NCBI RefSeq assembly: GCF_015277515.1
Contig: NZ_CP063767.1
Coordinates: forward strand, 124,001-188,000
Reading direction: 5' to 3'
DNA length: 64,000 nucleotides
Source: Thermophilibacter immobilis
GTDB lineage: Bacteria; Actinomycetota; Coriobacteriia; Coriobacteriales; Atopobiaceae
The stretch's first letter is position 1; the number at the start of each line of letters is the position of its first letter. Positions 1-64,000 of this stretch are shown piece by piece. The notes below the pieces were generated by a model. It made no database searches and had not been told where the DNA came from. It worked only from the letters and a program-made list of their open reading frames with translations. Both the position numbers and the translations under genes were made by a program.

Positions 1-561
1 ATGCTCGGGCATGACTTCTTCATGACGCACACCGCCGAGTTCTACGACTTCTATCGAGAGCGGATGATCGCGCCCGACGCGCGGCCCAATCGCGCGCATG
101 AGAAGCTCGCCGAGCTCGAGGCCCAGGGGCACCTGGCGGCTGTGGTCACGCAGAACATCGACGGCCTGCACCAGATGGCGGGCTCGAAGCACGTCCTGGA
201 GCTGCACGGCTCCGTTCATCGCAACATCTGCCAGGAGTGCGGCGCCACCTACTCGGCCGCGTGGGTCCTCGCGCACGAGGGCGTCCCCCACTGCGACGCC
301 TGTGGCGGCCTCGTCAAGCCCGACGTGGTGCTCTATGGGGAGCAGCTCGACGAGCAGGTGCTTCTCGCCAGCGTTCGGGCCATCTCGGAGGCGGACCTCA
401 TGGTCATCGGAGGCACGTCGCTCGTGGTGTACCCCGCAGCAGGCCTTCTGGGCTACTTTGGCGGCTCCGAGCTCGTGGTGGTCAACCGCGACCCCACACC
501 GGCCGACGGCAGGGCGGACCTCGTGTGCGCCTGCGACATAGCGCAGGCCTTCGACTTCTAG
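1..561 (+). CDS. cobB: Sir2-family NAD-dependent protein deacylase (5' truncated by window edge)
   Basis: C-terminal part of a sirtuin, which removes acyl groups from protein lysines using NAD+. Visible: the TQNIDGLHQMAG motif (about residues 50-61 of the fragment) with the NID residues that contact NAD, the catalytic His in LHGS, a four-Cys zinc module (CQEC and CDAC pairs), then VKPDVVLYGE and GGTSLVVYPA, which line the Rossmann nucleotide site. The N-terminal GAGxSxxSGIPDFR loop is missing, so the real start lies upstream of the window and the ATG at position 1 is internal. Ends with TAG. CobB-type assignment is confident; substrate acyl preference cannot be read from this fragment. Confidence 0.9.
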   Translation: MLGHDFFMTHTAEFYDFYRERMIAPDARPNRAHEKLAELEAQGHLAAVVTQNIDGLHQMAGSKHVLELHGSVHRNICQECGATYSAAWVLAHEGVPHCDACGGLVKPDVVLYGEQLDEQVLLASVRAISEADLMVIGGTSLVVYPAAGLLGYFGGSELVVVNRDPTPADGRADLVCACDIAQAFDF

Positions 562-611
562 CTCGACTTCTAGAGCTGTTGAGAAGGACGCCCGCGTCCT
601 CGCGCGGCGGG

Positions 612-617
612 TACAAT
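612..617 (+). promoter_or_regulatory. Candidate -10 box (TACAAT) upstream of folP-folK
   Basis: A TACAAT hexamer 37 bases before the folP-folK start, in the short gap after the sirtuin gene. No convincing -35 at 16-18 bp; a TTGAGA at 579-584 is too far away (27 bp). Promoter assignment is inference. Confidence 0.35.
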
Positions 618-653
618 GAGACGCATGTGAAGAGGCTTGGAGAAGGGAAGGCC

Positions 654-2108
654 ATGCTGAGAGAGAGCTACACCACCTGGAGATGCGGTGCGCACGAGAT
701 CTCGCTCTCCCGCCCGCGGATTATGGGCATCCTCAACGTGACGCCCGACTCCTTCTCTGACGGCGGGCAGAACCTCAACGCCAAGGCGGCCGTCGCGCGG
801 GGCCTGGCCATGCTCGACGAGGGTGCCGACATCATCGACGTGGGCGGCGAGTCCACCCGTCCCGGTCATGTTGCCGTTTCCCCTCAGGAGGAAGCCGAGC
901 GCATTGTGCCCGTGGTGCGCGCGCTCGTGGAGGAGGGTGCCATCGTCTCGGTGGACACGCGCCACGCGGACGTGGCCCGGATGTGCATGCGCCTGGGAGC
1001 CTCAATCGTGAATGACGTCACGGGCTTCACGGATTCCGATATGGTCAAGGTTGCCGCGGATACCTCCTGTGGTTGTGTGATTATGCATTGGGACCAGGAC
1101 GAGGGGGGGCTGGGCACGCACGTTGCGCGCCGCCAGGTCCTTCTCGACGACAGCCGTCCCAACGGGTCCGCCGTGCCCCACCCCGTGACCTCGCAGCGGC
1201 GCTTCACCCTTCCCGAGGAGGCCCCCATCATGCGCCAGGTCATGGGCTTTTTGGGGGACCAGGCTCGCATTCTCCTGCGTGCCGGCGTCGCCCGAGAGCG
1301 CATCTGCCTGGATCCGGGCCCGGGCTTCAACAAGTATGCCGACGAGGATGTGGTCATCCAGCGCGCCACGCACTCCATGGTCTCGATGGGCTATCCGCTC
1401 CTGTGTGCCGTCTCACGCAAGCGCTTCGTGGGGGCCGTCTCGGGCGCGACTGACGTCACGTCGCGCGACGCGGCCACGGCTGGCATCTGTATCTCCGCCA
1501 TCGACCAGGGCGCGCGCATCGTGCGCGTCCACAACGTGGCCGGCGTCTCGCAGGCCATAAACGCCTACTGGGCCGTCTCGCACAAGGACTCGCGTCAGGG
1601 GTTCGTCTCGCTTGGCTCGAACGTGGGCAACCGCGTCGCCAACCTTGCGCGCGCGGTGCAGCTCATCGACGAGATTCCGCTGACCTGCGTGGTCAACGCG
1701 AGCCATGCCTACGAGACCGAGCCTGCCTACGGCATCGCTACCCCGGTGGCCAACGCCGTGGCCGAGATTCGCACCGAGCTCCACCCCCTCGTGCTCATGG
1801 ACAAGCTGCTCGAGGTCGAAGACTCCCTCGGACGCATCCGCGATGATGACCGGGACCCCAAGGAGGCCGGGAGCGGTCCGCGCACGATCGACTGCGACCT
1901 GGTCTGGATTGAGGGCGAGAGTCACGTGGGTGCCAAGCTCACGTTGCCGCATCCCCGCCTGGGGGAGCGCGACTACGTGATCGTGCCCATGGAGGACCTC
2001 ATGCACGATCCCGAGCGCTTCCTCGCACATGCGGGCGTGCGGGTGGCTCCGCGCGAGGAGCGCGTGGGTCATGTGACCGCTGAGCTAGGAGAGGTCGTAT
2101 GGGAGTAG
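654..2108 (+). CDS. folPK: Bifunctional dihydropteroate synthase / HPPK (FolP-FolK fusion)
   Basis: A 484-residue fusion of two folate enzymes. Residues about 22-305 are dihydropteroate synthase, which joins hydroxymethyl-dihydropterin pyrophosphate to p-aminobenzoate: NVTPDSFSDGG at 28-38, DVGGESTRPG, DPGPGFNKY, and SRKRF for the pterin site. Residues about 316-480 are hydroxymethyl-dihydropterin pyrophosphokinase: SLGSNVGNR, YETEP, GPRTIDCDL, PHPRLGERDYV. Start ATG 654 was chosen because it begins just before the conserved DHPS core; the reading frame stays open upstream but that part overlaps cobB. DHPS carries an insertion of roughly 25-30 residues after MHW (from residue 144). No folB or folE is adjacent. 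The last 10 bases overlap the next gene. Confidence 0.93.
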   Translation: MLRESYTTWRCGAHEISLSRPRIMGILNVTPDSFSDGGQNLNAKAAVARGLAMLDEGADIIDVGGESTRPGHVAVSPQEEAERIVPVVRALVEEGAIVSVDTRHADVARMCMRLGASIVNDVTGFTDSDMVKVAADTSCGCVIMHWDQDEGGLGTHVARRQVLLDDSRPNGSAVPHPVTSQRRFTLPEEAPIMRQVMGFLGDQARILLRAGVARERICLDPGPGFNKYADEDVVIQRATHSMVSMGYPLLCAVSRKRFVGAVSGATDVTSRDAATAGICISAIDQGARIVRVHNVAGVSQAINAYWAVSHKDSRQGFVSLGSNVGNRVANLARAVQLIDEIPLTCVVNASHAYETEPAYGIATPVANAVAEIRTELHPLVLMDKLLEVEDSLGRIRDDDRDPKEAGSGPRTIDCDLVWIEGESHVGAKLTLPHPRLGERDYVIVPMEDLMHDPERFLAHAGVRVAPREERVGHVTAELGEVVWE

Positions 2109-2662
2109 AGGGAGATGCCGCGGACGCGACCGTGTCCGTGACGCTTCGCCCCCCGGTGCCCATGGGCTACTTCGGGGGCGTGCCCTTCGTGTGCGCGCTC
2201 GCGGTCTGCGAGGCACTGCGGGAGGCGGGTATCACCGAGGCGGGGGTGGCCTGGCCGTATGACGTAGTCACGCCCCAGGGGCCTCTTGCTGAGGTCCGTG
2301 TGCGTGCGGGCTACGACGAGGAGGGCATGTTCGCCGTCTGCAACGTCTTGATGAATGACGCTGCGGGTTTTGCCTCGGCAGTCAAGAAGGCCGTGCGCGC
2401 TCGCGTGGACGCCTGGGCGGCCTCCGTCTGTGCCAGCTGCGCGGCGGCGGGTCCGCTTGCGTCCGTGCTGTCGGACCTCTTCGACGCGATGCCGCTCATG
2501 GGCGCTCCGGTCGAGGTCGTGCGCTCCGGTCGCTCGTTGGGACGCGGCCTTCTCGGCGGGATGGACGTCTGGGGTCGTGTGACGGTGCACCTGGATGACG
2601 GGCGCACGCTCGAGCTCGCCCCCGAGCAGGGCGGGCTTCGCCCCGTCGGCGAGCAAGACTAG
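2099..2662 (+). CDS. Degenerate biotin-protein-ligase-like protein
   Basis: 187 residues, translationally coupled to folP-folK (10-bp overlap; GGAGAGG ribosome site inside the upstream gene). The pattern resembles the BirA/LplA catalytic fold: TLRPPVP, then ALAVCEALREAG, then AWPYDVV (51-57) in the place of KWPNDV, then PLAEVRVRAGYDEEG...VCNVLMN in the place of KLAGIL...GIGINVN, and a C-terminal SH3-like part (GMDVWGRVTVHLDDGRTLEL). The GRGRxGR biotin-binding loop is absent, the catalytic Lys of KLxGI is Leu, and the Asn of WPND is Tyr. I infer a relative that has lost ligase activity. Assignment by pattern only; a hypothetical protein is the fallback. Confidence 0.55.
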   Translation: MGVEGDAADATVSVTLRPPVPMGYFGGVPFVCALAVCEALREAGITEAGVAWPYDVVTPQGPLAEVRVRAGYDEEGMFAVCNVLMNDAAGFASAVKKAVRARVDAWAASVCASCAAAGPLASVLSDLFDAMPLMGAPVEVVRSGRSLGRGLLGGMDVWGRVTVHLDDGRTLELAPEQGGLRPVGEQD

Positions 2663-2671
2663 CTCCGACGG

Positions 2672-3466
2672 CTAGCTTCGGCGGTCCTGGTTCCGCTCGT
2701 TCTCCCGCAGCCAGATCTCTCGGATGCCGCGCAGCGTGAGGTCGGGGTCGATGGCATCAAAGAGGTCGGTCGCCTGCGCCACCGTGCGTGCGAGGCCACC
2801 CGTCCCCACCACGGTCGCCTCGGGTGCGCCCAGCTCGCTGCGGATGCGCCTGACGAGCCCCTCGGCCTGCGCGGCGGCACCCACCACCAGCCCTGACTGC
2901 AGGGCGGTCTCGGTCGAGTCCCCCAGCGCGTGCGCCGGGGCCTCCACGGACACGCTCGCGAGCTTGGCCGCCTTGGAGAAGAGCGCCTCCGCCGAGAGCA
3001 TGAGGCCCGGGGAGATGGCCCCCCCACGATAGGCACCGGCCTGGTCGACCACGTCGATGTTGGTCGCGGTGCCAAAGTCCACCACGATGACGGGTACCCC
3101 ATAGGTGGCGCGCGCGGCGATGGCGTTGGCGATGCGGTCGGCTCCCACCTGGAGCGGGTCGGGCATCGCGATGCTCATGCCATAGCCGTGGGCCGCACTC
3201 ACGACAAGGGGCGTATGGCCCAGATGGTCCCCTAGACATTGGCGCCATCCGCGCTCGAGCGCGGGAACCACCGAGGCGACCCCCGCGTCGGTCACGCCCG
3301 CCAGGTCGAGGCCGTCCTTCGCAAAGTAGGCGTAGGTGTTCGCGTGCAGCGTGTCCGTGGTGTCGCTGGCGTTTGTCGCCATGCGCCAGCCGTGCACGAG
3401 CGCGCCGTCTGGGCCAAAGAGGCCGAGCGTGGTCTGCGTGTTGCCGACGTCGATGGCAAGGAACAT
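2672..3466 (-). CDS. coaX: Type III pantothenate kinase
   Basis: 264 residues. Phosphorylates pantothenate, the first step of CoA synthesis. ASKHA-fold motifs visible: [13 protein letters not shown] at the N terminus (phosphate loop), [23 protein letters not shown], and [15 protein letters not shown]. Start ATG 3466 is chosen over an in-frame ATG at 3556 because the family begins M(L/F)LAIDVGNT and an AGAGG-type ribosome site precedes it. The gene is convergent with the biotin-ligase-like gene (stops 9 bp apart) and divergent from rpmE. Near bpl-type genes this family is sometimes co-transcribed, but here it is on the opposite strand. Confidence 0.95.
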
Positions 3467-3551
3467 GGGTGCCTCTTTCTCTGTCTGGGCGCATGCCCCC
3501 TGATTATCCCCAGCAGGAGACGTCTTCACAGATGTCCCATCGACTTTCTGA

Positions 3552-3639
3552 TACAATCCAACAGTTTACGTGCCTCGTTCGGTTTCGAGGCGACCCCTGC
3601 CCTGGTCGGAAACCAGGGCCGATGCAGAGGAGCTTTGCC
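3552..3639 (+). promoter_or_regulatory. rpmE leader: -10 box and two tandem hairpins (candidate L31 autoregulatory leader)
   Basis: TACAAT at 3552-3557 is a good -10. The following leader folds into two clear hairpins: GCCTCG (3572-3577) with CGAGGC (3586-3591), and an 8-bp perfect stem GCCCTGGT (3599-3606) with ACCAGGGC (3612-3619), followed by AGAGGAG as ribosome site and ATG 3640. Structured leaders bound by L31 are known in several bacterial groups, and I recall one described for Coriobacteria; matching this leader to that family is inference. Confidence 0.5.
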
Positions 3640-4059
3640 ATGAAGCAAGGAATTCATCCCGACTATGTGGAGTGCACCGTTCGATGCACCTGCGGTAACA
3701 CCTGGAAGACTCGCTCCACCAAGAGCGAGATTGTCGTAGACCTCTGCGACAAGTGCCACCCGTTCTACACGGGTCAGCAGAAGCTCGTCGACGCCGGTGG
3801 CCGCGTCCAGCGCTTCTCCAACAAGTTCGGTGGCGCCGCCGCGGCGCAGCTCAAGAAGGCCGAGGAGACCAAGGCCGCCAAGGCCGCCAAGGCTGCTGAG
3901 GAGGCCGCTGCCAAGAAGGCCGCCAAGGAGGCCAAGGCCGCCGAGAAGGCCAAGCGCGCAGCTGAGTTTGCCAAGAAGGCCGAAGTAGAGGTCGCTGCTG
4001 CCCCCGCTTTCGCCGAGGAGGCTCCTGCCGCGACTGCCGAGGCCACTGAGGCCGAGTAA
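3640..4059 (+). CDS. rpmE: 50S ribosomal protein L31 with long Ala/Lys-rich C-terminal extension
   Basis: 139 residues. Residues 1-66 are a zinc-type (C+) L31: [11 protein letters not shown] start, Cys16/Cys18 and Cys36/Cys39 as zinc ligands, CHPFYTG and [12 protein letters not shown]31 is normally about 70-85 residues, so the second half is an extension built from repeats of AAKAAK/EEAAAKK type, predicted to be a charged helix, with an acidic Ala/Pro end. Start chosen at ATG 3640 where the L31 core begins; the frame is open further upstream but lacks homology there. A strong terminator follows at 4082. Confidence 0.95.
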
Positions 4060-4081
4060 TCCTACCCACAAGCAACATCGA

Positions 4082-4120
4082 GGGCGCCCCGCAGAGAAGG
4101 CTCTGCGGGGCGCCCCTTTC
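4082..4120 (+). terminator. Rho-independent terminator after rpmE
   Basis: Perfect 15-bp stem (4082-4096 with 4101-4115), loop AAGG, then CTTTC. It would end rpmE transcription. Confidence 0.85.
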
Positions 4121-4177
4121 ATGCCGAAACGTTATGCCGGAACGCGCTCGAGTGGCCCTAAACCCGTGCTCTAAAAA

Positions 4178-4246
4178 CGCGACCATACCCGAACGCCAAG
4201 TCCGGGGCCAAAACTCACCTAAAATCGGCGCTCGGGTATGGTCGGC
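4178..4246. repeat. Long imperfect inverted repeat, possible minus-strand terminator
   Basis: CGACCATACCCGA (4180-4192) is repeated inverted as TCGGGTATGGTCG (4232-4244); the match extends inward to CGCC/GGCG with one mismatch, about 18 bp per arm. The 30-nt centre shows no gene. Read on the minus strand the structure is followed by CGTTTTTAG, and it sits just downstream of the minus-strand gene ending at 4270, so it may act as that gene's terminator. A dispersed repeat is the alternative. The rest of 4121-4269 shows nothing else. Confidence 0.6.
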
Positions 4247-4269
4247 AAAGGAGCAAGCACCACGCGCCT

Positions 4270-5724
4270 CTAGTCCGCCTGCTTCATCACGAAGAGGTCC
4301 GTGTAGACGAGCGTCTCGTCGTAGGGGATGAACAGGAACGAGCCAGTGTGCGGATAGGTGGTCTGCACCACGGCCACCGCGCGGTCCGGATCGTCCGACG
4401 AGCCAAAGCCCAGGGTGACGGTGACGGTGCCTCCCACATCCTCGGGGAGCGTCGCCACGAAGGCAAGATCGCTGCCGGTCGCCTCGTTGTAACCTCCCAC
4501 GAGCGTGGCCGTGAAGAGCACGTCCTCAAAGGCGCTGTCTCCCTCGCAGCTCTGGGCGTCTTCGGAGGGGTGGTCGTGATAGTGAGCCAGGCCACTGATC
4601 GTGCCGGTGAGCTGGGCTCCGCTAGCGGTGACGCTGTTTGCGTCGATTGTGACCGTAAGGCCCGCGTCCCGTGCGGCCAGGCACTTGGTCCCATCGGTCT
4701 CCTGGCTCTGGAAGGTGCCCGTCCATGTGCCCTCAAGTGGATCAAAGGTGCGCGTCTTGGCGCTCTGGCTCACCGTGGCCTGGTCAATCTCCCATTGCCC
4801 GCTGGCCGGCCTAAAGGCGAAGGTGACGTTGAGCTGGCAGGTATAGGACTCGTAGGAGCTCGCCTTGACGCAGTTTATCTGCAGGGTGTCGGTCTGGGCG
4901 TCCTCGTCAAAGGACTCACGGGCAATCTTCACGTCGCTCGTGGCGTAGATGCTGGCAAGGCTCATCTCGTGGGGGGCGGAGTCGTCGTCCGAGTCAAGGG
5001 AGCTCTCGGCGCGCGTCAGCACGACGCTCAGGTTGTCCACGACTTTCTGCTGGTCAACGCCTGAGGTGGCGTGCCAGGCCACCTTCGCGTCGGTCTCGCC
5101 TCCGATTGCGACCCAGGCTCCGTCCACGTGCGCGTATCCCAGAGTCGCGGTCTTCTCGGCGCGCACGGCGTCGCTCGAGAACGTGACCAGGACGTTCGCG
5201 CTCGCGTAGCCGGAGGCCCCGAACTGGGCGTCGTTGCTGGTGATGGCCACCGCGGTCCGCTTGCTCGAGCGCACCTCGACGTCGCGTGCCACCAGGATGG
5301 CGTCCGGGCCAAAGGTACCGCTGGAGTAGGAGGGAGCACCCACGCGCTCAAGGGCGTCATCCGAGATGACCTTGGTGGAGGGGACGCTGCTGGCACGAGC
5401 GAAGGCGAGCGCCAGGAAGACGATGACAACTACGGCAAAAAGAGCTAGGGCGACAAAGGCGGCCCGGTGCTCGTTAGAAAAATGTTTGATGCGATTCGCG
5501 CGGCCTCGCAGATAGCTGCCGAGCGTCAGGGTCACGTCGTGCAGGTGGGGAGCATCCTCTTGGTCAGCAGGTCGTGCGGCCGTGGACTCCGCTTCAAGGA
5601 GGGGGTGCTCCTTGGTTGGCTGTGTGTCGGGAATGCGGGTAGTCTCTCCGGCGAGCGTGTCATCCGCGGCGGCGGGCCCTGCGTCGTCGCGTGCGCGATC
5701 CTTATTTTCTTGGGACTCTGACAT
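4270..5724 (-). CDS. Hypothetical single-span membrane protein with large extracytoplasmic domain
   Basis: 484 residues; family not recognised. Residues 1-80 are a charged, probably disordered cytoplasmic segment; residues 88-109 form one hydrophobic span (LALFAVVVIVFLALAF); the remaining 370 residues are outside, rich in Ser/Thr/Asp and beta-strand-like, with two internal Cys pairs (NCVKASSYESYTC and KCLAAR...SCEGD) that could form disulfides. Type II topology (N-in) is inferred. Start ATG 5724 is preceded by GGGAGG. Divergent from prfA. No catalytic motif seen; a surface or envelope role is a guess. Confidence 0.8.
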   Translation of the reverse strand: MSESQENKDRARDDAGPAAADDTLAGETTRIPDTQPTKEHPLLEAESTAARPADQEDAPHLHDVTLTLGSYLRGRANRIKHFSNEHRAAFVALALFAVVVIVFLALAFARASSVPSTKVISDDALERVGAPSYSSGTFGPDAILVARDVEVRSSKRTAVAITSNDAQFGASGYASANVLVTFSSDAVRAEKTATLGYAHVDGAWVAIGGETDAKVAWHATSGVDQQKVVDNLSVVLTRAESSLDSDDDSAPHEMSLASIYATSDVKIARESFDEDAQTDTLQINCVKASSYESYTCQLNVTFAFRPASGQWEIDQATVSQSAKTRTFDPLEGTWTGTFQSQETDGTKCLAARDAGLTVTIDANSVTASGAQLTGTISGLAHYHDHPSEDAQSCEGDSAFEDVLFTATLVGGYNEATGSDLAFVATLPEDVGGTVTVTLGFGSSDDPDRAVAVVQTTYPHTGSFLFIPYDETLVYTDLFVMKQAD

Positions 5725-5794
5725 GCGGCCTCCCTGTGGATGATGTCCTAGTGTCGCATATCGAGGGCGCGTCGTGGAGCGCCAAGCCCGCCCG

Positions 5795-5822
5795 TTCGAG
5801 CCTTTCGCAGACGGGGTATGAT
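5795..5822 (+). promoter_or_regulatory. Candidate promoter of the prfA operon
   Basis: TTCGAG (5795-5800), 16-bp spacer, TATGAT (5817-5822) in the gap between the divergent membrane-protein gene and prfA. Position and spacing fit a sigma-70-type promoter; strength unknown. Confidence 0.4.
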
Positions 5823-5849
5823 ACTAAGGTTCACACGAGGGAGGACCGC

Positions 5850-5876
5850 ATGTATCTGAGGTTTGACAAGCTCTAG
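5850..5876 (+). CDS. Possible 8-residue leader peptide upstream of prfA
   Basis: ATG TAT CTG AGG TTT GAC AAG CTC TAG (peptide MYLRFDKL) is preceded by a strong GAGGGAGG ribosome site at 5838-5845 and lies between the candidate promoter and prfA, 75 bases before the prfA start. The quality of the ribosome site is the only support; no attenuator helix pair is obvious. Could be chance. Confidence 0.3.
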   Translation: MYLRFDKL

Positions 5877-5951
5877 CTCTGCCGGGCGCGCATAGCGTGT
5901 CCGTGACGGCTGCAAAAACTCAGACCAAGCGCTTCTACCCAAGGAGAAATC

Positions 5952-7019
5952 ATGCAGGACAAGCTCATCAAAATCATCGAGGCCTACGAGGAGCTCGAGA
6001 AGAGGCTCATGGATCCGGACGTCGTCTCGGATCCCAAGGAGTACGCGCGCCTGGCCAAGGAACACGCCAACCAAGCCGAGCTCGTGGCCAAGGCACGTGA
6101 GTACCTCTCGGCCCTCGACGACATCGAGGCGGCCAAGGAGATGCTGCACGAGGCAGCGGACGCTGACGAGAAGGCCATGCTCCAGGATGACATAGCCTCC
6201 AACGAGGCCAAGCTCCCCGCCCTCGAGGACGACATCAAGGTCATGCTCATCCCCGGCGATCCCAACGACGAGAAGGACACGATCGTCGAGATCCGCGCTG
6301 GCGTGGGCGGCGACGAGGCGGCCATCTTTGCCGGGGACCTCTACAGGATGTACCAGCATCTCTGCGAGATGCGCGGGTGGAAGATCGAGGCTCTCTCCTC
6401 GAGCCCGTCGGAGGCTGGTGGCTTCAAGACCATCGAGTTCAAGGTCACGGGCGAGAAGGTCTACTCGATCCTTAAGTACGAGTCGGGCGTCCATCGCGTC
6501 CAGCGCGTCCCCAAGACCGAGAGCCAGGGCCGCATCCAGACCTCCACGGCCACCGTGGCCGTGCTCCCCGAGGCCGACGAGATAGACATCCAGATCAGCC
6601 AGGAGGACCTGCGCATCGACACCTACTGCGCCTCCGGCCCTGGCGGCCAGTGCGTCAACACCACCTACTCGGCGGTGCGCATCACCCACCTGCCCACCAA
6701 TACCGTGGTCCAGTCGCAGGACCAGCGCTCGCAGATCCAGAACCGCGAGGTCTGCATGCAGATGTTGCGCGCCCGCCTCTACGAGAAGGAGCTCGAGCGC
6801 CAGCAGGCCGAGCAGGGCGCCGAGCGCCTCTCGCAGATCGGCCACGGCAACCGCTCCGAGAAGATTCGCACGTACAACCAGCCGCAGGATCGCGTGACTG
6901 ATCACCGGATCGGCTTCAACGGAACCTATAACGGCGTCCTTCTGGGTGACACCCTGCCCAGCGTCATCGAGGCCCTCGCGGCCGCCGAGCGCGCCGAGAA
7001 GCTCGCCCAGGCAGTGTGA
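5952..7019 (+). CDS. prfA: Peptide chain release factor 1
   Basis: 355 residues, full length. RF1 reads UAA and UAG and triggers peptide release. The codon-reading P-x-T tripeptide is PKT at 187-189 (RVPKTESQGRIQT), which separates it from RF2. The catalytic GGQ is at 231-233 in SGPGGQCVNTTYSAVR; the usual Asp after NTT is Tyr here. AAGGAG ribosome site. First gene of a run prfA-prmC-tsaC-rpiB-glyA-upp that precedes the ATP synthase operon, a common Gram-positive order. Stop is TGA. Confidence 0.97.
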   Translation: MQDKLIKIIEAYEELEKRLMDPDVVSDPKEYARLAKEHANQAELVAKAREYLSALDDIEAAKEMLHEAADADEKAMLQDDIASNEAKLPALEDDIKVMLIPGDPNDEKDTIVEIRAGVGGDEAAIFAGDLYRMYQHLCEMRGWKIEALSSSPSEAGGFKTIEFKVTGEKVYSILKYESGVHRVQRVPKTESQGRIQTSTATVAVLPEADEIDIQISQEDLRIDTYCASGPGGQCVNTTYSAVRITHLPTNTVVQSQDQRSQIQNREVCMQMLRARLYEKELERQQAEQGAERLSQIGHGNRSEKIRTYNQPQDRVTDHRIGFNGTYNGVLLGDTLPSVIEALAAAERAEKLAQAV

Positions 7020-7075
7020 GCCCTGGGATATGATGCGGGCTACCAACCGGTCCGCGAGAGGGAAGGACGTGACTC

Positions 7076-7978
7076 GTGGCGCAAGAACCATGGACCACCA
7101 AGCGCATCCTCGACTGGACGAGCGGCTACCTCGAGCGTAAGGGAGACGAGCACCCGCGTCTCTCGGCGGAGTGGCTGCTCGCCGACGTCACGGGCCTCTC
7201 GCGCGTGGAGCTCTACGTCAACTTCGACCGGCCCCTCTCGCCCGATGAGCTCGCGTGCATGCACGCGGCAATCGAGCAACGTGCGGCTGGTGAGCCGCTC
7301 CAGTACGTGACCGGCGAGATGCCCTTTCGCCACATCGTCTTGCGCTGCGAGAAGGGCGTGCTCATCCCGCGTCCCGAGACGGAGATTCTTGTGGACGCGG
7401 CGCTTGAGGGCGTAGACCGCGCGGCGGACGTGGGCGCGGATCCCGCGCGCGTGCTCGAGGTGGGGACCGGCACCGGCTGCATCGCGCTCTCGATCGCCTC
7501 GGAGCGTCCTGGCACCGAGGTCGTGGCCACTGACCTCTCCGAGGAGGCCGTTCGCCTGGCCACGCGCAACTGCGAAGCGCTTGAGCTGGGCGAGGTCGTG
7601 AGCATCGTGCAAACGGACCTTGCCGCCGACGTTGACCCGTCGCTCATGGGGAGCTTCTCGGTGCTTGTCTGCAACCCACCGTACATTCCCACCTCGGTCC
7701 TCTCCGAGCAGGTGCCAGCTGAGGTGGTCGACCACGAGCCCGCGCTCGCCCTTGACGGCGGCTCCGACGGACTCGACGTCTATCGGCGCCTCCTGGGGCT
7801 GGCCCCCGTTGCGCTCGCACCGGGGGGCATGCTCGCCGTCGAGCTCTACGAGGGCTCGCTCGACGCTGCCGCCGCGCTCGCGCGAGCCCAGGGCGGCTGG
7901 GAGAGGGTCGAGATATGCGAGGACCTCACCCATCGCCCGCGCATTCTTGTGGCCGTCAGAAAGGCGGAGAAACGATGA
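7076..7978 (+). CDS. prmC: Release factor glutamine methyltransferase
   Basis: 300 residues, GTG start after GAGGGAAGG. Methylates the Gln of the GGQ motif of RF1 and RF2. An N-terminal helical domain recognises the factor; the SAM-binding core has EVGTGTGCIALSIA, and NPPY at 200-203 binds the Gln amide. IPRPETE and the C-terminal LEPGG-like LAPGGMLAVEL are typical. Placed directly after its substrate gene prfA; its stop overlaps the tsaC start (ATGA). Confidence 0.96.
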   Translation: MAQEPWTTKRILDWTSGYLERKGDEHPRLSAEWLLADVTGLSRVELYVNFDRPLSPDELACMHAAIEQRAAGEPLQYVTGEMPFRHIVLRCEKGVLIPRPETEILVDAALEGVDRAADVGADPARVLEVGTGTGCIALSIASERPGTEVVATDLSEEAVRLATRNCEALELGEVVSIVQTDLAADVDPSLMGSFSVLVCNPPYIPTSVLSEQVPAEVVDHEPALALDGGSDGLDVYRRLLGLAPVALAPGGMLAVELYEGSLDAAAALARAQGGWERVEICEDLTHRPRILVAVRKAEKR

Positions 7979-8616
7979 CCCCCGTGCTTTACGTGGACCA
8001 GAACAACCCCAGCCCCGAGGTCGTGGAGCAGGCTGCCAAGACCCTTCGCTCGCAAGGCGTGCTCGTGCTTCCCACCGACTCCGTCTACGGCCTCGCCTGT
8101 GCGGCCACGCCCGCAAATCCCGCTCACGGGCGCATCTTTGACATCAAGCACCGCGACCGCGCCCAGACGCTGCCGTGGTTCGTGGCGGACGCGTCTGACC
8201 TCGATCGCTACGGTGCCCAGGTGCCCGCGTGGGCCCATCGCCTTGCCGCGCGCTTCTGGCCGGGGGCTCTCACGCTCGTGGTGCGCGCCTCCTCGGAGGT
8301 CCCGCCCGAGTACGCGCATGCGTTCGATGGGGGGCCGTCCACCATCGCCCTGCGCGTTCCTGGCTCCGAGCTCGTGCGCGCCCTCGTGCGCGAGGTCGGG
8401 CCCCTTGCGCAGACGAGCGCCAACACGCACGGCCAGGCTTCAGCCACCTCCGGGGAAAGCGTCGAGCCCGCCATCGCCCGGGAGGCCGACCTCGTGCTCG
8501 ACGGGGGGGCGGCGCCGCTTGCCGTGGCCTCCACGATCGTGGAGGCCACGGGTAAGGCCCCTCGCATCCTGCGCGAGGGCGCCCTCTCGGGGCACGAGGT
8601 CCTTCTCGCCGTGTGA
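7975..8616 (+). CDS. tsaC: L-threonylcarbamoyladenylate synthase (Sua5/YrdC/TsaC family)
   Basis: 213 residues. Makes threonylcarbamoyl-AMP from Thr, bicarbonate and ATP for the t6A modification of tRNA. YrdC fold motifs: LVLPTDSVYGLAC, IFDIKHRDR (the KxR), FWPGALTLVV, TIALRVP, and PLAQTSANTHGQ. No C-terminal Sua5 domain, so it is the short TsaC form. ATG 7975 overlaps the prmC stop by four bases, which decided the start over an upstream in-frame ATG. Confidence 0.94.
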   Translation: MTPVLYVDQNNPSPEVVEQAAKTLRSQGVLVLPTDSVYGLACAATPANPAHGRIFDIKHRDRAQTLPWFVADASDLDRYGAQVPAWAHRLAARFWPGALTLVVRASSEVPPEYAHAFDGGPSTIALRVPGSELVRALVREVGPLAQTSANTHGQASATSGESVEPAIAREADLVLDGGAAPLAVASTIVEATGKAPRILREGALSGHEVLLAV

Positions 8617-8700
8617 GGGGCCCTGCGGCAGGGCGCGCCCGGCCATCGTGGTACTCTATGCAGTGGCCATGAAACGCCTGCGTCAAGGGAGAGAGCTCAC

Positions 8701-9174
8701 ATGCGCATTGCTATCGCGTCAGACCATGCCGGCTTCGTTCAGAAGGATCCTCTCGCCGAGTACCTGCGCTCCCAGGGTCACGAGGTCTTCGACCTAGGCC
8801 CCACGACGGACGCGCGCTGCGACTACCCCGACTTTGCCGATAAGGTCGCGCGCCTCGTGGCCTCAGGCGACGCCGAGCGCGGCGTTCTCATCTGCGGAAC
8901 GGGCCTCGGGGTTGCCATGACCGCCGACAAGGTCCCCGGGGTGCGTGCGGTGCCCATCCAGACGACTCAGTTCGCCCGTCTGGCCCGCGAGCACAACGAC
9001 GCCAACGTCATCGGCCTCTCGGGGCGCTTCGTCTCGCTCGAGGACAACGAGCAGATTCTTGACACCTTCCTTACCACCTCGTTTGCGGGTGGTCGTCACG
9101 CCGGTCGCGTCGAGAAGATCATGCGCGAGGACGACGCGGACTTTCCCGGCGTTCCCGCCGGCTTCGGTCGCTAG
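8701..9174 (+). CDS. rpiB: Ribose-5-phosphate isomerase B
   Basis: 157 residues. Interconverts ribose-5-P and ribulose-5-P. IASDHAGF at the start holds the substrate-binding Asp-His; [19 protein letters not shown] contains the catalytic Cys; [13 protein letters not shown] is typical of RpiB/LacAB enzymes. A GGGAGAG ribosome site precedes ATG 8701. The 84-nt gap from tsaC holds a GCCCTG/CAGGGC hairpin (about 8619-8634) that may be a weak terminator. Confidence 0.95.
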
Positions 9175-9244
9175 TCTGCGGCCGTCCTGTCTGCAGGGTC
9201 CCTGCGGCCAAGGGCCGTGGGCCCGTCACTTCGAGGAGGCTTCC

Positions 9245-10501
9245 ATGTTCGACGAGCACCTGAGGGCATCCGACCCCGAGATCTTCTCCGCCGTCCACGA
9301 CGAGCTGCGCCGCGAGCGCTCCTCGATCGAGCTCATCGCCTCGGAGAACTTCGTCTCCTTGGCGGTCATGGAGGCCGTGGGGTCGCCCCTCACCAACAAG
9401 TACGCCGAGGGGCTGCCCGCAAAGCGCTACTACGGCGGCTGCTGGGCCGTGGACGAGGTCGAGAACCTCGCGCGCGACCGCGCCTGCCAGCTCTTTGACG
9501 CGGGCTTCTCCAACGTGCAGCCGCACTCCGGTGCCCAGGCCAACTATGCCGCCCTGGCCGCGCTCGCCAAGCCCGGCGACACCATCATGGGAATGGCGCT
9601 CGACAACGGCGGCCACCTCACGCACGGCTCGCCGGCCAACTTCTCCGGCAAGCTCTACCAGGTGGTCTCCTACGGCGTCGACCAGAAGACCGAGCGCATC
9701 GACTACGACACCGTGGCCGAGCTGGCTAACAAGCACCACCCCAAGGTCATCATCGCCGGTGCCTCCGCCTACCCCCGCACGATTGACTTCGAGCGCTTCG
9801 CTCAGATCGCCCACGACGTGGACGCCTACCTCATCGTGGACATGGCCCACATCGCGGGCCTCGTGGCCACGGGGCGCCACCCGTCTCCGATTCCTTACGC
9901 GGACGTGGTGACCACGACCACGCACAAGACGCTGCGTGGCCCGCGCGGCGGCCTCATCCTGGCAAACGACCCCGACCTTGCCAAGCGGCTCAACTCGTCG
10001 GTCTTCCCCGGAACGCAGGGAGGCCCGCTCGAGCACGTCATCGCCGGCAAGGCCGTGGCCCTGAAGGAGGCCCTCGCGCCGAGCTTCGCCGACTACACGG
10101 ACGCCGTCCTGGTCAACGCGCGGGCGCTCGGACGGGGCATGGAGTCCCGGGGCCTGCGCCTGGTCTCCGGCGGGACCGACAACCATCTGCTGCTCGTTGA
10201 CCTCACACCGGCCGGCGACGTTACGGGCAAGGATGCCGAGCACGCCCTCGACGCCACGGGCATCACGGTCAACAAGAACACGATTCCCGGAGAGACGCGC
10301 TCCCCGTTTGTCACGAGCGGGATTCGCGTGGGATCGGCGGCCGTCACCACACGCGGCTTTACCGAGGCCGAGTGTGAGCGCGTGGGCGAGCTTATCGGGG
10401 CCGTCGTGAGCAGCCCTGCCAATGAGGAGCTGGCCGAGAGGACTCGTCTCGAGGTTCGCGAGCTGCTCGAGGGGCACCCCCTATACCCTGAGCTCGGTTA
10501 G
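9245..10501 (+). CDS. glyA: Serine hydroxymethyltransferase
   Basis: 418 residues. PLP enzyme converting serine and tetrahydrofolate to glycine and methylene-THF, tying this block to the folate genes at the left end. [37 protein letters not shown], and [11 protein letters not shown] with PLP-binding Lys228. Start ATG 9245 follows GAGGAGGC; the frame is open further upstream but overlaps rpiB. A GGCCCC/GGGGCC hairpin lies at 10511-10524 before upp. Confidence 0.97.
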
Positions 10502-10539
10502 AAAGAGCAAGGCCCCTCGGGGCCGGAGAGGAAATTCAC

Positions 10540-11187
10540 ATGGCAGAAGAGTTCGATCCAAAGCGCTTCATGGTGATCAACCACCCCCTCGTGGAGCACA
10601 AGCTTCACATCCTGCGCGACCAGCGGACGGCCACCAAGCAGTTCCGCGAGCTGGTGAACGAGCTTGCCATCTTCGAGGGCTACGAGGCCATGCGTGACTT
10701 CCCCCTCGAGGACGTCCAGGTCACCACCCCGCTCGAGACGACCACCTGTCGGCGCCTCTCCGGCAAGAAGGTCGCCATCATCCCGATCCTGCGTGCCGGC
10801 CTGGGCATGGTCGACGGCATCCTCCAGCTCGTCCCGTCCGCTCGCGTGGGGCACGTGGGGATGTATCGCGACCCGGAGACCCACGAGCCGCACCAGTACT
10901 ACTGCAAGTTCCCCGCCGACATCGAGAACCGCATCTGCCTGATCGTGGATCCCATGCTCGCCACCGGTGGCTCGCTCACGGCTGCCATCAAGTTCCTGCG
11001 CGACGCGGGCGTGCGCGACATCCGCTGCCTCACGCTCGTCTCGGCTCCCGAGGGCGTGCGCGCCACGCTTGACTTTGACCCGGACGTGCGCCTCTACACC
11101 TGCGCCCTCGACCGTGAGCTCAACGAGAACGCCTACATCCTTCCCGGTCTGGGTGACGCAGGCGACCGCATCTACGGCACAAAGTAG
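10540..11187 (+). CDS. upp: Uracil phosphoribosyltransferase
   Basis: 215 residues. Salvages uracil to UMP with PRPP. The PRPP loop is [27 protein letters not shown] and [26 protein letters not shown] (uracil site) are characteristic. Ribosome site GGAGAGG. Last gene of the prfA-led block; a hairpin follows at 11194. Confidence 0.97.
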
Positions 11188-11193
11188 GGCGGT

Positions 11194-11219
11194 GCCCGGG
11201 AGCGCCGTCACTCCCGGGC
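11194..11219 (+). terminator. Hairpin after upp, probable terminator
   Basis: GCCCGGGAG (11194-11202) pairs with CTCCCGGGC (11211-11219), 8-nt loop. No U tract follows, so termination would be weak or factor-dependent. Confidence 0.5.
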
Positions 11220-11258
11220 GAAATGTGATGAAACTAAGACGGTCTCGGCTCTGCTGGC

Positions 11259-11286
11259 TTGCATTCAAAAATGGTTTCACTAGACT
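11259..11286 (+). promoter_or_regulatory. Candidate promoter of the ATP synthase operon
   Basis: TTGCAT (11259-11264), 16-bp spacer, TAGACT (11281-11286), 37 bases before the first gene of the atp operon. Inference from position and partial consensus. Confidence 0.4.
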
Positions 11287-11322
11287 AGTCGCGCTCTTGA
11301 AAACCGTCCTTGAGGAGGGCTC

Positions 11323-11619
11323 ATGGACTTCTCGACGGCCATCGTCGCCGGGGGCATCTGTGGGCTCGTGGGGTGCGTGACACCCGCCGTTGTGTTTGAG
11401 CGGGCTCTCAGGCCGGGTACAAGGGTGAGCATGAGCGCCGGGATCGCCAGCATCATGGTCTCGTTTCTGGTACTGTCAGGGGTCCTGCTCGTGGTGTACC
11501 TCGTCACGGACACGGGGCTTCTGGAGTTTGGGTGTGCGATGGTTGCCTCCTTTCTGCTCTTCTGGGCAGTGGAAGCACTAAGGGCCTGGCGAGCTGCCAA
11601 TGGCAGGGCGCAGGGCTGA
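11323..11619 (+). CDS. Small membrane protein at the head of the atp operon (AtpI-like by position)
   Basis: 98 residues with three hydrophobic segments (about 6-24, 38-62 and 68-86) and no recognisable motif. It occupies the place of atpI/uncI, whose product assists c-ring assembly and is poorly conserved in sequence. TGAGGAGGG ribosome site. It ends 17 bases before the atpB start. Function inferred from context only. Confidence 0.6.
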   Translation: MDFSTAIVAGGICGLVGCVTPAVVFERALRPGTRVSMSAGIASIMVSFLVLSGVLLVVYLVTDTGLLEFGCAMVASFLLFWAVEALRAWRAANGRAQG

Positions 11620-11636
11620 GAGGAGGATGGACGAGC

Positions 11637-12446
11637 GTGAGCAATCCGCTGGACAGTCTCAGCACCGAGGTGAACGATCTCGTCTCGAGCTTCAAGTCCC
11701 AGGCAATCTTTGGAAACTTGGACACGGTCGGCTTCACCCAGTACTCGTTCTGGTTCGCCGTCGCCCTGATCGTGCTTCTCGTGGCTCTCTTCGCGTTTAA
11801 GAAGCGGCAGCAGAAGGGCCTCGTGCCCCAGGGCTTCTTTGTCAACGGCGTCGAGTGGGGCATCGAGTTCATCCGTGACGACATGTGCAAGGGCCTGCTC
11901 GGAGACACCTGGAAGAAGCACTTCCCCTTCATCGCCTCGATTTTCCTCGTGGTCCTGATTAACAACATCATCGGGGTCATTCCGGGCATGAAGCCGGGTA
12001 CGGGCACCATCTCCACCACGGGCGCCCTTGCGCTCTGCTCGTTCGTCTACTTCATCTCCTGTGGCATCAAGAAGCACGGGACGCTCGGCTACGTCAAGAG
12101 TCTCGCCCCCGCCGGCGTGACCTTTCCGCTGAACGCACTCGTCTGGCTCATTGAGGTCTTCTCCACGATTCTGCGCCTGATCACGCTCGCTGTGCGACTC
12201 TTCTGCAACCTCTTTGCCGGCCACGTCGTCATGGGCACCTTTGCGATTCTGGCATCCCTCTTCTTCGAGCCTCTGCTGCAGGCGGTCTCGCTGGCTACGA
12301 TCGCGCAGGCGGGCGCCTCGGTTCTGTGGGTGGGCATTCTGCTCATCATCTACGCGGTGGAGCTTCTGGTCGCGGTCATCCAGGCCTACGTCTTCGCGCT
12401 TCTCACGGCCGTCTACGTTCAGATCGCCGAGTCCGACGAGGGTTAG
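11637..12446 (+). CDS. atpB: ATP synthase F0 subunit a
   Basis: 269 residues, polytopic. Subunit a forms the proton half-channels against the c-ring. The essential Arg lies in TLAVRLFCNLFAGHVVMG, and the final helices contain ELLVAVIQAYVFALLTAVY. GTG 11637 is chosen as start: it follows AGGAGG (11621-11626) and leaves a normal N terminus (VSNPLDSLS); the in-frame TTG farther upstream would overlap the preceding gene. The ATG at 11627 is in another frame. Confidence 0.95.
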   Translation: MSNPLDSLSTEVNDLVSSFKSQAIFGNLDTVGFTQYSFWFAVALIVLLVALFAFKKRQQKGLVPQGFFVNGVEWGIEFIRDDMCKGLLGDTWKKHFPFIASIFLVVLINNIIGVIPGMKPGTGTISTTGALALCSFVYFISCGIKKHGTLGYVKSLAPAGVTFPLNALVWLIEVFSTILRLITLAVRLFCNLFAGHVVMGTFAILASLFFEPLLQAVSLATIAQAGASVLWVGILLIIYAVELLVAVIQAYVFALLTAVYVQIAESDEG

Positions 12447-12553
12447 CACCCAAGCAATTCGCGGGCACGCCCGCAGTGCATAGCAGTACGTCACATGGTT
12501 AAACGCGCCCCGGAGAAGAAGCAGGGTGAGGGGCGTATGACAAAGGAGGAACA

Positions 12554-12757
12554 GTGGGAGCTCTTGGTGTCATTGGGTATGGTCTCGGCGTTATCGGCGC
12601 GGGGCTGGGCATCGGTCTGGCCGCCTACGGTGTCGCGCAGGGCATGGCTCGTCAGCCTGAGGTCCAGGGTCGTCTCTTTACGGTCTTCATCCTGGGCTCG
12701 GCCTTCGTCGAGGCACTCGCCCTCATCGGCTTTGTCGTCAGCCTCATCGTCAAGTAA
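12554..12757 (+). CDS. atpE: ATP synthase F0 subunit c
   Basis: 67 residues, two-helix hairpin. Glu53 (AFVEALALIG) is the ion-carrying carboxylate; the polar loop is ARQPE (32-36). The first helix lacks the Gln, and the residue after Glu53 is Ala, so the Na+-type ligand set is not present and proton coupling is inferred. GTG start after AAAGGAGG. Shorter than the usual 70-85 residues but complete. Confidence 0.95.
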   Translation: MGALGVIGYGLGVIGAGLGIGLAAYGVAQGMARQPEVQGRLFTVFILGSAFVEALALIGFVVSLIVK

Positions 12758-12794
12758 GACGCTGTCGGCAGAACACCGCGAGTTGGAGGCACGT

Positions 12795-13409
12795 ATGAAC
12801 AGCACCACGAGAGGTCTTCTCGTCCGCGCGGGCACGGCAGGCGGCATTGCCACCGCTGGCGTCCTGGCGACGCCGGCCTTTGCGTTTGCCGATGAGTCGG
12901 CGGTGGGGGCAGACATCCTGATTCCCAAGCCCGCCGAGTTCATCCCCGCGCTTATTGCCTTCCTCATCATCTGGTTTGTGCTTGCCAAGTTCGTCATGCC
13001 GCAGGTTCTCCAGATGATGGAGAAACGCCAGGAGAAGATTCAGTCCGACCTCGACTCCGCCGAGCGTTCCAAGCTCGAGGCAGCCGAGGAGGTCAAGAAC
13101 TACGAGGGAAAGATCGCCGACGCGCATCATGAGGCCGAGGCCATCGTTGCCAAGGCCAAGAAGGAGGCCGAGGAGGAGCGCTCCCAGATCCTTGCCAAGG
13201 CTCAGCGCGAGGCCTCTGACATCATCACCAAGGCCCATGGGGCCGTGGGGTCGGAGCGCCACAAGGCCATGATCGAGCTCTCGGGCTCGGTCGTTGACCT
13301 TTCCGTCGAGATTGCGGGCAAGATCATTGGCAACGATCTGAGCGAGGACGCGCAGCGCAGGCTCGCGGAGAAGTACCTCGCGGAAGTTGGAACCTCCGAT
13401 GGCCAGTAA
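12795..13409 (+). CDS. atpF: ATP synthase F0 subunit b, with signal-peptide-like N terminus
   Basis: 204 residues. The peripheral stalk subunit: membrane span about 49-67 (FIPALIAFLIIWFVLAKF), then a long charged coiled coil that dimerises and binds delta. Unusually, a second hydrophobic stretch with an Ala-rich end (about 8-30, ...ATPAFAFA) precedes the span and looks like a cleavable signal peptide. Start ATG 12795 follows TTGGAGG; upstream frame overlaps atpE. The 3' end overlaps atpH. Confidence 0.93.
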   Translation: MNSTTRGLLVRAGTAGGIATAGVLATPAFAFADESAVGADILIPKPAEFIPALIAFLIIWFVLAKFVMPQVLQMMEKRQEKIQSDLDSAERSKLEAAEEVKNYEGKIADAHHEAEAIVAKAKKEAEEERSQILAKAQREASDIITKAHGAVGSERHKAMIELSGSVVDLSVEIAGKIIGNDLSEDAQRRLAEKYLAEVGTSDGQ

Positions 13410-13872
13410 GCACGGTGAGTCGGAGAAGATCGAGGCCTACACCCGAGCTCTCATGGATGCGGCACGCGCCGAGGACCGCGCCGACTGTGATCTCGTGCAG
13501 TGGCAGCACGCGCGCAAGTTCTCGCCTGAGGTCATTGCGACCATCGCTGCCATGCAGAATGGGGATGACATCGACCTCGTCGAGGCGGTCTCCAAGCAGT
13601 ACAAGGAGTTTCTCGACGCGCGGGACAACACGGTCCTCGTGACGGTGACCACCTCAGTCCCCATGGACGATGAACTGCGTGCCAAGGTGCGCGCCAAGGC
13701 CGAGAAGGAAATCAAGGCCTCGGTGTACCTCGTCGAGCGCGTCGATTCGTCCATCATCGGCGGCATCATGCTCGAGGCGCGCGGCAAGCGCTACGACGCG
13801 TCCGTCCGCGCGCAGCTCGCCAACATCAGAAAGACGCTTTCCTCTTCATTTATCGGAGGTGAGGAAAAGTGA
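13399..13872 (+). CDS. atpH: ATP synthase F1 subunit delta
   Basis: 157 residues, somewhat short for delta (about 175-180). Links the F1 head to the b stalk. The C-terminal pattern [36 protein letters not shown] is typical of OSCP/delta. ATG 13399 overlaps the atpF stop by 11 bases; a TTG at 13387 is an alternative. The stop overlaps atpA (GTGA). Confidence 0.92.
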
Positions 13873-15521
13873 CGGATACCATCAGCTCGCAGAAGATCAT
13901 GGACACGCTGCGCGAGAACCTCGCGGCCATCAGCGTGACGGTCGATCGCCAGGAGGCCTCGGTCGTCACTGAGGTCGGCGACGGCATCGCACATGTCTCG
14001 GGTCTCAAGACCGCCATGGCAGGCGAACTTCTGCAGTTCACAAGCTCATCCACAGGCCGCGACGTCTACGGCCTCGCGCAGAACCTGGATCGCGACGAGG
14101 TCGGCGCCGTCCTCTTCGGCGACGTCGAGGACATCAAGGAAGGCGACGAGTGCCGCACGACCGGCCGCGTCATGGACATCCCCGCCGGTCGCGCCATGCT
14201 CGGGCGCGTCGTGAACCCCCTGGGCCAGCCCATCGACGGACTCGGCCCCGTCAACGCGACGCATCGTCGCCCCATCGAGTTCAAGGCCCCCGGCATCATG
14301 GAGCGCCAGCCGGTGTGCGAGCCCGTCCAGACGGGCCTTCTCGCCATCGATGCGATGGTCCCCATCGGCCGTGGCCAGCGTGAGCTCATCATCGGCGACC
14401 GCAAGACCGGCAAGACCGCCATCGCCATCGACGCCATCGTCAACCAGCGCGAGACGGATATGGTCTGCATCTACGTGGCCATAGGCCAGAAGGCCTCGAC
14501 CGTCGCCGCTATTCGCGAGTCGCTCGCACGTCACGGCGTTCTGGAGAAGACCGTCATCGTGGCTGCCACGGCCGCCGACTCGGCGCCTATGCAGTACATC
14601 GCCCCCATGGCCGGCGCCGCGCTCGGCGAGTACTTCATGTACAACGACGCCGAGGGCAACCCCGCCGACGAGAAGCACCCCGGCGGACACGTCCTGGTGG
14701 TCTACGACGACCTCTCCAAACAGGCCGTCGCCTACCGTCAGATGTCGCTGACGCTGCATCGTCCGCCCGGACGCGAGGCTTATCCCGGCGACATCTTCTA
14801 CCTGCACTCTCGCCTGCTCGAGCGCGCATGCAAGCTCTCGGACGCCAACGGCGCGGGCTCGCTCACGGCGCTGCCGATCATCGAGACGCAGGAGGGCGAC
14901 GTTTCCGCCTACATCCCCACCAACGTGATCTCCATCACCGACGGCCAGATCTACCTGCAGTCGAACCTGTTCTTCCAGGGCCAGCGCCCTGCGGTCGACG
15001 TGGGCATCTCGGTCTCGCGCGTGGGTGGAGACGCCCAGGTCAAGGCCATGAAGCAGGTCGCGGGCACGCTGCGTCTGGATCTTGCGAGCTACCGAGAGAA
15101 GCAGGCCTTCTCGCAGTTTGGCTCCGATCTTGACGCCACGACCCAATACCAGCTCAACCATGGCGCGCACATGATGGAGATGCTCAAGCAGCAACGCTAC
15201 TCGGCGCTTGACGTGCGCGATCAGATCATCTCGATCTTCGCCGCCAAGGAGGACTTCCTGGACGACATCGACCTGAACCACGTGAACCTGTTCCGCGACG
15301 GGCTCGCCAAGCACATGGCCGAGCGGCATCCGGCGCTGCGCAGCGCGCTCGTTAAGGGCAAGCTCTCCGACGAGCAGCAGGACCGCCTGAAGATGCACAT
15401 CGCGCACTTCAAGGAGCAGTTCCTCGACGAGAACCCCAACAAGAAGCGTGCAGAGGACGTCGAAGCTGCAGCCGAAGAGACCGTCGATCACTCCGGCTCC
15501 ACGACGTTGGCGCAGGAGTAG
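13869..15521 (+). CDS. atpA: ATP synthase F1 subunit alpha
   Basis: 550 residues, GTG start overlapping atpH by four bases. Non-catalytic nucleotide-binding subunit. P-loop GDRKTGKT at 176-183, [17 protein letters not shown], and the arginine-finger segment ISVSRVGG. The C-terminal 40 residues are an acidic low-complexity tail beyond the usual end (about 505-510 residues in most bacteria). Confidence 0.97.
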
Positions 15522-15527
15522 CGTGCG

Positions 15528-17923
<2,396 letters not shown>

Positions 17924-17931
17924 GAAGCGCC

Positions 17932-18366
17932 ATGGCAGAACTCAACTGTCAGTTCGTCAGGCCCGACAGGTCCCTCCTCGAGGGGCCTGTCGCGAACCTC
18001 GTGCTGGTCACCTATGCGGGCGAGCTTGGCGTCTGGCCGGGACATGCGCCCGAGATCGTGGCACTCGGAGACGGCGTGGTGCGCATCAGGCGCCGGCCCG
18101 AGGACGGGGGCGCAGAGTATGACGTCGTGGTTTCGGGCGGCTATGCCGAGATAGACGACGACGGCGTGATCATCCTGGCCGACCACGCCCGTCGCGCGGA
18201 CGACATCGATCCTGACGTCGTGCGCGAGACGCGCGACCATGCGATCGAGCAGATGGAGGGCATTCCCGAGGGCGATCACCGGCGCGCCTACTACGCAAAC
18301 AAGGTGAGCTGGTGTAACCTTTTGTTGAAACAGGTCATGGGGGACGCTGCTGCGAGCTCCCGCTAG
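17932..18366 (+). CDS. atpC: ATP synthase F1 subunit epsilon
   Basis: 144 residues. The beta-sandwich domain is seen in CQFVRPDRSLLEGPV...YAGELGVWPGHAPEIVALGDGVVRI, followed by a helical C-terminal part (DVVRETRDHAIEQM). Regulates F1 and joins gamma to the c-ring. Starts 8 bases after atpD. Confidence 0.93.
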   Translation: MAELNCQFVRPDRSLLEGPVANLVLVTYAGELGVWPGHAPEIVALGDGVVRIRRRPEDGGAEYDVVVSGGYAEIDDDGVIILADHARRADDIDPDVVRETRDHAIEQMEGIPEGDHRRAYYANKVSWCNLLLKQVMGDAAASSR

Positions 18367-18378
18367 TACGGAGGTCGT

Positions 18379-19662
18379 ATGGACGTCATTCAGGTCGAAG
18401 GTGGACACCGCGTCGCGGGAGAGGTGCGCGTCGAGGGCGCCAAGAACTCGGCGCTCAAGCTCATGGCGGCCACCATCATGGCCCCGGGCGTGACCACCCT
18501 GCGCAACGTCCCTGACATCGCCGACGTCCACGTTATGGGCAAGGTTCTCAAGAACATCGGCGCCCGTATCGAGGTCGTGAACGCGCACGAGCTCAGAATC
18601 GACACCTCCCAGGTGGACTCATGGGAGACCCCCTATCATCTGGTAGCCCAGATGCGCGCGTCGACGGCTGTCCTGGGACCGCTCCTGGCGCGCTTTGGCA
18701 AGGCAATCGTGGCCATGCCGGGTGGCTGCAACATCGGCGCCCGCAAGATTGACATGCACATCCTGGGGCTCGAGGCCCTTGGCGTCGAGTTTACGGTCGA
18801 TCACGGCAACATCCACGCCCATGCCCCGCATGGCCTGGTGGGAGACACCGTGACGCTGTCCTTTGCGAGCGTGGGCGCGACCGAGAACCTCATGATGGCC
18901 TCGGTGTTCGCTCGGGGCACCACTACCATTGACAACGCGGCGCGCGAGCCCGAGATTGTTGACCTCGCCAACTTACTCAACGAGATGGGGGCCAAGGTCT
19001 CCGGGGCGGGCTCGCCCGTCATCGAGATAGAGGGGGTTCGCGAGCTTGTGCCCGTTACCCACGAGGTCGTGGGCGACCGCATCGAGGCGGGCACGTTTCT
19101 GGCCATGGGGGCGCTCGTCGGCGACCCCGTGACGGCGAGCGGGTTTGACCCTCGGCACCTGGGCTTGGTGCTCAAGAAGTACGAGCAGATGGGCGCCTCC
19201 GTCGAGCGCCAGGAGCGCTCCTGCACCGTCTGGAGAGATCGCCCACTTGTGCCCACCGACATTCAGACGCTGCCCTTTCCCGGATTTCCCACCGACATGC
19301 AGGCGCAGACCATGTGTCTGCTCGCGCTCGCCAAGGGAAGCTGCGTCATCACCGAAAACGTCTTCGAGAGCCGCTTCATGTTTGCCAGCGAGCTCTCGCG
19401 CATGGGGGCGGACATCGTCATAGAGGGCCATCACGCCATCGTCCATGGGGTGGAACGCTTCTCGGGCACGCAGGTAAAGTCGCCTGACCTGCGTGGCGGC
19501 GCGGCCCTTGTCATGGCCGGCCTGGTGGCCGACGGTCTGACGACGGTCTCCGAGATTCATCACATCGATCGAGGGTACGAGGGGTTTGTCGAGAAGCTCA
19601 CGAGTCTGGGGGCTCGTGTGACGCGCGCGAGCGTACCCGATGACGAGGACGCGCCCCTCTAG
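18379..19662 (+). CDS. murA: UDP-N-acetylglucosamine 1-carboxyvinyltransferase
   Basis: 427 residues. Transfers enolpyruvate from PEP to UDP-GlcNAc, the first committed step of peptidoglycan synthesis. GAKNSALKLMAA (Lys22 region), MPGGCNIGARKID with catalytic Cys117, and FPGFPTDMQAQ. The Cys predicts fosfomycin sensitivity; enzymes with Asp at this position are resistant. Starts 12 bases after atpC, so probably expressed from the atp promoter; murA after atpC is a frequent arrangement. An inverted CCCCTCT/AGAGGGG pair follows the stop. Confidence 0.96.
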   Translation: MDVIQVEGGHRVAGEVRVEGAKNSALKLMAATIMAPGVTTLRNVPDIADVHVMGKVLKNIGARIEVVNAHELRIDTSQVDSWETPYHLVAQMRASTAVLGPLLARFGKAIVAMPGGCNIGARKIDMHILGLEALGVEFTVDHGNIHAHAPHGLVGDTVTLSFASVGATENLMMASVFARGTTTIDNAAREPEIVDLANLLNEMGAKVSGAGSPVIEIEGVRELVPVTHEVVGDRIEAGTFLAMGALVGDPVTASGFDPRHLGLVLKKYEQMGASVERQERSCTVWRDRPLVPTDIQTLPFPGFPTDMQAQTMCLLALAKGSCVITENVFESRFMFASELSRMGADIVIEGHHAIVHGVERFSGTQVKSPDLRGGAALVMAGLVADGLTTVSEIHHIDRGYEGFVEKLTSLGARVTRASVPDDEDAPL

Positions 19663-19689
19663 GGTCGAGCTCGTCCACAGAGGGGGCTG

Positions 19690-19701
19690 CAGATATATCT
19701 G
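19690..19701. promoter_or_regulatory. 12-bp perfect palindrome upstream of the DtxR-type regulator
   Basis: CAGATATATCTG at 19690-19701, 27 bases before the regulator start. Possible operator for autoregulation; could also include a -10-like element. Inference. Confidence 0.35.
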
Positions 19702-19728
19702 GAGTCGGAGAGAAGCGAGGGGATTGTC

Positions 19729-20154
19729 ATGATGAACACGGGGGTTACCGAGGACCATACGCTGACCAGGGCCGGAGAGGACTACCTCGAATCCATCTAC
19801 CGTATCTCACTCGAGGAGGCCACCGGAGACAGGTCCGTTCGCTCGGTGGACGTGGCCGACCAGCTCGGCGTCTCCAAGGCGAGCGTCAACAAGGCCCTCT
19901 CCATGCTCAAGGAGGGGGGCATGGTGGTTCAGAGTCGCTACGGGCGCGTGAGCCTCACGCCCGAAGGCGAGAAGTACGCGGCTCTTGTGTGGCGCTCGCA
20001 CCGCGCCCTGCGCACCTTTCTCGAGTCTGACCTGGGCGTCGATCCCAAGTCAGCCGACGAGGAGGCGTGTCTGATGGAGCACGTGCTGTCTGCAGACACC
20101 ATGCAGCGGCTGATTGACTATCTCGAGAGGCAGGGCATCCCCGTCCCCGAGTAG
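19729..20154 (+). CDS. DtxR/MntR-family metal-dependent transcriptional regulator
   Basis: 141 residues. N-terminal winged helix: AGEDYLESIYRI, VRSVDVADQLGVSKASVNKALSMLKEGGMVV, YGRVSLTPEG; then the metal-binding and dimerisation helix region (EEACLMEHVLSADTMQRLIDYLE). No SH3-like third domain, so it resembles the short MntR form. Predicted to repress or activate metal uptake genes with Fe2+ or Mn2+; no target gene lies next to it here. Two adjacent ATG codons (19729, 19732) are possible starts. Confidence 0.88.
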   Translation: MMNTGVTEDHTLTRAGEDYLESIYRISLEEATGDRSVRSVDVADQLGVSKASVNKALSMLKEGGMVVQSRYGRVSLTPEGEKYAALVWRSHRALRTFLESDLGVDPKSADEEACLMEHVLSADTMQRLIDYLERQGIPVPE

Positions 20155-20344
20155 CTCTTTTTCAAACCTGCATGGACATGCTGTGGTGGCGCGTCCTCCT
20201 CCTTACGGAGTGCGCACTTCTCTGTCCGTCTGCGGGAGCGGCGGAATTCTCTGCGGCTCGTTGGGGTATGTTGTGGTTGCTTGTCGTGAATGCCGTCGGA
20301 CACGCGTCTGGCAGGCTCGAGCATACAACCCAAGGGGGATCACC

Positions 20345-21250
20345 ATGAAGGCAATCATTCCTGCGGCCGGACTAGGCACGCGCTTTTTGCCGGCCACGAA
20401 GTGCACGCCCAAGGAGCTCCTGCCTGTCCTTGACAAGCCCGTTATTCAGTATGTGGTCGAAGAGGCTCTCGAGCCGGATGCCGTCGACGGCGTCGTCATT
20501 GTCAACTCCCACGAGAAGCCCCAGATAGAGGCCTATTTCTCGGTGGATCACGCTTTCGAGTCCCTCCTGCGCAAGCGCGGCAAGGCAGCGGAGGCCGCGC
20601 GCGTGCACAAGGCCTCGACGCTTCCGGTCTCCTTCGTCTATCAGAACGAGGCGCGCGGCCTGGGCCACGCGGTTCTCATGGCCGCCGACGAGATTCATCA
20701 CGAGACGTTCTTCGTGCTTCTCGGCGACTACTTCGTTCCCGATCACCAGATGTGCGTCCGCATGGACCAGATCTCACACGAGCACGGCGACGCCTCGGTA
20801 ATTGCGGTTGCCCCGGTTCCCGCCGACCAGGTGAGCCGCTATGGCATCATCGCCGGGACGTGCGTGGGGAGCCTTCCGGGCTTTGACGCCACGGGGGAGC
20901 AGGAGGGGGCCGTCTGGAAGGTGACGGGCCTCGTCGAGAAGCCCCGGCCCGAGTACGCACCCTCCCACCTGTTCATCGTGGGTCGCTACCTGCTCTCCCC
21001 GCGGGTCATGGAGCTGCTCGCGACTCAGGGCCCCGGCGCCGGAAACGAGATTCAGCTGACCGACGCCCTGGAGCGCCTGCTCGCCGAGGAGGAGATGTAC
21101 GCGCTCGTCGTCGACCCAGCCGAGGGATGCGACACCGGCACCCCCGCCGCGTGGGCCGCCACGAACGCGCGCATGGCACTCGACGATTCTGCGCAGGCCG
21201 ACGCCTTCCGCGAGGCGCTGGGGGAGAGGAACGCGGCGCTCCTTGGATAG
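20345..21250 (+). CDS. galU: UTP-glucose-1-phosphate uridylyltransferase
   Basis: 301 residues. Makes UDP-glucose from UTP and glucose-1-P for cell-surface polysaccharides. Signature MKAIIPAAGLGTRFLPATKCTPKELLPV, NEARGLGHAVL, LLGDYF, GLVEKPRPEYAPS, GAGNEIQLTDAL and EGCDTGTP. Start ATG 20345 follows AAGGGGG and begins exactly at the family N terminus; the longer frame upstream has no homology. The stop overlaps the next gene. Confidence 0.95.
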   Translation: MKAIIPAAGLGTRFLPATKCTPKELLPVLDKPVIQYVVEEALEPDAVDGVVIVNSHEKPQIEAYFSVDHAFESLLRKRGKAAEAARVHKASTLPVSFVYQNEARGLGHAVLMAADEIHHETFFVLLGDYFVPDHQMCVRMDQISHEHGDASVIAVAPVPADQVSRYGIIAGTCVGSLPGFDATGEQEGAVWKVTGLVEKPRPEYAPSHLFIVGRYLLSPRVMELLATQGPGAGNEIQLTDALERLLAEEEMYALVVDPAEGCDTGTPAAWAATNARMALDDSAQADAFREALGERNAALLG

Positions 21251-22646
21251 ACAGCCCGACATCATCCGCTTCGGAAACGATGGGTGGCACGCTCGCTTCG
21301 ACGACGGCTTCAGTGAGGCCAACGTAGTGAGAGTCGTCGACGCGCTCGGGCTGCTCTGGTCCGACGACGCGCCGGGCGCCACCATCTACGTGGGCTACGA
21401 CCGGCGCCATGACTCCTCTGTGCTCGCGCGTGAGGCTGCGGGCGTCCTCTCGTCCTTTGGCCTCAGGGCCTGCGTGTCCGACGTGGCCTGCCCGACGCCT
21501 GCCGTGGCGTGGTCCTGCGCTCAGGACGAGGCGGCTCTCGGCACCCTCGTCATCACGGCGAGCGAGCGCTCCTGCGAGTACGGGGGCATCCTCGTGCGCG
21601 CGGCCGACGGCGGCCCCTGCCCGCGCTCGTTTCTCGACGAGGTCGAGCAGACCATCTCGTCGAGCCCCTCTAAGCAGCGCGGGCTCATCGAGAAGCGCGA
21701 CCTCATGGGACCCTACATGGCTGCCCTCACCTCCTTTGTGGACGCTGGCGCACTGGCGGCCGCGCGACCGAGGGTTGTCGTCGACCCCATGTTCGGGGCG
21801 GGCTCCGGCCATCTTGCGGCTTTGCTCACCGCCGTGGGCTGCGACGTGGTGGAGATTCATGTTGAGCCCCACGAGGACTTCGACGGCATCCACCCCGCCC
21901 CCCAAGACCCGTGGGCCGATGCCTGCGAGCAGGCGGTGGTCGCTCAGGGAGCCGCCTTGGGCGTGCTCCTCGACGGTGACGGGGACCGGGCCGCCGTGGT
22001 GGATGAGCACGGGTCCATTCTCCCCGCGCGCCTGCTCGTTCCCCTCGTCATGGGACACCTCGTCGAGGGACACGGTGCCACGGGACGCGTCGTGACCACG
22101 CTGACTTGCTCGGCGCTCGTCTCTCGGCAGGCAGCGCGCCTTGGGTGCGAGATGGTCAGCGTGCCAGTGGGCTTTCCGCGCATCTACCGGGAGGTCCTCG
22201 AGGGAGACGTCATCTTAGGGGCTGAGGAGTACGGTGGAATCTGCGTCCCTGCGCACCTGCACGAACGCGACGGCCTGCTCGTGGCCCTGCTCGCGGTCGA
22301 GCTCCTGGCGACCTCGGGCGTGCCGATGAGCCAGCTCGTGAGCGAACTTGAGTCCAAGATAGGCAGCATGCGCTACACGAGACGGGACGTGCGGCTCGAT
22401 CCCGCCGTGACTCAGGCCTTCAGAAACGTCTTGCCGGGGCTCAACCCCCCTGACGTTGCCGGACGGGTGCCCGTCGAGGTGAGCCATGCCGACGGCTTGC
22501 GCCTCCAGTTCGAAGACGACTCCTGGGTGCTCATGCGTCCGTCGCGGGCAGGTGCTCTGGTGAGGGTCTATGCCGAGGCCCCCTCCGAGTGCGAACGCGA
22601 TGAGCTTCTGGAGGGAGCCTGCGACATTGTGCGCCAGGGGGTCTAA
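21243..22646 (+). CDS. Phosphohexomutase-superfamily protein with altered active-site loops
   Basis: 467 residues, TTG start overlapping galU by 8 bases. The alpha-D-phosphohexomutase layout is clear: N-terminal FGNDGWHARFDDGF, metal loop DGDGDR at 244-249, sugar-loop position GAEEYGG. Two loops differ from the family. The catalytic TASHNP reads TASERS (Ser107 kept, HNP lost), and the C-terminal phosphate loop RPSGTEP reads RPSRAGA (432-438). Next to galU, a phosphoglucomutase supplying glucose-1-P would make sense, but the loops argue for a different substrate or lost activity. Family confident, function open. Confidence 0.75.
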   Translation: MDRQPDIIRFGNDGWHARFDDGFSEANVVRVVDALGLLWSDDAPGATIYVGYDRRHDSSVLAREAAGVLSSFGLRACVSDVACPTPAVAWSCAQDEAALGTLVITASERSCEYGGILVRAADGGPCPRSFLDEVEQTISSSPSKQRGLIEKRDLMGPYMAALTSFVDAGALAAARPRVVVDPMFGAGSGHLAALLTAVGCDVVEIHVEPHEDFDGIHPAPQDPWADACEQAVVAQGAALGVLLDGDGDRAAVVDEHGSILPARLLVPLVMGHLVEGHGATGRVVTTLTCSALVSRQAARLGCEMVSVPVGFPRIYREVLEGDVILGAEEYGGICVPAHLHERDGLLVALLAVELLATSGVPMSQLVSELESKIGSMRYTRRDVRLDPAVTQAFRNVLPGLNPPDVAGRVPVEVSHADGLRLQFEDDSWVLMRPSRAGALVRVYAEAPSECERDELLEGACDIVRQGV

Positions 22647-22649
22647 GGA

Positions 22650-22936
22650 CAGTTGTGTAGGAACCGTGTGCCCGCCGATTCCCGCCGGGCGGCGGGTGCC
22701 GAGTGCGTATAGTAATTCCCCGCGCAGCAACGAGGCCAGAGCCCGCGACCTGCGCGGCGAACCTTGAAAACCGGATACTGCGATCGAAAGATCGACGAAG
22801 ACAGACTAGCGAGATTCGAATGATGCCGGGCGAGAGCCCGGCTCGTCAATTCATTTTTCAGCGAATCCGAGATCAGCGGGATCTTAGGACAGAGACGGAC
22901 CAAGCTTTGAATCGCACCGGCCCTAGGCCGGTCCAA
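22650..22936 (+). promoter_or_regulatory. rRNA operon 1 leader (promoter, boxA-like element, processing hairpins)
   Basis: 287 bases without a protein gene. TATAGT at 22708-22713 is a -10 candidate without a good -35. ACCTTGAAAACCGGATACTG at 22761-22780 resembles the boxA-type antitermination element that precedes rRNAs in Gram-positives. GCCGGGC-GAGA-GCCCGGC (about 22825-22841) and CCGGCC-CTA-GGCCGG just before 16S are likely processing stems. Roles inferred from position. Confidence 0.6.
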
Positions 22937-27633
<4,697 letters not shown>

Positions 27634-27743
27634 TCATTTACGTGTTCGAGTCTCGTATGCGACCCTCGCGAGGGGGATCGAGGTCACGCTGTGCGGCCCT
27701 GAGGGCACGGTCGAGCGCCGTCCCCAGGCAAGAATGCCCCTTG

Positions 27744-27863
27744 TTGGTCAGCGACCATGGCAGGGGAGGCACACCCGGTCCCATTCCGAACCCGGAAGTT
27801 AAGCCCCCTAGCGCCGATGGTACTGCGGTGTAGTCCGTGGGAGAGCAGGACGTCGCTGACCAA
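27744..27863 (+). rRNA. rrf: 5S ribosomal RNA, copy 1
   Basis: About 120 nt; CACCCGGTCCCATTCCGAAC and GGAAGTTAAGC are the 5S landmarks. The terminal helix is extended by flanking sequence into a perfect 22-bp inverted repeat (ATGCCCCTTGTTGGTC arm), probably the maturation stem. Confidence 0.95.
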
Positions 27864-27882
27864 CAAGGGGCATTTTCCCGTC

Positions 27883-27919
27883 GAGGGGGCGGGGGAGCCG
27901 GCGGCTCCCCCGCCCCCTC
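27883..27919 (+). terminator. Terminator of rRNA operon 1
   Basis: 17-bp perfect GC-rich stem (27883-27899 with 27903-27919) closed by GGC, followed by a second small hairpin CCCTCCCGCATGTCGGGAGGG. No long U tract. Confidence 0.75.
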
Positions 27920-28283
27920 CCGCATGTCGGGAGGGAATCCAAAGCTGCACGTGGGTAAACCTATGCCAGCGGTTGTTTTGGTGCCTTAAGCGGTTTCAGT
28001 TGTGTAGGAACCGTGTGCCCGCCGATTCCCGCCGGGCGGCGGGTGCCGAGTGCGTATAGTAATTCCCCGCGCAGCAACGAGGCCAGAGCCCGCGACCTGC
28101 GCGGCGAACCTTGAAAACCGGATACTGCGATCGAAAGATCGACGAAGACAGACTAGCGAGATTCGAATGATGCCGGGCGAGAGCCCGGCTCGTCAATTCA
28201 TTTTTCAGCGAATCCGAGATCAGCGGGATCTTAGGACAGAGACGGACCAAGCTTTGAATCGCACCGGCCCTAGGCCGGTCCAA

Positions 28284-32984
<4,701 letters not shown>

Positions 32985-33094
32985 TCATTTACGTGTTCGA
33001 GTCTCGTATGCGACCCTCGCGAGGGGGATCGAGGTCACGCTGTGCGGCCCTGAGGGCACGGTCGAGCGCCGTCCCCAGGCAAGAATGCCCCTTG

Positions 33095-33214
33095 TTGGTC
33101 AGCGACCATGGCAGGGGAGGCACACCCGGTCCCATTCCGAACCCGGAAGTTAAGCCCCCTAGCGCCGATGGTACTGCGGTGTAGTCCGTGGGAGAGCAGG
33201 ACGTCGCTGACCAA
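33095..33214 (+). rRNA. rrf: 5S ribosomal RNA, copy 2
   Basis: Same sequence and flanking maturation stem as copy 1. Confidence 0.95.
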
Positions 33215-33233
33215 CAAGGGGCATTTTCCCGTC

Positions 33234-33270
33234 GAGGGGGCGGGGGAGCCGGCGGCTCCCCCGCCCCCTC
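33234..33270 (+). terminator. Terminator of rRNA operon 2
   Basis: Second copy of the 17-bp GC-rich hairpin found after the first 5S gene. Confidence 0.75.
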
Positions 33271-33403
33271 CCGCATGTCGGGAGGGAATCCAAAGCTTTA
33301 AAAGAGAGCGGTGGGGGTCCCATATAGGAGCATCTGCCTGCCCTGAGCATCTTGGCTTGGTTCGCACCTTGCCGAGATCGTGTCGCGAAAGTTGGTGTAA
33401 GCA

Positions 33404-33437
33404 CGTTCCCCTCAGGCCTGAAGGCCTGAGGGGAACG
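33404..33437. repeat. Perfect 16-bp inverted repeat inside the left IS end
   Basis: CGTTCCCCTCAGGCCT, two bases, then its exact complement. Lies between the left terminal repeat and the transposase start. Probably a hairpin that blocks outside transcription or hides the ribosome site, as in other insertion sequences. Inference. Confidence 0.75.
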
Positions 33438-33487
33438 GCCATCGCCCTAGAATCCCGAACAGCGACGTATCGGGACTAGGAGAGGCG

Positions 33488-34787
33488 ATGACCGCTATGG
33501 CAATCATAGGCGATGGGCAGGACGGTGTGACACCGGGGCTGCCCCGGTTCGACGACGGGATGGTGAACGTGGGCGAGCTGGCGAGGGTGCTCGCCGAGTC
33601 CGTCGTCAACGAGGTGATGAGCGTCGAGGCCGACCTCGAGTGCGAGGGCGGCAACCAGAGGAACGGCTACCGGGAGCGCTCGCTGCTCACGAGCGTCGGC
33701 ACGATCACCCTCCGCATACCCAAGCTCAGGCGCGGGTCCTTCTTCCCCGAGGACCTGGTGGAGCGATACTCCAGGACCGACCGCGCGATCGTGGCGGCCG
33801 TGGCCGAGATGGTCACCTGTGGGGTCTCGACGAGGAAGGTCGAGCGCGTGGCCCACACGCTCGGTGCCGACAGGCTCGGCAAGGATGCCGTCTCCCGGAT
33901 GTGCGCCACGCTCGACGAGACGGTCGCAGACCTGCAGGGGCGCGTCTTCCGCGACCTGCGTTTCCCCTACCTGTGGCTCGACGCCACCTACATCAAGGCC
34001 CGGGAGGGCGGGCACGTCGGCTCCGTGGCCGTGGTGACGGCGATAGCGGCCGCCGATGACGGCCACCGCTACCTCGTCGGCGTCGACGCGGTCGACACGG
34101 AGTCCTACGCGTCCTGGCTCGGGTTCCTGAGGGGGCCTGCGCGACCGTGGCGTGGCGGACGTCATCTGCGTCGTCTCCGACGCCCACGAGGGGCTGAGGC
34201 GTGCCATCGAGGAGACCTTCCCGGGCGCCGCCTGGCAGCGCTGCATCGTCCACCTCGAGAGGAACTGCTGCTCGCTCGCCAGGACAAGGCGCCAGCGCGC
34301 CCTCGTGGGGCAGGTGCTCTCGGCCGTGTTCGCGGAGCGTGACCCGGACCTCGTCAGGGAGCTCTACCACCTGGCGATCGACGAGGTTGGCGCCATCTGC
34401 CCCGCGGCGGGCGAGCTCCTGGAGGAGACCGAGGCTGACGCGCTCGCCTACCTCGACTTCCCCTACGAGCACCACATCAGGCTCAGGACCAACAACATCC
34501 AGGAGCGCACCAACCGGGAGATCAAGCGCAGGAGCCGCGTCGTGCAGGTCTTCCCCTCGAGGAGGAGCCTCCTCAGGTACGTCGGTGCCGCTCTCTCGGA
34601 GATGGACGAGGCCTGGCAGTCGAGACGCTGGTTCTCCGCAGGGTCCATCCAGGAGGCCTACGAGGAGGACTCCCAGCGTACGCCAGCGCCGGCACCGACG
34701 TACGAGGGAACCGCGGCCGAGCATGCCGCCGCCATCATCCGGCTGGTGAAGGCGGACGGCGTTGACTCGAGGAGGAGGGCGGCATAG
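33488..34787 (+). pseudogene. IS256-family (mutator-type) transposase, frameshifted
   Basis: Two overlapping frames encode one transposase of about 433 residues. Frame one from ATG 33488 (after TAGGAGAGG) carries NGYRERSLLTSVGTITLRIPKLRRGSFFP and the first catalytic Asp in WLDATYIK (Asp165). Frame two carries VVSDAHEGLRRAI with the second Asp (codon 34179) and NNIQERTNREIKRR with the Glu (codon 34503). Removing one G from the five-G run at 34131-34135 restores a single frame (SWLGFLRGLRDRGVADV). All three DDE residues are intact, so inactivation is recent, or the extra G is a sequencing error. IS256 elements do not normally use programmed frameshifting. Confidence 0.9.
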
Positions 34788-34861
34788 GATGCGTTAGGAG
34801 GAAGCGGGTTCACGGGCGAAGGCACCGCTTACACCAACTTTTGAGACACTACCCTTGCCGA

Positions 34862-35108
34862 CACCCCCTGTTCATTTCTGTATTTTTATATGCTGCCTAT
34901 AAAAAAATATCATTAAGAGGATTCGAGACGATGTAACTACTTTGTTACACCATCTTGCACGAATCTGCCCGTAATCTTTCCATAAGATACCAAAACTAAT
35001 TGTTCTATACGCCGAATTGACGGCTCTTTAATGCCAGCTGAATGCTAGCTTGAGGTTAGGGCAGCGCATTTTTGCTGTACGAGGACAAGAGGCTGGGAGG
35101 CGGGCGTG
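34862..35108. other. AT-rich gap upstream of the large regulator
   Basis: About 247 bp, far more AT-rich than its surroundings (stretches such as TATTTTTATATG and ATAAAAAAATATC). No ORF, tRNA or clear hairpin seen. It probably holds the promoter of the regulator, or what remains of it after the IS insertion. Confidence 0.5.
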
Positions 35109-38075
35109 ATGACTCGGGCGTCGTGTGAGGCACAAAGCATGGATAGGGCGGCAATTGAAGAGCTCTCGGTTGAAGAGGCCGAGGATGCTCCTCCCCAGGG
35201 AGCTCCCCTTACGGTCTTTCTGGGCGAGGAGGCTCGCCCGCGCATGCTTGCCCTGTGCTCAGAGCCGGGAATGGGACGTCGTGATGTCATTTCGGCTACG
35301 CTCTCGCGGGCCTCGGATGAGGGCGCGCGTGTGCTCAGGCGCGACTTTCGTGGCGTTGGCCCCGAGGCGACCGCTGCACAGCTGGTAAGAATGGCACGCA
35401 ACGTTTCGCGTATGGACAACGGCGTCGTAGTGGGTTTGGACGAGCTTCCCGCAGCTGACGAGGCGTGCGTGCGTCGGGAGGCGCGTGCCCTGCACAGGAT
35501 GTGGGAGTCGGGGGCCTCGATTGTCTTCTCGCTGTCTCCCGAAGCGCGTCAGCTTCTTGAGGCTCTGCCGGAGTGCGTGGTCGTGGGGGCCTACGACCTG
35601 CTCGTTCGCGCGATTGTGGCGGCGTCTCGGAGCGACCCGCTTTACGAAGTTCGTACGCTGACGCGAGGGATTCCCAGTCTGGTGAGGGGACTCAGGGTTG
35701 TCGACACTTCTGGGGCCACCGAGCTCGTGGTGCCCAGCTCATACTATGACGCGCTTTCGCGACTCGTTTCCTTATCTCTGCGCGTCACGCTCACCGAGGG
35801 CGACCTCAGGGCCCGTCTTGCCATGCTGCTCCTGGGACAGGGAAGGGTAAGGGATCTCGAACAGGTTCTTGGGGGTGCTGATGATGAGCTCCTGGCGAGC
35901 CTCAGGGGAGATGCTCCTCTTTTTGGCGTCTCGGAACGACTGGACTCCTTTGTCTGTCTTCGATCCGACACGACCACGCTTCTCACCTCTTGTTTTCCCG
36001 CTCTGAGCTCATCGTGCGCCCTCTTTCCGGACGTGGGGCTCGCGTGTGCGGAGCTTCTGGTGAAGAGGGACGCCTATGCGCGGGCCGCGATCGTGATCGG
36101 CATGGTGCCTGATCAGAGTGCGCTTGACCTCGTGATCGCGAGTGGGTCGGGTTTCATCGAAGCCGGTGAGATGGCCCTGGTGAGTGAGGCTGTGGAGAAG
36201 AGGGCGTCTTTGGATGACGGCCGCTCGCAGGCGTTAGCCCGCGTCGTGGCGAATCTGGGGAACAAGACGGAGCCTTTGCCCTTGGCTCAGAGGGAAGCCG
36301 CCTTCCGCGTGTCCATTGAGGATGAGGAGGGGCGCGCGATCGCCCTGTTTGCAGCGGCTCGTCAGGCGCTGCGGGGCGGACTTACGACGTGCGTCTCTTC
36401 CAAGGGGATGCAAGACGCACTGGGCCAGCGCCTTCTCCTGCATCAAGAGGCATGCGGGCTCATGGCGCGCGGACATCTCTCGGCGGCGCTGGACCTGCTT
36501 GCGGCCCGCCAGTGTCCTAAGTCGCAGAGAGGGACCTCAGTGGCGCTACTCAGCTGCGATCTTGCAATGACACGTCTGCTTCTTCTCGACAGCTCGGCAA
36601 GCACGGAGGAGGTCCTCGCACAGACGCGGGAGACTTTTCGCACGTCGGGGCTCCCGGGACTTGAGGGCTATCCCGATTGCCTTGAGGTCATGGCCTCGCT
36701 CTTGTCTGCAGACGACGAGGGGGCTGCGGAGGCAGACGCGCTTGCGGTGCGCGCGGAGCGAGGGGGCGACACCCCCGTACGGGTGCTGGCACTCGTGGCG
36801 GGCTGCGTCTTTGACGTGCGTCGGGGCGCATACTCGAGGGCGCACGTTCGTGCGGCATTGGCGCAGGTCATCGCACGCAGCGCCCACCTGGACTACCTGG
36901 GTCGCGTGGCAAGCCTGTTCGGCCTGGTCGCGCCCTTCTCCCTGGGGGAGCGCGACGACTCCGAGAGGATCGAGGAGCCCAAAGACGATGACCTAGGAGT
37001 CGTGTGCGCTCTCGTGGGCGAGGTGATCACGTCAAGGGGAGACTCTGCCCTGGCCTGCGATAGAATTGCGCCAGACGTTCCCCGGGATGCGCTCTGGCTG
37101 CTCTTTGTTCTCACTGAGGGGATGGGGGAGTTCTCCGAGCTCTTGCGAGAGCAGATCCCCCCTTCATGGGCACGAACGCTCTTGAGGGCGAGGGGCGCGC
37201 GCAGAGGGCCCTCGTATGCGAAGGCGGGCTCCTCTCCCGTGCTCGTGCCGGCTCATCCGGCGCCAGGGGCCGAGGGCCGTGCCGCTCCCCTTGAGATACA
37301 CCTGCTCGGAGGCTTCGAGATGCGCGTGCGGGGCTCGCAGGTTCCCGAATGGAAGCTTGATCGTCGCAACGCGAAGTCGATGATTGCGTTTCTGGCCCTG
37401 CAGCGCGGGGGCACCGCGAGACGCCATCGGATTGTCGAGCAGGTGTGGCCCGAGAGCGACTACACCTCCGGCTTCAACAAGGTGTACCAGGCCACGAGCA
37501 CGGTGCGCGCGGCCGTCTCCGAGCTTGACGAGGATCTTGACCCCTTTGTCATGTCGCGCTCGAGCAAGTCGGTGACCCTGAACATGAGTCTGGTGAGCTG
37601 CGACGTTGACGAGTTCAGGGCGTGCGCCCGAGAGGCCTCGGATGGCGAGGGGGACGCTCGCGCCGTCGCGATGGCTCGTCGCGCAGAGAAGCTCTACGAG
37701 GGAGACCTCTATGTGCCGCTCATGGATGCGACGGGGGCGCTCGCGGCGGCGCGCCGAGAGTTGAGGACGCTCTACATCGACGCAATGGTGGCGGGCGCTG
37801 ACGCGGCGCTGCGCCTGGGGCAAAAGCGCACGTCCGTCCGCCTTGCGACCGATGCGATCCTAGCTGACGACATGCGAGAGGACGCCCTTATCGTCTTGGT
37901 CCAGGCACTCAGGGCGAGCGGAAGAAACGCAGAGGCTGACCAGCACTACCGTAGCTACACCCACAGGCTGGCACAGGCGTCCAGCCGTCCTCCCTCCCGC
38001 ATGCTGCGCCAGGCGGTGGGGGAGGAGGGTCTGACCCTACCCAGCGCACAGGCACGGGGACGAGGCATGCTATGA
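35109..38075 (+). CDS. Large transcriptional regulator with C-terminal winged helix and BTAD (SARP-like)
   Basis: 988 residues. Residues from about 728 (LEIHLLGGFEMRVRG) form an OmpR/SARP-type winged helix (RRNAKSMIAFLALQRGG, IVEQVWPESDYTSGFNKVYQATSTVRAAV), followed by a bacterial transcriptional activator domain of TPR-like helices (820-960). The N-terminal 250 residues look like a STAND/MalT-type ATPase, but the P-loop position reads SEPGMGRRD, without the Gly-Lys-Ser/Thr needed for nucleotide binding. The middle is helical, consistent with repeats for ligand or partner sensing. ATG 35109 after GGGAGG chosen; GTG 35106 is equally possible. Target genes unknown; divergent regulation is not suggested because neighbours are on the same strand. 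Confidence 0.8.
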   Translation: MTRASCEAQSMDRAAIEELSVEEAEDAPPQGAPLTVFLGEEARPRMLALCSEPGMGRRDVISATLSRASDEGARVLRRDFRGVGPEATAAQLVRMARNVSRMDNGVVVGLDELPAADEACVRREARALHRMWESGASIVFSLSPEARQLLEALPECVVVGAYDLLVRAIVAASRSDPLYEVRTLTRGIPSLVRGLRVVDTSGATELVVPSSYYDALSRLVSLSLRVTLTEGDLRARLAMLLLGQGRVRDLEQVLGGADDELLASLRGDAPLFGVSERLDSFVCLRSDTTTLLTSCFPALSSSCALFPDVGLACAELLVKRDAYARAAIVIGMVPDQSALDLVIASGSGFIEAGEMALVSEAVEKRASLDDGRSQALARVVANLGNKTEPLPLAQREAAFRVSIEDEEGRAIALFAAARQALRGGLTTCVSSKGMQDALGQRLLLHQEACGLMARGHLSAALDLLAARQCPKSQRGTSVALLSCDLAMTRLLLLDSSASTEEVLAQTRETFRTSGLPGLEGYPDCLEVMASLLSADDEGAAEADALAVRAERGGDTPVRVLALVAGCVFDVRRGAYSRAHVRAALAQVIARSAHLDYLGRVASLFGLVAPFSLGERDDSERIEEPKDDDLGVVCALVGEVITSRGDSALACDRIAPDVPRDALWLLFVLTEGMGEFSELLREQIPPSWARTLLRARGARRGPSYAKAGSSPVLVPAHPAPGAEGRAAPLEIHLLGGFEMRVRGSQVPEWKLDRRNAKSMIAFLALQRGGTARRHRIVEQVWPESDYTSGFNKVYQATSTVRAAVSELDEDLDPFVMSRSSKSVTLNMSLVSCDVDEFRACAREASDGEGDARAVAMARRAEKLYEGDLYVPLMDATGALAAARRELRTLYIDAMVAGADAALRLGQKRTSVRLATDAILADDMREDALIVLVQALRASGRNAEADQHYRSYTHRLAQASSRPPSRMLRQAVGEEGLTLPSAQARGRGML

Positions 38076-38102
38076 GGTCGTGATTGCCGGGTGGAGGCCA
38101 AG

Positions 38103-38148
38103 GTAAGGTTGCGCTTTTAGTGAGACCTGCCCCTTTGGGGAACCTTAC
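38103..38148 (+). other. Nested hairpins between the regulator gene and secA
   Basis: GTAAGGTT (38103-38110) pairs with AACCTTAC (38141-38148), enclosing CCCC-TTT-GGGG (38130-38140). Could be a terminator of the regulator or a secA leader structure; no U tract follows. Confidence 0.35.
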
Positions 38149-38221
38149 TGCGCGCTATGAGTAAAGTAAAAAGGATGAGTGTCCCGGCGGGGTACCGCCT
38201 TCCGATTGCAGAGGGTGTCAC

Positions 38222-40981
38222 ATGGCAAACTTTCTCTCCAAGCTGCTCTCTATGGGATCTGACAGGGAGCTCAAGGAGTTTGAGCATATTACGGCGCAGG
38301 TAAACGACCTCGAACCAAGCTTCGAGGCCATGAGCGAGAAGGAGCTCCGGGGTTGCACCACCGCCTTCCGCGAGCGCTATGCCCAAGGCGAGACGCTCGA
38401 CGAGCTTCTGCCCGAGGCGTTCGCGGCCGTGCGCGAGGCCTCGCGTCGCACGTTGGGGCTCCGCCACTTTGACGTGCAGATTATCGGTGGCATCGCCCTG
38501 CATCGCGGGACGGTTGCCGAGATGAAGACCGGCGAGGGCAAGACGCTCGTCTCGACGCTCGCAGGCTACCTCAACGCCATTCCCGGCGAAGGCGTCCACA
38601 TTGTTACGGTGAACGACTACCTGGCCAAGCGAGACAGCGAGTGGATGGGGCGAATCTATCGCTACCTGGGTATGAAGGTCGGCCTGCTCCAGAACGGCAT
38701 GCGGCTCAATCTCAAGAAGCCTGCCTACGAGGCGGACGTTACCTACGGCACGAACTCCGAGTTCGGCTTTGACTATCTGCGCGACAACATGGTCACGCGC
38801 TCCAACATGCGCGTGCAGCGTGGTCACCATTACGCCATCGTTGACGAGGCAGACTCGATCCTCATCGACGAGGCCCGTACGCCGCTCATCATCTCGGGTG
38901 CCGGCACCAAGTCCGCGACCACTTACAAGGACTTCGCACGCGCCGTGCGCGGTCTCACGTCTGAAGTCGACTTCGAGATGGACGAGGCCAAGCACACGAT
39001 CGCCACGACCGACGAGGGCCTTAAGAAGATCGAGTGCGCCCTGGGCATCGAAGACCTCTACTCCGACGCCTCCGGTCAGCTCGTGAACCATCTTCAGCAG
39101 GCCCTCAAGGCCGAGTACATGTTCCACCGCGACCAGCAGTACGTGGTCACGGACGGCGAGGTCAAGATTGTCGACGAGTTCACGGGCCGCATCATGGAGG
39201 GCAGGCGCTACTCCGAGGGCCTGCACCAGGCGATCGAGGCCAAGGAGGGCGTGATCGTCCGCGAGGAGAACCAGACGCTCGCCACGATTACGCTGCAGAA
39301 CTACTTCCTCATGTATGACAAGCTCGCCGGCATGACGGGCACCGCCATGACCGAGGACGCGGAGTTCCGCGAGGTCTATCACGTTCCCGTCGAGGTCATT
39401 CCGCCCAACCGGCCCATCGTCCGCATCGACCACGAGGACCTTGTCTATCGCACGATCGAGTGCAAGTTCCAGGCCGTCGCCGATGACGTTGCCGAGCGTC
39501 ACGCAACGGGTCAGCCATGTCTGGTGGGTACTGTCTCCATCGAGAACTCCGAGCGCCTCTCACGCATCCTCGACAAGCGCGGCATCAAGCACAACGTCCT
39601 CAACGCCAAGTTCCACGAGCGCGAGGCGCAGATCGTTGCCCAGGCGGGACGCGAGGGCGCAGTCACGATTGCCACGAACATGGCCGGCCGCGGCACGGAC
39701 ATCCTTTTGGGCGGCAGCCCTGACCTCATCGCGCTCGACCTTCTCCGCGCACAGGGCGTGGAGCCCGAGGAGGCGACCGAGGAGCAGCACGACGCCGCCC
39801 TCGAAGAGGCAAAGAGGACGTGCAAGCGGGAGCATGACAACGTCATCAAGGCCGGTGGCCTGTGCGTCATTGGCACCGAGCGCCACGAGAGCCGACGCAT
39901 CGACAACCAGCTGCGCGGTCGTTCCGGCCGCCAGGGGGACCCCGGCGAGACGCAGTTCTACCTCTCCCTCGAAGATGACCTCATGCGCCTGTTCGGCGGC
40001 GACCGCATGGACCGCATCTCGGCCATGATGGAGCGCTACGAGATGCCGGACGACATGCCCATTCAGGCGAAGATGGTCAGCAAGGCCGTCGAGAGTGCTC
40101 AACGCAAGGTCGAGGAAGTCAACTTCTCGATGCGCAAGAACGTCCTTGACTACGACAACGTCATGAACACTCAGCGCCAGGTCATCTACGAGGAGCGCAA
40201 CAAGATTCTTGATGGCAAGGACCTGATGGAGCACATCGACGAGGTTGCCCTCGAGACGGTCCAGCGTGAGGTGAGTGGCTTTGCGCCACAGGACCATGAC
40301 GAGACGTGGGACGCGCGCGGCCTCTCAAAGTGGCTCATGGAGCTCACGGGTCGCAAGGACGTTCCCACGATCGACCCCGATGTCGACCCTGAGCCCGACG
40401 ACGTGGCCGCCCTCGTCGACGACTACGTGGACCGCTGCTTTGCCGAGAAGGCCGAGCGCATCGGCGAAGATCCCATGCACGCCCTCTCCGCTCAGGTCAT
40501 GCTCCGTGTGATCGACACGCGCTGGATGGCGTACCTCCAGGAGATGGACTACCTCAAGACGGGCATCGGCCTGCGCGGCTTTGGCCAGCGCGACCCCCTG
40601 GTGGAGTACAAGAGCGAGGCCTACTCCGCCTTCACCGAGCTCGTGAGCACGATGTACGAGGACTTCCTGCGCACGATCCTGCGCCTCGAGGTCGTGATGC
40701 GCCCCCGCGCCACCCCGAGCGAGGAGGAGCCTGACGAGCTGCACGGCGCCCAGTACTCGGGACCGTCGGAGGTCGACGGGGACCAAGGCGCGCGTCGTGC
40801 GCCCGCCCCCTCGACTCTCCAGGATCCCGCCGGTCCCCAGGGTGCCAACCCCGGAGCTGCGAAGCCGCGCACCTATCGCAAGGCCGACGACCCCGATCCC
40901 TACGTGGGCGTGGGTCGCAACGACCCCTGTCCCTGTGGGAGCGGCAAGAAGTTCAAGAACTGTCATGGCAGGAACCGGTAG
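38222..40981 (+). CDS. secA: Preprotein translocase ATPase SecA
   Basis: 919 residues. Drives export through SecYEG. Walker A MKTGEGKT at 101-108, VDEADSILIDEARTPLIISG as the DEAD-type Walker B, TNMAGRGTDILLGG in the second ATPase fold, and GRSGRQGDPGETQFYLS. The C terminus has the SEC-C zinc motif (CPCGSGKKFKNCHG), which binds SecB or ribosomes in other species. A single complete SecA1-type protein. Stop is directly followed by the prfB ATG. Confidence 0.97.
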   Translation: MANFLSKLLSMGSDRELKEFEHITAQVNDLEPSFEAMSEKELRGCTTAFRERYAQGETLDELLPEAFAAVREASRRTLGLRHFDVQIIGGIALHRGTVAEMKTGEGKTLVSTLAGYLNAIPGEGVHIVTVNDYLAKRDSEWMGRIYRYLGMKVGLLQNGMRLNLKKPAYEADVTYGTNSEFGFDYLRDNMVTRSNMRVQRGHHYAIVDEADSILIDEARTPLIISGAGTKSATTYKDFARAVRGLTSEVDFEMDEAKHTIATTDEGLKKIECALGIEDLYSDASGQLVNHLQQALKAEYMFHRDQQYVVTDGEVKIVDEFTGRIMEGRRYSEGLHQAIEAKEGVIVREENQTLATITLQNYFLMYDKLAGMTGTAMTEDAEFREVYHVPVEVIPPNRPIVRIDHEDLVYRTIECKFQAVADDVAERHATGQPCLVGTVSIENSERLSRILDKRGIKHNVLNAKFHEREAQIVAQAGREGAVTIATNMAGRGTDILLGGSPDLIALDLLRAQGVEPEEATEEQHDAALEEAKRTCKREHDNVIKAGGLCVIGTERHESRRIDNQLRGRSGRQGDPGETQFYLSLEDDLMRLFGGDRMDRISAMMERYEMPDDMPIQAKMVSKAVESAQRKVEEVNFSMRKNVLDYDNVMNTQRQVIYEERNKILDGKDLMEHIDEVALETVQREVSGFAPQDHDETWDARGLSKWLMELTGRKDVPTIDPDVDPEPDDVAALVDDYVDRCFAEKAERIGEDPMHALSAQVMLRVIDTRWMAYLQEMDYLKTGIGLRGFGQRDPLVEYKSEAYSAFTELVSTMYEDFLRTILRLEVVMRPRATPSEEEPDELHGAQYSGPSEVDGDQGARRAPAPSTLQDPAGPQGANPGAAKPRTYRKADDPDPYVGVGRNDPCPCGSGKKFKNCHGRNR

Positions 40982-42100
40982 ATGGCTGACGTTGCAAAAG
41001 CGACCCTTGATGCCCTTGCGCAGCGGCTCGACGAGGTAGAGGGCTACCTGCACCTTGACGCGCGCCGAGGTGAGATCGCGGACCTGGAGAAGAGGGGCGC
41101 CGCGGCTGGCTTCTGGGACGACGCCGATGCCGCCCGCGCCACCATGGCGCGCCTCTCGAGCGCGCGCGATGACGTCTCAGGCATGGAGTCGGCCCGGGCC
41201 AAGCTGGGAGACGCCCGCGCCGCCTTTGAGCTGGGTGAGGAGATGGACGACGAGGACCTTCTCGGGGAGGCGGCCGAGCTCTGTGCGTCACTCGAGCACG
41301 ACCTCTCCGAGCTCGAGCTCTCGAGCTGGTTTTCGGGTGACTTCGACCACGGAGACGCCATCGTCACGGTGACGCCGGGACAGGGCGGTCTCGAGGCCCA
41401 GGACTGGTGCGAGATGCTCTTCCACATGTACCTGCGCTACTGTGATCGGCGCGGCTGGAAGGTCACGGTCAACGACGCCCCGGTCGCGGAGGTTATCGGA
41501 CTCGACCGTGCCACGTTTACCGTGAGCGGTAAGAACGCCTATGGGATGCTCCGTGCCGAACAGGGCGTTCATCGTCTTGTGCGCATCTCTCCCACGGACG
41601 ACAAGAAGCGCCGGCAGACGACCTTTGCCGGCGTTGAGGTCCTCCCCGTGGTCCCCGAGGACGTCGAAGTGGACATCGATCCTTCCGACCTGCGCATCGA
41701 CGTGTACCATGCATCGGGCCCCGGCGGTCAGGGGGTGAACACGACCGATTCGGCCGTGCGCATCACCCACCTTCCCACGAACACGGTCGTGACCTGCCAG
41801 AACGAGCGCAGCCAGCTCCAGAACAAGGCTGCTGCCCTGCAGATTCTGCGCAGTCGTCTCTACGAGTTGGAGATGGCCAGGCGCGAGGCGGAGCTCGACG
41901 AGCTGAGAGGGCCCAAGCGCGCGATTGGCTTTGGCAACCAGATCAGAAGCTACGTGCTCTACCCCTATCAGCTCGTGAAGGACCTGCGTACGGGTGTGGA
42001 GACCGGCAACGTCGAGTCCGTCCTGTCCGATGGTGACCTGGACAAGTTCATCGTGGGCTATCACCGCTGGGCGGCGGGTGGTGGGGAGTCCTCCTCGTGA
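40982..42100 (+). CDS. prfB: Peptide chain release factor 2 with SPT in place of SPF
   Basis: 372 residues in one frame from ATG 40982, which immediately follows the secA stop; there is no in-frame UGA near codon 26, so the autoregulatory frameshift of many RF2 genes is absent. RF2 reads UAA and UGA. GGQ is at 248-250 (SGPGGQGVNTTDSAVR). The codon-reading tripeptide that is SPF in RF2 reads Ser203-Pro204-Thr205 (RLVRISPTDDKKRRQTTF); Thr at this place is typical of the RF1 P-x-T. Other features (overall length, EAQDWCEMLFHMYLRY, RRQTTFAGVEVLP) are RF2. The gene itself ends in TGA. Confidence 0.94.
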   Translation: MADVAKATLDALAQRLDEVEGYLHLDARRGEIADLEKRGAAAGFWDDADAARATMARLSSARDDVSGMESARAKLGDARAAFELGEEMDDEDLLGEAAELCASLEHDLSELELSSWFSGDFDHGDAIVTVTPGQGGLEAQDWCEMLFHMYLRYCDRRGWKVTVNDAPVAEVIGLDRATFTVSGKNAYGMLRAEQGVHRLVRISPTDDKKRRQTTFAGVEVLPVVPEDVEVDIDPSDLRIDVYHASGPGGQGVNTTDSAVRITHLPTNTVVTCQNERSQLQNKAAALQILRSRLYELEMARREAELDELRGPKRAIGFGNQIRSYVLYPYQLVKDLRTGVETGNVESVLSDGDLDKFIVGYHRWAAGGGESSS

Positions 42101-42972
42101 GCGGCTCCCGGTGGCGCGCGATCGCTCGTGATGCGACCCTCATCGTGGTCGGCTCCCTCATCTTTGCCGTGGGTGTGGACAGCTTCGAGATTCCCAATGG
42201 CCTTGCCGCTGGCGGCGTGACGGGTCTGGCTACGGTCTTTCATGCCATGGCCGGTACTGCGGGGTTCTACCTTCCCGTGGGCCTGCAGACCATCGTCATG
42301 AACGCTTTGCTTATGACGGTGGTCATTCGCTCGGGTGATAGGGGATACATTGCGCGGACCCTGGGCGGCATCATTGCCTGCGGCGTGTTGACCGACGTTC
42401 TTGCCCCGATTGTTCCTGTGCTCACGGGTGAGCGCGACCTGCTCCTGTGCGCCCTATGGGGTGGCGTCATCACGGGAGTGGGACTGGGTCTCGTGTTTCG
42501 CACGGGGGGAAACACCGGAGGGACCGACATCATCGCGCAGGTCATCGTGCGCAGATTTGGCATGCCCATGGGTACGGCCGTCATTATCGTGGACGGTATC
42601 ATAATCGCCTTCTCGGCTACGGTCTTCTCGGTTGAGCAGGCGCTCTATGCAGCCGTGGCGATGTTCATCTGCGGCAAGGTCATTGACGCCGTGGTGGACG
42701 GTCCGCGCACCGAGCGTGCCGCCTACATCATCTCGGTCGAGCACGACAAGATCGCCAACGCGATCCTCTACACCCTCAACCGGGGCTGTACCGAGCTTCA
42801 GGCGCGTGGCGTCTGGAGTGGCAGCTCCCGACCGGTTCTTTTCTGCGTGCTGGGGCGCTCGGAGAGTACGCGCCTCAAAAAGATCGTCGCCGCATGCGAC
42901 CCTGAGGCCATCGTGATTATCTCTGAGGTCCACGAGGTCTTTGGCGAGGGATTCAAGCAGATCGAGGGCTAG
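42097..42972 (+). CDS. YitT-family membrane protein (DUF161 plus DUF2179)
   Basis: 291 residues, GTG start overlapping the prfB stop by four bases. Five to six membrane spans in the first 190 residues with the family motifs FEIPNGLAAGGVTGLA and GGNTGGTDIIAQ; the soluble C-terminal DUF2179 domain follows (AAYIISVEHDKIANAIL...GCTELQARGVWSG...IISEVHEVFGEGF). Function in the family is unknown. Its TAG stop overlaps the stop of the convergent DeoR gene in a shared CTAG. Confidence 0.9.
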   Translation: MSGSRWRAIARDATLIVVGSLIFAVGVDSFEIPNGLAAGGVTGLATVFHAMAGTAGFYLPVGLQTIVMNALLMTVVIRSGDRGYIARTLGGIIACGVLTDVLAPIVPVLTGERDLLLCALWGGVITGVGLGLVFRTGGNTGGTDIIAQVIVRRFGMPMGTAVIIVDGIIIAFSATVFSVEQALYAAVAMFICGKVIDAVVDGPRTERAAYIISVEHDKIANAILYTLNRGCTELQARGVWSGSSRPVLFCVLGRSESTRLKKIVAACDPEAIVIISEVHEVFGEGFKQIEG

Positions 42973-43766
42973 CGCCCGCTGCTGCCGCTGTCTGTCTCGA
43001 GCGTGGGATCGACGCGTATGACCTCGCCTAGTCCGTAATTCTTGAGCGTGGAGACCTGTGCGTCCGTTGCCCCTGTGTCCGTGATGAGCAGGTCAACCTC
43101 GTCGGTCGAGCCAAACTGGAAGCTCGAGGTGAGTCCAATCTTGGAGGAGTCGGCGACGATGACGTGCAGCTTGGAGCGCTCGAGCATGAGCGCGTTGATG
43201 GCGGGCTCCGGGGCTGTGGCCGAGGTGAGCCCGTAGTTCGCCGACAGACCGGTGAGGCCGAGGAAGCACTTGGTTGCCGTGACGCGCTTTATGTAGGCAA
43301 GGGCAATCTCGCCGGTCATGGAGGCGCGCGGTGGGCGAATCTCGCCGCCCGTGAGCAGGATGGCAAGGTTGGGGCACTCATCAAGAAGCAGCGCCTTGCC
43401 ATTGTTGGTGATGACGGTGACGTCTTGCGCCGTGATGAAGTCGATGATGCCCAGGGCGGTCGAGCTTGCGTTGAGAAAGATGCAGTCCCCGTCCTCGACG
43501 TGCTGGGCGGCCTCGTGGGCGATGGCTCGATTGGCGCGAATCTGGCGCGAGCCGGAGGGTCGACCAAGGGGGTTCAGGAGCGTGGCAGTCCCATACTGGC
43601 GCGAGACCACCTGGCGCGTCTCGAGGTAGTCGAGGTCACGGCGGATGGTAAGGGCCGACACCTCAAAATGCTCGGCGAGATCCGAGACGCTCACCTGGCC
43701 CTGGCTCTCGAGCAGAGCGATAATGGCATCCCGACGCGAGGCAACGAAGGCCTTGCTCCTCTTCAT
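42969..43766 (-). CDS. DeoR-family transcriptional regulator
   Basis: 265 residues. N-terminal winged helix (SRRDAIIALLESQGQVSVSDLAEHFEVSALTIRRDLDYLE) and C-terminal DeoR sensor domain (VEDGDCIFLNASSTALGIIDFI, VITNNGKALLLDE, LTGGEIRPPRASMTGEIAL, VADSSKIG), which resembles sugar-phosphate isomerases and binds phosphorylated sugars. ATG 43766 chosen (GGGAGC ribosome site, family-typical start). Divergent from the PTS operon across 448 bp, so it is the likely repressor of that operon, with a phosphorylated intermediate as inducer. Confidence 0.92.
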   Translation of the reverse strand: MKRSKAFVASRRDAIIALLESQGQVSVSDLAEHFEVSALTIRRDLDYLETRQVVSRQYGTATLLNPLGRPSGSRQIRANRAIAHEAAQHVEDGDCIFLNASSTALGIIDFITAQDVTVITNNGKALLLDECPNLAILLTGGEIRPPRASMTGEIALAYIKRVTATKCFLGLTGLSANYGLTSATAPEPAINALMLERSKLHVIVADSSKIGLTSSFQFGSTDEVDLLITDTGATDAQVSTLKNYGLGEVIRVDPTLETDSGSSGR

Positions 43767-44214
43767 GGACAGCTCCCTGAAAAATACGTGGCTTGATGAA
43801 GCTGGATGGTTACAGAGCATTATACGAATGCTATCCAAAAAATCAACCATAACCAATTATAAAATATAAGATAAAAGCTCATATAAATAGAATAAAAAGT
43901 AAATAAAAATACTTAGGCCTACTTTTTCGTATAGAGCATTCATAAACAGTATAAATCTCATAATAATGAATAGTATATAGATGTTAAACACTCAAAACTA
44001 GATTTATAAAGTAAATTAAATGATATACCTTTTAGGGATGAAAAAGGACCACTGACAGAACTTCTGAAAAAATGAAGAAGTTAATGTGAAAAAATCGTTG
44101 CCATGGCGTTCATTTAGTGACACACTTACGAACGTTGGATTTGGAAAATTCAGCAGCCGAGCGACAAAGAATCGCTCCTGGTGAACCACGCATGGGAAGT
44201 TGAGGTGAGTACGC
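43767..44214. promoter_or_regulatory. AT-rich divergent regulatory region of the PTS/aldolase operon
   Basis: 448 bp without a gene, strikingly AT-rich from about 43800 to 44100. AGCATT (43816-43821) and AATGCT (43827-43832) form an inverted repeat around ATACG; AGAGCATT occurs again at 43932-43939 beside another CGTATA. These are candidate DeoR operators, and the A/T tracts suggest curved DNA. Exact promoters are not assignable by eye. Confidence 0.55.
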
Positions 44215-44670
44215 ATGCTGAGTGATCTTCTCGACAAGAGCCTCGTTCGGCTTAATGTCGAGGCCACCGACTGGCAAGACGCTATCAGAAAGTCTGCCCA
44301 GCCGTTGGTGGAAAACGGTAAGGTCACCCCGGGCTACGTCGACGACATTATCAAGGGCGTCCTCGATCTTGGGCCCTACATCGTCATCACGGAGCACGTG
44401 GCCCTTCCGCACGCGCGTCCCGAAAGCGGCGCGCTTGAGTCTGCCGTGGGGATTGTCACGCTTAGGGACCCCGTCGAGTTTGGCAGCGCCGATAACGACC
44501 CCGTCAAGTTCCTGTTTCCTCTGAGTGCCAAAGATAACGACAGCCATCTGAGCGCCCTACAGTCCCTCGTTGAGCTCTTGAGCGATCCGGACTTTTTTGC
44601 CCAGCTGGAAAACGCCAGAACGCCACAGGACGTCGTGGACCTTGTCCACACAAAGGAAGGGAGATCGTAA
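44215..44670 (+). CDS. PTS EIIA component, ascorbate/mannitol (type 2) family
   Basis: 151 residues, cytoplasmic. Accepts phosphate from HPr on His66 (EHVALPHARPE) and passes it to IIB. The PTS_EIIA_2 pattern is complete: W-x-AI near the N terminus, TPGYVDDIIKGVLDLGPYIVI, and AVGIVTLRDPVEFGS. TTGAGGTGAG ribosome site. First gene of the operon; its TAA overlaps the IIB start by one base. Confidence 0.92.
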   Translation: MLSDLLDKSLVRLNVEATDWQDAIRKSAQPLVENGKVTPGYVDDIIKGVLDLGPYIVITEHVALPHARPESGALESAVGIVTLRDPVEFGSADNDPVKFLFPLSAKDNDSHLSALQSLVELLSDPDFFAQLENARTPQDVVDLVHTKEGRS

Positions 44671-44969
44671 TGTCTCAGAAAAAGTACCAGGCACTAGTTT
44701 GCTGCCGCGCCGGAATGGGCTCGTCTATGATGCTCAAGATCAAGTGTGACCAGGTCATCAATGAGGAGAAGCTCCCCATCGAGACCGAGCACGGTAACCT
44801 CGACTCACTTATCGGCTTTACCGGTGACCTTGTTATCACCATGTCCGACCTAACCAATGAGCTCAGCGCCGACCCCCGCGTTCCCTCCGCCATCGGTATC
44901 ACCAATATCGTCGACAAGAAGGAGATCAAGGAGAAGCTCACTGCGTGGCTCGCCGAGCATGCCGCATAG
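44670..44969 (+). CDS. PTS EIIB component, ascorbate (UlaB/SgaB-like) family
   Basis: 99 residues, cytoplasmic. The phospho-Cys loop is Cys12 in CCRAGMGSSMML, matching the C-x-x-G-x-G-S-S pattern of ascorbate-type IIB. Carries phosphate from IIA to the incoming substrate in IIC. Confidence 0.92.
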   Translation: MSQKKYQALVCCRAGMGSSMMLKIKCDQVINEEKLPIETEHGNLDSLIGFTGDLVITMSDLTNELSADPRVPSAIGITNIVDKKEIKEKLTAWLAEHAA

Positions 44970-45044
44970 CCCTCTCGCGTTTTTTGCCTTGCCTCTGACT
45001 GAGTAGGTCAAACGAAACTATTGGTACTCTTGGAAGGAAAACGT

Positions 45045-46346
45045 ATGCTTGATGCCCTCCTCATGCAGATTAGGGATACGGCCGTCATCATGGGCGTCAT
45101 TGCCCTTGTCGGCCTCCTGCTGCAGAAGAAGTCGGCCGTCGATGTCTTCTCCGGTACGGTGAAGACCATCATCGGCTTCATGATCTTCAACATCGGATCT
45201 GATGCCATGTCGGCGCAGATTACCATCTTCTCTGACATGTTCACCAGGGCGTTTAGCGTCCATGGCGTTGTGACCCAGGTCGAGGTCGCCACGGCGCTCG
45301 CCCTGAACACCTATGGTACCGAGGTCGCGCTCGTCATGGTACTCGGCTTCGTCATGAACCTCGTGTTCGCCAAGGTGACGCCCTTCAAGGCCGTCTTCCT
45401 GACGGGTCAGCACTTCCTGTATTTTGCTTGCGTCCTAGCGCTCGTCTTTATCGCACTCGGTGCTCCGACCTTTGTGACGGTCATTCTCGGTGGCATTATC
45501 CTGGGCTTCTGTGGAGCCTCTCTGCCCACGCTCTGCCAGCCGTTCGTGAACAAGCTCGTGGGCAACGACAGCATCGCCCTTGGCCACTTCAACTGCATCG
45601 GCTACGCCTTCTCCGGATACGTGGGCAAGCTCTTCGCCAAGAAGAACGACGCCGATGAGGGCAAGGAGGAGAAGGAGCTTCCCGAGTTCTTCAAGCTCTT
45701 CAAGGACTTCGTCTTCTCGGTGGCCCTGTTCATGATCGTGCTCTTCTACATCGTGACTATCGCCTGCTTCGTCACGGGCCAGTTTGACACCGAGCTTGCC
45801 TCCGGCAAGGCCTTTACCAGCTACTTCGGAAACGACGTGTGGTGGATTTGGCCCTTCCTCGCAGGCCTCAAGTTCGCTGCAGGCATGTCTGTCCTGATCT
45901 ACGGCGTTCGCCAGTTCATCGCCGAGATCACTGCCGCGTTCGTGGGCATCTCCGAGAAGCTCATCCCCGACGCTCGCCCTGCCGTTGACTGCCCGGCCAT
46001 CTTCCCGTTTGCGCCGAACGCCGTCATCATTGGCTTCATTGGCTCCTTCCTGGGTGGCCTCGTGGCCATGGCCTTCATGGTTGCCCTCCACTCCGAGACC
46101 ATCATGATCCCGGCTGCCGGCATCTGCTTCTTCTCGGGCGGCACCTGCGGCGTGTGCGGCTACGCCTACGGCGGATGGCGTGGAGCTTTTCTTGGCTCCT
46201 TCATCGTGGGCATCTTCCTGTGCGCAGGCCCGCTCGTGCTCTATCCGGCCTTCGCCAACCTCGGCATCGCCGAGGCCTCCTTCCCGAACGTCGACTACAA
46301 CATCATCGGCTCGATCATCTACGGGATTGGTCACATCTTTGCATAG
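45045..46346 (+). CDS. PTS EIIC component, ascorbate (UlaA/SgaT) family
   Basis: 433 residues, about 10-11 membrane spans. Substrate-translocating part of the PTS. UlaA-like features: N-terminal GVIALVGLLLQKKSAVDVFSGTVKTIIGFMIFNIG, ALNTYGTEVALVMVLGF, the FVTVILGGIILG segment, VRQFIAEITAAFVGISEKLIP, and HSETIMIPAAG. A short charged cytoplasmic loop (KKNDADEGKEEKELPEFF) follows the YVGKLF segment. ATG 45045 after GGAAGG is chosen over the in-frame TTG at 45021. The UlaA family also transports substrates other than ascorbate, so the substrate is not settled by homology. Confidence 0.92.
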   Translation: MLDALLMQIRDTAVIMGVIALVGLLLQKKSAVDVFSGTVKTIIGFMIFNIGSDAMSAQITIFSDMFTRAFSVHGVVTQVEVATALALNTYGTEVALVMVLGFVMNLVFAKVTPFKAVFLTGQHFLYFACVLALVFIALGAPTFVTVILGGIILGFCGASLPTLCQPFVNKLVGNDSIALGHFNCIGYAFSGYVGKLFAKKNDADEGKEEKELPEFFKLFKDFVFSVALFMIVLFYIVTIACFVTGQFDTELASGKAFTSYFGNDVWWIWPFLAGLKFAAGMSVLIYGVRQFIAEITAAFVGISEKLIPDARPAVDCPAIFPFAPNAVIIGFIGSFLGGLVAMAFMVALHSETIMIPAAGICFFSGGTCGVCGYAYGGWRGAFLGSFIVGIFLCAGPLVLYPAFANLGIAEASFPNVDYNIIGSIIYGIGHIFA

Positions 46347-46393
46347 TTCCCAGCCTGGGAACGCTCTGCCTACTCAGCTCTAAGGTCTTTGGC

Positions 46394-46427
46394 CGAGGGC
46401 GCTCGTGGAAGCCCACGGGCGCCCTCG
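46394..46427 (+). other. Strong intercistronic hairpin between PTS IIC and aldolase genes
   Basis: 15-bp stem with one T-G wobble (46394-46408 with 46413-46427), loop AAGC, no U tract. A smaller palindrome GTTCCCAG-C-CTGGGAAC sits right at the IIC stop (46346-46362). Likely sets mRNA stability or partial termination between transport and enzyme genes. Inference. Confidence 0.55.
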
Positions 46428-46452
46428 CCTCGTAAAGTGAAAGGAGACACCC

Positions 46453-47238
46453 ATGCTCGAAGCCGCTCGCATTGCCGACGCCCATCTCGGTGGCCTGCTC
46501 GTGCAGGTGATTGACTCCGCACCCGTCGTGATGATGGCACGTAACGCCGGCATCGACTTCCTGCTGTTCGACAACGAGCACGGAGACGTGGACGACGCGC
46601 GCCTGAGCTCTCTCATGATGCTGGGAAACGCCGTGGGCCTTCCCTCGATCGTACGCGCGCCGCAGCTTGCCCGCGCCGACGTCTCGCGGCTTCTCGACCG
46701 AGGAGCGACGGGCGTCATGGTCCCCATGATCGAGACGATCGGGCAGGCGCGACAGCTGGCATCGTGGGCCAAGTATCCGCCCCTCGGGCGTCGAAGCTAC
46801 TCGGGCGGTGCCCATACGGGATACGGCCCCTCGGGAGGCCATGCGCTCAACATGAAGCACGCCAACGCGCAGACGTTGGCAATTGTCCAGATAGAAACCG
46901 TCGCGGGCGTTGAGAGCGTCGAGGAGATCCTTGCGGTGGACGGCATCGATGCCGCCATTATTGGTCCCTGCGACCTGGCAATCTCAATGGGACGCCCGGA
47001 TGAGGTCGGATGCGACGAGGAGCTTCGGCTCATCGATCGCGTCAGTGATGCCTGCAAGGCCGCGCACAAGGGCTTTGGCATCATTGGCGGAAACGAACTC
47101 ATCGCCCGCTACGCCCCGGACATCAATCTCATGGTCTCTGCCCTTGATGCGCACATCCTACGCGCCGCCCTCTCCGCTGCCGCGTCAGACTACGACCGAC
47201 TGCGCGCCCAGGCGCAGGGTCGGCCACACGCGAGGTAG
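46453..47238 (+). CDS. HpcH/HpaI-family class II pyruvate aldolase
   Basis: 261 residues. Metal-dependent retro-aldol cleavage of 2-keto-3-deoxy sugar acids or related compounds to pyruvate and an aldehyde. Family motifs: LFDNEHGDVDD (normally DxEH), GATGVMVPMIET, PPLGRRSYSGG, and the metal ligands Glu in VQIET and Asp in IIGPCDLAISMG. AAAGGAGAC ribosome site. Second functional block of the PTS operon. Precise substrate unknown. Confidence 0.9.
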   Translation: MLEAARIADAHLGGLLVQVIDSAPVVMMARNAGIDFLLFDNEHGDVDDARLSSLMMLGNAVGLPSIVRAPQLARADVSRLLDRGATGVMVPMIETIGQARQLASWAKYPPLGRRSYSGGAHTGYGPSGGHALNMKHANAQTLAIVQIETVAGVESVEEILAVDGIDAAIIGPCDLAISMGRPDEVGCDEELRLIDRVSDACKAAHKGFGIIGGNELIARYAPDINLMVSALDAHILRAALSAAASDYDRLRAQAQGRPHAR

Positions 47239-47241
47239 CAC

Positions 47242-47916
47242 ATGGCAAAGAAGAAAAAGGTCGCGAGCGCGACCAAGAAAGACGCGTCTACTGCCGTTGA
47301 GCAGACGGAGGAGCGCCTCGGGGCTGCGGGAACTGCCAAGAAGGTATCAGAGAACGTCCTCGGCGACATGCTGGGCGTCGGGGGGAAGAAGAAGGAGCCG
47401 CTCGAGCGACCCGACGACAAGATCGTCCTTGCCGTCGAGGAGGACCGCACGCGGCTCGTCGTGCAGGGCGCGGGTCTGCTCCTCGCGGTGCTTTTTGCGC
47501 TTGTCGCCACCCTTGTTTTTTGGGGCGCGGCCAACCTGACCGGTAATGTGGTCTTTCTGCTGCTGGTCATCGTTTTTCTCACCGTCGCCTGGTTTGTGTC
47601 GAGGGCCATGGGGAAGCGCTTCAACCGGCTTTTCTCGCACACCAACGTCATCGACTTCGGCGAGCGCCACATCTTCGTCTACGAGAGGGCAGACCCCAAG
47701 AAGGCCCTCGTCATCCCCTACAAGGACATAAAGAACTATCGGCTCATCCGCCAGGGCAGGGCCATGCGCCTGCTGCTCTCGGGCGCGTGGGTCACGCATC
47801 CATCAGGCTACCAGCTCGTTGACATCAATCGACCGTTTAAGGCGGACACGCTCGACGAGCTCTCTCACCAGGTGGCGCAGATCATGCGCGAGCATCGCGT
47901 GAGCGCGCGCGTATAG
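47242..47916 (+). CDS. Hypothetical two-span membrane protein
   Basis: 224 residues, starting 3 bases after the aldolase stop, so translationally linked to it. Lys/Ala-rich cytoplasmic N terminus (1-70), two spans (about 74-96 and 101-120), then a compact soluble domain (TNVIDFGERHIFVYERA, VIPYKDIKNYRLIRQGRAMRLLLS, YQLVDINRPF) reminiscent of bacterial PH-like domains. No catalytic motif. Its role inside a sugar-catabolic operon is unclear. Confidence 0.8.
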   Translation: MAKKKKVASATKKDASTAVEQTEERLGAAGTAKKVSENVLGDMLGVGGKKKEPLERPDDKIVLAVEEDRTRLVVQGAGLLLAVLFALVATLVFWGAANLTGNVVFLLLVIVFLTVAWFVSRAMGKRFNRLFSHTNVIDFGERHIFVYERADPKKALVIPYKDIKNYRLIRQGRAMRLLLSGAWVTHPSGYQLVDINRPFKADTLDELSHQVAQIMREHRVSARV

Positions 47917-47974
47917 GGCACGAGTGCAGTATTTCGAGTCCCCACGAGGGGCCAGCGAACAAAGGAGCATCACC

Positions 47975-48583
47975 ATGGCAACCGACAAAGAGCAAGTCAC
48001 CGAGTTTTTGGATATCGCCAAGAAGTCTCTTGACGAGTACGTGTCCGGCATCGACTTTGACGCCCTGAGCGCGGCCAAGGAACTTATCCTTGCTGCCGAG
48101 AAAGCGGGTGGACGTCTGCACGTGACGGGCATTGGCAAGCCAGGGCACGTCTCGGGCTACGCCGCGTCGCTCTTCTCGTCCACCGGCACGCCGACCTATG
48201 AGCTGCACGGCACCGAGTGCGTGCACGGCTCGGCAGGGCAGGTCCGTCCGGGCGACGTGGTGATCGCGATCTCCAACTCAGGAGAGACCGCAGAGCTCAA
48301 GGCCACGGTCAGCTGCCTCAAGGGCAACGGTGCCAAGATCATCGCCCTCACGGGCAACCCCCAGAGCTGGCTTGCCCGGCAGGGTGACGTGGCGCTCATC
48401 GCGGGCGTCGCGCAGGAGGGCGACTCCATGAACAAACCTCCGCGTGCCTCCATCCTGGCCGAGATCATCGAGCTCCAGTGTCTCTCCATCCTGCTTCAGA
48501 ACGAGTTCGGCCTCGATCCCAAGCAGTACGTCAAGTGGCACCCGGGCGGGGCCCTCGGCGCCTCCATTCGCGACGCCAAGTAG
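47975..48583 (+). CDS. SIS-domain sugar-phosphate isomerase (KpsF/GutQ-like, no CBS domains)
   Basis: 202 residues. One SIS domain: GRLHVTGIGKPGHVSGYAAS, HGTECVHGSAGQVRPGDVVIAISNSGETAEL, ALTGNPQSWLARQGDV, and the C-terminal KWHPGGALGAS that matches the HPGGxLG end of the arabinose-5-P isomerase SIS module. The paired CBS domains of KpsF/GutQ are missing. Likely isomerises a phosphorylated ketose or aldose in the pathway. ATG 47975 after AAAGGAGC; an upstream in-frame start has no ribosome site. Confidence 0.88.
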   Translation: MATDKEQVTEFLDIAKKSLDEYVSGIDFDALSAAKELILAAEKAGGRLHVTGIGKPGHVSGYAASLFSSTGTPTYELHGTECVHGSAGQVRPGDVVIAISNSGETAELKATVSCLKGNGAKIIALTGNPQSWLARQGDVALIAGVAQEGDSMNKPPRASILAEIIELQCLSILLQNEFGLDPKQYVKWHPGGALGASIRDAK

Positions 48584-48632
48584 CTCGTCCACCACGCTAT
48601 CACACACTCCAGAGAAGAGAAGGAATCCACGC

Positions 48633-49529
48633 ATGTCCAAGTTCCAGGGCGTCATCGTCCCCATGGTCACCCCCTTCACGCGGGATGACACCCAGACCAT
48701 TAGCTACGAGGCTGCGGAGCTCCTGGTCGAGAAGCTCATCTCCGAGGGGGCCAGCGGCATCTTCACCTTTGGGTCCAACGGTGAATTCCACGTTTGCACC
48801 CCCGACGAGAAGATCTCGTTCTCCCAGTTTGTGATCGAGAAGGTCGCTGGCCGCGTGCCCGTCTACGTGGGCACCGGCGCGTGCTCGACCCACGAGGCCG
48901 TCGAGCTGTCCAAGCGTGCCGAGGCCATAGGGGCCGACGCGCTCTCCGTCATAAACCCCTACTTCCTGGGCATCTCCGATGACCAGCTCAAGGGGTACTT
49001 CATCACGGTGGCCGAAAGCGTGAAGGTCCCCGTTATGCTCTATAACATCCCCAAGGCCACGGGCATGAATGTCTCGCCCGAGGTCGTCCGCGAGGTTGCC
49101 CAGGTCGACAACGTGAGGGGCGTCAAGGACTCCTCCGGCAATATGGATAACTTCAAGGGCTATCTTGACGCGGTGAGGGGCACGGACGTTGACGTTCTGG
49201 TGGGTTCCGATGGCAAGATCTCGGAGGCACATGCGCTCGGAGCATCGGGTGCCGTTGCCGGCACCGCGAACCTCATTACGAAAGTCGTGGCAGATCTTTG
49301 GAATGCTCTTGAGTCGGGCAGCGAACGGGAGGCTGAGCGCCTGCAGGCCGAGGTCGAGCCGATCCGCGACGTGCTGCACCTGGGGTCCACGCCCCAGACC
49401 CTCAAGCGCGCCCTTGAGCTTGCCGGATATCCCGTGGGCCCTGCTCGCTTCCCCGTCGCCGAGGTCGCTGCGGGAGTGGACGATAAAATACGTGCGATGC
49501 TCGACCATTACCGCATCGCTCACCACTAA
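48633..49529 (+). CDS. DapA/NanA-family class I aldolase (dihydrodipicolinate synthase superfamily)
   Basis: 298 residues, TIM barrel. Schiff-base Lys165 (GVKDSSGN) and Tyr137 (MLYNIP) are present and fall at the same residue numbers as in E. coli N-acetylneuraminate lyase. The carboxylate loop is GSNGEF, not GTTGE of true DapA or GSTGE of NanA. With PTS, SIS and other aldolase genes around it, a 2-keto-3-deoxy-sugar-acid aldolase role is more likely than lysine synthesis. AAGGAA ribosome site before ATG 48633. Confidence 0.85.
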   Translation: MSKFQGVIVPMVTPFTRDDTQTISYEAAELLVEKLISEGASGIFTFGSNGEFHVCTPDEKISFSQFVIEKVAGRVPVYVGTGACSTHEAVELSKRAEAIGADALSVINPYFLGISDDQLKGYFITVAESVKVPVMLYNIPKATGMNVSPEVVREVAQVDNVRGVKDSSGNMDNFKGYLDAVRGTDVDVLVGSDGKISEAHALGASGAVAGTANLITKVVADLWNALESGSEREAERLQAEVEPIRDVLHLGSTPQTLKRALELAGYPVGPARFPVAEVAAGVDDKIRAMLDHYRIAHH

Positions 49530-49543
49530 GACTGCGTGAATCC

Positions 49544-49570
49544 GAACGCCTCCGTATAGGGGGCGTTCTT
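49544..49570 (+). terminator. Hairpin between the two class I aldolase genes
   Basis: GAACGCCTCC (49544-49553) pairs with GGGGGCGTTC (49559-49568) through one wobble, followed by TTGT. Terminator or attenuator inside the operon. Confidence 0.5.
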
Positions 49571-49598
49571 GTACTGAGAAAAAAAGGAGACAGCTCTC

Positions 49599-50255
49599 AT
49601 GATTCTTCAGAAGGCCGAGATTACCCAGGCGCTCTACGACACAGCCGCATTTGCCGTGGTGCGCGTCCCCACCATCGAGAGGGGGTGCGAGATTGCCGAG
49701 GGGCTGGTCAAAGGTGGCGTCCGCGCTATGGAGGTCAGCTACACCCTGCCCAACGCCGGCGAGGTGATCGCAGGCATCAAGGAGCGCTTTGGCGATGATA
49801 TGCTCGTGGGCGCCGGAACGGTCATGGAGGCCACAACGGCGCGCCTTGCCATCCTGAGCGGAGCTCAGTTCATCGTGGCCAACTGCCTCTCGGATGAGGT
49901 GGCGCGCATCTGCAACCTCTACCAGATTCCGTACGCGCCCGGCTGCACCACAACGACAGAGGCCAACCATGCGCTCGCCCTCGGTGCCGCCTACATCAAG
50001 TGCTTCCCCATCTCCAACGTGTACGGTCCGTCCCTCGTGAGCCTTTTCAAGACCCCGACGCCCTGGATGCCCCTCATGGCCTCCGGTGGCATCAGCCTGG
50101 AGAACCTCAGTATCTGGATCGGTGCGGGCGTCGACTGCTGCGGCATGGGGAGCCTTCTCACCAAGGGTACCTCCGAGGAGATCGCCGCCAACGCGGCGCA
50201 GGTCAGAAGAATCATCGATGAAACTCGCGCGGGAGCATCCTCTGCTGCTCGATGA
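49599..50255 (+). CDS. KDPG/KHG-type aldolase (Eda family)
   Basis: 218 residues, TIM barrel. Schiff-base Lys134 in AAYIKCFPIS, base Glu in RAMEVSYTLPNA, GAGTVMEATTA and MASGGISLENLSIWIGAGV. Cleaves 2-keto-3-deoxy-6-phosphogluconate or a close relative to pyruvate and glyceraldehyde-3-P, or 4-hydroxy-2-oxoglutarate. No 6-phosphogluconate dehydratase (Edd) gene is near, so the substrate probably does not come through Entner-Doudoroff. AAAAAGGAGAC ribosome site. Confidence 0.9.
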   Translation: MILQKAEITQALYDTAAFAVVRVPTIERGCEIAEGLVKGGVRAMEVSYTLPNAGEVIAGIKERFGDDMLVGAGTVMEATTARLAILSGAQFIVANCLSDEVARICNLYQIPYAPGCTTTTEANHALALGAAYIKCFPISNVYGPSLVSLFKTPTPWMPLMASGGISLENLSIWIGAGVDCCGMGSLLTKGTSEEIAANAAQVRRIIDETRAGASSAAR

Positions 50256-50343
50256 AATGCCGCCGTTTACGGTCTTATGAAGGCAGCGGGAACCTCGGAT
50301 GTGTATCGTAGAGATGTCTGGCAGCTTGTAGGGAAGGGGCACC

Positions 50344-51027
50344 ATGAAGTTCTTCATCGACACCGCGGACCTCGGCGAGATCCGGGAGGCCCTCTCGTGG
50401 GGGTGCCTGGACGGCGTCACCACCAACCCGTCGCTGTACGCCCGCACGGGCGGCAGGCTCGACGACTTCGAGGCCCACATGGTCAAGATCGCCCAGCTCT
50501 GCGAGGGGCTGCCCGTCTCGGCGGAGTCCCAGGCCAAGGACGTCGAGGGCATGGTCGCCGACGGCCGCAGGCTGTCGGCCCTGGCCCCCAACATCGTGGT
50601 CAAGCTCCCCGTCTGCGAGGCCGGCCTGGCGGCGACCCACCGGCTGGCCTCCGAGGGCGTGCGCGTCAACGTGACGCTCGTCTTCTCGGCCCCGCAGGCG
50701 CTCCTGGCCGCCAGCGCCGGCGCCCGCTACGTGAGCCCGTTCGTGGGCCGCTTCGACGACGTCGGCGAGGACGGCGTCGACCGGCTCGCCGACGTGGTCG
50801 CCTGCATCGGCAACTACGACTGGGGGGGCAGGAACGTGGACGGCCGGGTGGAGGTCATCACCGCCTCCGTTCGCACGCCCAGCCACGTGACGCAGGCGGC
50901 CCTCCTGGGCGCCGACATCGCCACCGTGCCCCTCGCCGCGCTCAGGAGGTGCGTGCGCCACCCCCTGACCGACCAGGGCATGGCCTCCTTCGACGCCGAC
51001 TGGGTCAAGGTCGTGGCGGCGCAGTAG
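50344..51027 (+). CDS. Short transaldolase (TalC/fructose-6-P aldolase subfamily)
   Basis: 227 residues. MKFFIDTADLGEIREAL start, DGVTTNPSL, Schiff-base Lys87 (VVKLPVC), NVTLVFSAPQALLAASAGARYVSPFVGRFDD. Moves a dihydroxyacetone unit between sugar phosphates or cleaves fructose-6-P; the two activities cannot be separated safely by eye. Followed by split transketolase genes, which favours transaldolase. Third-position GC is very high. Confidence 0.9.
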   Translation: MKFFIDTADLGEIREALSWGCLDGVTTNPSLYARTGGRLDDFEAHMVKIAQLCEGLPVSAESQAKDVEGMVADGRRLSALAPNIVVKLPVCEAGLAATHRLASEGVRVNVTLVFSAPQALLAASAGARYVSPFVGRFDDVGEDGVDRLADVVACIGNYDWGGRNVDGRVEVITASVRTPSHVTQAALLGADIATVPLAALRRCVRHPLTDQGMASFDADWVKVVAAQ

Positions 51028-51116
51028 CGCCGGCCAGCATCTTGCGCTCTTCCCCGTTGCGGGGAGAGGGGCGGGACAAAAGACGTAAGAGATAAAAGCA
51101 AAAAAGGAGACAGCCC

Positions 51117-51941
51117 ATGCGCGACGAGGAGCTCGAGAGGGTCGCCAACGAGGTCCGCAAGGGGATCGTGACTGCGGTGCACGCAGCCAAGTCCGGGCAC
51201 CCCGGCGGGTCGCTCGGCGCGGCCGACATGTTGACCTATCTGTACTTCGAGGAAATGAACATCGACCCGGACAGGCCCGGCTGGCCCGACCGCGACCGCT
51301 TCGTCCTGTCCAAGGGTCATTGCGCTCCCGGCCTGTACGCGACGCTCGCCGCGCGTGGGTTCTTCCCCGCCTCCGACCTCGAGGGTCTGCGCCACATAGG
51401 CAGCCACCTCCAGGGCCACCCCAACATGCGCGACACCCCCGGCGTGGACATGACCACGGGGTCTCTTGGCCAGGGGGTCTCGGCGGCCGTGGGCATGGCG
51501 CTTGCGGCCAAGCACTGGGGAGAGGACCATCGCGTCTACGCGATGCTCGGCGACGGCGAGTGCGAGGAGGGCCAGGTCTGGGAGGCCTCCATGTTCGCCG
51601 GCAACCAGAAGCTCGACAACCTCTGCCTGATCGTGGACCACAACGGCCTGCAGATCGACGGCACGATCGAGGAGGTCAACTCGGCGATGCCCCTGGCCGA
51701 AAAGTTCCGCGCCTTCAAGTTCCACGTGGTGGAGCTCGCGGACGGACATGACATGTCCCAAATCCGTGCGGCCCTGACGAAGGCCCGCGCTACGAAGGGC
51801 GCGCCCACGTGCATCGTGGCCGAGACCGTCAAGGGCAGGGGAGTCTCCTTCATGGAAAACCAGGTGGGCTGGCACGGCAAGGCACCCAATGACAAGCAGT
51901 ACGCCCAGGCCATGGCCGAGCTCGACAAGGAGGCCCAGTAA
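51117..51941 (+). CDS. Transketolase N-terminal subunit
   Basis: 274 residues, the TPP pyrophosphate-binding half of a split transketolase. SGHPGGSLGAADMLTYLYF, FVLSKGHCAPGLYATLA, GSLGQGVSAAVGMALA, and MLGDGECEEGQVWEA...VDHNGLQIDG for Mg-TPP. TAA overlaps the start of the C-terminal subunit gene (TAATG). Exchanges two-carbon units in the non-oxidative pentose phosphate pathway. Confidence 0.95.
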   Translation: MRDEELERVANEVRKGIVTAVHAAKSGHPGGSLGAADMLTYLYFEEMNIDPDRPGWPDRDRFVLSKGHCAPGLYATLAARGFFPASDLEGLRHIGSHLQGHPNMRDTPGVDMTTGSLGQGVSAAVGMALAAKHWGEDHRVYAMLGDGECEEGQVWEASMFAGNQKLDNLCLIVDHNGLQIDGTIEEVNSAMPLAEKFRAFKFHVVELADGHDMSQIRAALTKARATKGAPTCIVAETVKGRGVSFMENQVGWHGKAPNDKQYAQAMAELDKEAQ

Positions 51942-52885
51942 TGGACGGCGTGAAGAAGATAGCCACCCGGCAGAGCTACGGCGAGGCCCTCGTCGCGTTG
52001 GGCGCGGAGCACGACGACTTCGTGGTCTTCGACGCGGACCTCGCGGCGGCCACCCAGACCGGCAAGTTCAGGGACGCCTACCCCGACCGCTTCTTCGACG
52101 CGGGCATCGCCGAGGCCAACATGATGGGCATGGCCGCCGGCGTCGCCGCCGCGGGCCACGTGGCCTTTGCGAGCACCTTCGCCATGTTCGCCGCCGGCCG
52201 CGCCTTCGAGCAGGTCAGAAACTCCATCGGCTACCCGCACCTCAACGTCAAGATCGGCGCCACCCACGCTGGCATTTCGGTTGGCGAGGACGGCGCCACC
52301 CACCAGTGCAACGAGGACATCGCCCTCATGCGTACGATCCCGGGCATGACGGTCATCTGCCCGTGCGACGACGTGGAGGCGCGCGCTGCCGTGCGGGCCG
52401 CCTATGAGACTGACGGGCCCGTCTACCTGAGGCTTGGCCGGCTCGCAGTGCCCGTGGTCAACGACCGGCCCGACTACGAGTTCCACATGGGCAAGGCCTT
52501 CACCCAGCGCGGGGGCTCCGACGTCACGCTCATCGCCACGGGGCTCATGGTTCAGGCCGCCCTCGGGGCCGCCGAGGCGCTCGAAGCGAAGGGCATCTCC
52601 GCCGAGGTCCTCGACATCCATACCATCAAGCCGCTCGACGTCGACGCCATCGTGGCGAGCGCCGAGAAGACCGGTCGGGTCGTGACCTGCGAGGAGCACT
52701 CCGTCATAGGGGGCCTGGGCGGCGCGGTGTGCGAGGCCCTGTCCGAGCGCCTCCCGACGCCCGTGCGCAGGATCGGCGTGCACGACGTCTTCGGCCACTC
52801 CGGTCCCGCCGTCGACCTGCTCCACGAGTTCGGCCTCGACGCCGAGGGCGTCGCCCGCGAGGTCGAGGACTTTCTCGGCCGCTAG
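51941..52885 (+). CDS. Transketolase C-terminal subunit
   Basis: 314 residues, the pyrimidine-binding half plus C-terminal domain. FDADLAAATQTGKF, RFFDAGIAEANMMGMAAGVAAAGHVAFASTFAMF with the catalytic Glu in GIAEAN, and GATHAGISVGEDGATHQCNEDIALMR. Forms a heteromer with the preceding product. Last gene of the operon; a terminator follows. Confidence 0.95.
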   Translation: MDGVKKIATRQSYGEALVALGAEHDDFVVFDADLAAATQTGKFRDAYPDRFFDAGIAEANMMGMAAGVAAAGHVAFASTFAMFAAGRAFEQVRNSIGYPHLNVKIGATHAGISVGEDGATHQCNEDIALMRTIPGMTVICPCDDVEARAAVRAAYETDGPVYLRLGRLAVPVVNDRPDYEFHMGKAFTQRGGSDVTLIATGLMVQAALGAAEALEAKGISAEVLDIHTIKPLDVDAIVASAEKTGRVVTCEEHSVIGGLGGAVCEALSERLPTPVRRIGVHDVFGHSGPAVDLLHEFGLDAEGVAREVEDFLGR

Positions 52886-52909
52886 GCGCCCGGACGCATA
52901 GACGAACCT

Positions 52910-52947
52910 GAACCTCCCCCGCAATGCGTGTGGGGAGGTTCTGCTTT
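52910..52947 (+). terminator. Terminator of the PTS/aldolase/transketolase operon
   Basis: GAACCTCCCC (52910-52919) pairs with GGGGAGGTTC (52932-52941), followed by TGCTTT. Confidence 0.75.
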
Positions 52948-53043
52948 ATGGGCGCAAAATGAGAGGAGTTTGGTGAAACCAAGGCTCTTTGCTTAGACTG
53001 AAGCAGGTATTTATTCATTGTGAGCTAAGGAAAAGGAGCTTCT

Positions 53044-54003
53044 GTGGCCAGTCACTTTCGCAGCGCTGAGCAACAGGGGTCGGACGGCGCCGAACAGCCC
53101 GAGGCTGTAGTGCCCGAAGCGGCTCCGCAGGCAGAGATCGCCGATTCCAACGACTCGAGCGCCTCGCAGAGCGACCCTCTCGAGGAGGTCCATGTCGTCA
53201 CCGCTGCCGAGCCGGCAGATCCTGCCGAGCAGCCGGGCTTTACCAGTGTGTTCGCGCCCCTTGCGGACGAGGACGGACCGGCTGTTTCGCGTACCGGCAC
53301 CCCCACCGTATCATTCAGGAACGTAACCCTTATCTATCCGGCCCAGCCCAACAAGCCTGCCCTCGATGAGGTGGGCCTGGACATCTACCCGGGCGAGTTC
53401 GTCTTTATCGTCGGGCACTCGGGCTCGGGCAAGTCGTCTCTGCTCCGTCTGGTCACGCGCGAGCTGCGCGCTACCTCCGGTCAGGTCATGGTGGCCGGCC
53501 AGGACCTCACCAAGATGAAGAACAAGAAGGTCCCGTATCTGCGACGCCAGATTGGCACCGTCTACCAGGACTTTAAGCTCCTGCCCGACAAGACGGTCTA
53601 CGAGAACGTTGCCTTCGCCCTTGAGTGCATCGGCAAGCCTCGCTCCATCATTAAGGCCCAGGTTCCCGAGGTGCTCAGGCTCGTGGGCCTGGGCGAGCGC
53701 ATGGAGCACTTTCCCGACCAGCTCTCGGGCGGCGAGCAGCAGCGCGTCTCCGTCGCGCGCGCCATGGTCAACCGCCCGCCGCTTCTGGTCTGCGACGAGC
53801 CTACGGGCAACCTGGATCCGGCCATCTCGCTGGGCATCATGAAGCTGCTCGACCGCATCAACCGTGCCGGCACAACCGTCGTCATGGCCACGCACGACCG
53901 CGAGATGGTCGACTCCATGCGCAAGCGCGTCATCGCGCTCGAGGCTGGTCGCGTGGTGCGTGACCAGGAGAAGGGAGGCTATGGCTACTATGGTGCCCTC
54001 TAA
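53044..54003 (+). CDS. ftsE: Cell division ATP-binding protein FtsE with long N-terminal extension
   Basis: 319 residues; typical FtsE has about 225. The ABC domain begins near residue 88 ([23 protein letters not shown]): Walker A GHSGSGKS at 124-131, Q-loop VYQDFKLLP, signature LSGGEQQR, Walker [13 protein letters not shown], and a His switch THD. The first 85 residues are acidic and Ala/Pro/Gln-rich, probably disordered. GTG 53044 follows AAAAGGAGC, which supports the long form. With FtsX it controls peptidoglycan hydrolysis at division. Overlaps ftsX by 23 bases. Confidence 0.93.
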
Positions 54004-54916
54004 CTTTGGCTACTCGCTGCGCGAGTGCGGCCATCACTTTCGCCGCAACTGGACAACGGTGCTCGGCGCCGTCGTCACCATCTTCCTCTCGCTCTTCATC
54101 ATCGGGCTGTTCGTGATTGCGTCGGCCATGATCAACAACATGGTCGGCAGCGTGGAGGATCGCGTCACTATCCAGGCATTTCTCTCCGATGATGCCGACC
54201 AGGCGACGGTCAACTCCTTCCAGGAGGATATCGCCAGCTGGGACAACGTGGAGTCCGTGACCTACAAGTCCAAGGACGAGGCGCTCGAGGACTATCAGAC
54301 CTCGATGTCCAATCGCAATGCCTCGGACGCCCTGGCCGCCCTGGACAGCGAGAACCCGCTGCCCGCCTCTCTTGTGATCAAGCTGACCGACCCCCAGCAG
54401 GTGGAGTCCACAGCCCAGAAAATCGCCCAGAGCAGCACGTTCCAGAAGATCTGCGACCAGTCCGACAACCCCGCCGGTGACGTCAAATACGGTCAAGAGA
54501 CGGTCGAGAAGCTCTTCAGCGTGACCAACTACCTGCGCATCGGGGCAATCGTGCTCGTGGCCCTGCTGACCTTCGTGGCCTTTGTGTTCATCAACAACAC
54601 GATTCGCCTGGCCATCACGGCGCGTCGTCGCGAGATTGGCATCATGCGCCTGGTGGGCGCCTCCAACGGGTTCATCCGGGGTCCGTTCATCATGGAGGGC
54701 ACGCTCGAGGCCGTCATCGGCGCCCTGCTCGCAATCGTCGTTCTCTTTGTGGGCGTGAACGCACTTCTGCCCGCGCTCTCCAGCAGCATGGCGTTTCTGG
54801 CATTTGACGTCTCCAGCATGACCCTGTATGCCACCTTTGGCCTTTTGCTCTTGCTGGGCGTCCTCATCGGCTTCTTTGGTTCGGCAATCGCCATGAGGCG
54901 CTATCTGAAGGTATAG
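53981..54916 (+). CDS. ftsX: Cell division permease-like protein FtsX
   Basis: 311 residues. Four spans: one near 28-52 (TVLGAVVTIFLSLFIIGLFVIASA), three in the last third; between spans 1 and 2 lies a large outside domain (about 55-185) that in other species activates cell-wall hydrolases. RRREIGIMRLVGASNGFIRGPFIMEG is the FtsX/MacB-type coupling region. ATG 53981 after AAGGGAGG, inside the end of ftsE. A terminator follows. Confidence 0.94.
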   Translation: MATMVPSNFGYSLRECGHHFRRNWTTVLGAVVTIFLSLFIIGLFVIASAMINNMVGSVEDRVTIQAFLSDDADQATVNSFQEDIASWDNVESVTYKSKDEALEDYQTSMSNRNASDALAALDSENPLPASLVIKLTDPQQVESTAQKIAQSSTFQKICDQSDNPAGDVKYGQETVEKLFSVTNYLRIGAIVLVALLTFVAFVFINNTIRLAITARRREIGIMRLVGASNGFIRGPFIMEGTLEAVIGALLAIVVLFVGVNALLPALSSSMAFLAFDVSSMTLYATFGLLLLLGVLIGFFGSAIAMRRYLKV

Positions 54917-54940
54917 TTCGCGCACCTAGCGTACAGGCAG

Positions 54941-54975
54941 CGGGGGCGGTGCGCGAGGGTGCACCGCCCCCGTTT
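54941..54975 (+). terminator. Terminator after ftsEX
   Basis: CGGGGGCGGTGC (54941-54952) pairs with GCACCGCCCCCG (54961-54972), 8-nt loop, then TTT. Confidence 0.7.
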
Positions 54976-54993
54976 GCGAAGGGAGGAGATCTC

Positions 54994-57036
54994 GTGGCGC
55001 GCAAGAAGCCGCACCATGGAAACCGTCGTCGCGGCTCAGGGCGCCGCGCGCCCGCCCAGCGTCAGACGCTCGAGGGAACACTCGTGCTCACGCGCGCGGG
55101 GGTGGGGCACGTCGAGACGCCCGAGGGCAGCTTCGACCTGGCACACCGTGGCCAGCGCGAGGCCATGAACGCAGACGTGGTCCAGATCGTGCTCGTGGAG
55201 GGTCGGGGTTCCCCGCGTGCCGTGGTCCGCTCCGTCGTGAAGCGGGCCACGAGCACCTTCCTGGGCCGATTCTCCCACGCAGGGCCTCTCGGCGCCGTCA
55301 CCCCGCTCGACGCACGCCTGGGGCACGACTTCTTCGTAGTTCCCGAGGACGCGAGCCCGCAGCGCCTTGGGGCGGGGGAGGACGACGTCGTGGTCGCGCG
55401 GATCACGGAGTACCCCACGAGGCAAAGCGCGGCCGTGGTGACCCTGGAGCGCCGAGTGGGCTCCTCTGACGAGCTTGACCTTGACGTCGAGGCCGTGATG
55501 GCCTCCTTTGGCCTCGCGGGGGACTTTCCCGCCTCCGCGCTCGACCAGGCCGAGGGGATCGAGGTGTGCCCCGGCGAGGCTCTGGCCTCAGACCCGCGTC
55601 GTCGTGACCTGCGCGATCTTCTCTGCGTGACCGTTGACCCCGCCGACGCGCGCGACTTTGACGACGCCGTGAGCGCGCGTCGCCTGCCTCGGGGAGGCTT
55701 CGAGGTGGGCGTCCACATCGCGGACGTCTCCCGCTACGTGGAGGCGGACTCACCGATCGACAACGAGGCCAAGAGAAGGACCTGCTCGGCCTACCTGGTG
55801 GACCGCGTGGTTCCCATGCTTCCCGAGAGGCTTTGCAATGACGTGTGCTCGCTCGTCCCCGAATCCGATCGCCTGGCCATGAGCGTCCTTATGCGCCTGG
55901 GCTCATTGGGTGAAGTCGAGCGATCCCACGTTGTGGCCTCGGTGATCTGCTCGTCGGCGCGCCTTGACTACGATACTGTCGACGCCTTGCTTGAGGGGCA
56001 TGTGTCAGAGGGCGACCTGCCCTGCGAGGGCTCCTGCGCCCACGAGGTGGCCGAGATGCTTTCTATCCTGGACGAGGTGCGGGACCTGCGTGAGCAGGTG
56101 CGCCGCAGGCGAGGGGCCCTGGACTTCGACACCGTGGAGTCCCGTGTAACGCTCGATGCCAAGGGCGTTCCAACGGGCGTCTCGGTGCGTCGTCGCACGC
56201 GGGGGACGGGCCTCGTCGAGGAGGCCATGCTCGTGGCCAACGAGTGCGTGGCTCGCATGCTCGCGGACGCCGAGGCCCCGGCCGCCTACCGCGTCCATGA
56301 GCGTCCCCTTCCCGAGGACCTGCGCGCCTGCGCTCTGCCCCTACGCGAGCTGGGACTGCTTGAGGGCGACGCCGCATCGGGCCTGCTCGCGGGTGACCCC
56401 TTTGCGATTCAGGACGTGCTTGCGCGCGCGCGTGGCACCGAGGGGGCCTACCTCGCGAGCGCCCTGCTCCTGCGTGCCCAGAGGCGCGCCGTCTACCTTC
56501 CCGTCAACGAGGGGCACTATGCGCTCGGGGCCTCGGCCTACTGCCACTTCACCTCCCCGATTCGTCGCTATCCCGACATGCTCGTGCACCGCGCGCTCAA
56601 GGCGCTCATCTCCGGCAAGCTCGAGGGGCACGCGATGCGGGTTCAGGCGGCCGCGCTTCCCCAGCTCTGCGGCACGTGCTCCGAGCGCGAGCGTGCCGCC
56701 GACGCCGCGGCGCGCGCCTCGCAGAAGATCAAGATGGCCGAGCTCTTCTCGACTCAGGTGAGACAGGGATTTGCGGGACGGGTCAGCGGCTGCGAGCGCT
56801 ACGGGCTCTTCGTGACGCTCGACGAGTCCAGGGCCGAGGGGCTTCTCCCCGTCCGGGCTCTGGGGACCGAGTGGTTTTCCTATGATGAGGAGCGCATGAC
56901 CCTCACCGGCGAGGAGACGGGCGAGGTCTGGGGCCTGGGCCGTCGCGTCGTGGTGGAGGTCGCGGGCACGAACAAGGCGCGAGGGCAGATTGACTTTGCG
57001 CTGAGCGCTCGACCGACACCGCGCCCTGAGCAATAA
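54994..57036 (+). CDS. rnr: Ribonuclease R family exoribonuclease (RNB domain)
   Basis: 680 residues. 3'-5' exoribonuclease that degrades structured RNA and, with tmRNA-SmpB, faulty mRNAs. Basic N terminus, cold-shock-type domain, RNB catalytic domain with the Asp cluster DARDFDDA at 218-225, HIADVSRYV, and HFTSPIRRYPDMLVHRAL, and a C-terminal S1 domain (GFAGRVSGCERYGLFVTLDESRAEGLLPV). GTG 54994 follows GGGAGGAG; the in-frame GTG at 54949 is within the terminator hairpin. Its closeness to smpB and ssrA fits the trans-translation link. Confidence 0.93.
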   Translation: MARKKPHHGNRRRGSGRRAPAQRQTLEGTLVLTRAGVGHVETPEGSFDLAHRGQREAMNADVVQIVLVEGRGSPRAVVRSVVKRATSTFLGRFSHAGPLGAVTPLDARLGHDFFVVPEDASPQRLGAGEDDVVVARITEYPTRQSAAVVTLERRVGSSDELDLDVEAVMASFGLAGDFPASALDQAEGIEVCPGEALASDPRRRDLRDLLCVTVDPADARDFDDAVSARRLPRGGFEVGVHIADVSRYVEADSPIDNEAKRRTCSAYLVDRVVPMLPERLCNDVCSLVPESDRLAMSVLMRLGSLGEVERSHVVASVICSSARLDYDTVDALLEGHVSEGDLPCEGSCAHEVAEMLSILDEVRDLREQVRRRRGALDFDTVESRVTLDAKGVPTGVSVRRRTRGTGLVEEAMLVANECVARMLADAEAPAAYRVHERPLPEDLRACALPLRELGLLEGDAASGLLAGDPFAIQDVLARARGTEGAYLASALLLRAQRRAVYLPVNEGHYALGASAYCHFTSPIRRYPDMLVHRALKALISGKLEGHAMRVQAAALPQLCGTCSERERAADAAARASQKIKMAELFSTQVRQGFAGRVSGCERYGLFVTLDESRAEGLLPVRALGTEWFSYDEERMTLTGEETGEVWGLGRRVVVEVAGTNKARGQIDFALSARPTPRPEQ

Positions 57037-57085
57037 TGAGAGGACAGATAAGAGGCTCGGGAAGTTCCGGCCGCAGGGAGGGCAG

Positions 57086-57949
57086 ATGGAGCAGACAGGA
57101 TTGACGGACGAGCTCGACCGCGCCGAGGGGCTCATGGTCCAGGGGCAGCCCGACGCCGCCGTGGAGCTTCTCGCCCGTCTGGCGGAGGACGTCGAGGAGT
57201 ACGTGGACAAGAACTGCCCCACGACCGACGAGGTGCAGTGGTTCAGCTTCCCCGCGATCTTTGAGCGCCTCGCATATCGACGCGTGGAGAACGACCCGCG
57301 CGAGCTGCGCGATGTGGGAGAGCCGCTCGACCGTCTCTATGGGGACCTCGCGCTCGCCAGCGTGCAGGTGGGCGACTACGGCGAGGCCGTCGAGGCGCTC
57401 AAGTGCGCCGTCCGCTGGAACCCCATGGACTGCGGCTCCCGGCTCAACCTCGCCGACCTCTTTCGCGTGAACGGGAACATGCAGGAGTATCTCGCGCTCA
57501 CCTATAGCGTCTTCGAGCGCGCGAGCGACGTGCGCCACCTCGCGCGCGCCTTCGCGAACTTCGCAGGATGGTTTGAGACCTCCGAGAAGCCGCGCGCTGC
57601 TGCGGCTGCCCTGCATGCCGGGCGGATGCTTGGCGCATCCGACTCCGCGCTCGACGCGGCGCTTGAGCAGGCGACGGGGACCGATCACGACCCCGACCTC
57701 GTGTCTGACGCCGAGATCGGGGAGCTTCTTGGCAACGAGGGGCTCCCTGACGGTGCCAACGCCGAGATCGCGATCTGCCTGCTCATGTGCGCGGGCGACG
57801 CCGCCCATGCCGACGAGCGCGAGCTTGCCGCCAGCCTCACGCTGCGCGCGCGGGACCTGGTGGGGGAGCCGGCGGCGCGCGCCCTTCTCGAGCTCATCAA
57901 CGCCGACGAGGACGAGGGCGAAGAGGACGGTAGCGATGCAGCCCACTAA
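57086..57949 (+). CDS. TPR-like hypothetical protein
   Basis: 287 residues, all-helical. A TPR-like stretch is visible (LYGDLALASVQVGDYGEAVEALKCAVRWNPMDCGSRLNLADLFRVNGN). N-terminal part also repeats helices (AEGLMVQGQPDAAVELLARL). Acidic C-terminal tail. No signal peptide or span, so cytoplasmic. GGGAGGGC ribosome site; overlaps smpB by 14 bases, so the two are translated together. Function unknown. Confidence 0.85.
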   Translation: MEQTGLTDELDRAEGLMVQGQPDAAVELLARLAEDVEEYVDKNCPTTDEVQWFSFPAIFERLAYRRVENDPRELRDVGEPLDRLYGDLALASVQVGDYGEAVEALKCAVRWNPMDCGSRLNLADLFRVNGNMQEYLALTYSVFERASDVRHLARAFANFAGWFETSEKPRAAAAALHAGRMLGASDSALDAALEQATGTDHDPDLVSDAEIGELLGNEGLPDGANAEIAICLLMCAGDAAHADERELAASLTLRARDLVGEPAARALLELINADEDEGEEDGSDAAH

Positions 57950-58409
57950 GCGCGAGAAAAAGACCATCGCCCGGAACCGCTCCGCACGCCACGAGTACTT
58001 CATCGACGAGACCTTCGAAGCGGGCCTCGTGCTCACGGGCACCGAGGTCAGGAGCCTGCGCGAGCGCGCCTGCCAGATCACTGACGCCTTCTGCCTGGTC
58101 AGGGGCCATGAGATCTGGCTGCATGGCGTGCACATCCACCCGTACTCCAACGGGGGCGTGTGGAACGTCGACCCCGACCGCAAGCGCAAGCTCCTCATGC
58201 ATCGTCATCAGATTGACTACCTCGACGGCAAACTGCGTCAGAAGGGTCTCGCGCTCGTGCCGCTCGAGCTCTACTTCGACGATCACAACCGCGTTAAACT
58301 GTGTCTGGGCCTCGCGCGAGGCAAGAAGCTCTACGACAAGCGCGCTGATATGGCGCGCCGCGACTCCGACCGAGAGGTTGCCCGCGCAATCAAGGAGATG
58401 AGCCGCTAG
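57936..58409 (+). CDS. smpB: SsrA-binding protein
   Basis: 157 residues. Binds tmRNA and brings it to stalled ribosomes. ARNRSARHEYFIDETFEAGLVLTGTEVRSLRE, VHIHPYSNGGVWN, RKRKLLMHRHQI, and the basic C-terminal tail (GKKLYDKRADMARRDSDREVARAIK) that enters the decoding centre. ATG 57936 chosen at the family N terminus; the longer frame upstream shadows the TPR gene. ssrA lies 1.7 kb downstream. Confidence 0.96.
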   Translation: MQPTKREKKTIARNRSARHEYFIDETFEAGLVLTGTEVRSLRERACQITDAFCLVRGHEIWLHGVHIHPYSNGGVWNVDPDRKRKLLMHRHQIDYLDGKLRQKGLALVPLELYFDDHNRVKLCLGLARGKKLYDKRADMARRDSDREVARAIKEMSR

Positions 58410-58461
58410 AGCACCGGTTCGGGCGTGTCTGAGGGGACCGCTCGAAAGGAGAGGAGAGGGT

Positions 58462-58968
58462 ATGGACGCCACCGCACTGTTCAAGTTCTCGTCGGGTCTC
58501 TACATCGTGTCAGCCAACGACGGGGAGTGCGTCTCCGCCTGCCTGATCAACACGGGCCTGCAGCTCACGTCAAAGCCTCTTCAGGTCTCGGTGACGGTCA
58601 ACAAGGAGAACTACACGGCGCACGTCATCCAGAAGGCCGGGCACTTCTCGCTTGCGGTCGTGGACGAGACGGCGGACATGACCTTCGTGGGACGCTTTGG
58701 CTTTAGGACCTCAGAGACGTGCGACAAGTTCGATGGCGTCGCGCATGCGACGGCCTCCACGGGAGACCTCTATCCCACCGAGCACGTCTGCTCCTACGTG
58801 GCCTGTCGCGTGGTCAAGACCTTTGACGTAGGTACTCACCTGGTATTCGTTGGGGAGATGACGGACGCGGGCAACCTCTCGTCCGAGCCTCCGATGACCT
58901 ATGCGTACTATCACGGCACGCTCAAAGGCAAGACGCCCGAGAAGGCATCCTCCTACGTGGAGGTATAA
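58462..58968 (+). CDS. Flavin-reductase-like FMN-binding split-barrel protein
   Basis: 168 residues. Flavin_Reduct fold: FKFSSGLYIVSANDGECVSACLINTGLQLTSKPLQVSVTVNKENYTAHVIQKAGHFSLAVV, VGRFGFRTSETCDKFDG, and HLVFVGEMTDAG. It matches the N-terminal module of high-molecular-weight rubredoxins from anaerobes (NAD(P)H or FMN electron transfer). AAAGGAGAGG ribosome site. A rubredoxin gene follows 86 bases later, so the pair looks like a split version of that protein, probably for oxygen or peroxide defence. Role inferred. Confidence 0.88.
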   Translation: MDATALFKFSSGLYIVSANDGECVSACLINTGLQLTSKPLQVSVTVNKENYTAHVIQKAGHFSLAVVDETADMTFVGRFGFRTSETCDKFDGVAHATASTGDLYPTEHVCSYVACRVVKTFDVGTHLVFVGEMTDAGNLSSEPPMTYAYYHGTLKGKTPEKASSYVEV

Positions 58969-59054
58969 GCGAGCACGACCACCGCGGCGGCGAACAGCGC
59001 AGCCGTTGTGATAGCATTTGCCAAGGTATTCAAGAGGGCGAGAGAGGAAGAACT

Positions 59055-59198
59055 ATGGCTGACGAGAAGAAGCAGTACACGTTCCGTTGCACCGTCTGCG
59101 GCTATGAGGTTACCGTCGACACTCCCGAGCTGCCCGAGGACTTCGTGTGCCCGGTTTGCGGCGTCGGCCCTGACATGTTCGAGCTTGTCGAGGACTAA
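59055..59198 (+). CDS. Rubredoxin
   Basis: 47 residues: MADEKKQYTFRCTVCGYEV...PEDFVCPVCGVGPDMFELVED. The two Cys pairs (CTVCG and CPVCG) bind a single iron. Slightly shorter than the usual 52-54 residues between motifs. AGGAAG ribosome site before ATG 59055. Electron carrier, presumably partner of the upstream FMN protein. Too short to be found by ORF-length filters. Confidence 0.93.
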   Translation: MADEKKQYTFRCTVCGYEVTVDTPELPEDFVCPVCGVGPDMFELVED

Positions 59199-59219
59199 CG
59201 GCTGATTTTGCGTTTGCGA

Positions 59220-59250
59220 GGGGCGGTCTCCTTGGGAGGTCGTCCCTTCT
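59220..59250 (+). terminator. Terminator after rubredoxin
   Basis: 12-bp stem with three wobble pairs (59220-59231 with 59235-59246), loop TTG, then TTCTTC. Confidence 0.6.
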
Positions 59251-59316
59251 TCGTATCGCGCATGCCTACCGTGGTGGTGCGGCATCATTGATCTTAAGAA
59301 GGGCAAGTCTCGTTTC

Positions 59317-60021
59317 ATGAAGCGTGCCAGGCAGTCGTCAGAATCCCTTGAGCTCGCGGTTTTTCTCGCCCTTTCGGGCGGTCTCATGGACGCCTATTCC
59401 TACTTGGGACGCGGCCAGGTCTTCGCCAACGCCCAGACGGGCAACATGCTGCTGCTCGGCGTGAGCCTTGCCCAGGGGGACCTGGAGCGCTGCCTGCGCT
59501 ATGCGCTGCCCGTTGCCAGCTTTGCGGCGGGGATTGCCCTGGCGCACAACATTAAGCTGCTCGCACGCCTTGAGCACCTCCACTGGAGGCAGCTCGTGCT
59601 CGTGATCGAGGCGCTCATCCTGGTGGCCGTGGCCTTTGTCCCGACTGACTACAACCTTCTGGCCAACAGTCTCACCTCCTTGGCGTGCGGCATACAGGTC
59701 CAGGCGTTTCGCAAGCTGCACGGGCGCGCCTTTGCCACGACGATGTGCATCGGCAACCTGCGCAGCGGGACCCAGGAGCTCGTGACCTATGCGCACACCC
59801 ATGAGCGCGAGCGGCTCGAGGCCGGCCTCGTCTACTACTTCGTGATTGGTTGCTTCGTGCTGGGGGCCTTGGTCGGCAGCGTCCTGCTCGCAATCCTGGA
59901 CCTGCGTACGATCCTGGTGAGCCCGGCTCTGCTCTCGGTGGCGTTTGCGCTCATGTTCGTGGACCGCGAGAGACGTTGCGAACAGCGTCGCGCGGCAGAG
60001 GGCGAAAACCGGGTAGAATAG
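59317..60021 (+). CDS. YoaK-family DUF1275 membrane protein
   Basis: 234 residues, about six spans. Family motifs: GGLMDAYSYLGRGQVFANAQTGNMLLLGV near the N terminus and CGIQVQAFRKLHGRAFATTMCIGNLRSGTQEL in the middle. Function of the family is unknown. The ribosome site is weak (AAGGGC, 14 bases upstream). Confidence 0.9.
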   Translation: MKRARQSSESLELAVFLALSGGLMDAYSYLGRGQVFANAQTGNMLLLGVSLAQGDLERCLRYALPVASFAAGIALAHNIKLLARLEHLHWRQLVLVIEALILVAVAFVPTDYNLLANSLTSLACGIQVQAFRKLHGRAFATTMCIGNLRSGTQELVTYAHTHERERLEAGLVYYFVIGCFVLGALVGSVLLAILDLRTILVSPALLSVAFALMFVDRERRCEQRRAAEGENRVE

Positions 60022-60089
60022 AACAGCAGTCGCGCGAGCGGCCCGTACTTTGACAATCGCATGGTGGCAGCATCCTCGCACCATCTCAT

Positions 60090-60465
60090 GGGGGTGACTG
60101 GTTTCGACAGGGTGGGTCTGAGATGGGCAGCAGGCCGTGGTCTCCTCGCCACGCTAAACAGGGGTACCGTCAAATTGAATTGACGACAACAACGCTTTTG
60201 AGCCTCAGCTGGCTCTCGCTGCTTAGTTTTAACTAACTAACCAGCGCGTCAAACCGGAGGTTGCTCCCGCCTCCGGGGCGGCGTCATCCTAGGGAGATGC
60301 ACGAGCGGACGTGGCTGGTATGCCGCTCGCCAAGATCGAACCAGCTGGGACGTCGCGCGCGGGTCACCGGGTGCGCGTCGTCTAAGATCTAACCGGTAAC
60401 TGAGCCTGGAGACACCTGTCAGGGATTTGCTTTGGACCGGAGTTCGATTCTCCGCACCTCCACCA
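60090..60465 (+). ncRNA. ssrA: Transfer-messenger RNA (tmRNA)
   Basis: 376 nt, one-piece tmRNA. The 5' GGGGGTGACTGGTTTCGACAG and the 3' GTTCGATTCTCCGCACCTCC-ACCA form the tRNA-like end; the acceptor arm pairs GGGGGTG with CACCTCC, and CCA is encoded. The tag frame 60182-60226 reads DDNNAFEPQLALAA then TAG; ALAA is the usual protease-recognised end. Rescues stalled ribosomes together with SmpB encoded 1.7 kb upstream. Confidence 0.96.
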
Positions 60466-60475
60466 TGTACACTCG

Positions 60476-60506
60476 CGGTCGCTCTGATGCAGAGCGACCG
60501 TTTTTT
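60476..60506 (+). terminator. Rho-independent terminator of ssrA
   Basis: 11-bp perfect stem CGGTCGCTCTG/CAGAGCGACCG, loop ATG, then TTTTTT. Confidence 0.92.
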
Positions 60507-60573
60507 GTGCGACGGGTGGCCGGCTTCGGAGACCGCGGTACCATACCCCAGAAGGCAGCGGCAGGGAGGATCC

Positions 60574-61470
60574 GTGAAAGACGAGAAGACCGACATCCCC
60601 GCTCTCGTGCTCGAGGGCGGCGGCTTCAGGGGAATGTTCACGGCTGGCGTGCTCGACGTGCTCATGGAGCGCGGCCTCACGGGCTTCTCGAGCATGTGGG
60701 GCGTCTCGGCCGGAGCAATCAGCGCTGCGAACTTCCGCTCCGGCCAGATTGGTCGCACGATGCGCGACATGCTGGCCTTCCGCGACGACCGACGCTTCAT
60801 GTCGCTGTGGTCGTTTGCGTCGACGGGCAACATGGCCGGTGCGGACTTCATGTACGACAAGGTCCAGAATCATCTTGACCCCTGCGATACGGACGCCTTC
60901 AATGCGAGCGAGTTGCCCGCCTACGTGGTCGCTTCCGACGTCACCTTTGGCACGGCGGCCTATCTGCCCCTGTTCCACTTTCCCGAGGACGTCATCAAGG
61001 TCCGTGCCTCGGCATCGCTGCCGGGAGTCTCAACCATGGTCGAGATTGAGGGCCATCGCTACCTGGATGGCGGAACGACTGACTCCATCCCATTCGAGGT
61101 GGCGATGGGGCTTTCCGGCGCTCGCGAGGTAGAGGGCCACGTTCCGGCCTCCCGCGCGCTCGTGGTGCTCACGCAGGACCGTGCCTACGAGAAGGGACCC
61201 AGCACCGAGGCGCTGGTCCTTCGCTCGCATCGCTACGATCGTTACCCCTACTATCTTGAGGCGCTCTCCACGCGCGGCCAGCGCTACAACGCGCAGCGCG
61301 CGCGGCTCTGGGAGCTGGAGCGCTCCGGGACGTGCCTGGTGCTTGCTCCCGAGAAGCCCGTCGAGGTGCGCACCAACGAGCACGAGGGCGAGCCGCTGCT
61401 CACGCTCTATCTGTCGGGTCGGCGTCAGGCCGAGGCGCGTCTCGCCGAGATAGACGCGTTTCTCGCCTGA
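60574..61470 (+). CDS. Patatin-like phospholipase family protein
   Basis: 298 residues, GTG start after GGGAGG (60563-60568). Serine hydrolase with a Ser-Asp dyad: oxyanion loop EGGGFRGMF, nucleophile elbow GVSAGAISA, and YLDGGTTDSIP with the catalytic Asp. Similar to the YjjU type of cytoplasmic patatins. The frame upstream of 60574 overlaps the tmRNA and is not coding. Substrate unknown. Confidence 0.9.
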   Translation: MKDEKTDIPALVLEGGGFRGMFTAGVLDVLMERGLTGFSSMWGVSAGAISAANFRSGQIGRTMRDMLAFRDDRRFMSLWSFASTGNMAGADFMYDKVQNHLDPCDTDAFNASELPAYVVASDVTFGTAAYLPLFHFPEDVIKVRASASLPGVSTMVEIEGHRYLDGGTTDSIPFEVAMGLSGAREVEGHVPASRALVVLTQDRAYEKGPSTEALVLRSHRYDRYPYYLEALSTRGQRYNAQRARLWELERSGTCLVLAPEKPVEVRTNEHEGEPLLTLYLSGRRQAEARLAEIDAFLA

Positions 61471-61488
61471 TGTCGATTTCTGGGGCGC

Positions 61489-62280
61489 TCACGCTTGAGT
61501 ACGCGTGAGGTCGCGCGCGGAGTCGGGAAACGCTGCCCGCAGTCGCTCGAACGCCTGACAGGCCCTGTCCGGCACGTCCACGTGAGCGATGAAGTTCGCA
61601 CCGAGGGGACCATAGCCCCCTGGGGTGTCGATGAGCCGGGACATCTCGCCCATGAGGAGCGTCCGATAGCGCTCGGGCTCCCACATGCCCAGGGGCTCCG
61701 GCGCAAAGGCGGTCGCGTCGCCCCACACGACGAGGCGCGTCTGATAGGCGGCGTAGTTGACCACCCGCACCTGAGGCTCCTGGAGGCGCAGGGTCGCGTC
61801 AAGGCGCCGCTGCAGCGTCGCATCCTGGATGAGAAGGACGCTCGTGGGCTCGAGCCCACGAGCCCGAAGCAGCTTGAACAAGAACGCGATGTTCTCGCCC
61901 GAGTTGGTTGAGCGCGTCTCCAGGAGGTCAGCGGCGAGCCCGTGGCGCGTGCGCAGATAGGCATCGAAGATCTCCGCCTCGCTCGCGTCATCGGAGAAGT
62001 CCAACGGTTCCCAGAGCTCGCGGGCGCGCGCCCGAAAGGTCGCGGTCGTGTGACCGGTGCCACCCACCAGGGCATAGGTGCGTGCTACGTGCGCTTGCAT
62101 GGCCTCTGCCATCACGTCTGCCCCGGAAGGGATGGTGCCTCCCGTGAGGATGGCCACGTCAACCTGGCCATCGGGCACCCCGGCCGCCTCCAGGGTGCAG
62201 CGATCGAGCGACGCAACGTCGCGCATGCCCGTGAAGGCAGCGAGGGTATTGAGGTTACGCGCGGTCTCGGCAGGGCCCAT
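61489..62280 (-). CDS. DUF218/YdcF-like protein
   Basis: 263 residues. A YdcF-like core: VDVAILTGGTIPSGADVM, TYALVGGTGHTT, LETRSTNSGENIAFLFKLLRARGLEPTSVLLIQDATLQRRLDATL. YdcF proteins bind S-adenosylmethionine in vitro; roles are poorly known. ATG 62280 is chosen because it follows the gntR stop (62288) closely; the frame is open upstream but there overlaps gntR. Probably co-transcribed with gntR. Confidence 0.8.
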   Translation of the reverse strand: MGPAETARNLNTLAAFTGMRDVASLDRCTLEAAGVPDGQVDVAILTGGTIPSGADVMAEAMQAHVARTYALVGGTGHTTATFRARARELWEPLDFSDDASEAEIFDAYLRTRHGLAADLLETRSTNSGENIAFLFKLLRARGLEPTSVLLIQDATLQRRLDATLRLQEPQVRVVNYAAYQTRLVVWGDATAFAPEPLGMWEPERYRTLLMGEMSRLIDTPGGYGPLGANFIAHVDVPDRACQAFERLRAAFPDSARDLTRTQA

Positions 62281-62287
62281 GGTCTTC

Positions 62288-63082
62288 TCAGCCTTGTCTG
62301 GTGGGGACGATGCCCGCGTGCGTGGAGCCGTCGCGCTGCAGCGACACCTCATATTGGTTGCGGTCGCCGGGAGCCACGATGCGCGAGCACTCGAACGTCT
62401 CGCCTCCCGAGTCCGACGTCGAGCGGCGGATGATGAACGTGGGGTCCCCCTCGGCGCAGCCCAGCTGGCGCGCGTCGACTCGCGAGAGGCGCGCGGCCTC
62501 GTAGGTCTCGTGCGCGCCTTGGGCGATCCGCCCGGTCGCCTCGGTGATGAGCGCGTAGAGCGAGCGTGTGAGCTGCTCCTCCTTGAGGTTGGGACAGAAG
62601 TGGCAGGGGATCCAGGCGGTCTCGAGCAGGATGGGCTCGCCGTCGGCAAGCCTCAGACGGCAGATCTCGAAGACGTTCGTCTGGGGGCCTATCCCCAGAC
62701 GCTCCGCGACCCAGGCGCTCGGCTTGGTGACGCTGAACCCCAGGACCTTCGAGGTGGGATTCATGCCGAGTTTGAGCATCTCCTCCGAGAAGTTGTGGAC
62801 TGTGTCGAGACTGCGGGGAAGCTTGGGCTCGGCGACAAACGAGCCCCTCCGGGGACGGCGCACCACGCGGCCCGCGTCGACGAGCTCCGCGTAGGCCTTG
62901 CGCGCCGTGGTGCGCGAGACCCCCAGCGCGTCGCAGAGGGTCTCCTCGGTGGGGAGGGGGTCGCCGGGATGCAGCGTTCCGTCTAAGACGAGCTGCGCAA
63001 GCCCCTCCGAGAGCTGACGATAGAGCGGCTTGCCCGACAGGGGGTCAAGCGTGACGCTTGCGGCTATTTTTGTGCCGTCCAC
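62288..63082 (-). CDS. GntR-family (HutC/UTRA type) transcriptional regulator
   Basis: 264 residues, GTG start after GGAGG. N-terminal winged helix (PLYRQLSEGLAQLVLDGTLHPGDPLPTEETLCDALGVSRTTARKAYAELVDAGRVVRRPRRGSFV) and a C-terminal UTRA effector domain (FSEEMLKLGMNP, LLETAWIPCHFCPNL, ETFECSRIVAPGDRNQYEV). Divergent from deoC; the gap holds a near-palindromic site. Effector is likely a small phosphorylated metabolite, as for other UTRA regulators. Confidence 0.93.
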   Translation of the reverse strand: MDGTKIAASVTLDPLSGKPLYRQLSEGLAQLVLDGTLHPGDPLPTEETLCDALGVSRTTARKAYAELVDAGRVVRRPRRGSFVAEPKLPRSLDTVHNFSEEMLKLGMNPTSKVLGFSVTKPSAWVAERLGIGPQTNVFEICRLRLADGEPILLETAWIPCHFCPNLKEEQLTRSLYALITEATGRIAQGAHETYEAARLSRVDARQLGCAEGDPTFIIRRSTSDSGGETFECSRIVAPGDRNQYEVSLQRDGSTHAGIVPTRQG

Positions 63083-63142
63083 GGGAAAGCCTCCGATTTT
63101 GCTTCTTCATCTACGCCAGTCTGCTAGGTTACTTCTAGATTG

Positions 63143-63168
63143 AATTGAATCATACAAATGAATCAATT
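63143..63168. promoter_or_regulatory. Candidate GntR operator between gntR and deoC
   Basis: AATTGAATCAT (63143-63153), spacer ACAA, ATGAATCAATT (63158-63168): 11-bp half-sites that match inverted at 10 of 11 positions. Lies in the AT-rich gap between divergent promoters. Confidence 0.6.
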
Positions 63169-63223
63169 AAATCAGACGCGCCAAGAAATTCTATCACGGA
63201 GCCACAAGAGGAAGGGAAACGCC

Positions 63224-63955
63224 ATGAAGCCCACCAAGAAGGCAGCAGAGATGTGCGAACGCGAGCTGGCCGCCTACATCGACCAGTCGGTCCTCAAGCC
63301 CGAGTTCACCGTCGAGGAGATCAAGAAGTACAGCCAGGAAGGCATCGACTTCGGCTGCAAGACCATCTGTATCAACCCCTCCTCGCTGGATATCGTGGCT
63401 CCCATGGTCAAGGGGACCGTTACGGGCCTGTGCGTGGTGTGCGACTTCCCGTTTGGCCTGGCGACCACCGAGGCCAAGGCTCTTCTCGCCGAGAAATACT
63501 GCTCCGAGTACGAGATCGAGGACCTGGACATCGTGGCTAACTACGGACGGCTGCGCTCCGGCGACCTTGACTACGTGGTGAGCGACCTCGCCCCCACGGT
63601 CGAGGCCTGCCATGCCCACGGCGTCAACGTCAAGGTTATCATCGAGACCGACTCGCTCACCATCGACCAGGTGAAGCAGGGCACGCAGTGCGCCGTCAAG
63701 GCCGGGGCCGACTTCATCAAGAGCTCTACGGGCTTCCTCACGGGCCACGAGAACGTCGGTGCCACCAACGAGGTCGTCGCGGCCATGATCGAGGCCGGCG
63801 AGGGCAAGATCAAGATCAAGGGCTCCGGTGCCATTCGCACCCGCGAGCACTTCCTCGAGCTCATCGACAGGGGCATTGACCGCATGGGCGTGGGGTACGC
63901 TTCCACGCCCAAGGCTCTGGGCTGCACGCCCGAGGAGGCCAAGAAGCAGGCATAG
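63224..63955 (+). CDS. deoC: Deoxyribose-phosphate aldolase
   Basis: 243 residues, TIM barrel. Cleaves deoxyribose-5-P to glyceraldehyde-3-P and acetaldehyde. Schiff-base Lys166 in ADFIKSSTGF, DQSVLKPEFT at the N terminus, VVCDFPFG, KVIIETDSLT and KIKGSGAIRTREHFLELIDRGIDRMGVGYAS with the second active-site Lys (KIKGSG). ATG 63224 (ribosome site AGGAAGGG) chosen over an in-frame ATG at 63158 that lies in the operator region. Probably controlled by the divergent GntR regulator. Confidence 0.95.
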   Translation: MKPTKKAAEMCERELAAYIDQSVLKPEFTVEEIKKYSQEGIDFGCKTICINPSSLDIVAPMVKGTVTGLCVVCDFPFGLATTEAKALLAEKYCSEYEIEDLDIVANYGRLRSGDLDYVVSDLAPTVEACHAHGVNVKVIIETDSLTIDQVKQGTQCAVKAGADFIKSSTGFLTGHENVGATNEVVAAMIEAGEGKIKIKGSGAIRTREHFLELIDRGIDRMGVGYASTPKALGCTPEEAKKQA

Positions 63956-64000
63956 GGGTCGTGACTTTTGCCCTTTGAAGAAGGCAAAGCTGCCCTTGGT

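Follow-up and report, generated by a model that had tools for sequence, protein, structure and literature searches.

A PTS-linked cassette with pyruvate-type aldolases and its possible role in catabolism of a 2-keto-3-deoxy sugar acid

What is degraded by an operon that joins an ascorbate-type PTS to three pyruvate-type aldolases, a SIS isomerase, a transaldolase and a split transketolase? We addressed this question for a locus of Thermophilibacter immobilis that lies within the window, the 64,000-nucleotide stretch of DNA analyzed here.

The operon, its regulator and its transporter

The genes named in a preliminary description of the locus (DeoR, PTS, HpcH, membrane protein, SIS, DapA, Eda, Tal and split Tkt) all lie where it placed them. 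Everything from IIA to the C-terminal half of Tkt is on the forward strand, with intergenic gaps of -1 to 106 nt, and DeoR is divergent. The residues that it had singled out (IIA His66, IIB Cys12, DapA Tyr137 and Lys165, Eda Lys134, and Tal Lys87) were recovered by script, and, as it had stated, no dehydratase, kinase, dehydrogenase or UlaD-G scored over its model cut-off among the cluster proteins (42969-52885). The gene-neighborhood search that it had proposed showed the core to be syntenic in 19 loci of the host family (Atopobiaceae) and to recur in Bacillota. Thus, the gene set is not a chance assembly.

The DeoR/GlpR-type regulator (42969..43766, reverse strand; PF00455 and PF08220 over cut-off) has a close homolog (>300 bits) no more than 8 kb from the SIS gene in 17 of the 19 family loci; the other two are L041, which begins at a contig end, and L059, which has none. 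A candidate operator, TTACGAAC, may lie upstream of IIA (44126..44133, forward strand). The pattern TTAYGAAC matches once in the window, where 0.70 matches are expected by chance, and its occurrence there is therefore not significant; among 17 stretches between regulator and IIA in the family, 10 contain the 9-mer CGTTCGTAA or its complement. A promoter scan (3 found, shuffle mean 1.8) was left out of the argument. The membrane protein (47242..47916, forward strand) has two spans and matches no Pfam family over cut-off, and homologs of at least 20 bits accompany all 19 family SIS loci.

The transporter consists of an ascorbate/fructose-type IIA (44215..44670; PF00359, 130 bits), a IIB (44670..44969; PF02302, 44.2 bits) and a UlaA-like IIC (45045..46346; PF03611, 348.7 bits), all on the forward strand. 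IIC exceeds the cut-offs of two UlaA-type permease models (NF006919, 402.9 bits against 380; NF009553, 449.3 bits against 423). Ascorbate use was nevertheless rejected, because UlaD-G are missing from the cluster, and the gene content upholds the earlier reading of a PTS-linked sugar-acid catabolic operon with pyruvate-type aldolases. The genome encodes two further EIIC-GAT permeases. Among 10 ORFs selected from their surroundings are a GntR regulator, class II aldolases of AraD/FucA-like and FBA-like type, and alcohol dehydrogenases. Since UlaF belongs to the AraD family, a UlaF-like protein may be encoded elsewhere in the genome.

The SIS isomerase and its neighbors

The SIS protein (47975..48583, forward strand) is 202 amino acids long and matches only SIS families in Pfam, in agreement with its description as lacking CBS. 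KpsF model score, tree and fold place it in a clade of its own beside the arabinose-5-phosphate (A5P) isomerases, although its 118 bits fall below the KpsF/GutQ cut-off of 203.7. Its best solved chain is 5uqi, which is c3406, and the best fold matches of its AF2 model are 2xhz, 3etn, 5uqi and 3fxa, with Z scores of 25.7 for KdsD (2xhz) and 24.1 for c3406 solved with A5P (5uqi); beneath the four KpsF-like rows of this ranking, Z is at most 21.7. In an alignment of 71 rows, among them three references from E. coli and five homologs that are weak or truncated, Lys55 and His84 are invariant, Glu148 occurs in 70 rows (one gap), His189 in 69 (two gaps) and Glu104 in 62. The window protein carries all five, which we take to be the catalytic residues of A5P isomerases. 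Glu104 is replaced in nine rows, including that of L217 (Gln), the locus with the strongest case for a pentose. The clade also reads NKPPRAS where KdsD and GutQ have LAPTSS and c3406 has LAPSCS, and a long stem separates it from the known A5P isomerases in the tree; the aldose phosphate that it uses may therefore differ. Two other roles were rejected: KDO synthesis, because KdsB was over cut-off in none of 8 genomes (six gave weak matches beneath the cut-off; control search over cut-off in 4 of 14), and ribose-5-phosphate isomerization, because 7 of the 8 genomes searched, including the window's and G284, have the RpiB family, with none found in G775.

We tallied 63 loci of this SIS clade, using bit-score thresholds set in this analysis; 43 were found by SIS search and 20 through DapA, so that DapA is present in the latter by construction. 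G643, L221 (truncated SIS, 125 bits) and plasmid records stand outside the tally. Within 8 kb, 40 of the 43 SIS-found loci have a PTS and a pyruvate aldolase, 38 have DapA and 32 have Eda. Wherever DapA occurs it is on the SIS strand (58/58), mostly at a distance of no more than 150 nt (49/58). Mannose-PTS clusters with a D-2-hydroxyacid dehydrogenase make up eight of the 63 loci; the window genome's own mannose-PTS cluster, near 2.02 Mb, has no SIS gene beside it. A glycerate kinase was seen once in the mannose-PTS branch, at L221. Locus L044 has PTS, DapA and Eda, with no SIS in its 20 kb.

Two kinds of locus bear most on the order of reactions. Plasmids of Enterococcus and C. difficile carry near-minimal PTS-SIS-DapA-Eda sets, and in the records examined (3 of 8) no gene for a kinase, dehydratase or dehydrogenase lies between the first and last gene of the set. 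At L217, by comparison, the SIS gene stands with RbsD, an ABC transporter and a kinase that exceeds the ribokinase cut-off (331.7 against 299.65 bits), with no aldolase. L216, which L215 resembles, combines SIS with a Peripla_BP_6-type ABC system, RbsD/FucU, a kinase below that cut-off (286.8 bits) and DapA-like genes, which in both loci (96-126 bits) fall below the thresholds of the tally. PTS and ribokinase/RbsD locus types interleave in one SIS clade, judged by FastTree topology only.

Three aldolases and the route to the pentose phosphate pathway

The HpcH/HpaI-family pyruvate aldolase (46453..47238, forward strand; PF03328, 89.7 bits against a cut-off of 25) has the metal/base residues of GarL: His43, Arg68, Glu148 and Asp174, presumably catalytic, align with the same residues there. 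The DapA/NanA-family class I aldolase (48633..49529, forward strand; PF00701, 220.2 bits) belongs to the DHDPS/NanA superfamily by fold (best Z 42.7), Schiff-base Lys165 and Tyr137. Its AF2 model (pLDDT 96.1) matches the whole family about equally, so the fold search is silent on substrate, and among the 50 solved entries listed identity is at most 31% (YagE, 31%). A role in lysine synthesis was rejected: the protein falls below the DHDPS equivalog cut-off (TIGR00674, 189.8 against 206.15 bits), Lys141 occupies what we take to be the place of the functional Arg138 of DHDPS, and the genome has three other DHDPS-family genes. It is also below the N-acetylneuraminate lyase cut-offs (TIGR00683/NF003164, 101.3 against 382 and 132.8 against 281 bits) and, as is usual for family members, touches the KdgD dehydratase models below cut-off (109.5 against 278 and 85.4 against 374 bits). 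The Eda-type (KDPG/KHG) class I aldolase (49599..50255, forward strand; PF01081, 107.1 bits against 27.8) aligns with E. coli Eda at Lys134 and the C-terminal Ser, as expected of the KDPG/KHG superfamily. An Entner-Doudoroff route was rejected, there being no Edd in the cluster.

Cleavage by more than one route, as suggested earlier, does not follow from this set, as three aldolases need not mean three routes. At L207 and L214 HpcH is the only aldolase with PTS and SIS, and the corresponding genomes (G402 and G161) gave no DapA match; DapA with Eda occurs without HpcH, beside an ascorbate-type PTS alone, in 33 of the 63 loci.

Downstream lie a TalC-type transaldolase (50344..51027; PF00923, 171.2 bits) and the N- and C-terminal halves of transketolase (51117..51941; PF00456, 220 bits; and 51941..52885; PF02779 and PF02780 over cut-off), all on the forward strand. 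Tal has Glu and Phe where E. coli FsaA has Gln59 and Tyr131, by what we take to be the numbering and roles of that pair; FSA activity was rejected, Glu/Phe presumably being the transaldolase pair. A search of the genome with the Tkt C-terminal half gave one other match, in a 600-aa frame that is by size a DXP synthase, and the cluster transketolase is therefore probably the only one. The recycling role first given to these enzymes is retained in our proposal as an entry to the pentose phosphate pathway, with the enzymes as optional neighbors (16 of the 63 loci have both Tkt halves and 12 have Tal).

The preliminary description had isomerization preceding cleavage to pyruvate and triose. We judge the order to be the reverse, and that cleavage precedes isomerization is probable: at L217 a member of the SIS clade adjoins a ribokinase-like kinase and RbsD without an aldolase, the plasmid sets have nothing else between their genes, HpcH replaces DapA and Eda in two genomes, and SIS accompanies a kinase and RbsD in three loci. 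Pyruvate is kept as a product; its partner in the cleavage is more likely to be a pentose 5-phosphate than a triose, and we also somewhat favor a pentose 5-phosphate as the SIS substrate.

Our best explanation, held with slightly less than even confidence, is that the cassette serves PTS-linked catabolism of an eight-carbon sugar acid of the 2-keto-3-deoxy type, with 3-deoxy-D-manno-octulosonate (KDO) as the likeliest candidate; the choice of KDO, taken by itself, is tentative. IIABC would import and phosphorylate KDO to KDO 8-phosphate, which the DapA-type and/or Eda-type enzyme, or HpcH, would split into pyruvate and the aldopentose D-arabinose 5-phosphate. SIS would isomerize the latter to the ketopentose ribulose 5-phosphate, which would enter the pentose phosphate pathway via transketolase and transaldolase. 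This scheme draws on gene content, synteny, conserved residues, and the way in which transporters and aldolases are exchanged around a single SIS clade. Against KDO, no gene names it, and no KDO hydrolase was seen in the surroundings of the cassette; against the scheme as a whole, the D-2-hydroxyacid dehydrogenase of the mannose-PTS clusters would be superfluous, and one cleavage leaves the usual DapA-Eda pairing unexplained.

That pairing could mean that DapA and Eda perform two steps, either one after the other or differing in stereochemistry (on C4 epimers of one acid, for instance), with HpcH performing both, such that one mixed substrate needs the pair. HpaI-type aldolases have relaxed C4 stereocontrol, and the pair is present in 52 of the 63 loci with HpcH alone in two; six, however, have DapA without Eda within 8 kb, although G384 has Eda elsewhere in its genome (61% identity). 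We regard this reading as unlikely, albeit the least so of the alternatives for the chemistry, and it refines rather than displaces the best explanation. The same route might instead serve another acid, nine-carbon and KDN-like or some other 2-keto-3-deoxy acid, with SIS isomerizing a hexose or tetrose phosphate (e.g., mannose 6-phosphate to fructose 6-phosphate). The NKPPRAS stretch and the membership of DapA in NanA's family would fit, but an aldopentose is indicated by the ribokinase-like kinase and RbsD beside members of this SIS clade, and the fold ranking favors KpsF-like isomerases, which leaves this option distinctly unlikely.

Less probable still is an order in which isomerization by SIS comes first, its substrate being an imported aldose or ketose phosphate derived, for instance, from D-arabinose or a pentitol, with the aldolases serving a second, co-regulated substrate. 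GAT-type permeases often carry polyols and L217 has SIS without an aldolase; on the other side are the pyruvate aldolase and PTS near SIS in 40 of 43 loci, the three plasmid sets, and a cluster without a polyol dehydrogenase. Evenly balanced, and compatible with the best explanation, is the view that two units are joined here: IIABC, membrane protein, SIS, DapA and Eda, with or without HpcH, would form the system, and Tal/Tkt would be housekeeping genes that happen to follow. Some relatives lack Tal/Tkt beside the core (e.g., L042 and L045), the cluster Tkt is probably the genome's sole transketolase, and the Eda-Tal gap is 88 nt, but some Bacillota also have a split Tkt close to the cassette (L202, L205 and L208).

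Significance and comparison with known systems

Nearly all Gram-negative LPS contains KDO, as does the rhamnogalacturonan II of plants. In one open-access collection, screened by title and start of abstract with subscription journals mostly outside its scope, we found no paper on a KDO consumption pathway in anaerobes. If our reading is correct, a six- or seven-gene cassette would convert a sugar of LPS or pectin by a defined route into pyruvate and pentose phosphate, single-domain A5P-isomerase-like proteins would have a role in bacteria without sign of KDO synthesis, and three non-homologous aldolase families would be candidates for acting on 2-keto-3-deoxy-octonate phosphates. A broader version is unlikely as it stands: a horizontally moving KDO pathway of Gram-positive gut and oral bacteria, using A5P-isomerase-like enzymes without LPS, with a mannose-PTS sister branch (2-hydroxyacid dehydrogenase, once glycerate kinase) that would take a 3-hydroxy analog such as Ko to hydroxypyruvate and glycerate.

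The L-ascorbate Ula system shares IIA, IIB and a UlaA-like IIC with the cluster; it has UlaD-G, whereas the cluster carries pyruvate aldolases and a KpsF-like SIS protein. NanA (sialic acid lyase) and YagE (KDG aldolase) have the fold, Tyr137 and Lys165 of the cluster DapA, but differ in sequence by the identities and nanA and dapA cut-offs given above. The Entner-Doudoroff Eda shares the Schiff-base Lys and C-terminal Ser, but the cluster enzyme has no Edd or kinase beside it and scores below the TIGR01182 cut-off (136.3 against 156.05 bits). KDO aldolase activity is reported to yield D-arabinose and pyruvate from free KDO (PMC4412817), the same cleavage as proposed here, but on the free acid rather than on the 8-phosphate after PTS import. 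No sequence of that long-known enzyme is known to us, nor did we find one. KdsD, GutQ and c3406, the last likewise single-domain, share the SIS fold and aligned Lys55, His84, Glu148 and His189 (and, except for GutQ, Glu104), whereas the cluster protein adjoins aldolases and a PTS in genomes without KdsB over cut-off. Finally, the PTS-MalY-c3406-phosphoglycerate dehydrogenase set of E. coli CFT073 also brings together a PTS permease, a single-domain KpsF/GutQ isomerase and a PGDH-like gene; it was rejected as the same system because its genes differ, with a MalY/PatB protein, another PTS EIIC, and no DapA, Eda or HpcH annotated there.

The operon and its conservation in the Atopobiaceae

The operon lies on the forward strand of the window at 44215-52885 and comprises genes for PTS components IIA, IIB and IIC, HpcH, a membrane protein, the SIS isomerase, the DapA-type and Eda-type aldolases, a transaldolase and two transketolase halves, with the DeoR regulator divergent at 42969-43766. 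Every gene named for this interval in the preliminary description is thus present as described, including the divergent regulator. The genome is a single contig of 2,163,714 bases; elsewhere the window holds two complete tandem 16S-23S-5S rRNA sets (22939-33212) and a tmRNA (60090-60465; Rfam, 145.8 bits). At 60188-60223 the sequence gives NNAFEPQLALAA and then a stop, resembling the usual tmRNA tag, and the tag peptide called by ARAGORN therefore looks misplaced when judged by sequence.

We searched 140 Atopobiaceae genomes for DapA-like proteins (E <= 1e-40), obtained matches in 39, and took 32 stretches for reading, the window genome itself contributing two. The neighborhood comparison in related genomes recovered the PTS-SIS-DapA-Eda core at 19 family loci, including the window, in the arrangement DeoR, IIA-IIB-IIC, optionally HpcH, membrane protein, SIS, DapA and Eda. 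SIS is missing from a twentieth locus (L044), which otherwise carries the PTS and membrane protein genes along with DapA and Eda. The matches listed include public contigs of Atopobium, Olsenella and Tractidigestivibacter, and occurrence of the cassette is patchy across the family, even inside the window's own genus. The membrane protein gene is present at all 19 loci, HpcH at 9, the transaldolase at 12 and the transketolase N-half at 13; one contig of 1,543,805 bases (L045) carries the core with no adjoining transaldolase or transketolase. The membrane protein (47242-47916) matches no Pfam family above cut-off; homologs occur at 19/19 family SIS loci and at 1 of the 44 others (L202).

In the window genome, the transketolase C-half has one further match, within a 600-amino acid frame that, by its size, we infer to be DXP synthase; thus, this genome probably has no transketolase other than the split one. 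The TAL_FSA family has four members there. The window transaldolase aligns Glu and Phe with Gln59 and Tyr131 of FsaA, a residue pair that we take to distinguish transaldolases from fructose-6-phosphate aldolases, and on this basis it is likely a transaldolase.

Loci beyond the family and on plasmids

A DapA-alignment scan of genome contigs returned at least 80 loci. Among the matches listed, an ascorbate-type IIA-IIB-IIC occurs beside SIS and DapA in Dielma fastidiosa, Saccharibacillus and others, and Eda is present in most cases; Enterococcus innesii has the PTS, SIS and DapA with Eda not adjoining, and an Erysipelotrichaceae contig has the same three with no Eda seen on it. Searching with SIS (E <= 1e-45) gave matches at 45 places in total: of the 294 genomes around Dielma, 19 matched, as did 22 of the 395 around E. 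innesii. One SIS frame, in an otherwise full Marinilactibacillus cluster (L089), contains an internal TAA, reflecting either decay or a sequencing error.

We tallied 63 loci within an 8 kb range (43 from the 45 SIS places, each with a full SIS, plus the 19 family loci and that of Saccharibacillus, these 20 found through DapA); these are mutually related, so the counts are not independent events. Ascorbate-type PTS genes accompany DapA and Eda at 33 loci, all three aldolases at 13, DapA only at 3 and HpcH only at 2. A mannose-type PTS accompanies DapA and Eda at five and DapA only at three; one locus has both PTS types with DapA and Eda, and three have a kinase in place of the PTS. Among the 43 loci found through SIS, 40 pair a PTS with a pyruvate aldolase (DapA at 38, Eda at 32, HpcH at 6).

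A tblastn search of plasmids with SIS found eight records, seven from Enterococcus and one from Clostridioides difficile; gene order was taken from three of these, using a gene table known to be incomplete. Enterococcus gilvus pCR1A reads IIA-IIB-IIC-SIS-DapA-Eda-BglG, and C. difficile NZ_CP149720 reads BglG-IIB-IIC-SIS-DapA-Eda with no separate IIA listed; BglG-type regulators in chromosomal loci include a IIA-like part. Enterococcus faecium pDMEA1 reads IIA-IIB-SIS-DapA-Eda-BglG; its gap of ca. 520 bases before SIS has no IIC listed, and another IIC lies ca. 2.4 kb past BglG on the opposite strand. The module is a real, conserved and mobile catabolic unit, uncharacterized as far as we have seen.

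Order of steps and candidate substrate

Within the first-to-last gene span of the three plasmid sets, the incomplete table lists no kinase, dehydratase or dehydrogenase; we read this as a sign that the compound is a 2-keto-3-deoxy acid when it is taken up. Upstream of these sets, E. faecium has a zinc alcohol dehydrogenase ahead of IIA, and E. gilvus has other enzymes. In two genomes of unstated completeness (G402 and G161), HpcH is the sole aldolase beside the PTS and SIS; DapA has no match in either, and Eda has none in one of them and a single weak match (34% identity) in the other. DapA and Eda without HpcH are common in the tally, and on both counts HpcH and the DapA-Eda pair look mutually exchangeable by gene content. 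Our guess is that opposite C4 stereochemistry explains the pairing.

The preliminary description had SIS act before cleavage, an order that should probably be reversed, as the same SIS clade occurs with a kinase and RbsD. L217 reads as an rbs-type operon with RbsD (Pfam), a kinase above the ribokinase cut-off (331.7 versus 299.65) and SIS, lacking an aldolase; its ABC ATPase, permease, binding protein and LacI-type regulator were assigned by eye or weak match. L216 has a Peripla_BP_6-type ABC system together with RbsD/FucU, SIS and a kinase resembling ribokinase (286.8, below cut-off); two short-chain dehydrogenases, one zinc dehydrogenase and three DapA-like genes also lie at this locus, and L215 is laid out likewise. 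The adjoining kinase and RbsD suggest an aldose phosphate as the substrate of SIS, the simplest choice being an aldopentose 5-phosphate. Since these three SIS proteins fall among those of PTS loci within one clade, the reaction is probably the same in both settings, although Glu104 is replaced by Gln in L217. The L217 pentose is probably not ribose, because that genome (G284) already has an RpiB-family protein. In the PTS version, phosphate would be added on import and the aldolase would generate the aldose phosphate for SIS.

A C8 2-keto-3-deoxy acid would leave a C5 fragment on loss of pyruvate. KDO is abundant in nature, and for this reason, and because SIS is nearest to arabinose 5-phosphate (A5P) isomerases, it is the leading candidate substrate within this class, not a proven one. 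A KDO aldolase yielding D-arabinose and pyruvate is described in PMC4412817; an A5P isomerase from the Gram-positive Clostridium tetani is cited in the references of PMC11301363. Structure 5uqi of the A5P isomerase c3406 was solved with A5P, per its entry title. In place of the LAPTSS stretch of KdsD and GutQ, which is LAPSCS in c3406, SIS reads NKPPRAS, with Asn153, Pro156 and Arg157 unchanged in 36/36 aligned clade members; the two added basic residues could indicate a different or more acidic substrate. AF2 monomer models had pLDDT values of 93.5 (SIS) and 96.1 (DapA), and in a fold search the DapA model matched the whole of its family about equally.

Mannose-type PTS loci and related systems

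A second DapA-Eda pair in the window genome (G000:C1:2015259-2021804; L038:9259-15804) accompanies a LacI-type regulator, mannose-type IIB-IIC-IID, a D-2-hydroxyacid dehydrogenase and IIA. Its DapA is 66% identical to that of the operon, and no SIS lies beside the pair at 2,015,259-2,021,804. In Bacillota, the mannose-PTS DapA-Eda set recurs with SIS and a regulator bearing a PucR-type HTH. The dehydrogenase is present at 8/63 tallied loci, and the L221 contig has a glycerate kinase and an incomplete SIS. This sister branch fits, and does not show, cleavage to hydroxypyruvate. In E. coli CFT073 (L070:4591-9820), genes for a PTS EIIC, MalY/PatB, a single-domain KpsF/GutQ isomerase and a PGDH-like protein adjoin one another; in the mannose-PTS clusters, too, an isomerase of the KpsF/GutQ kind has a PGDH-like gene close by.
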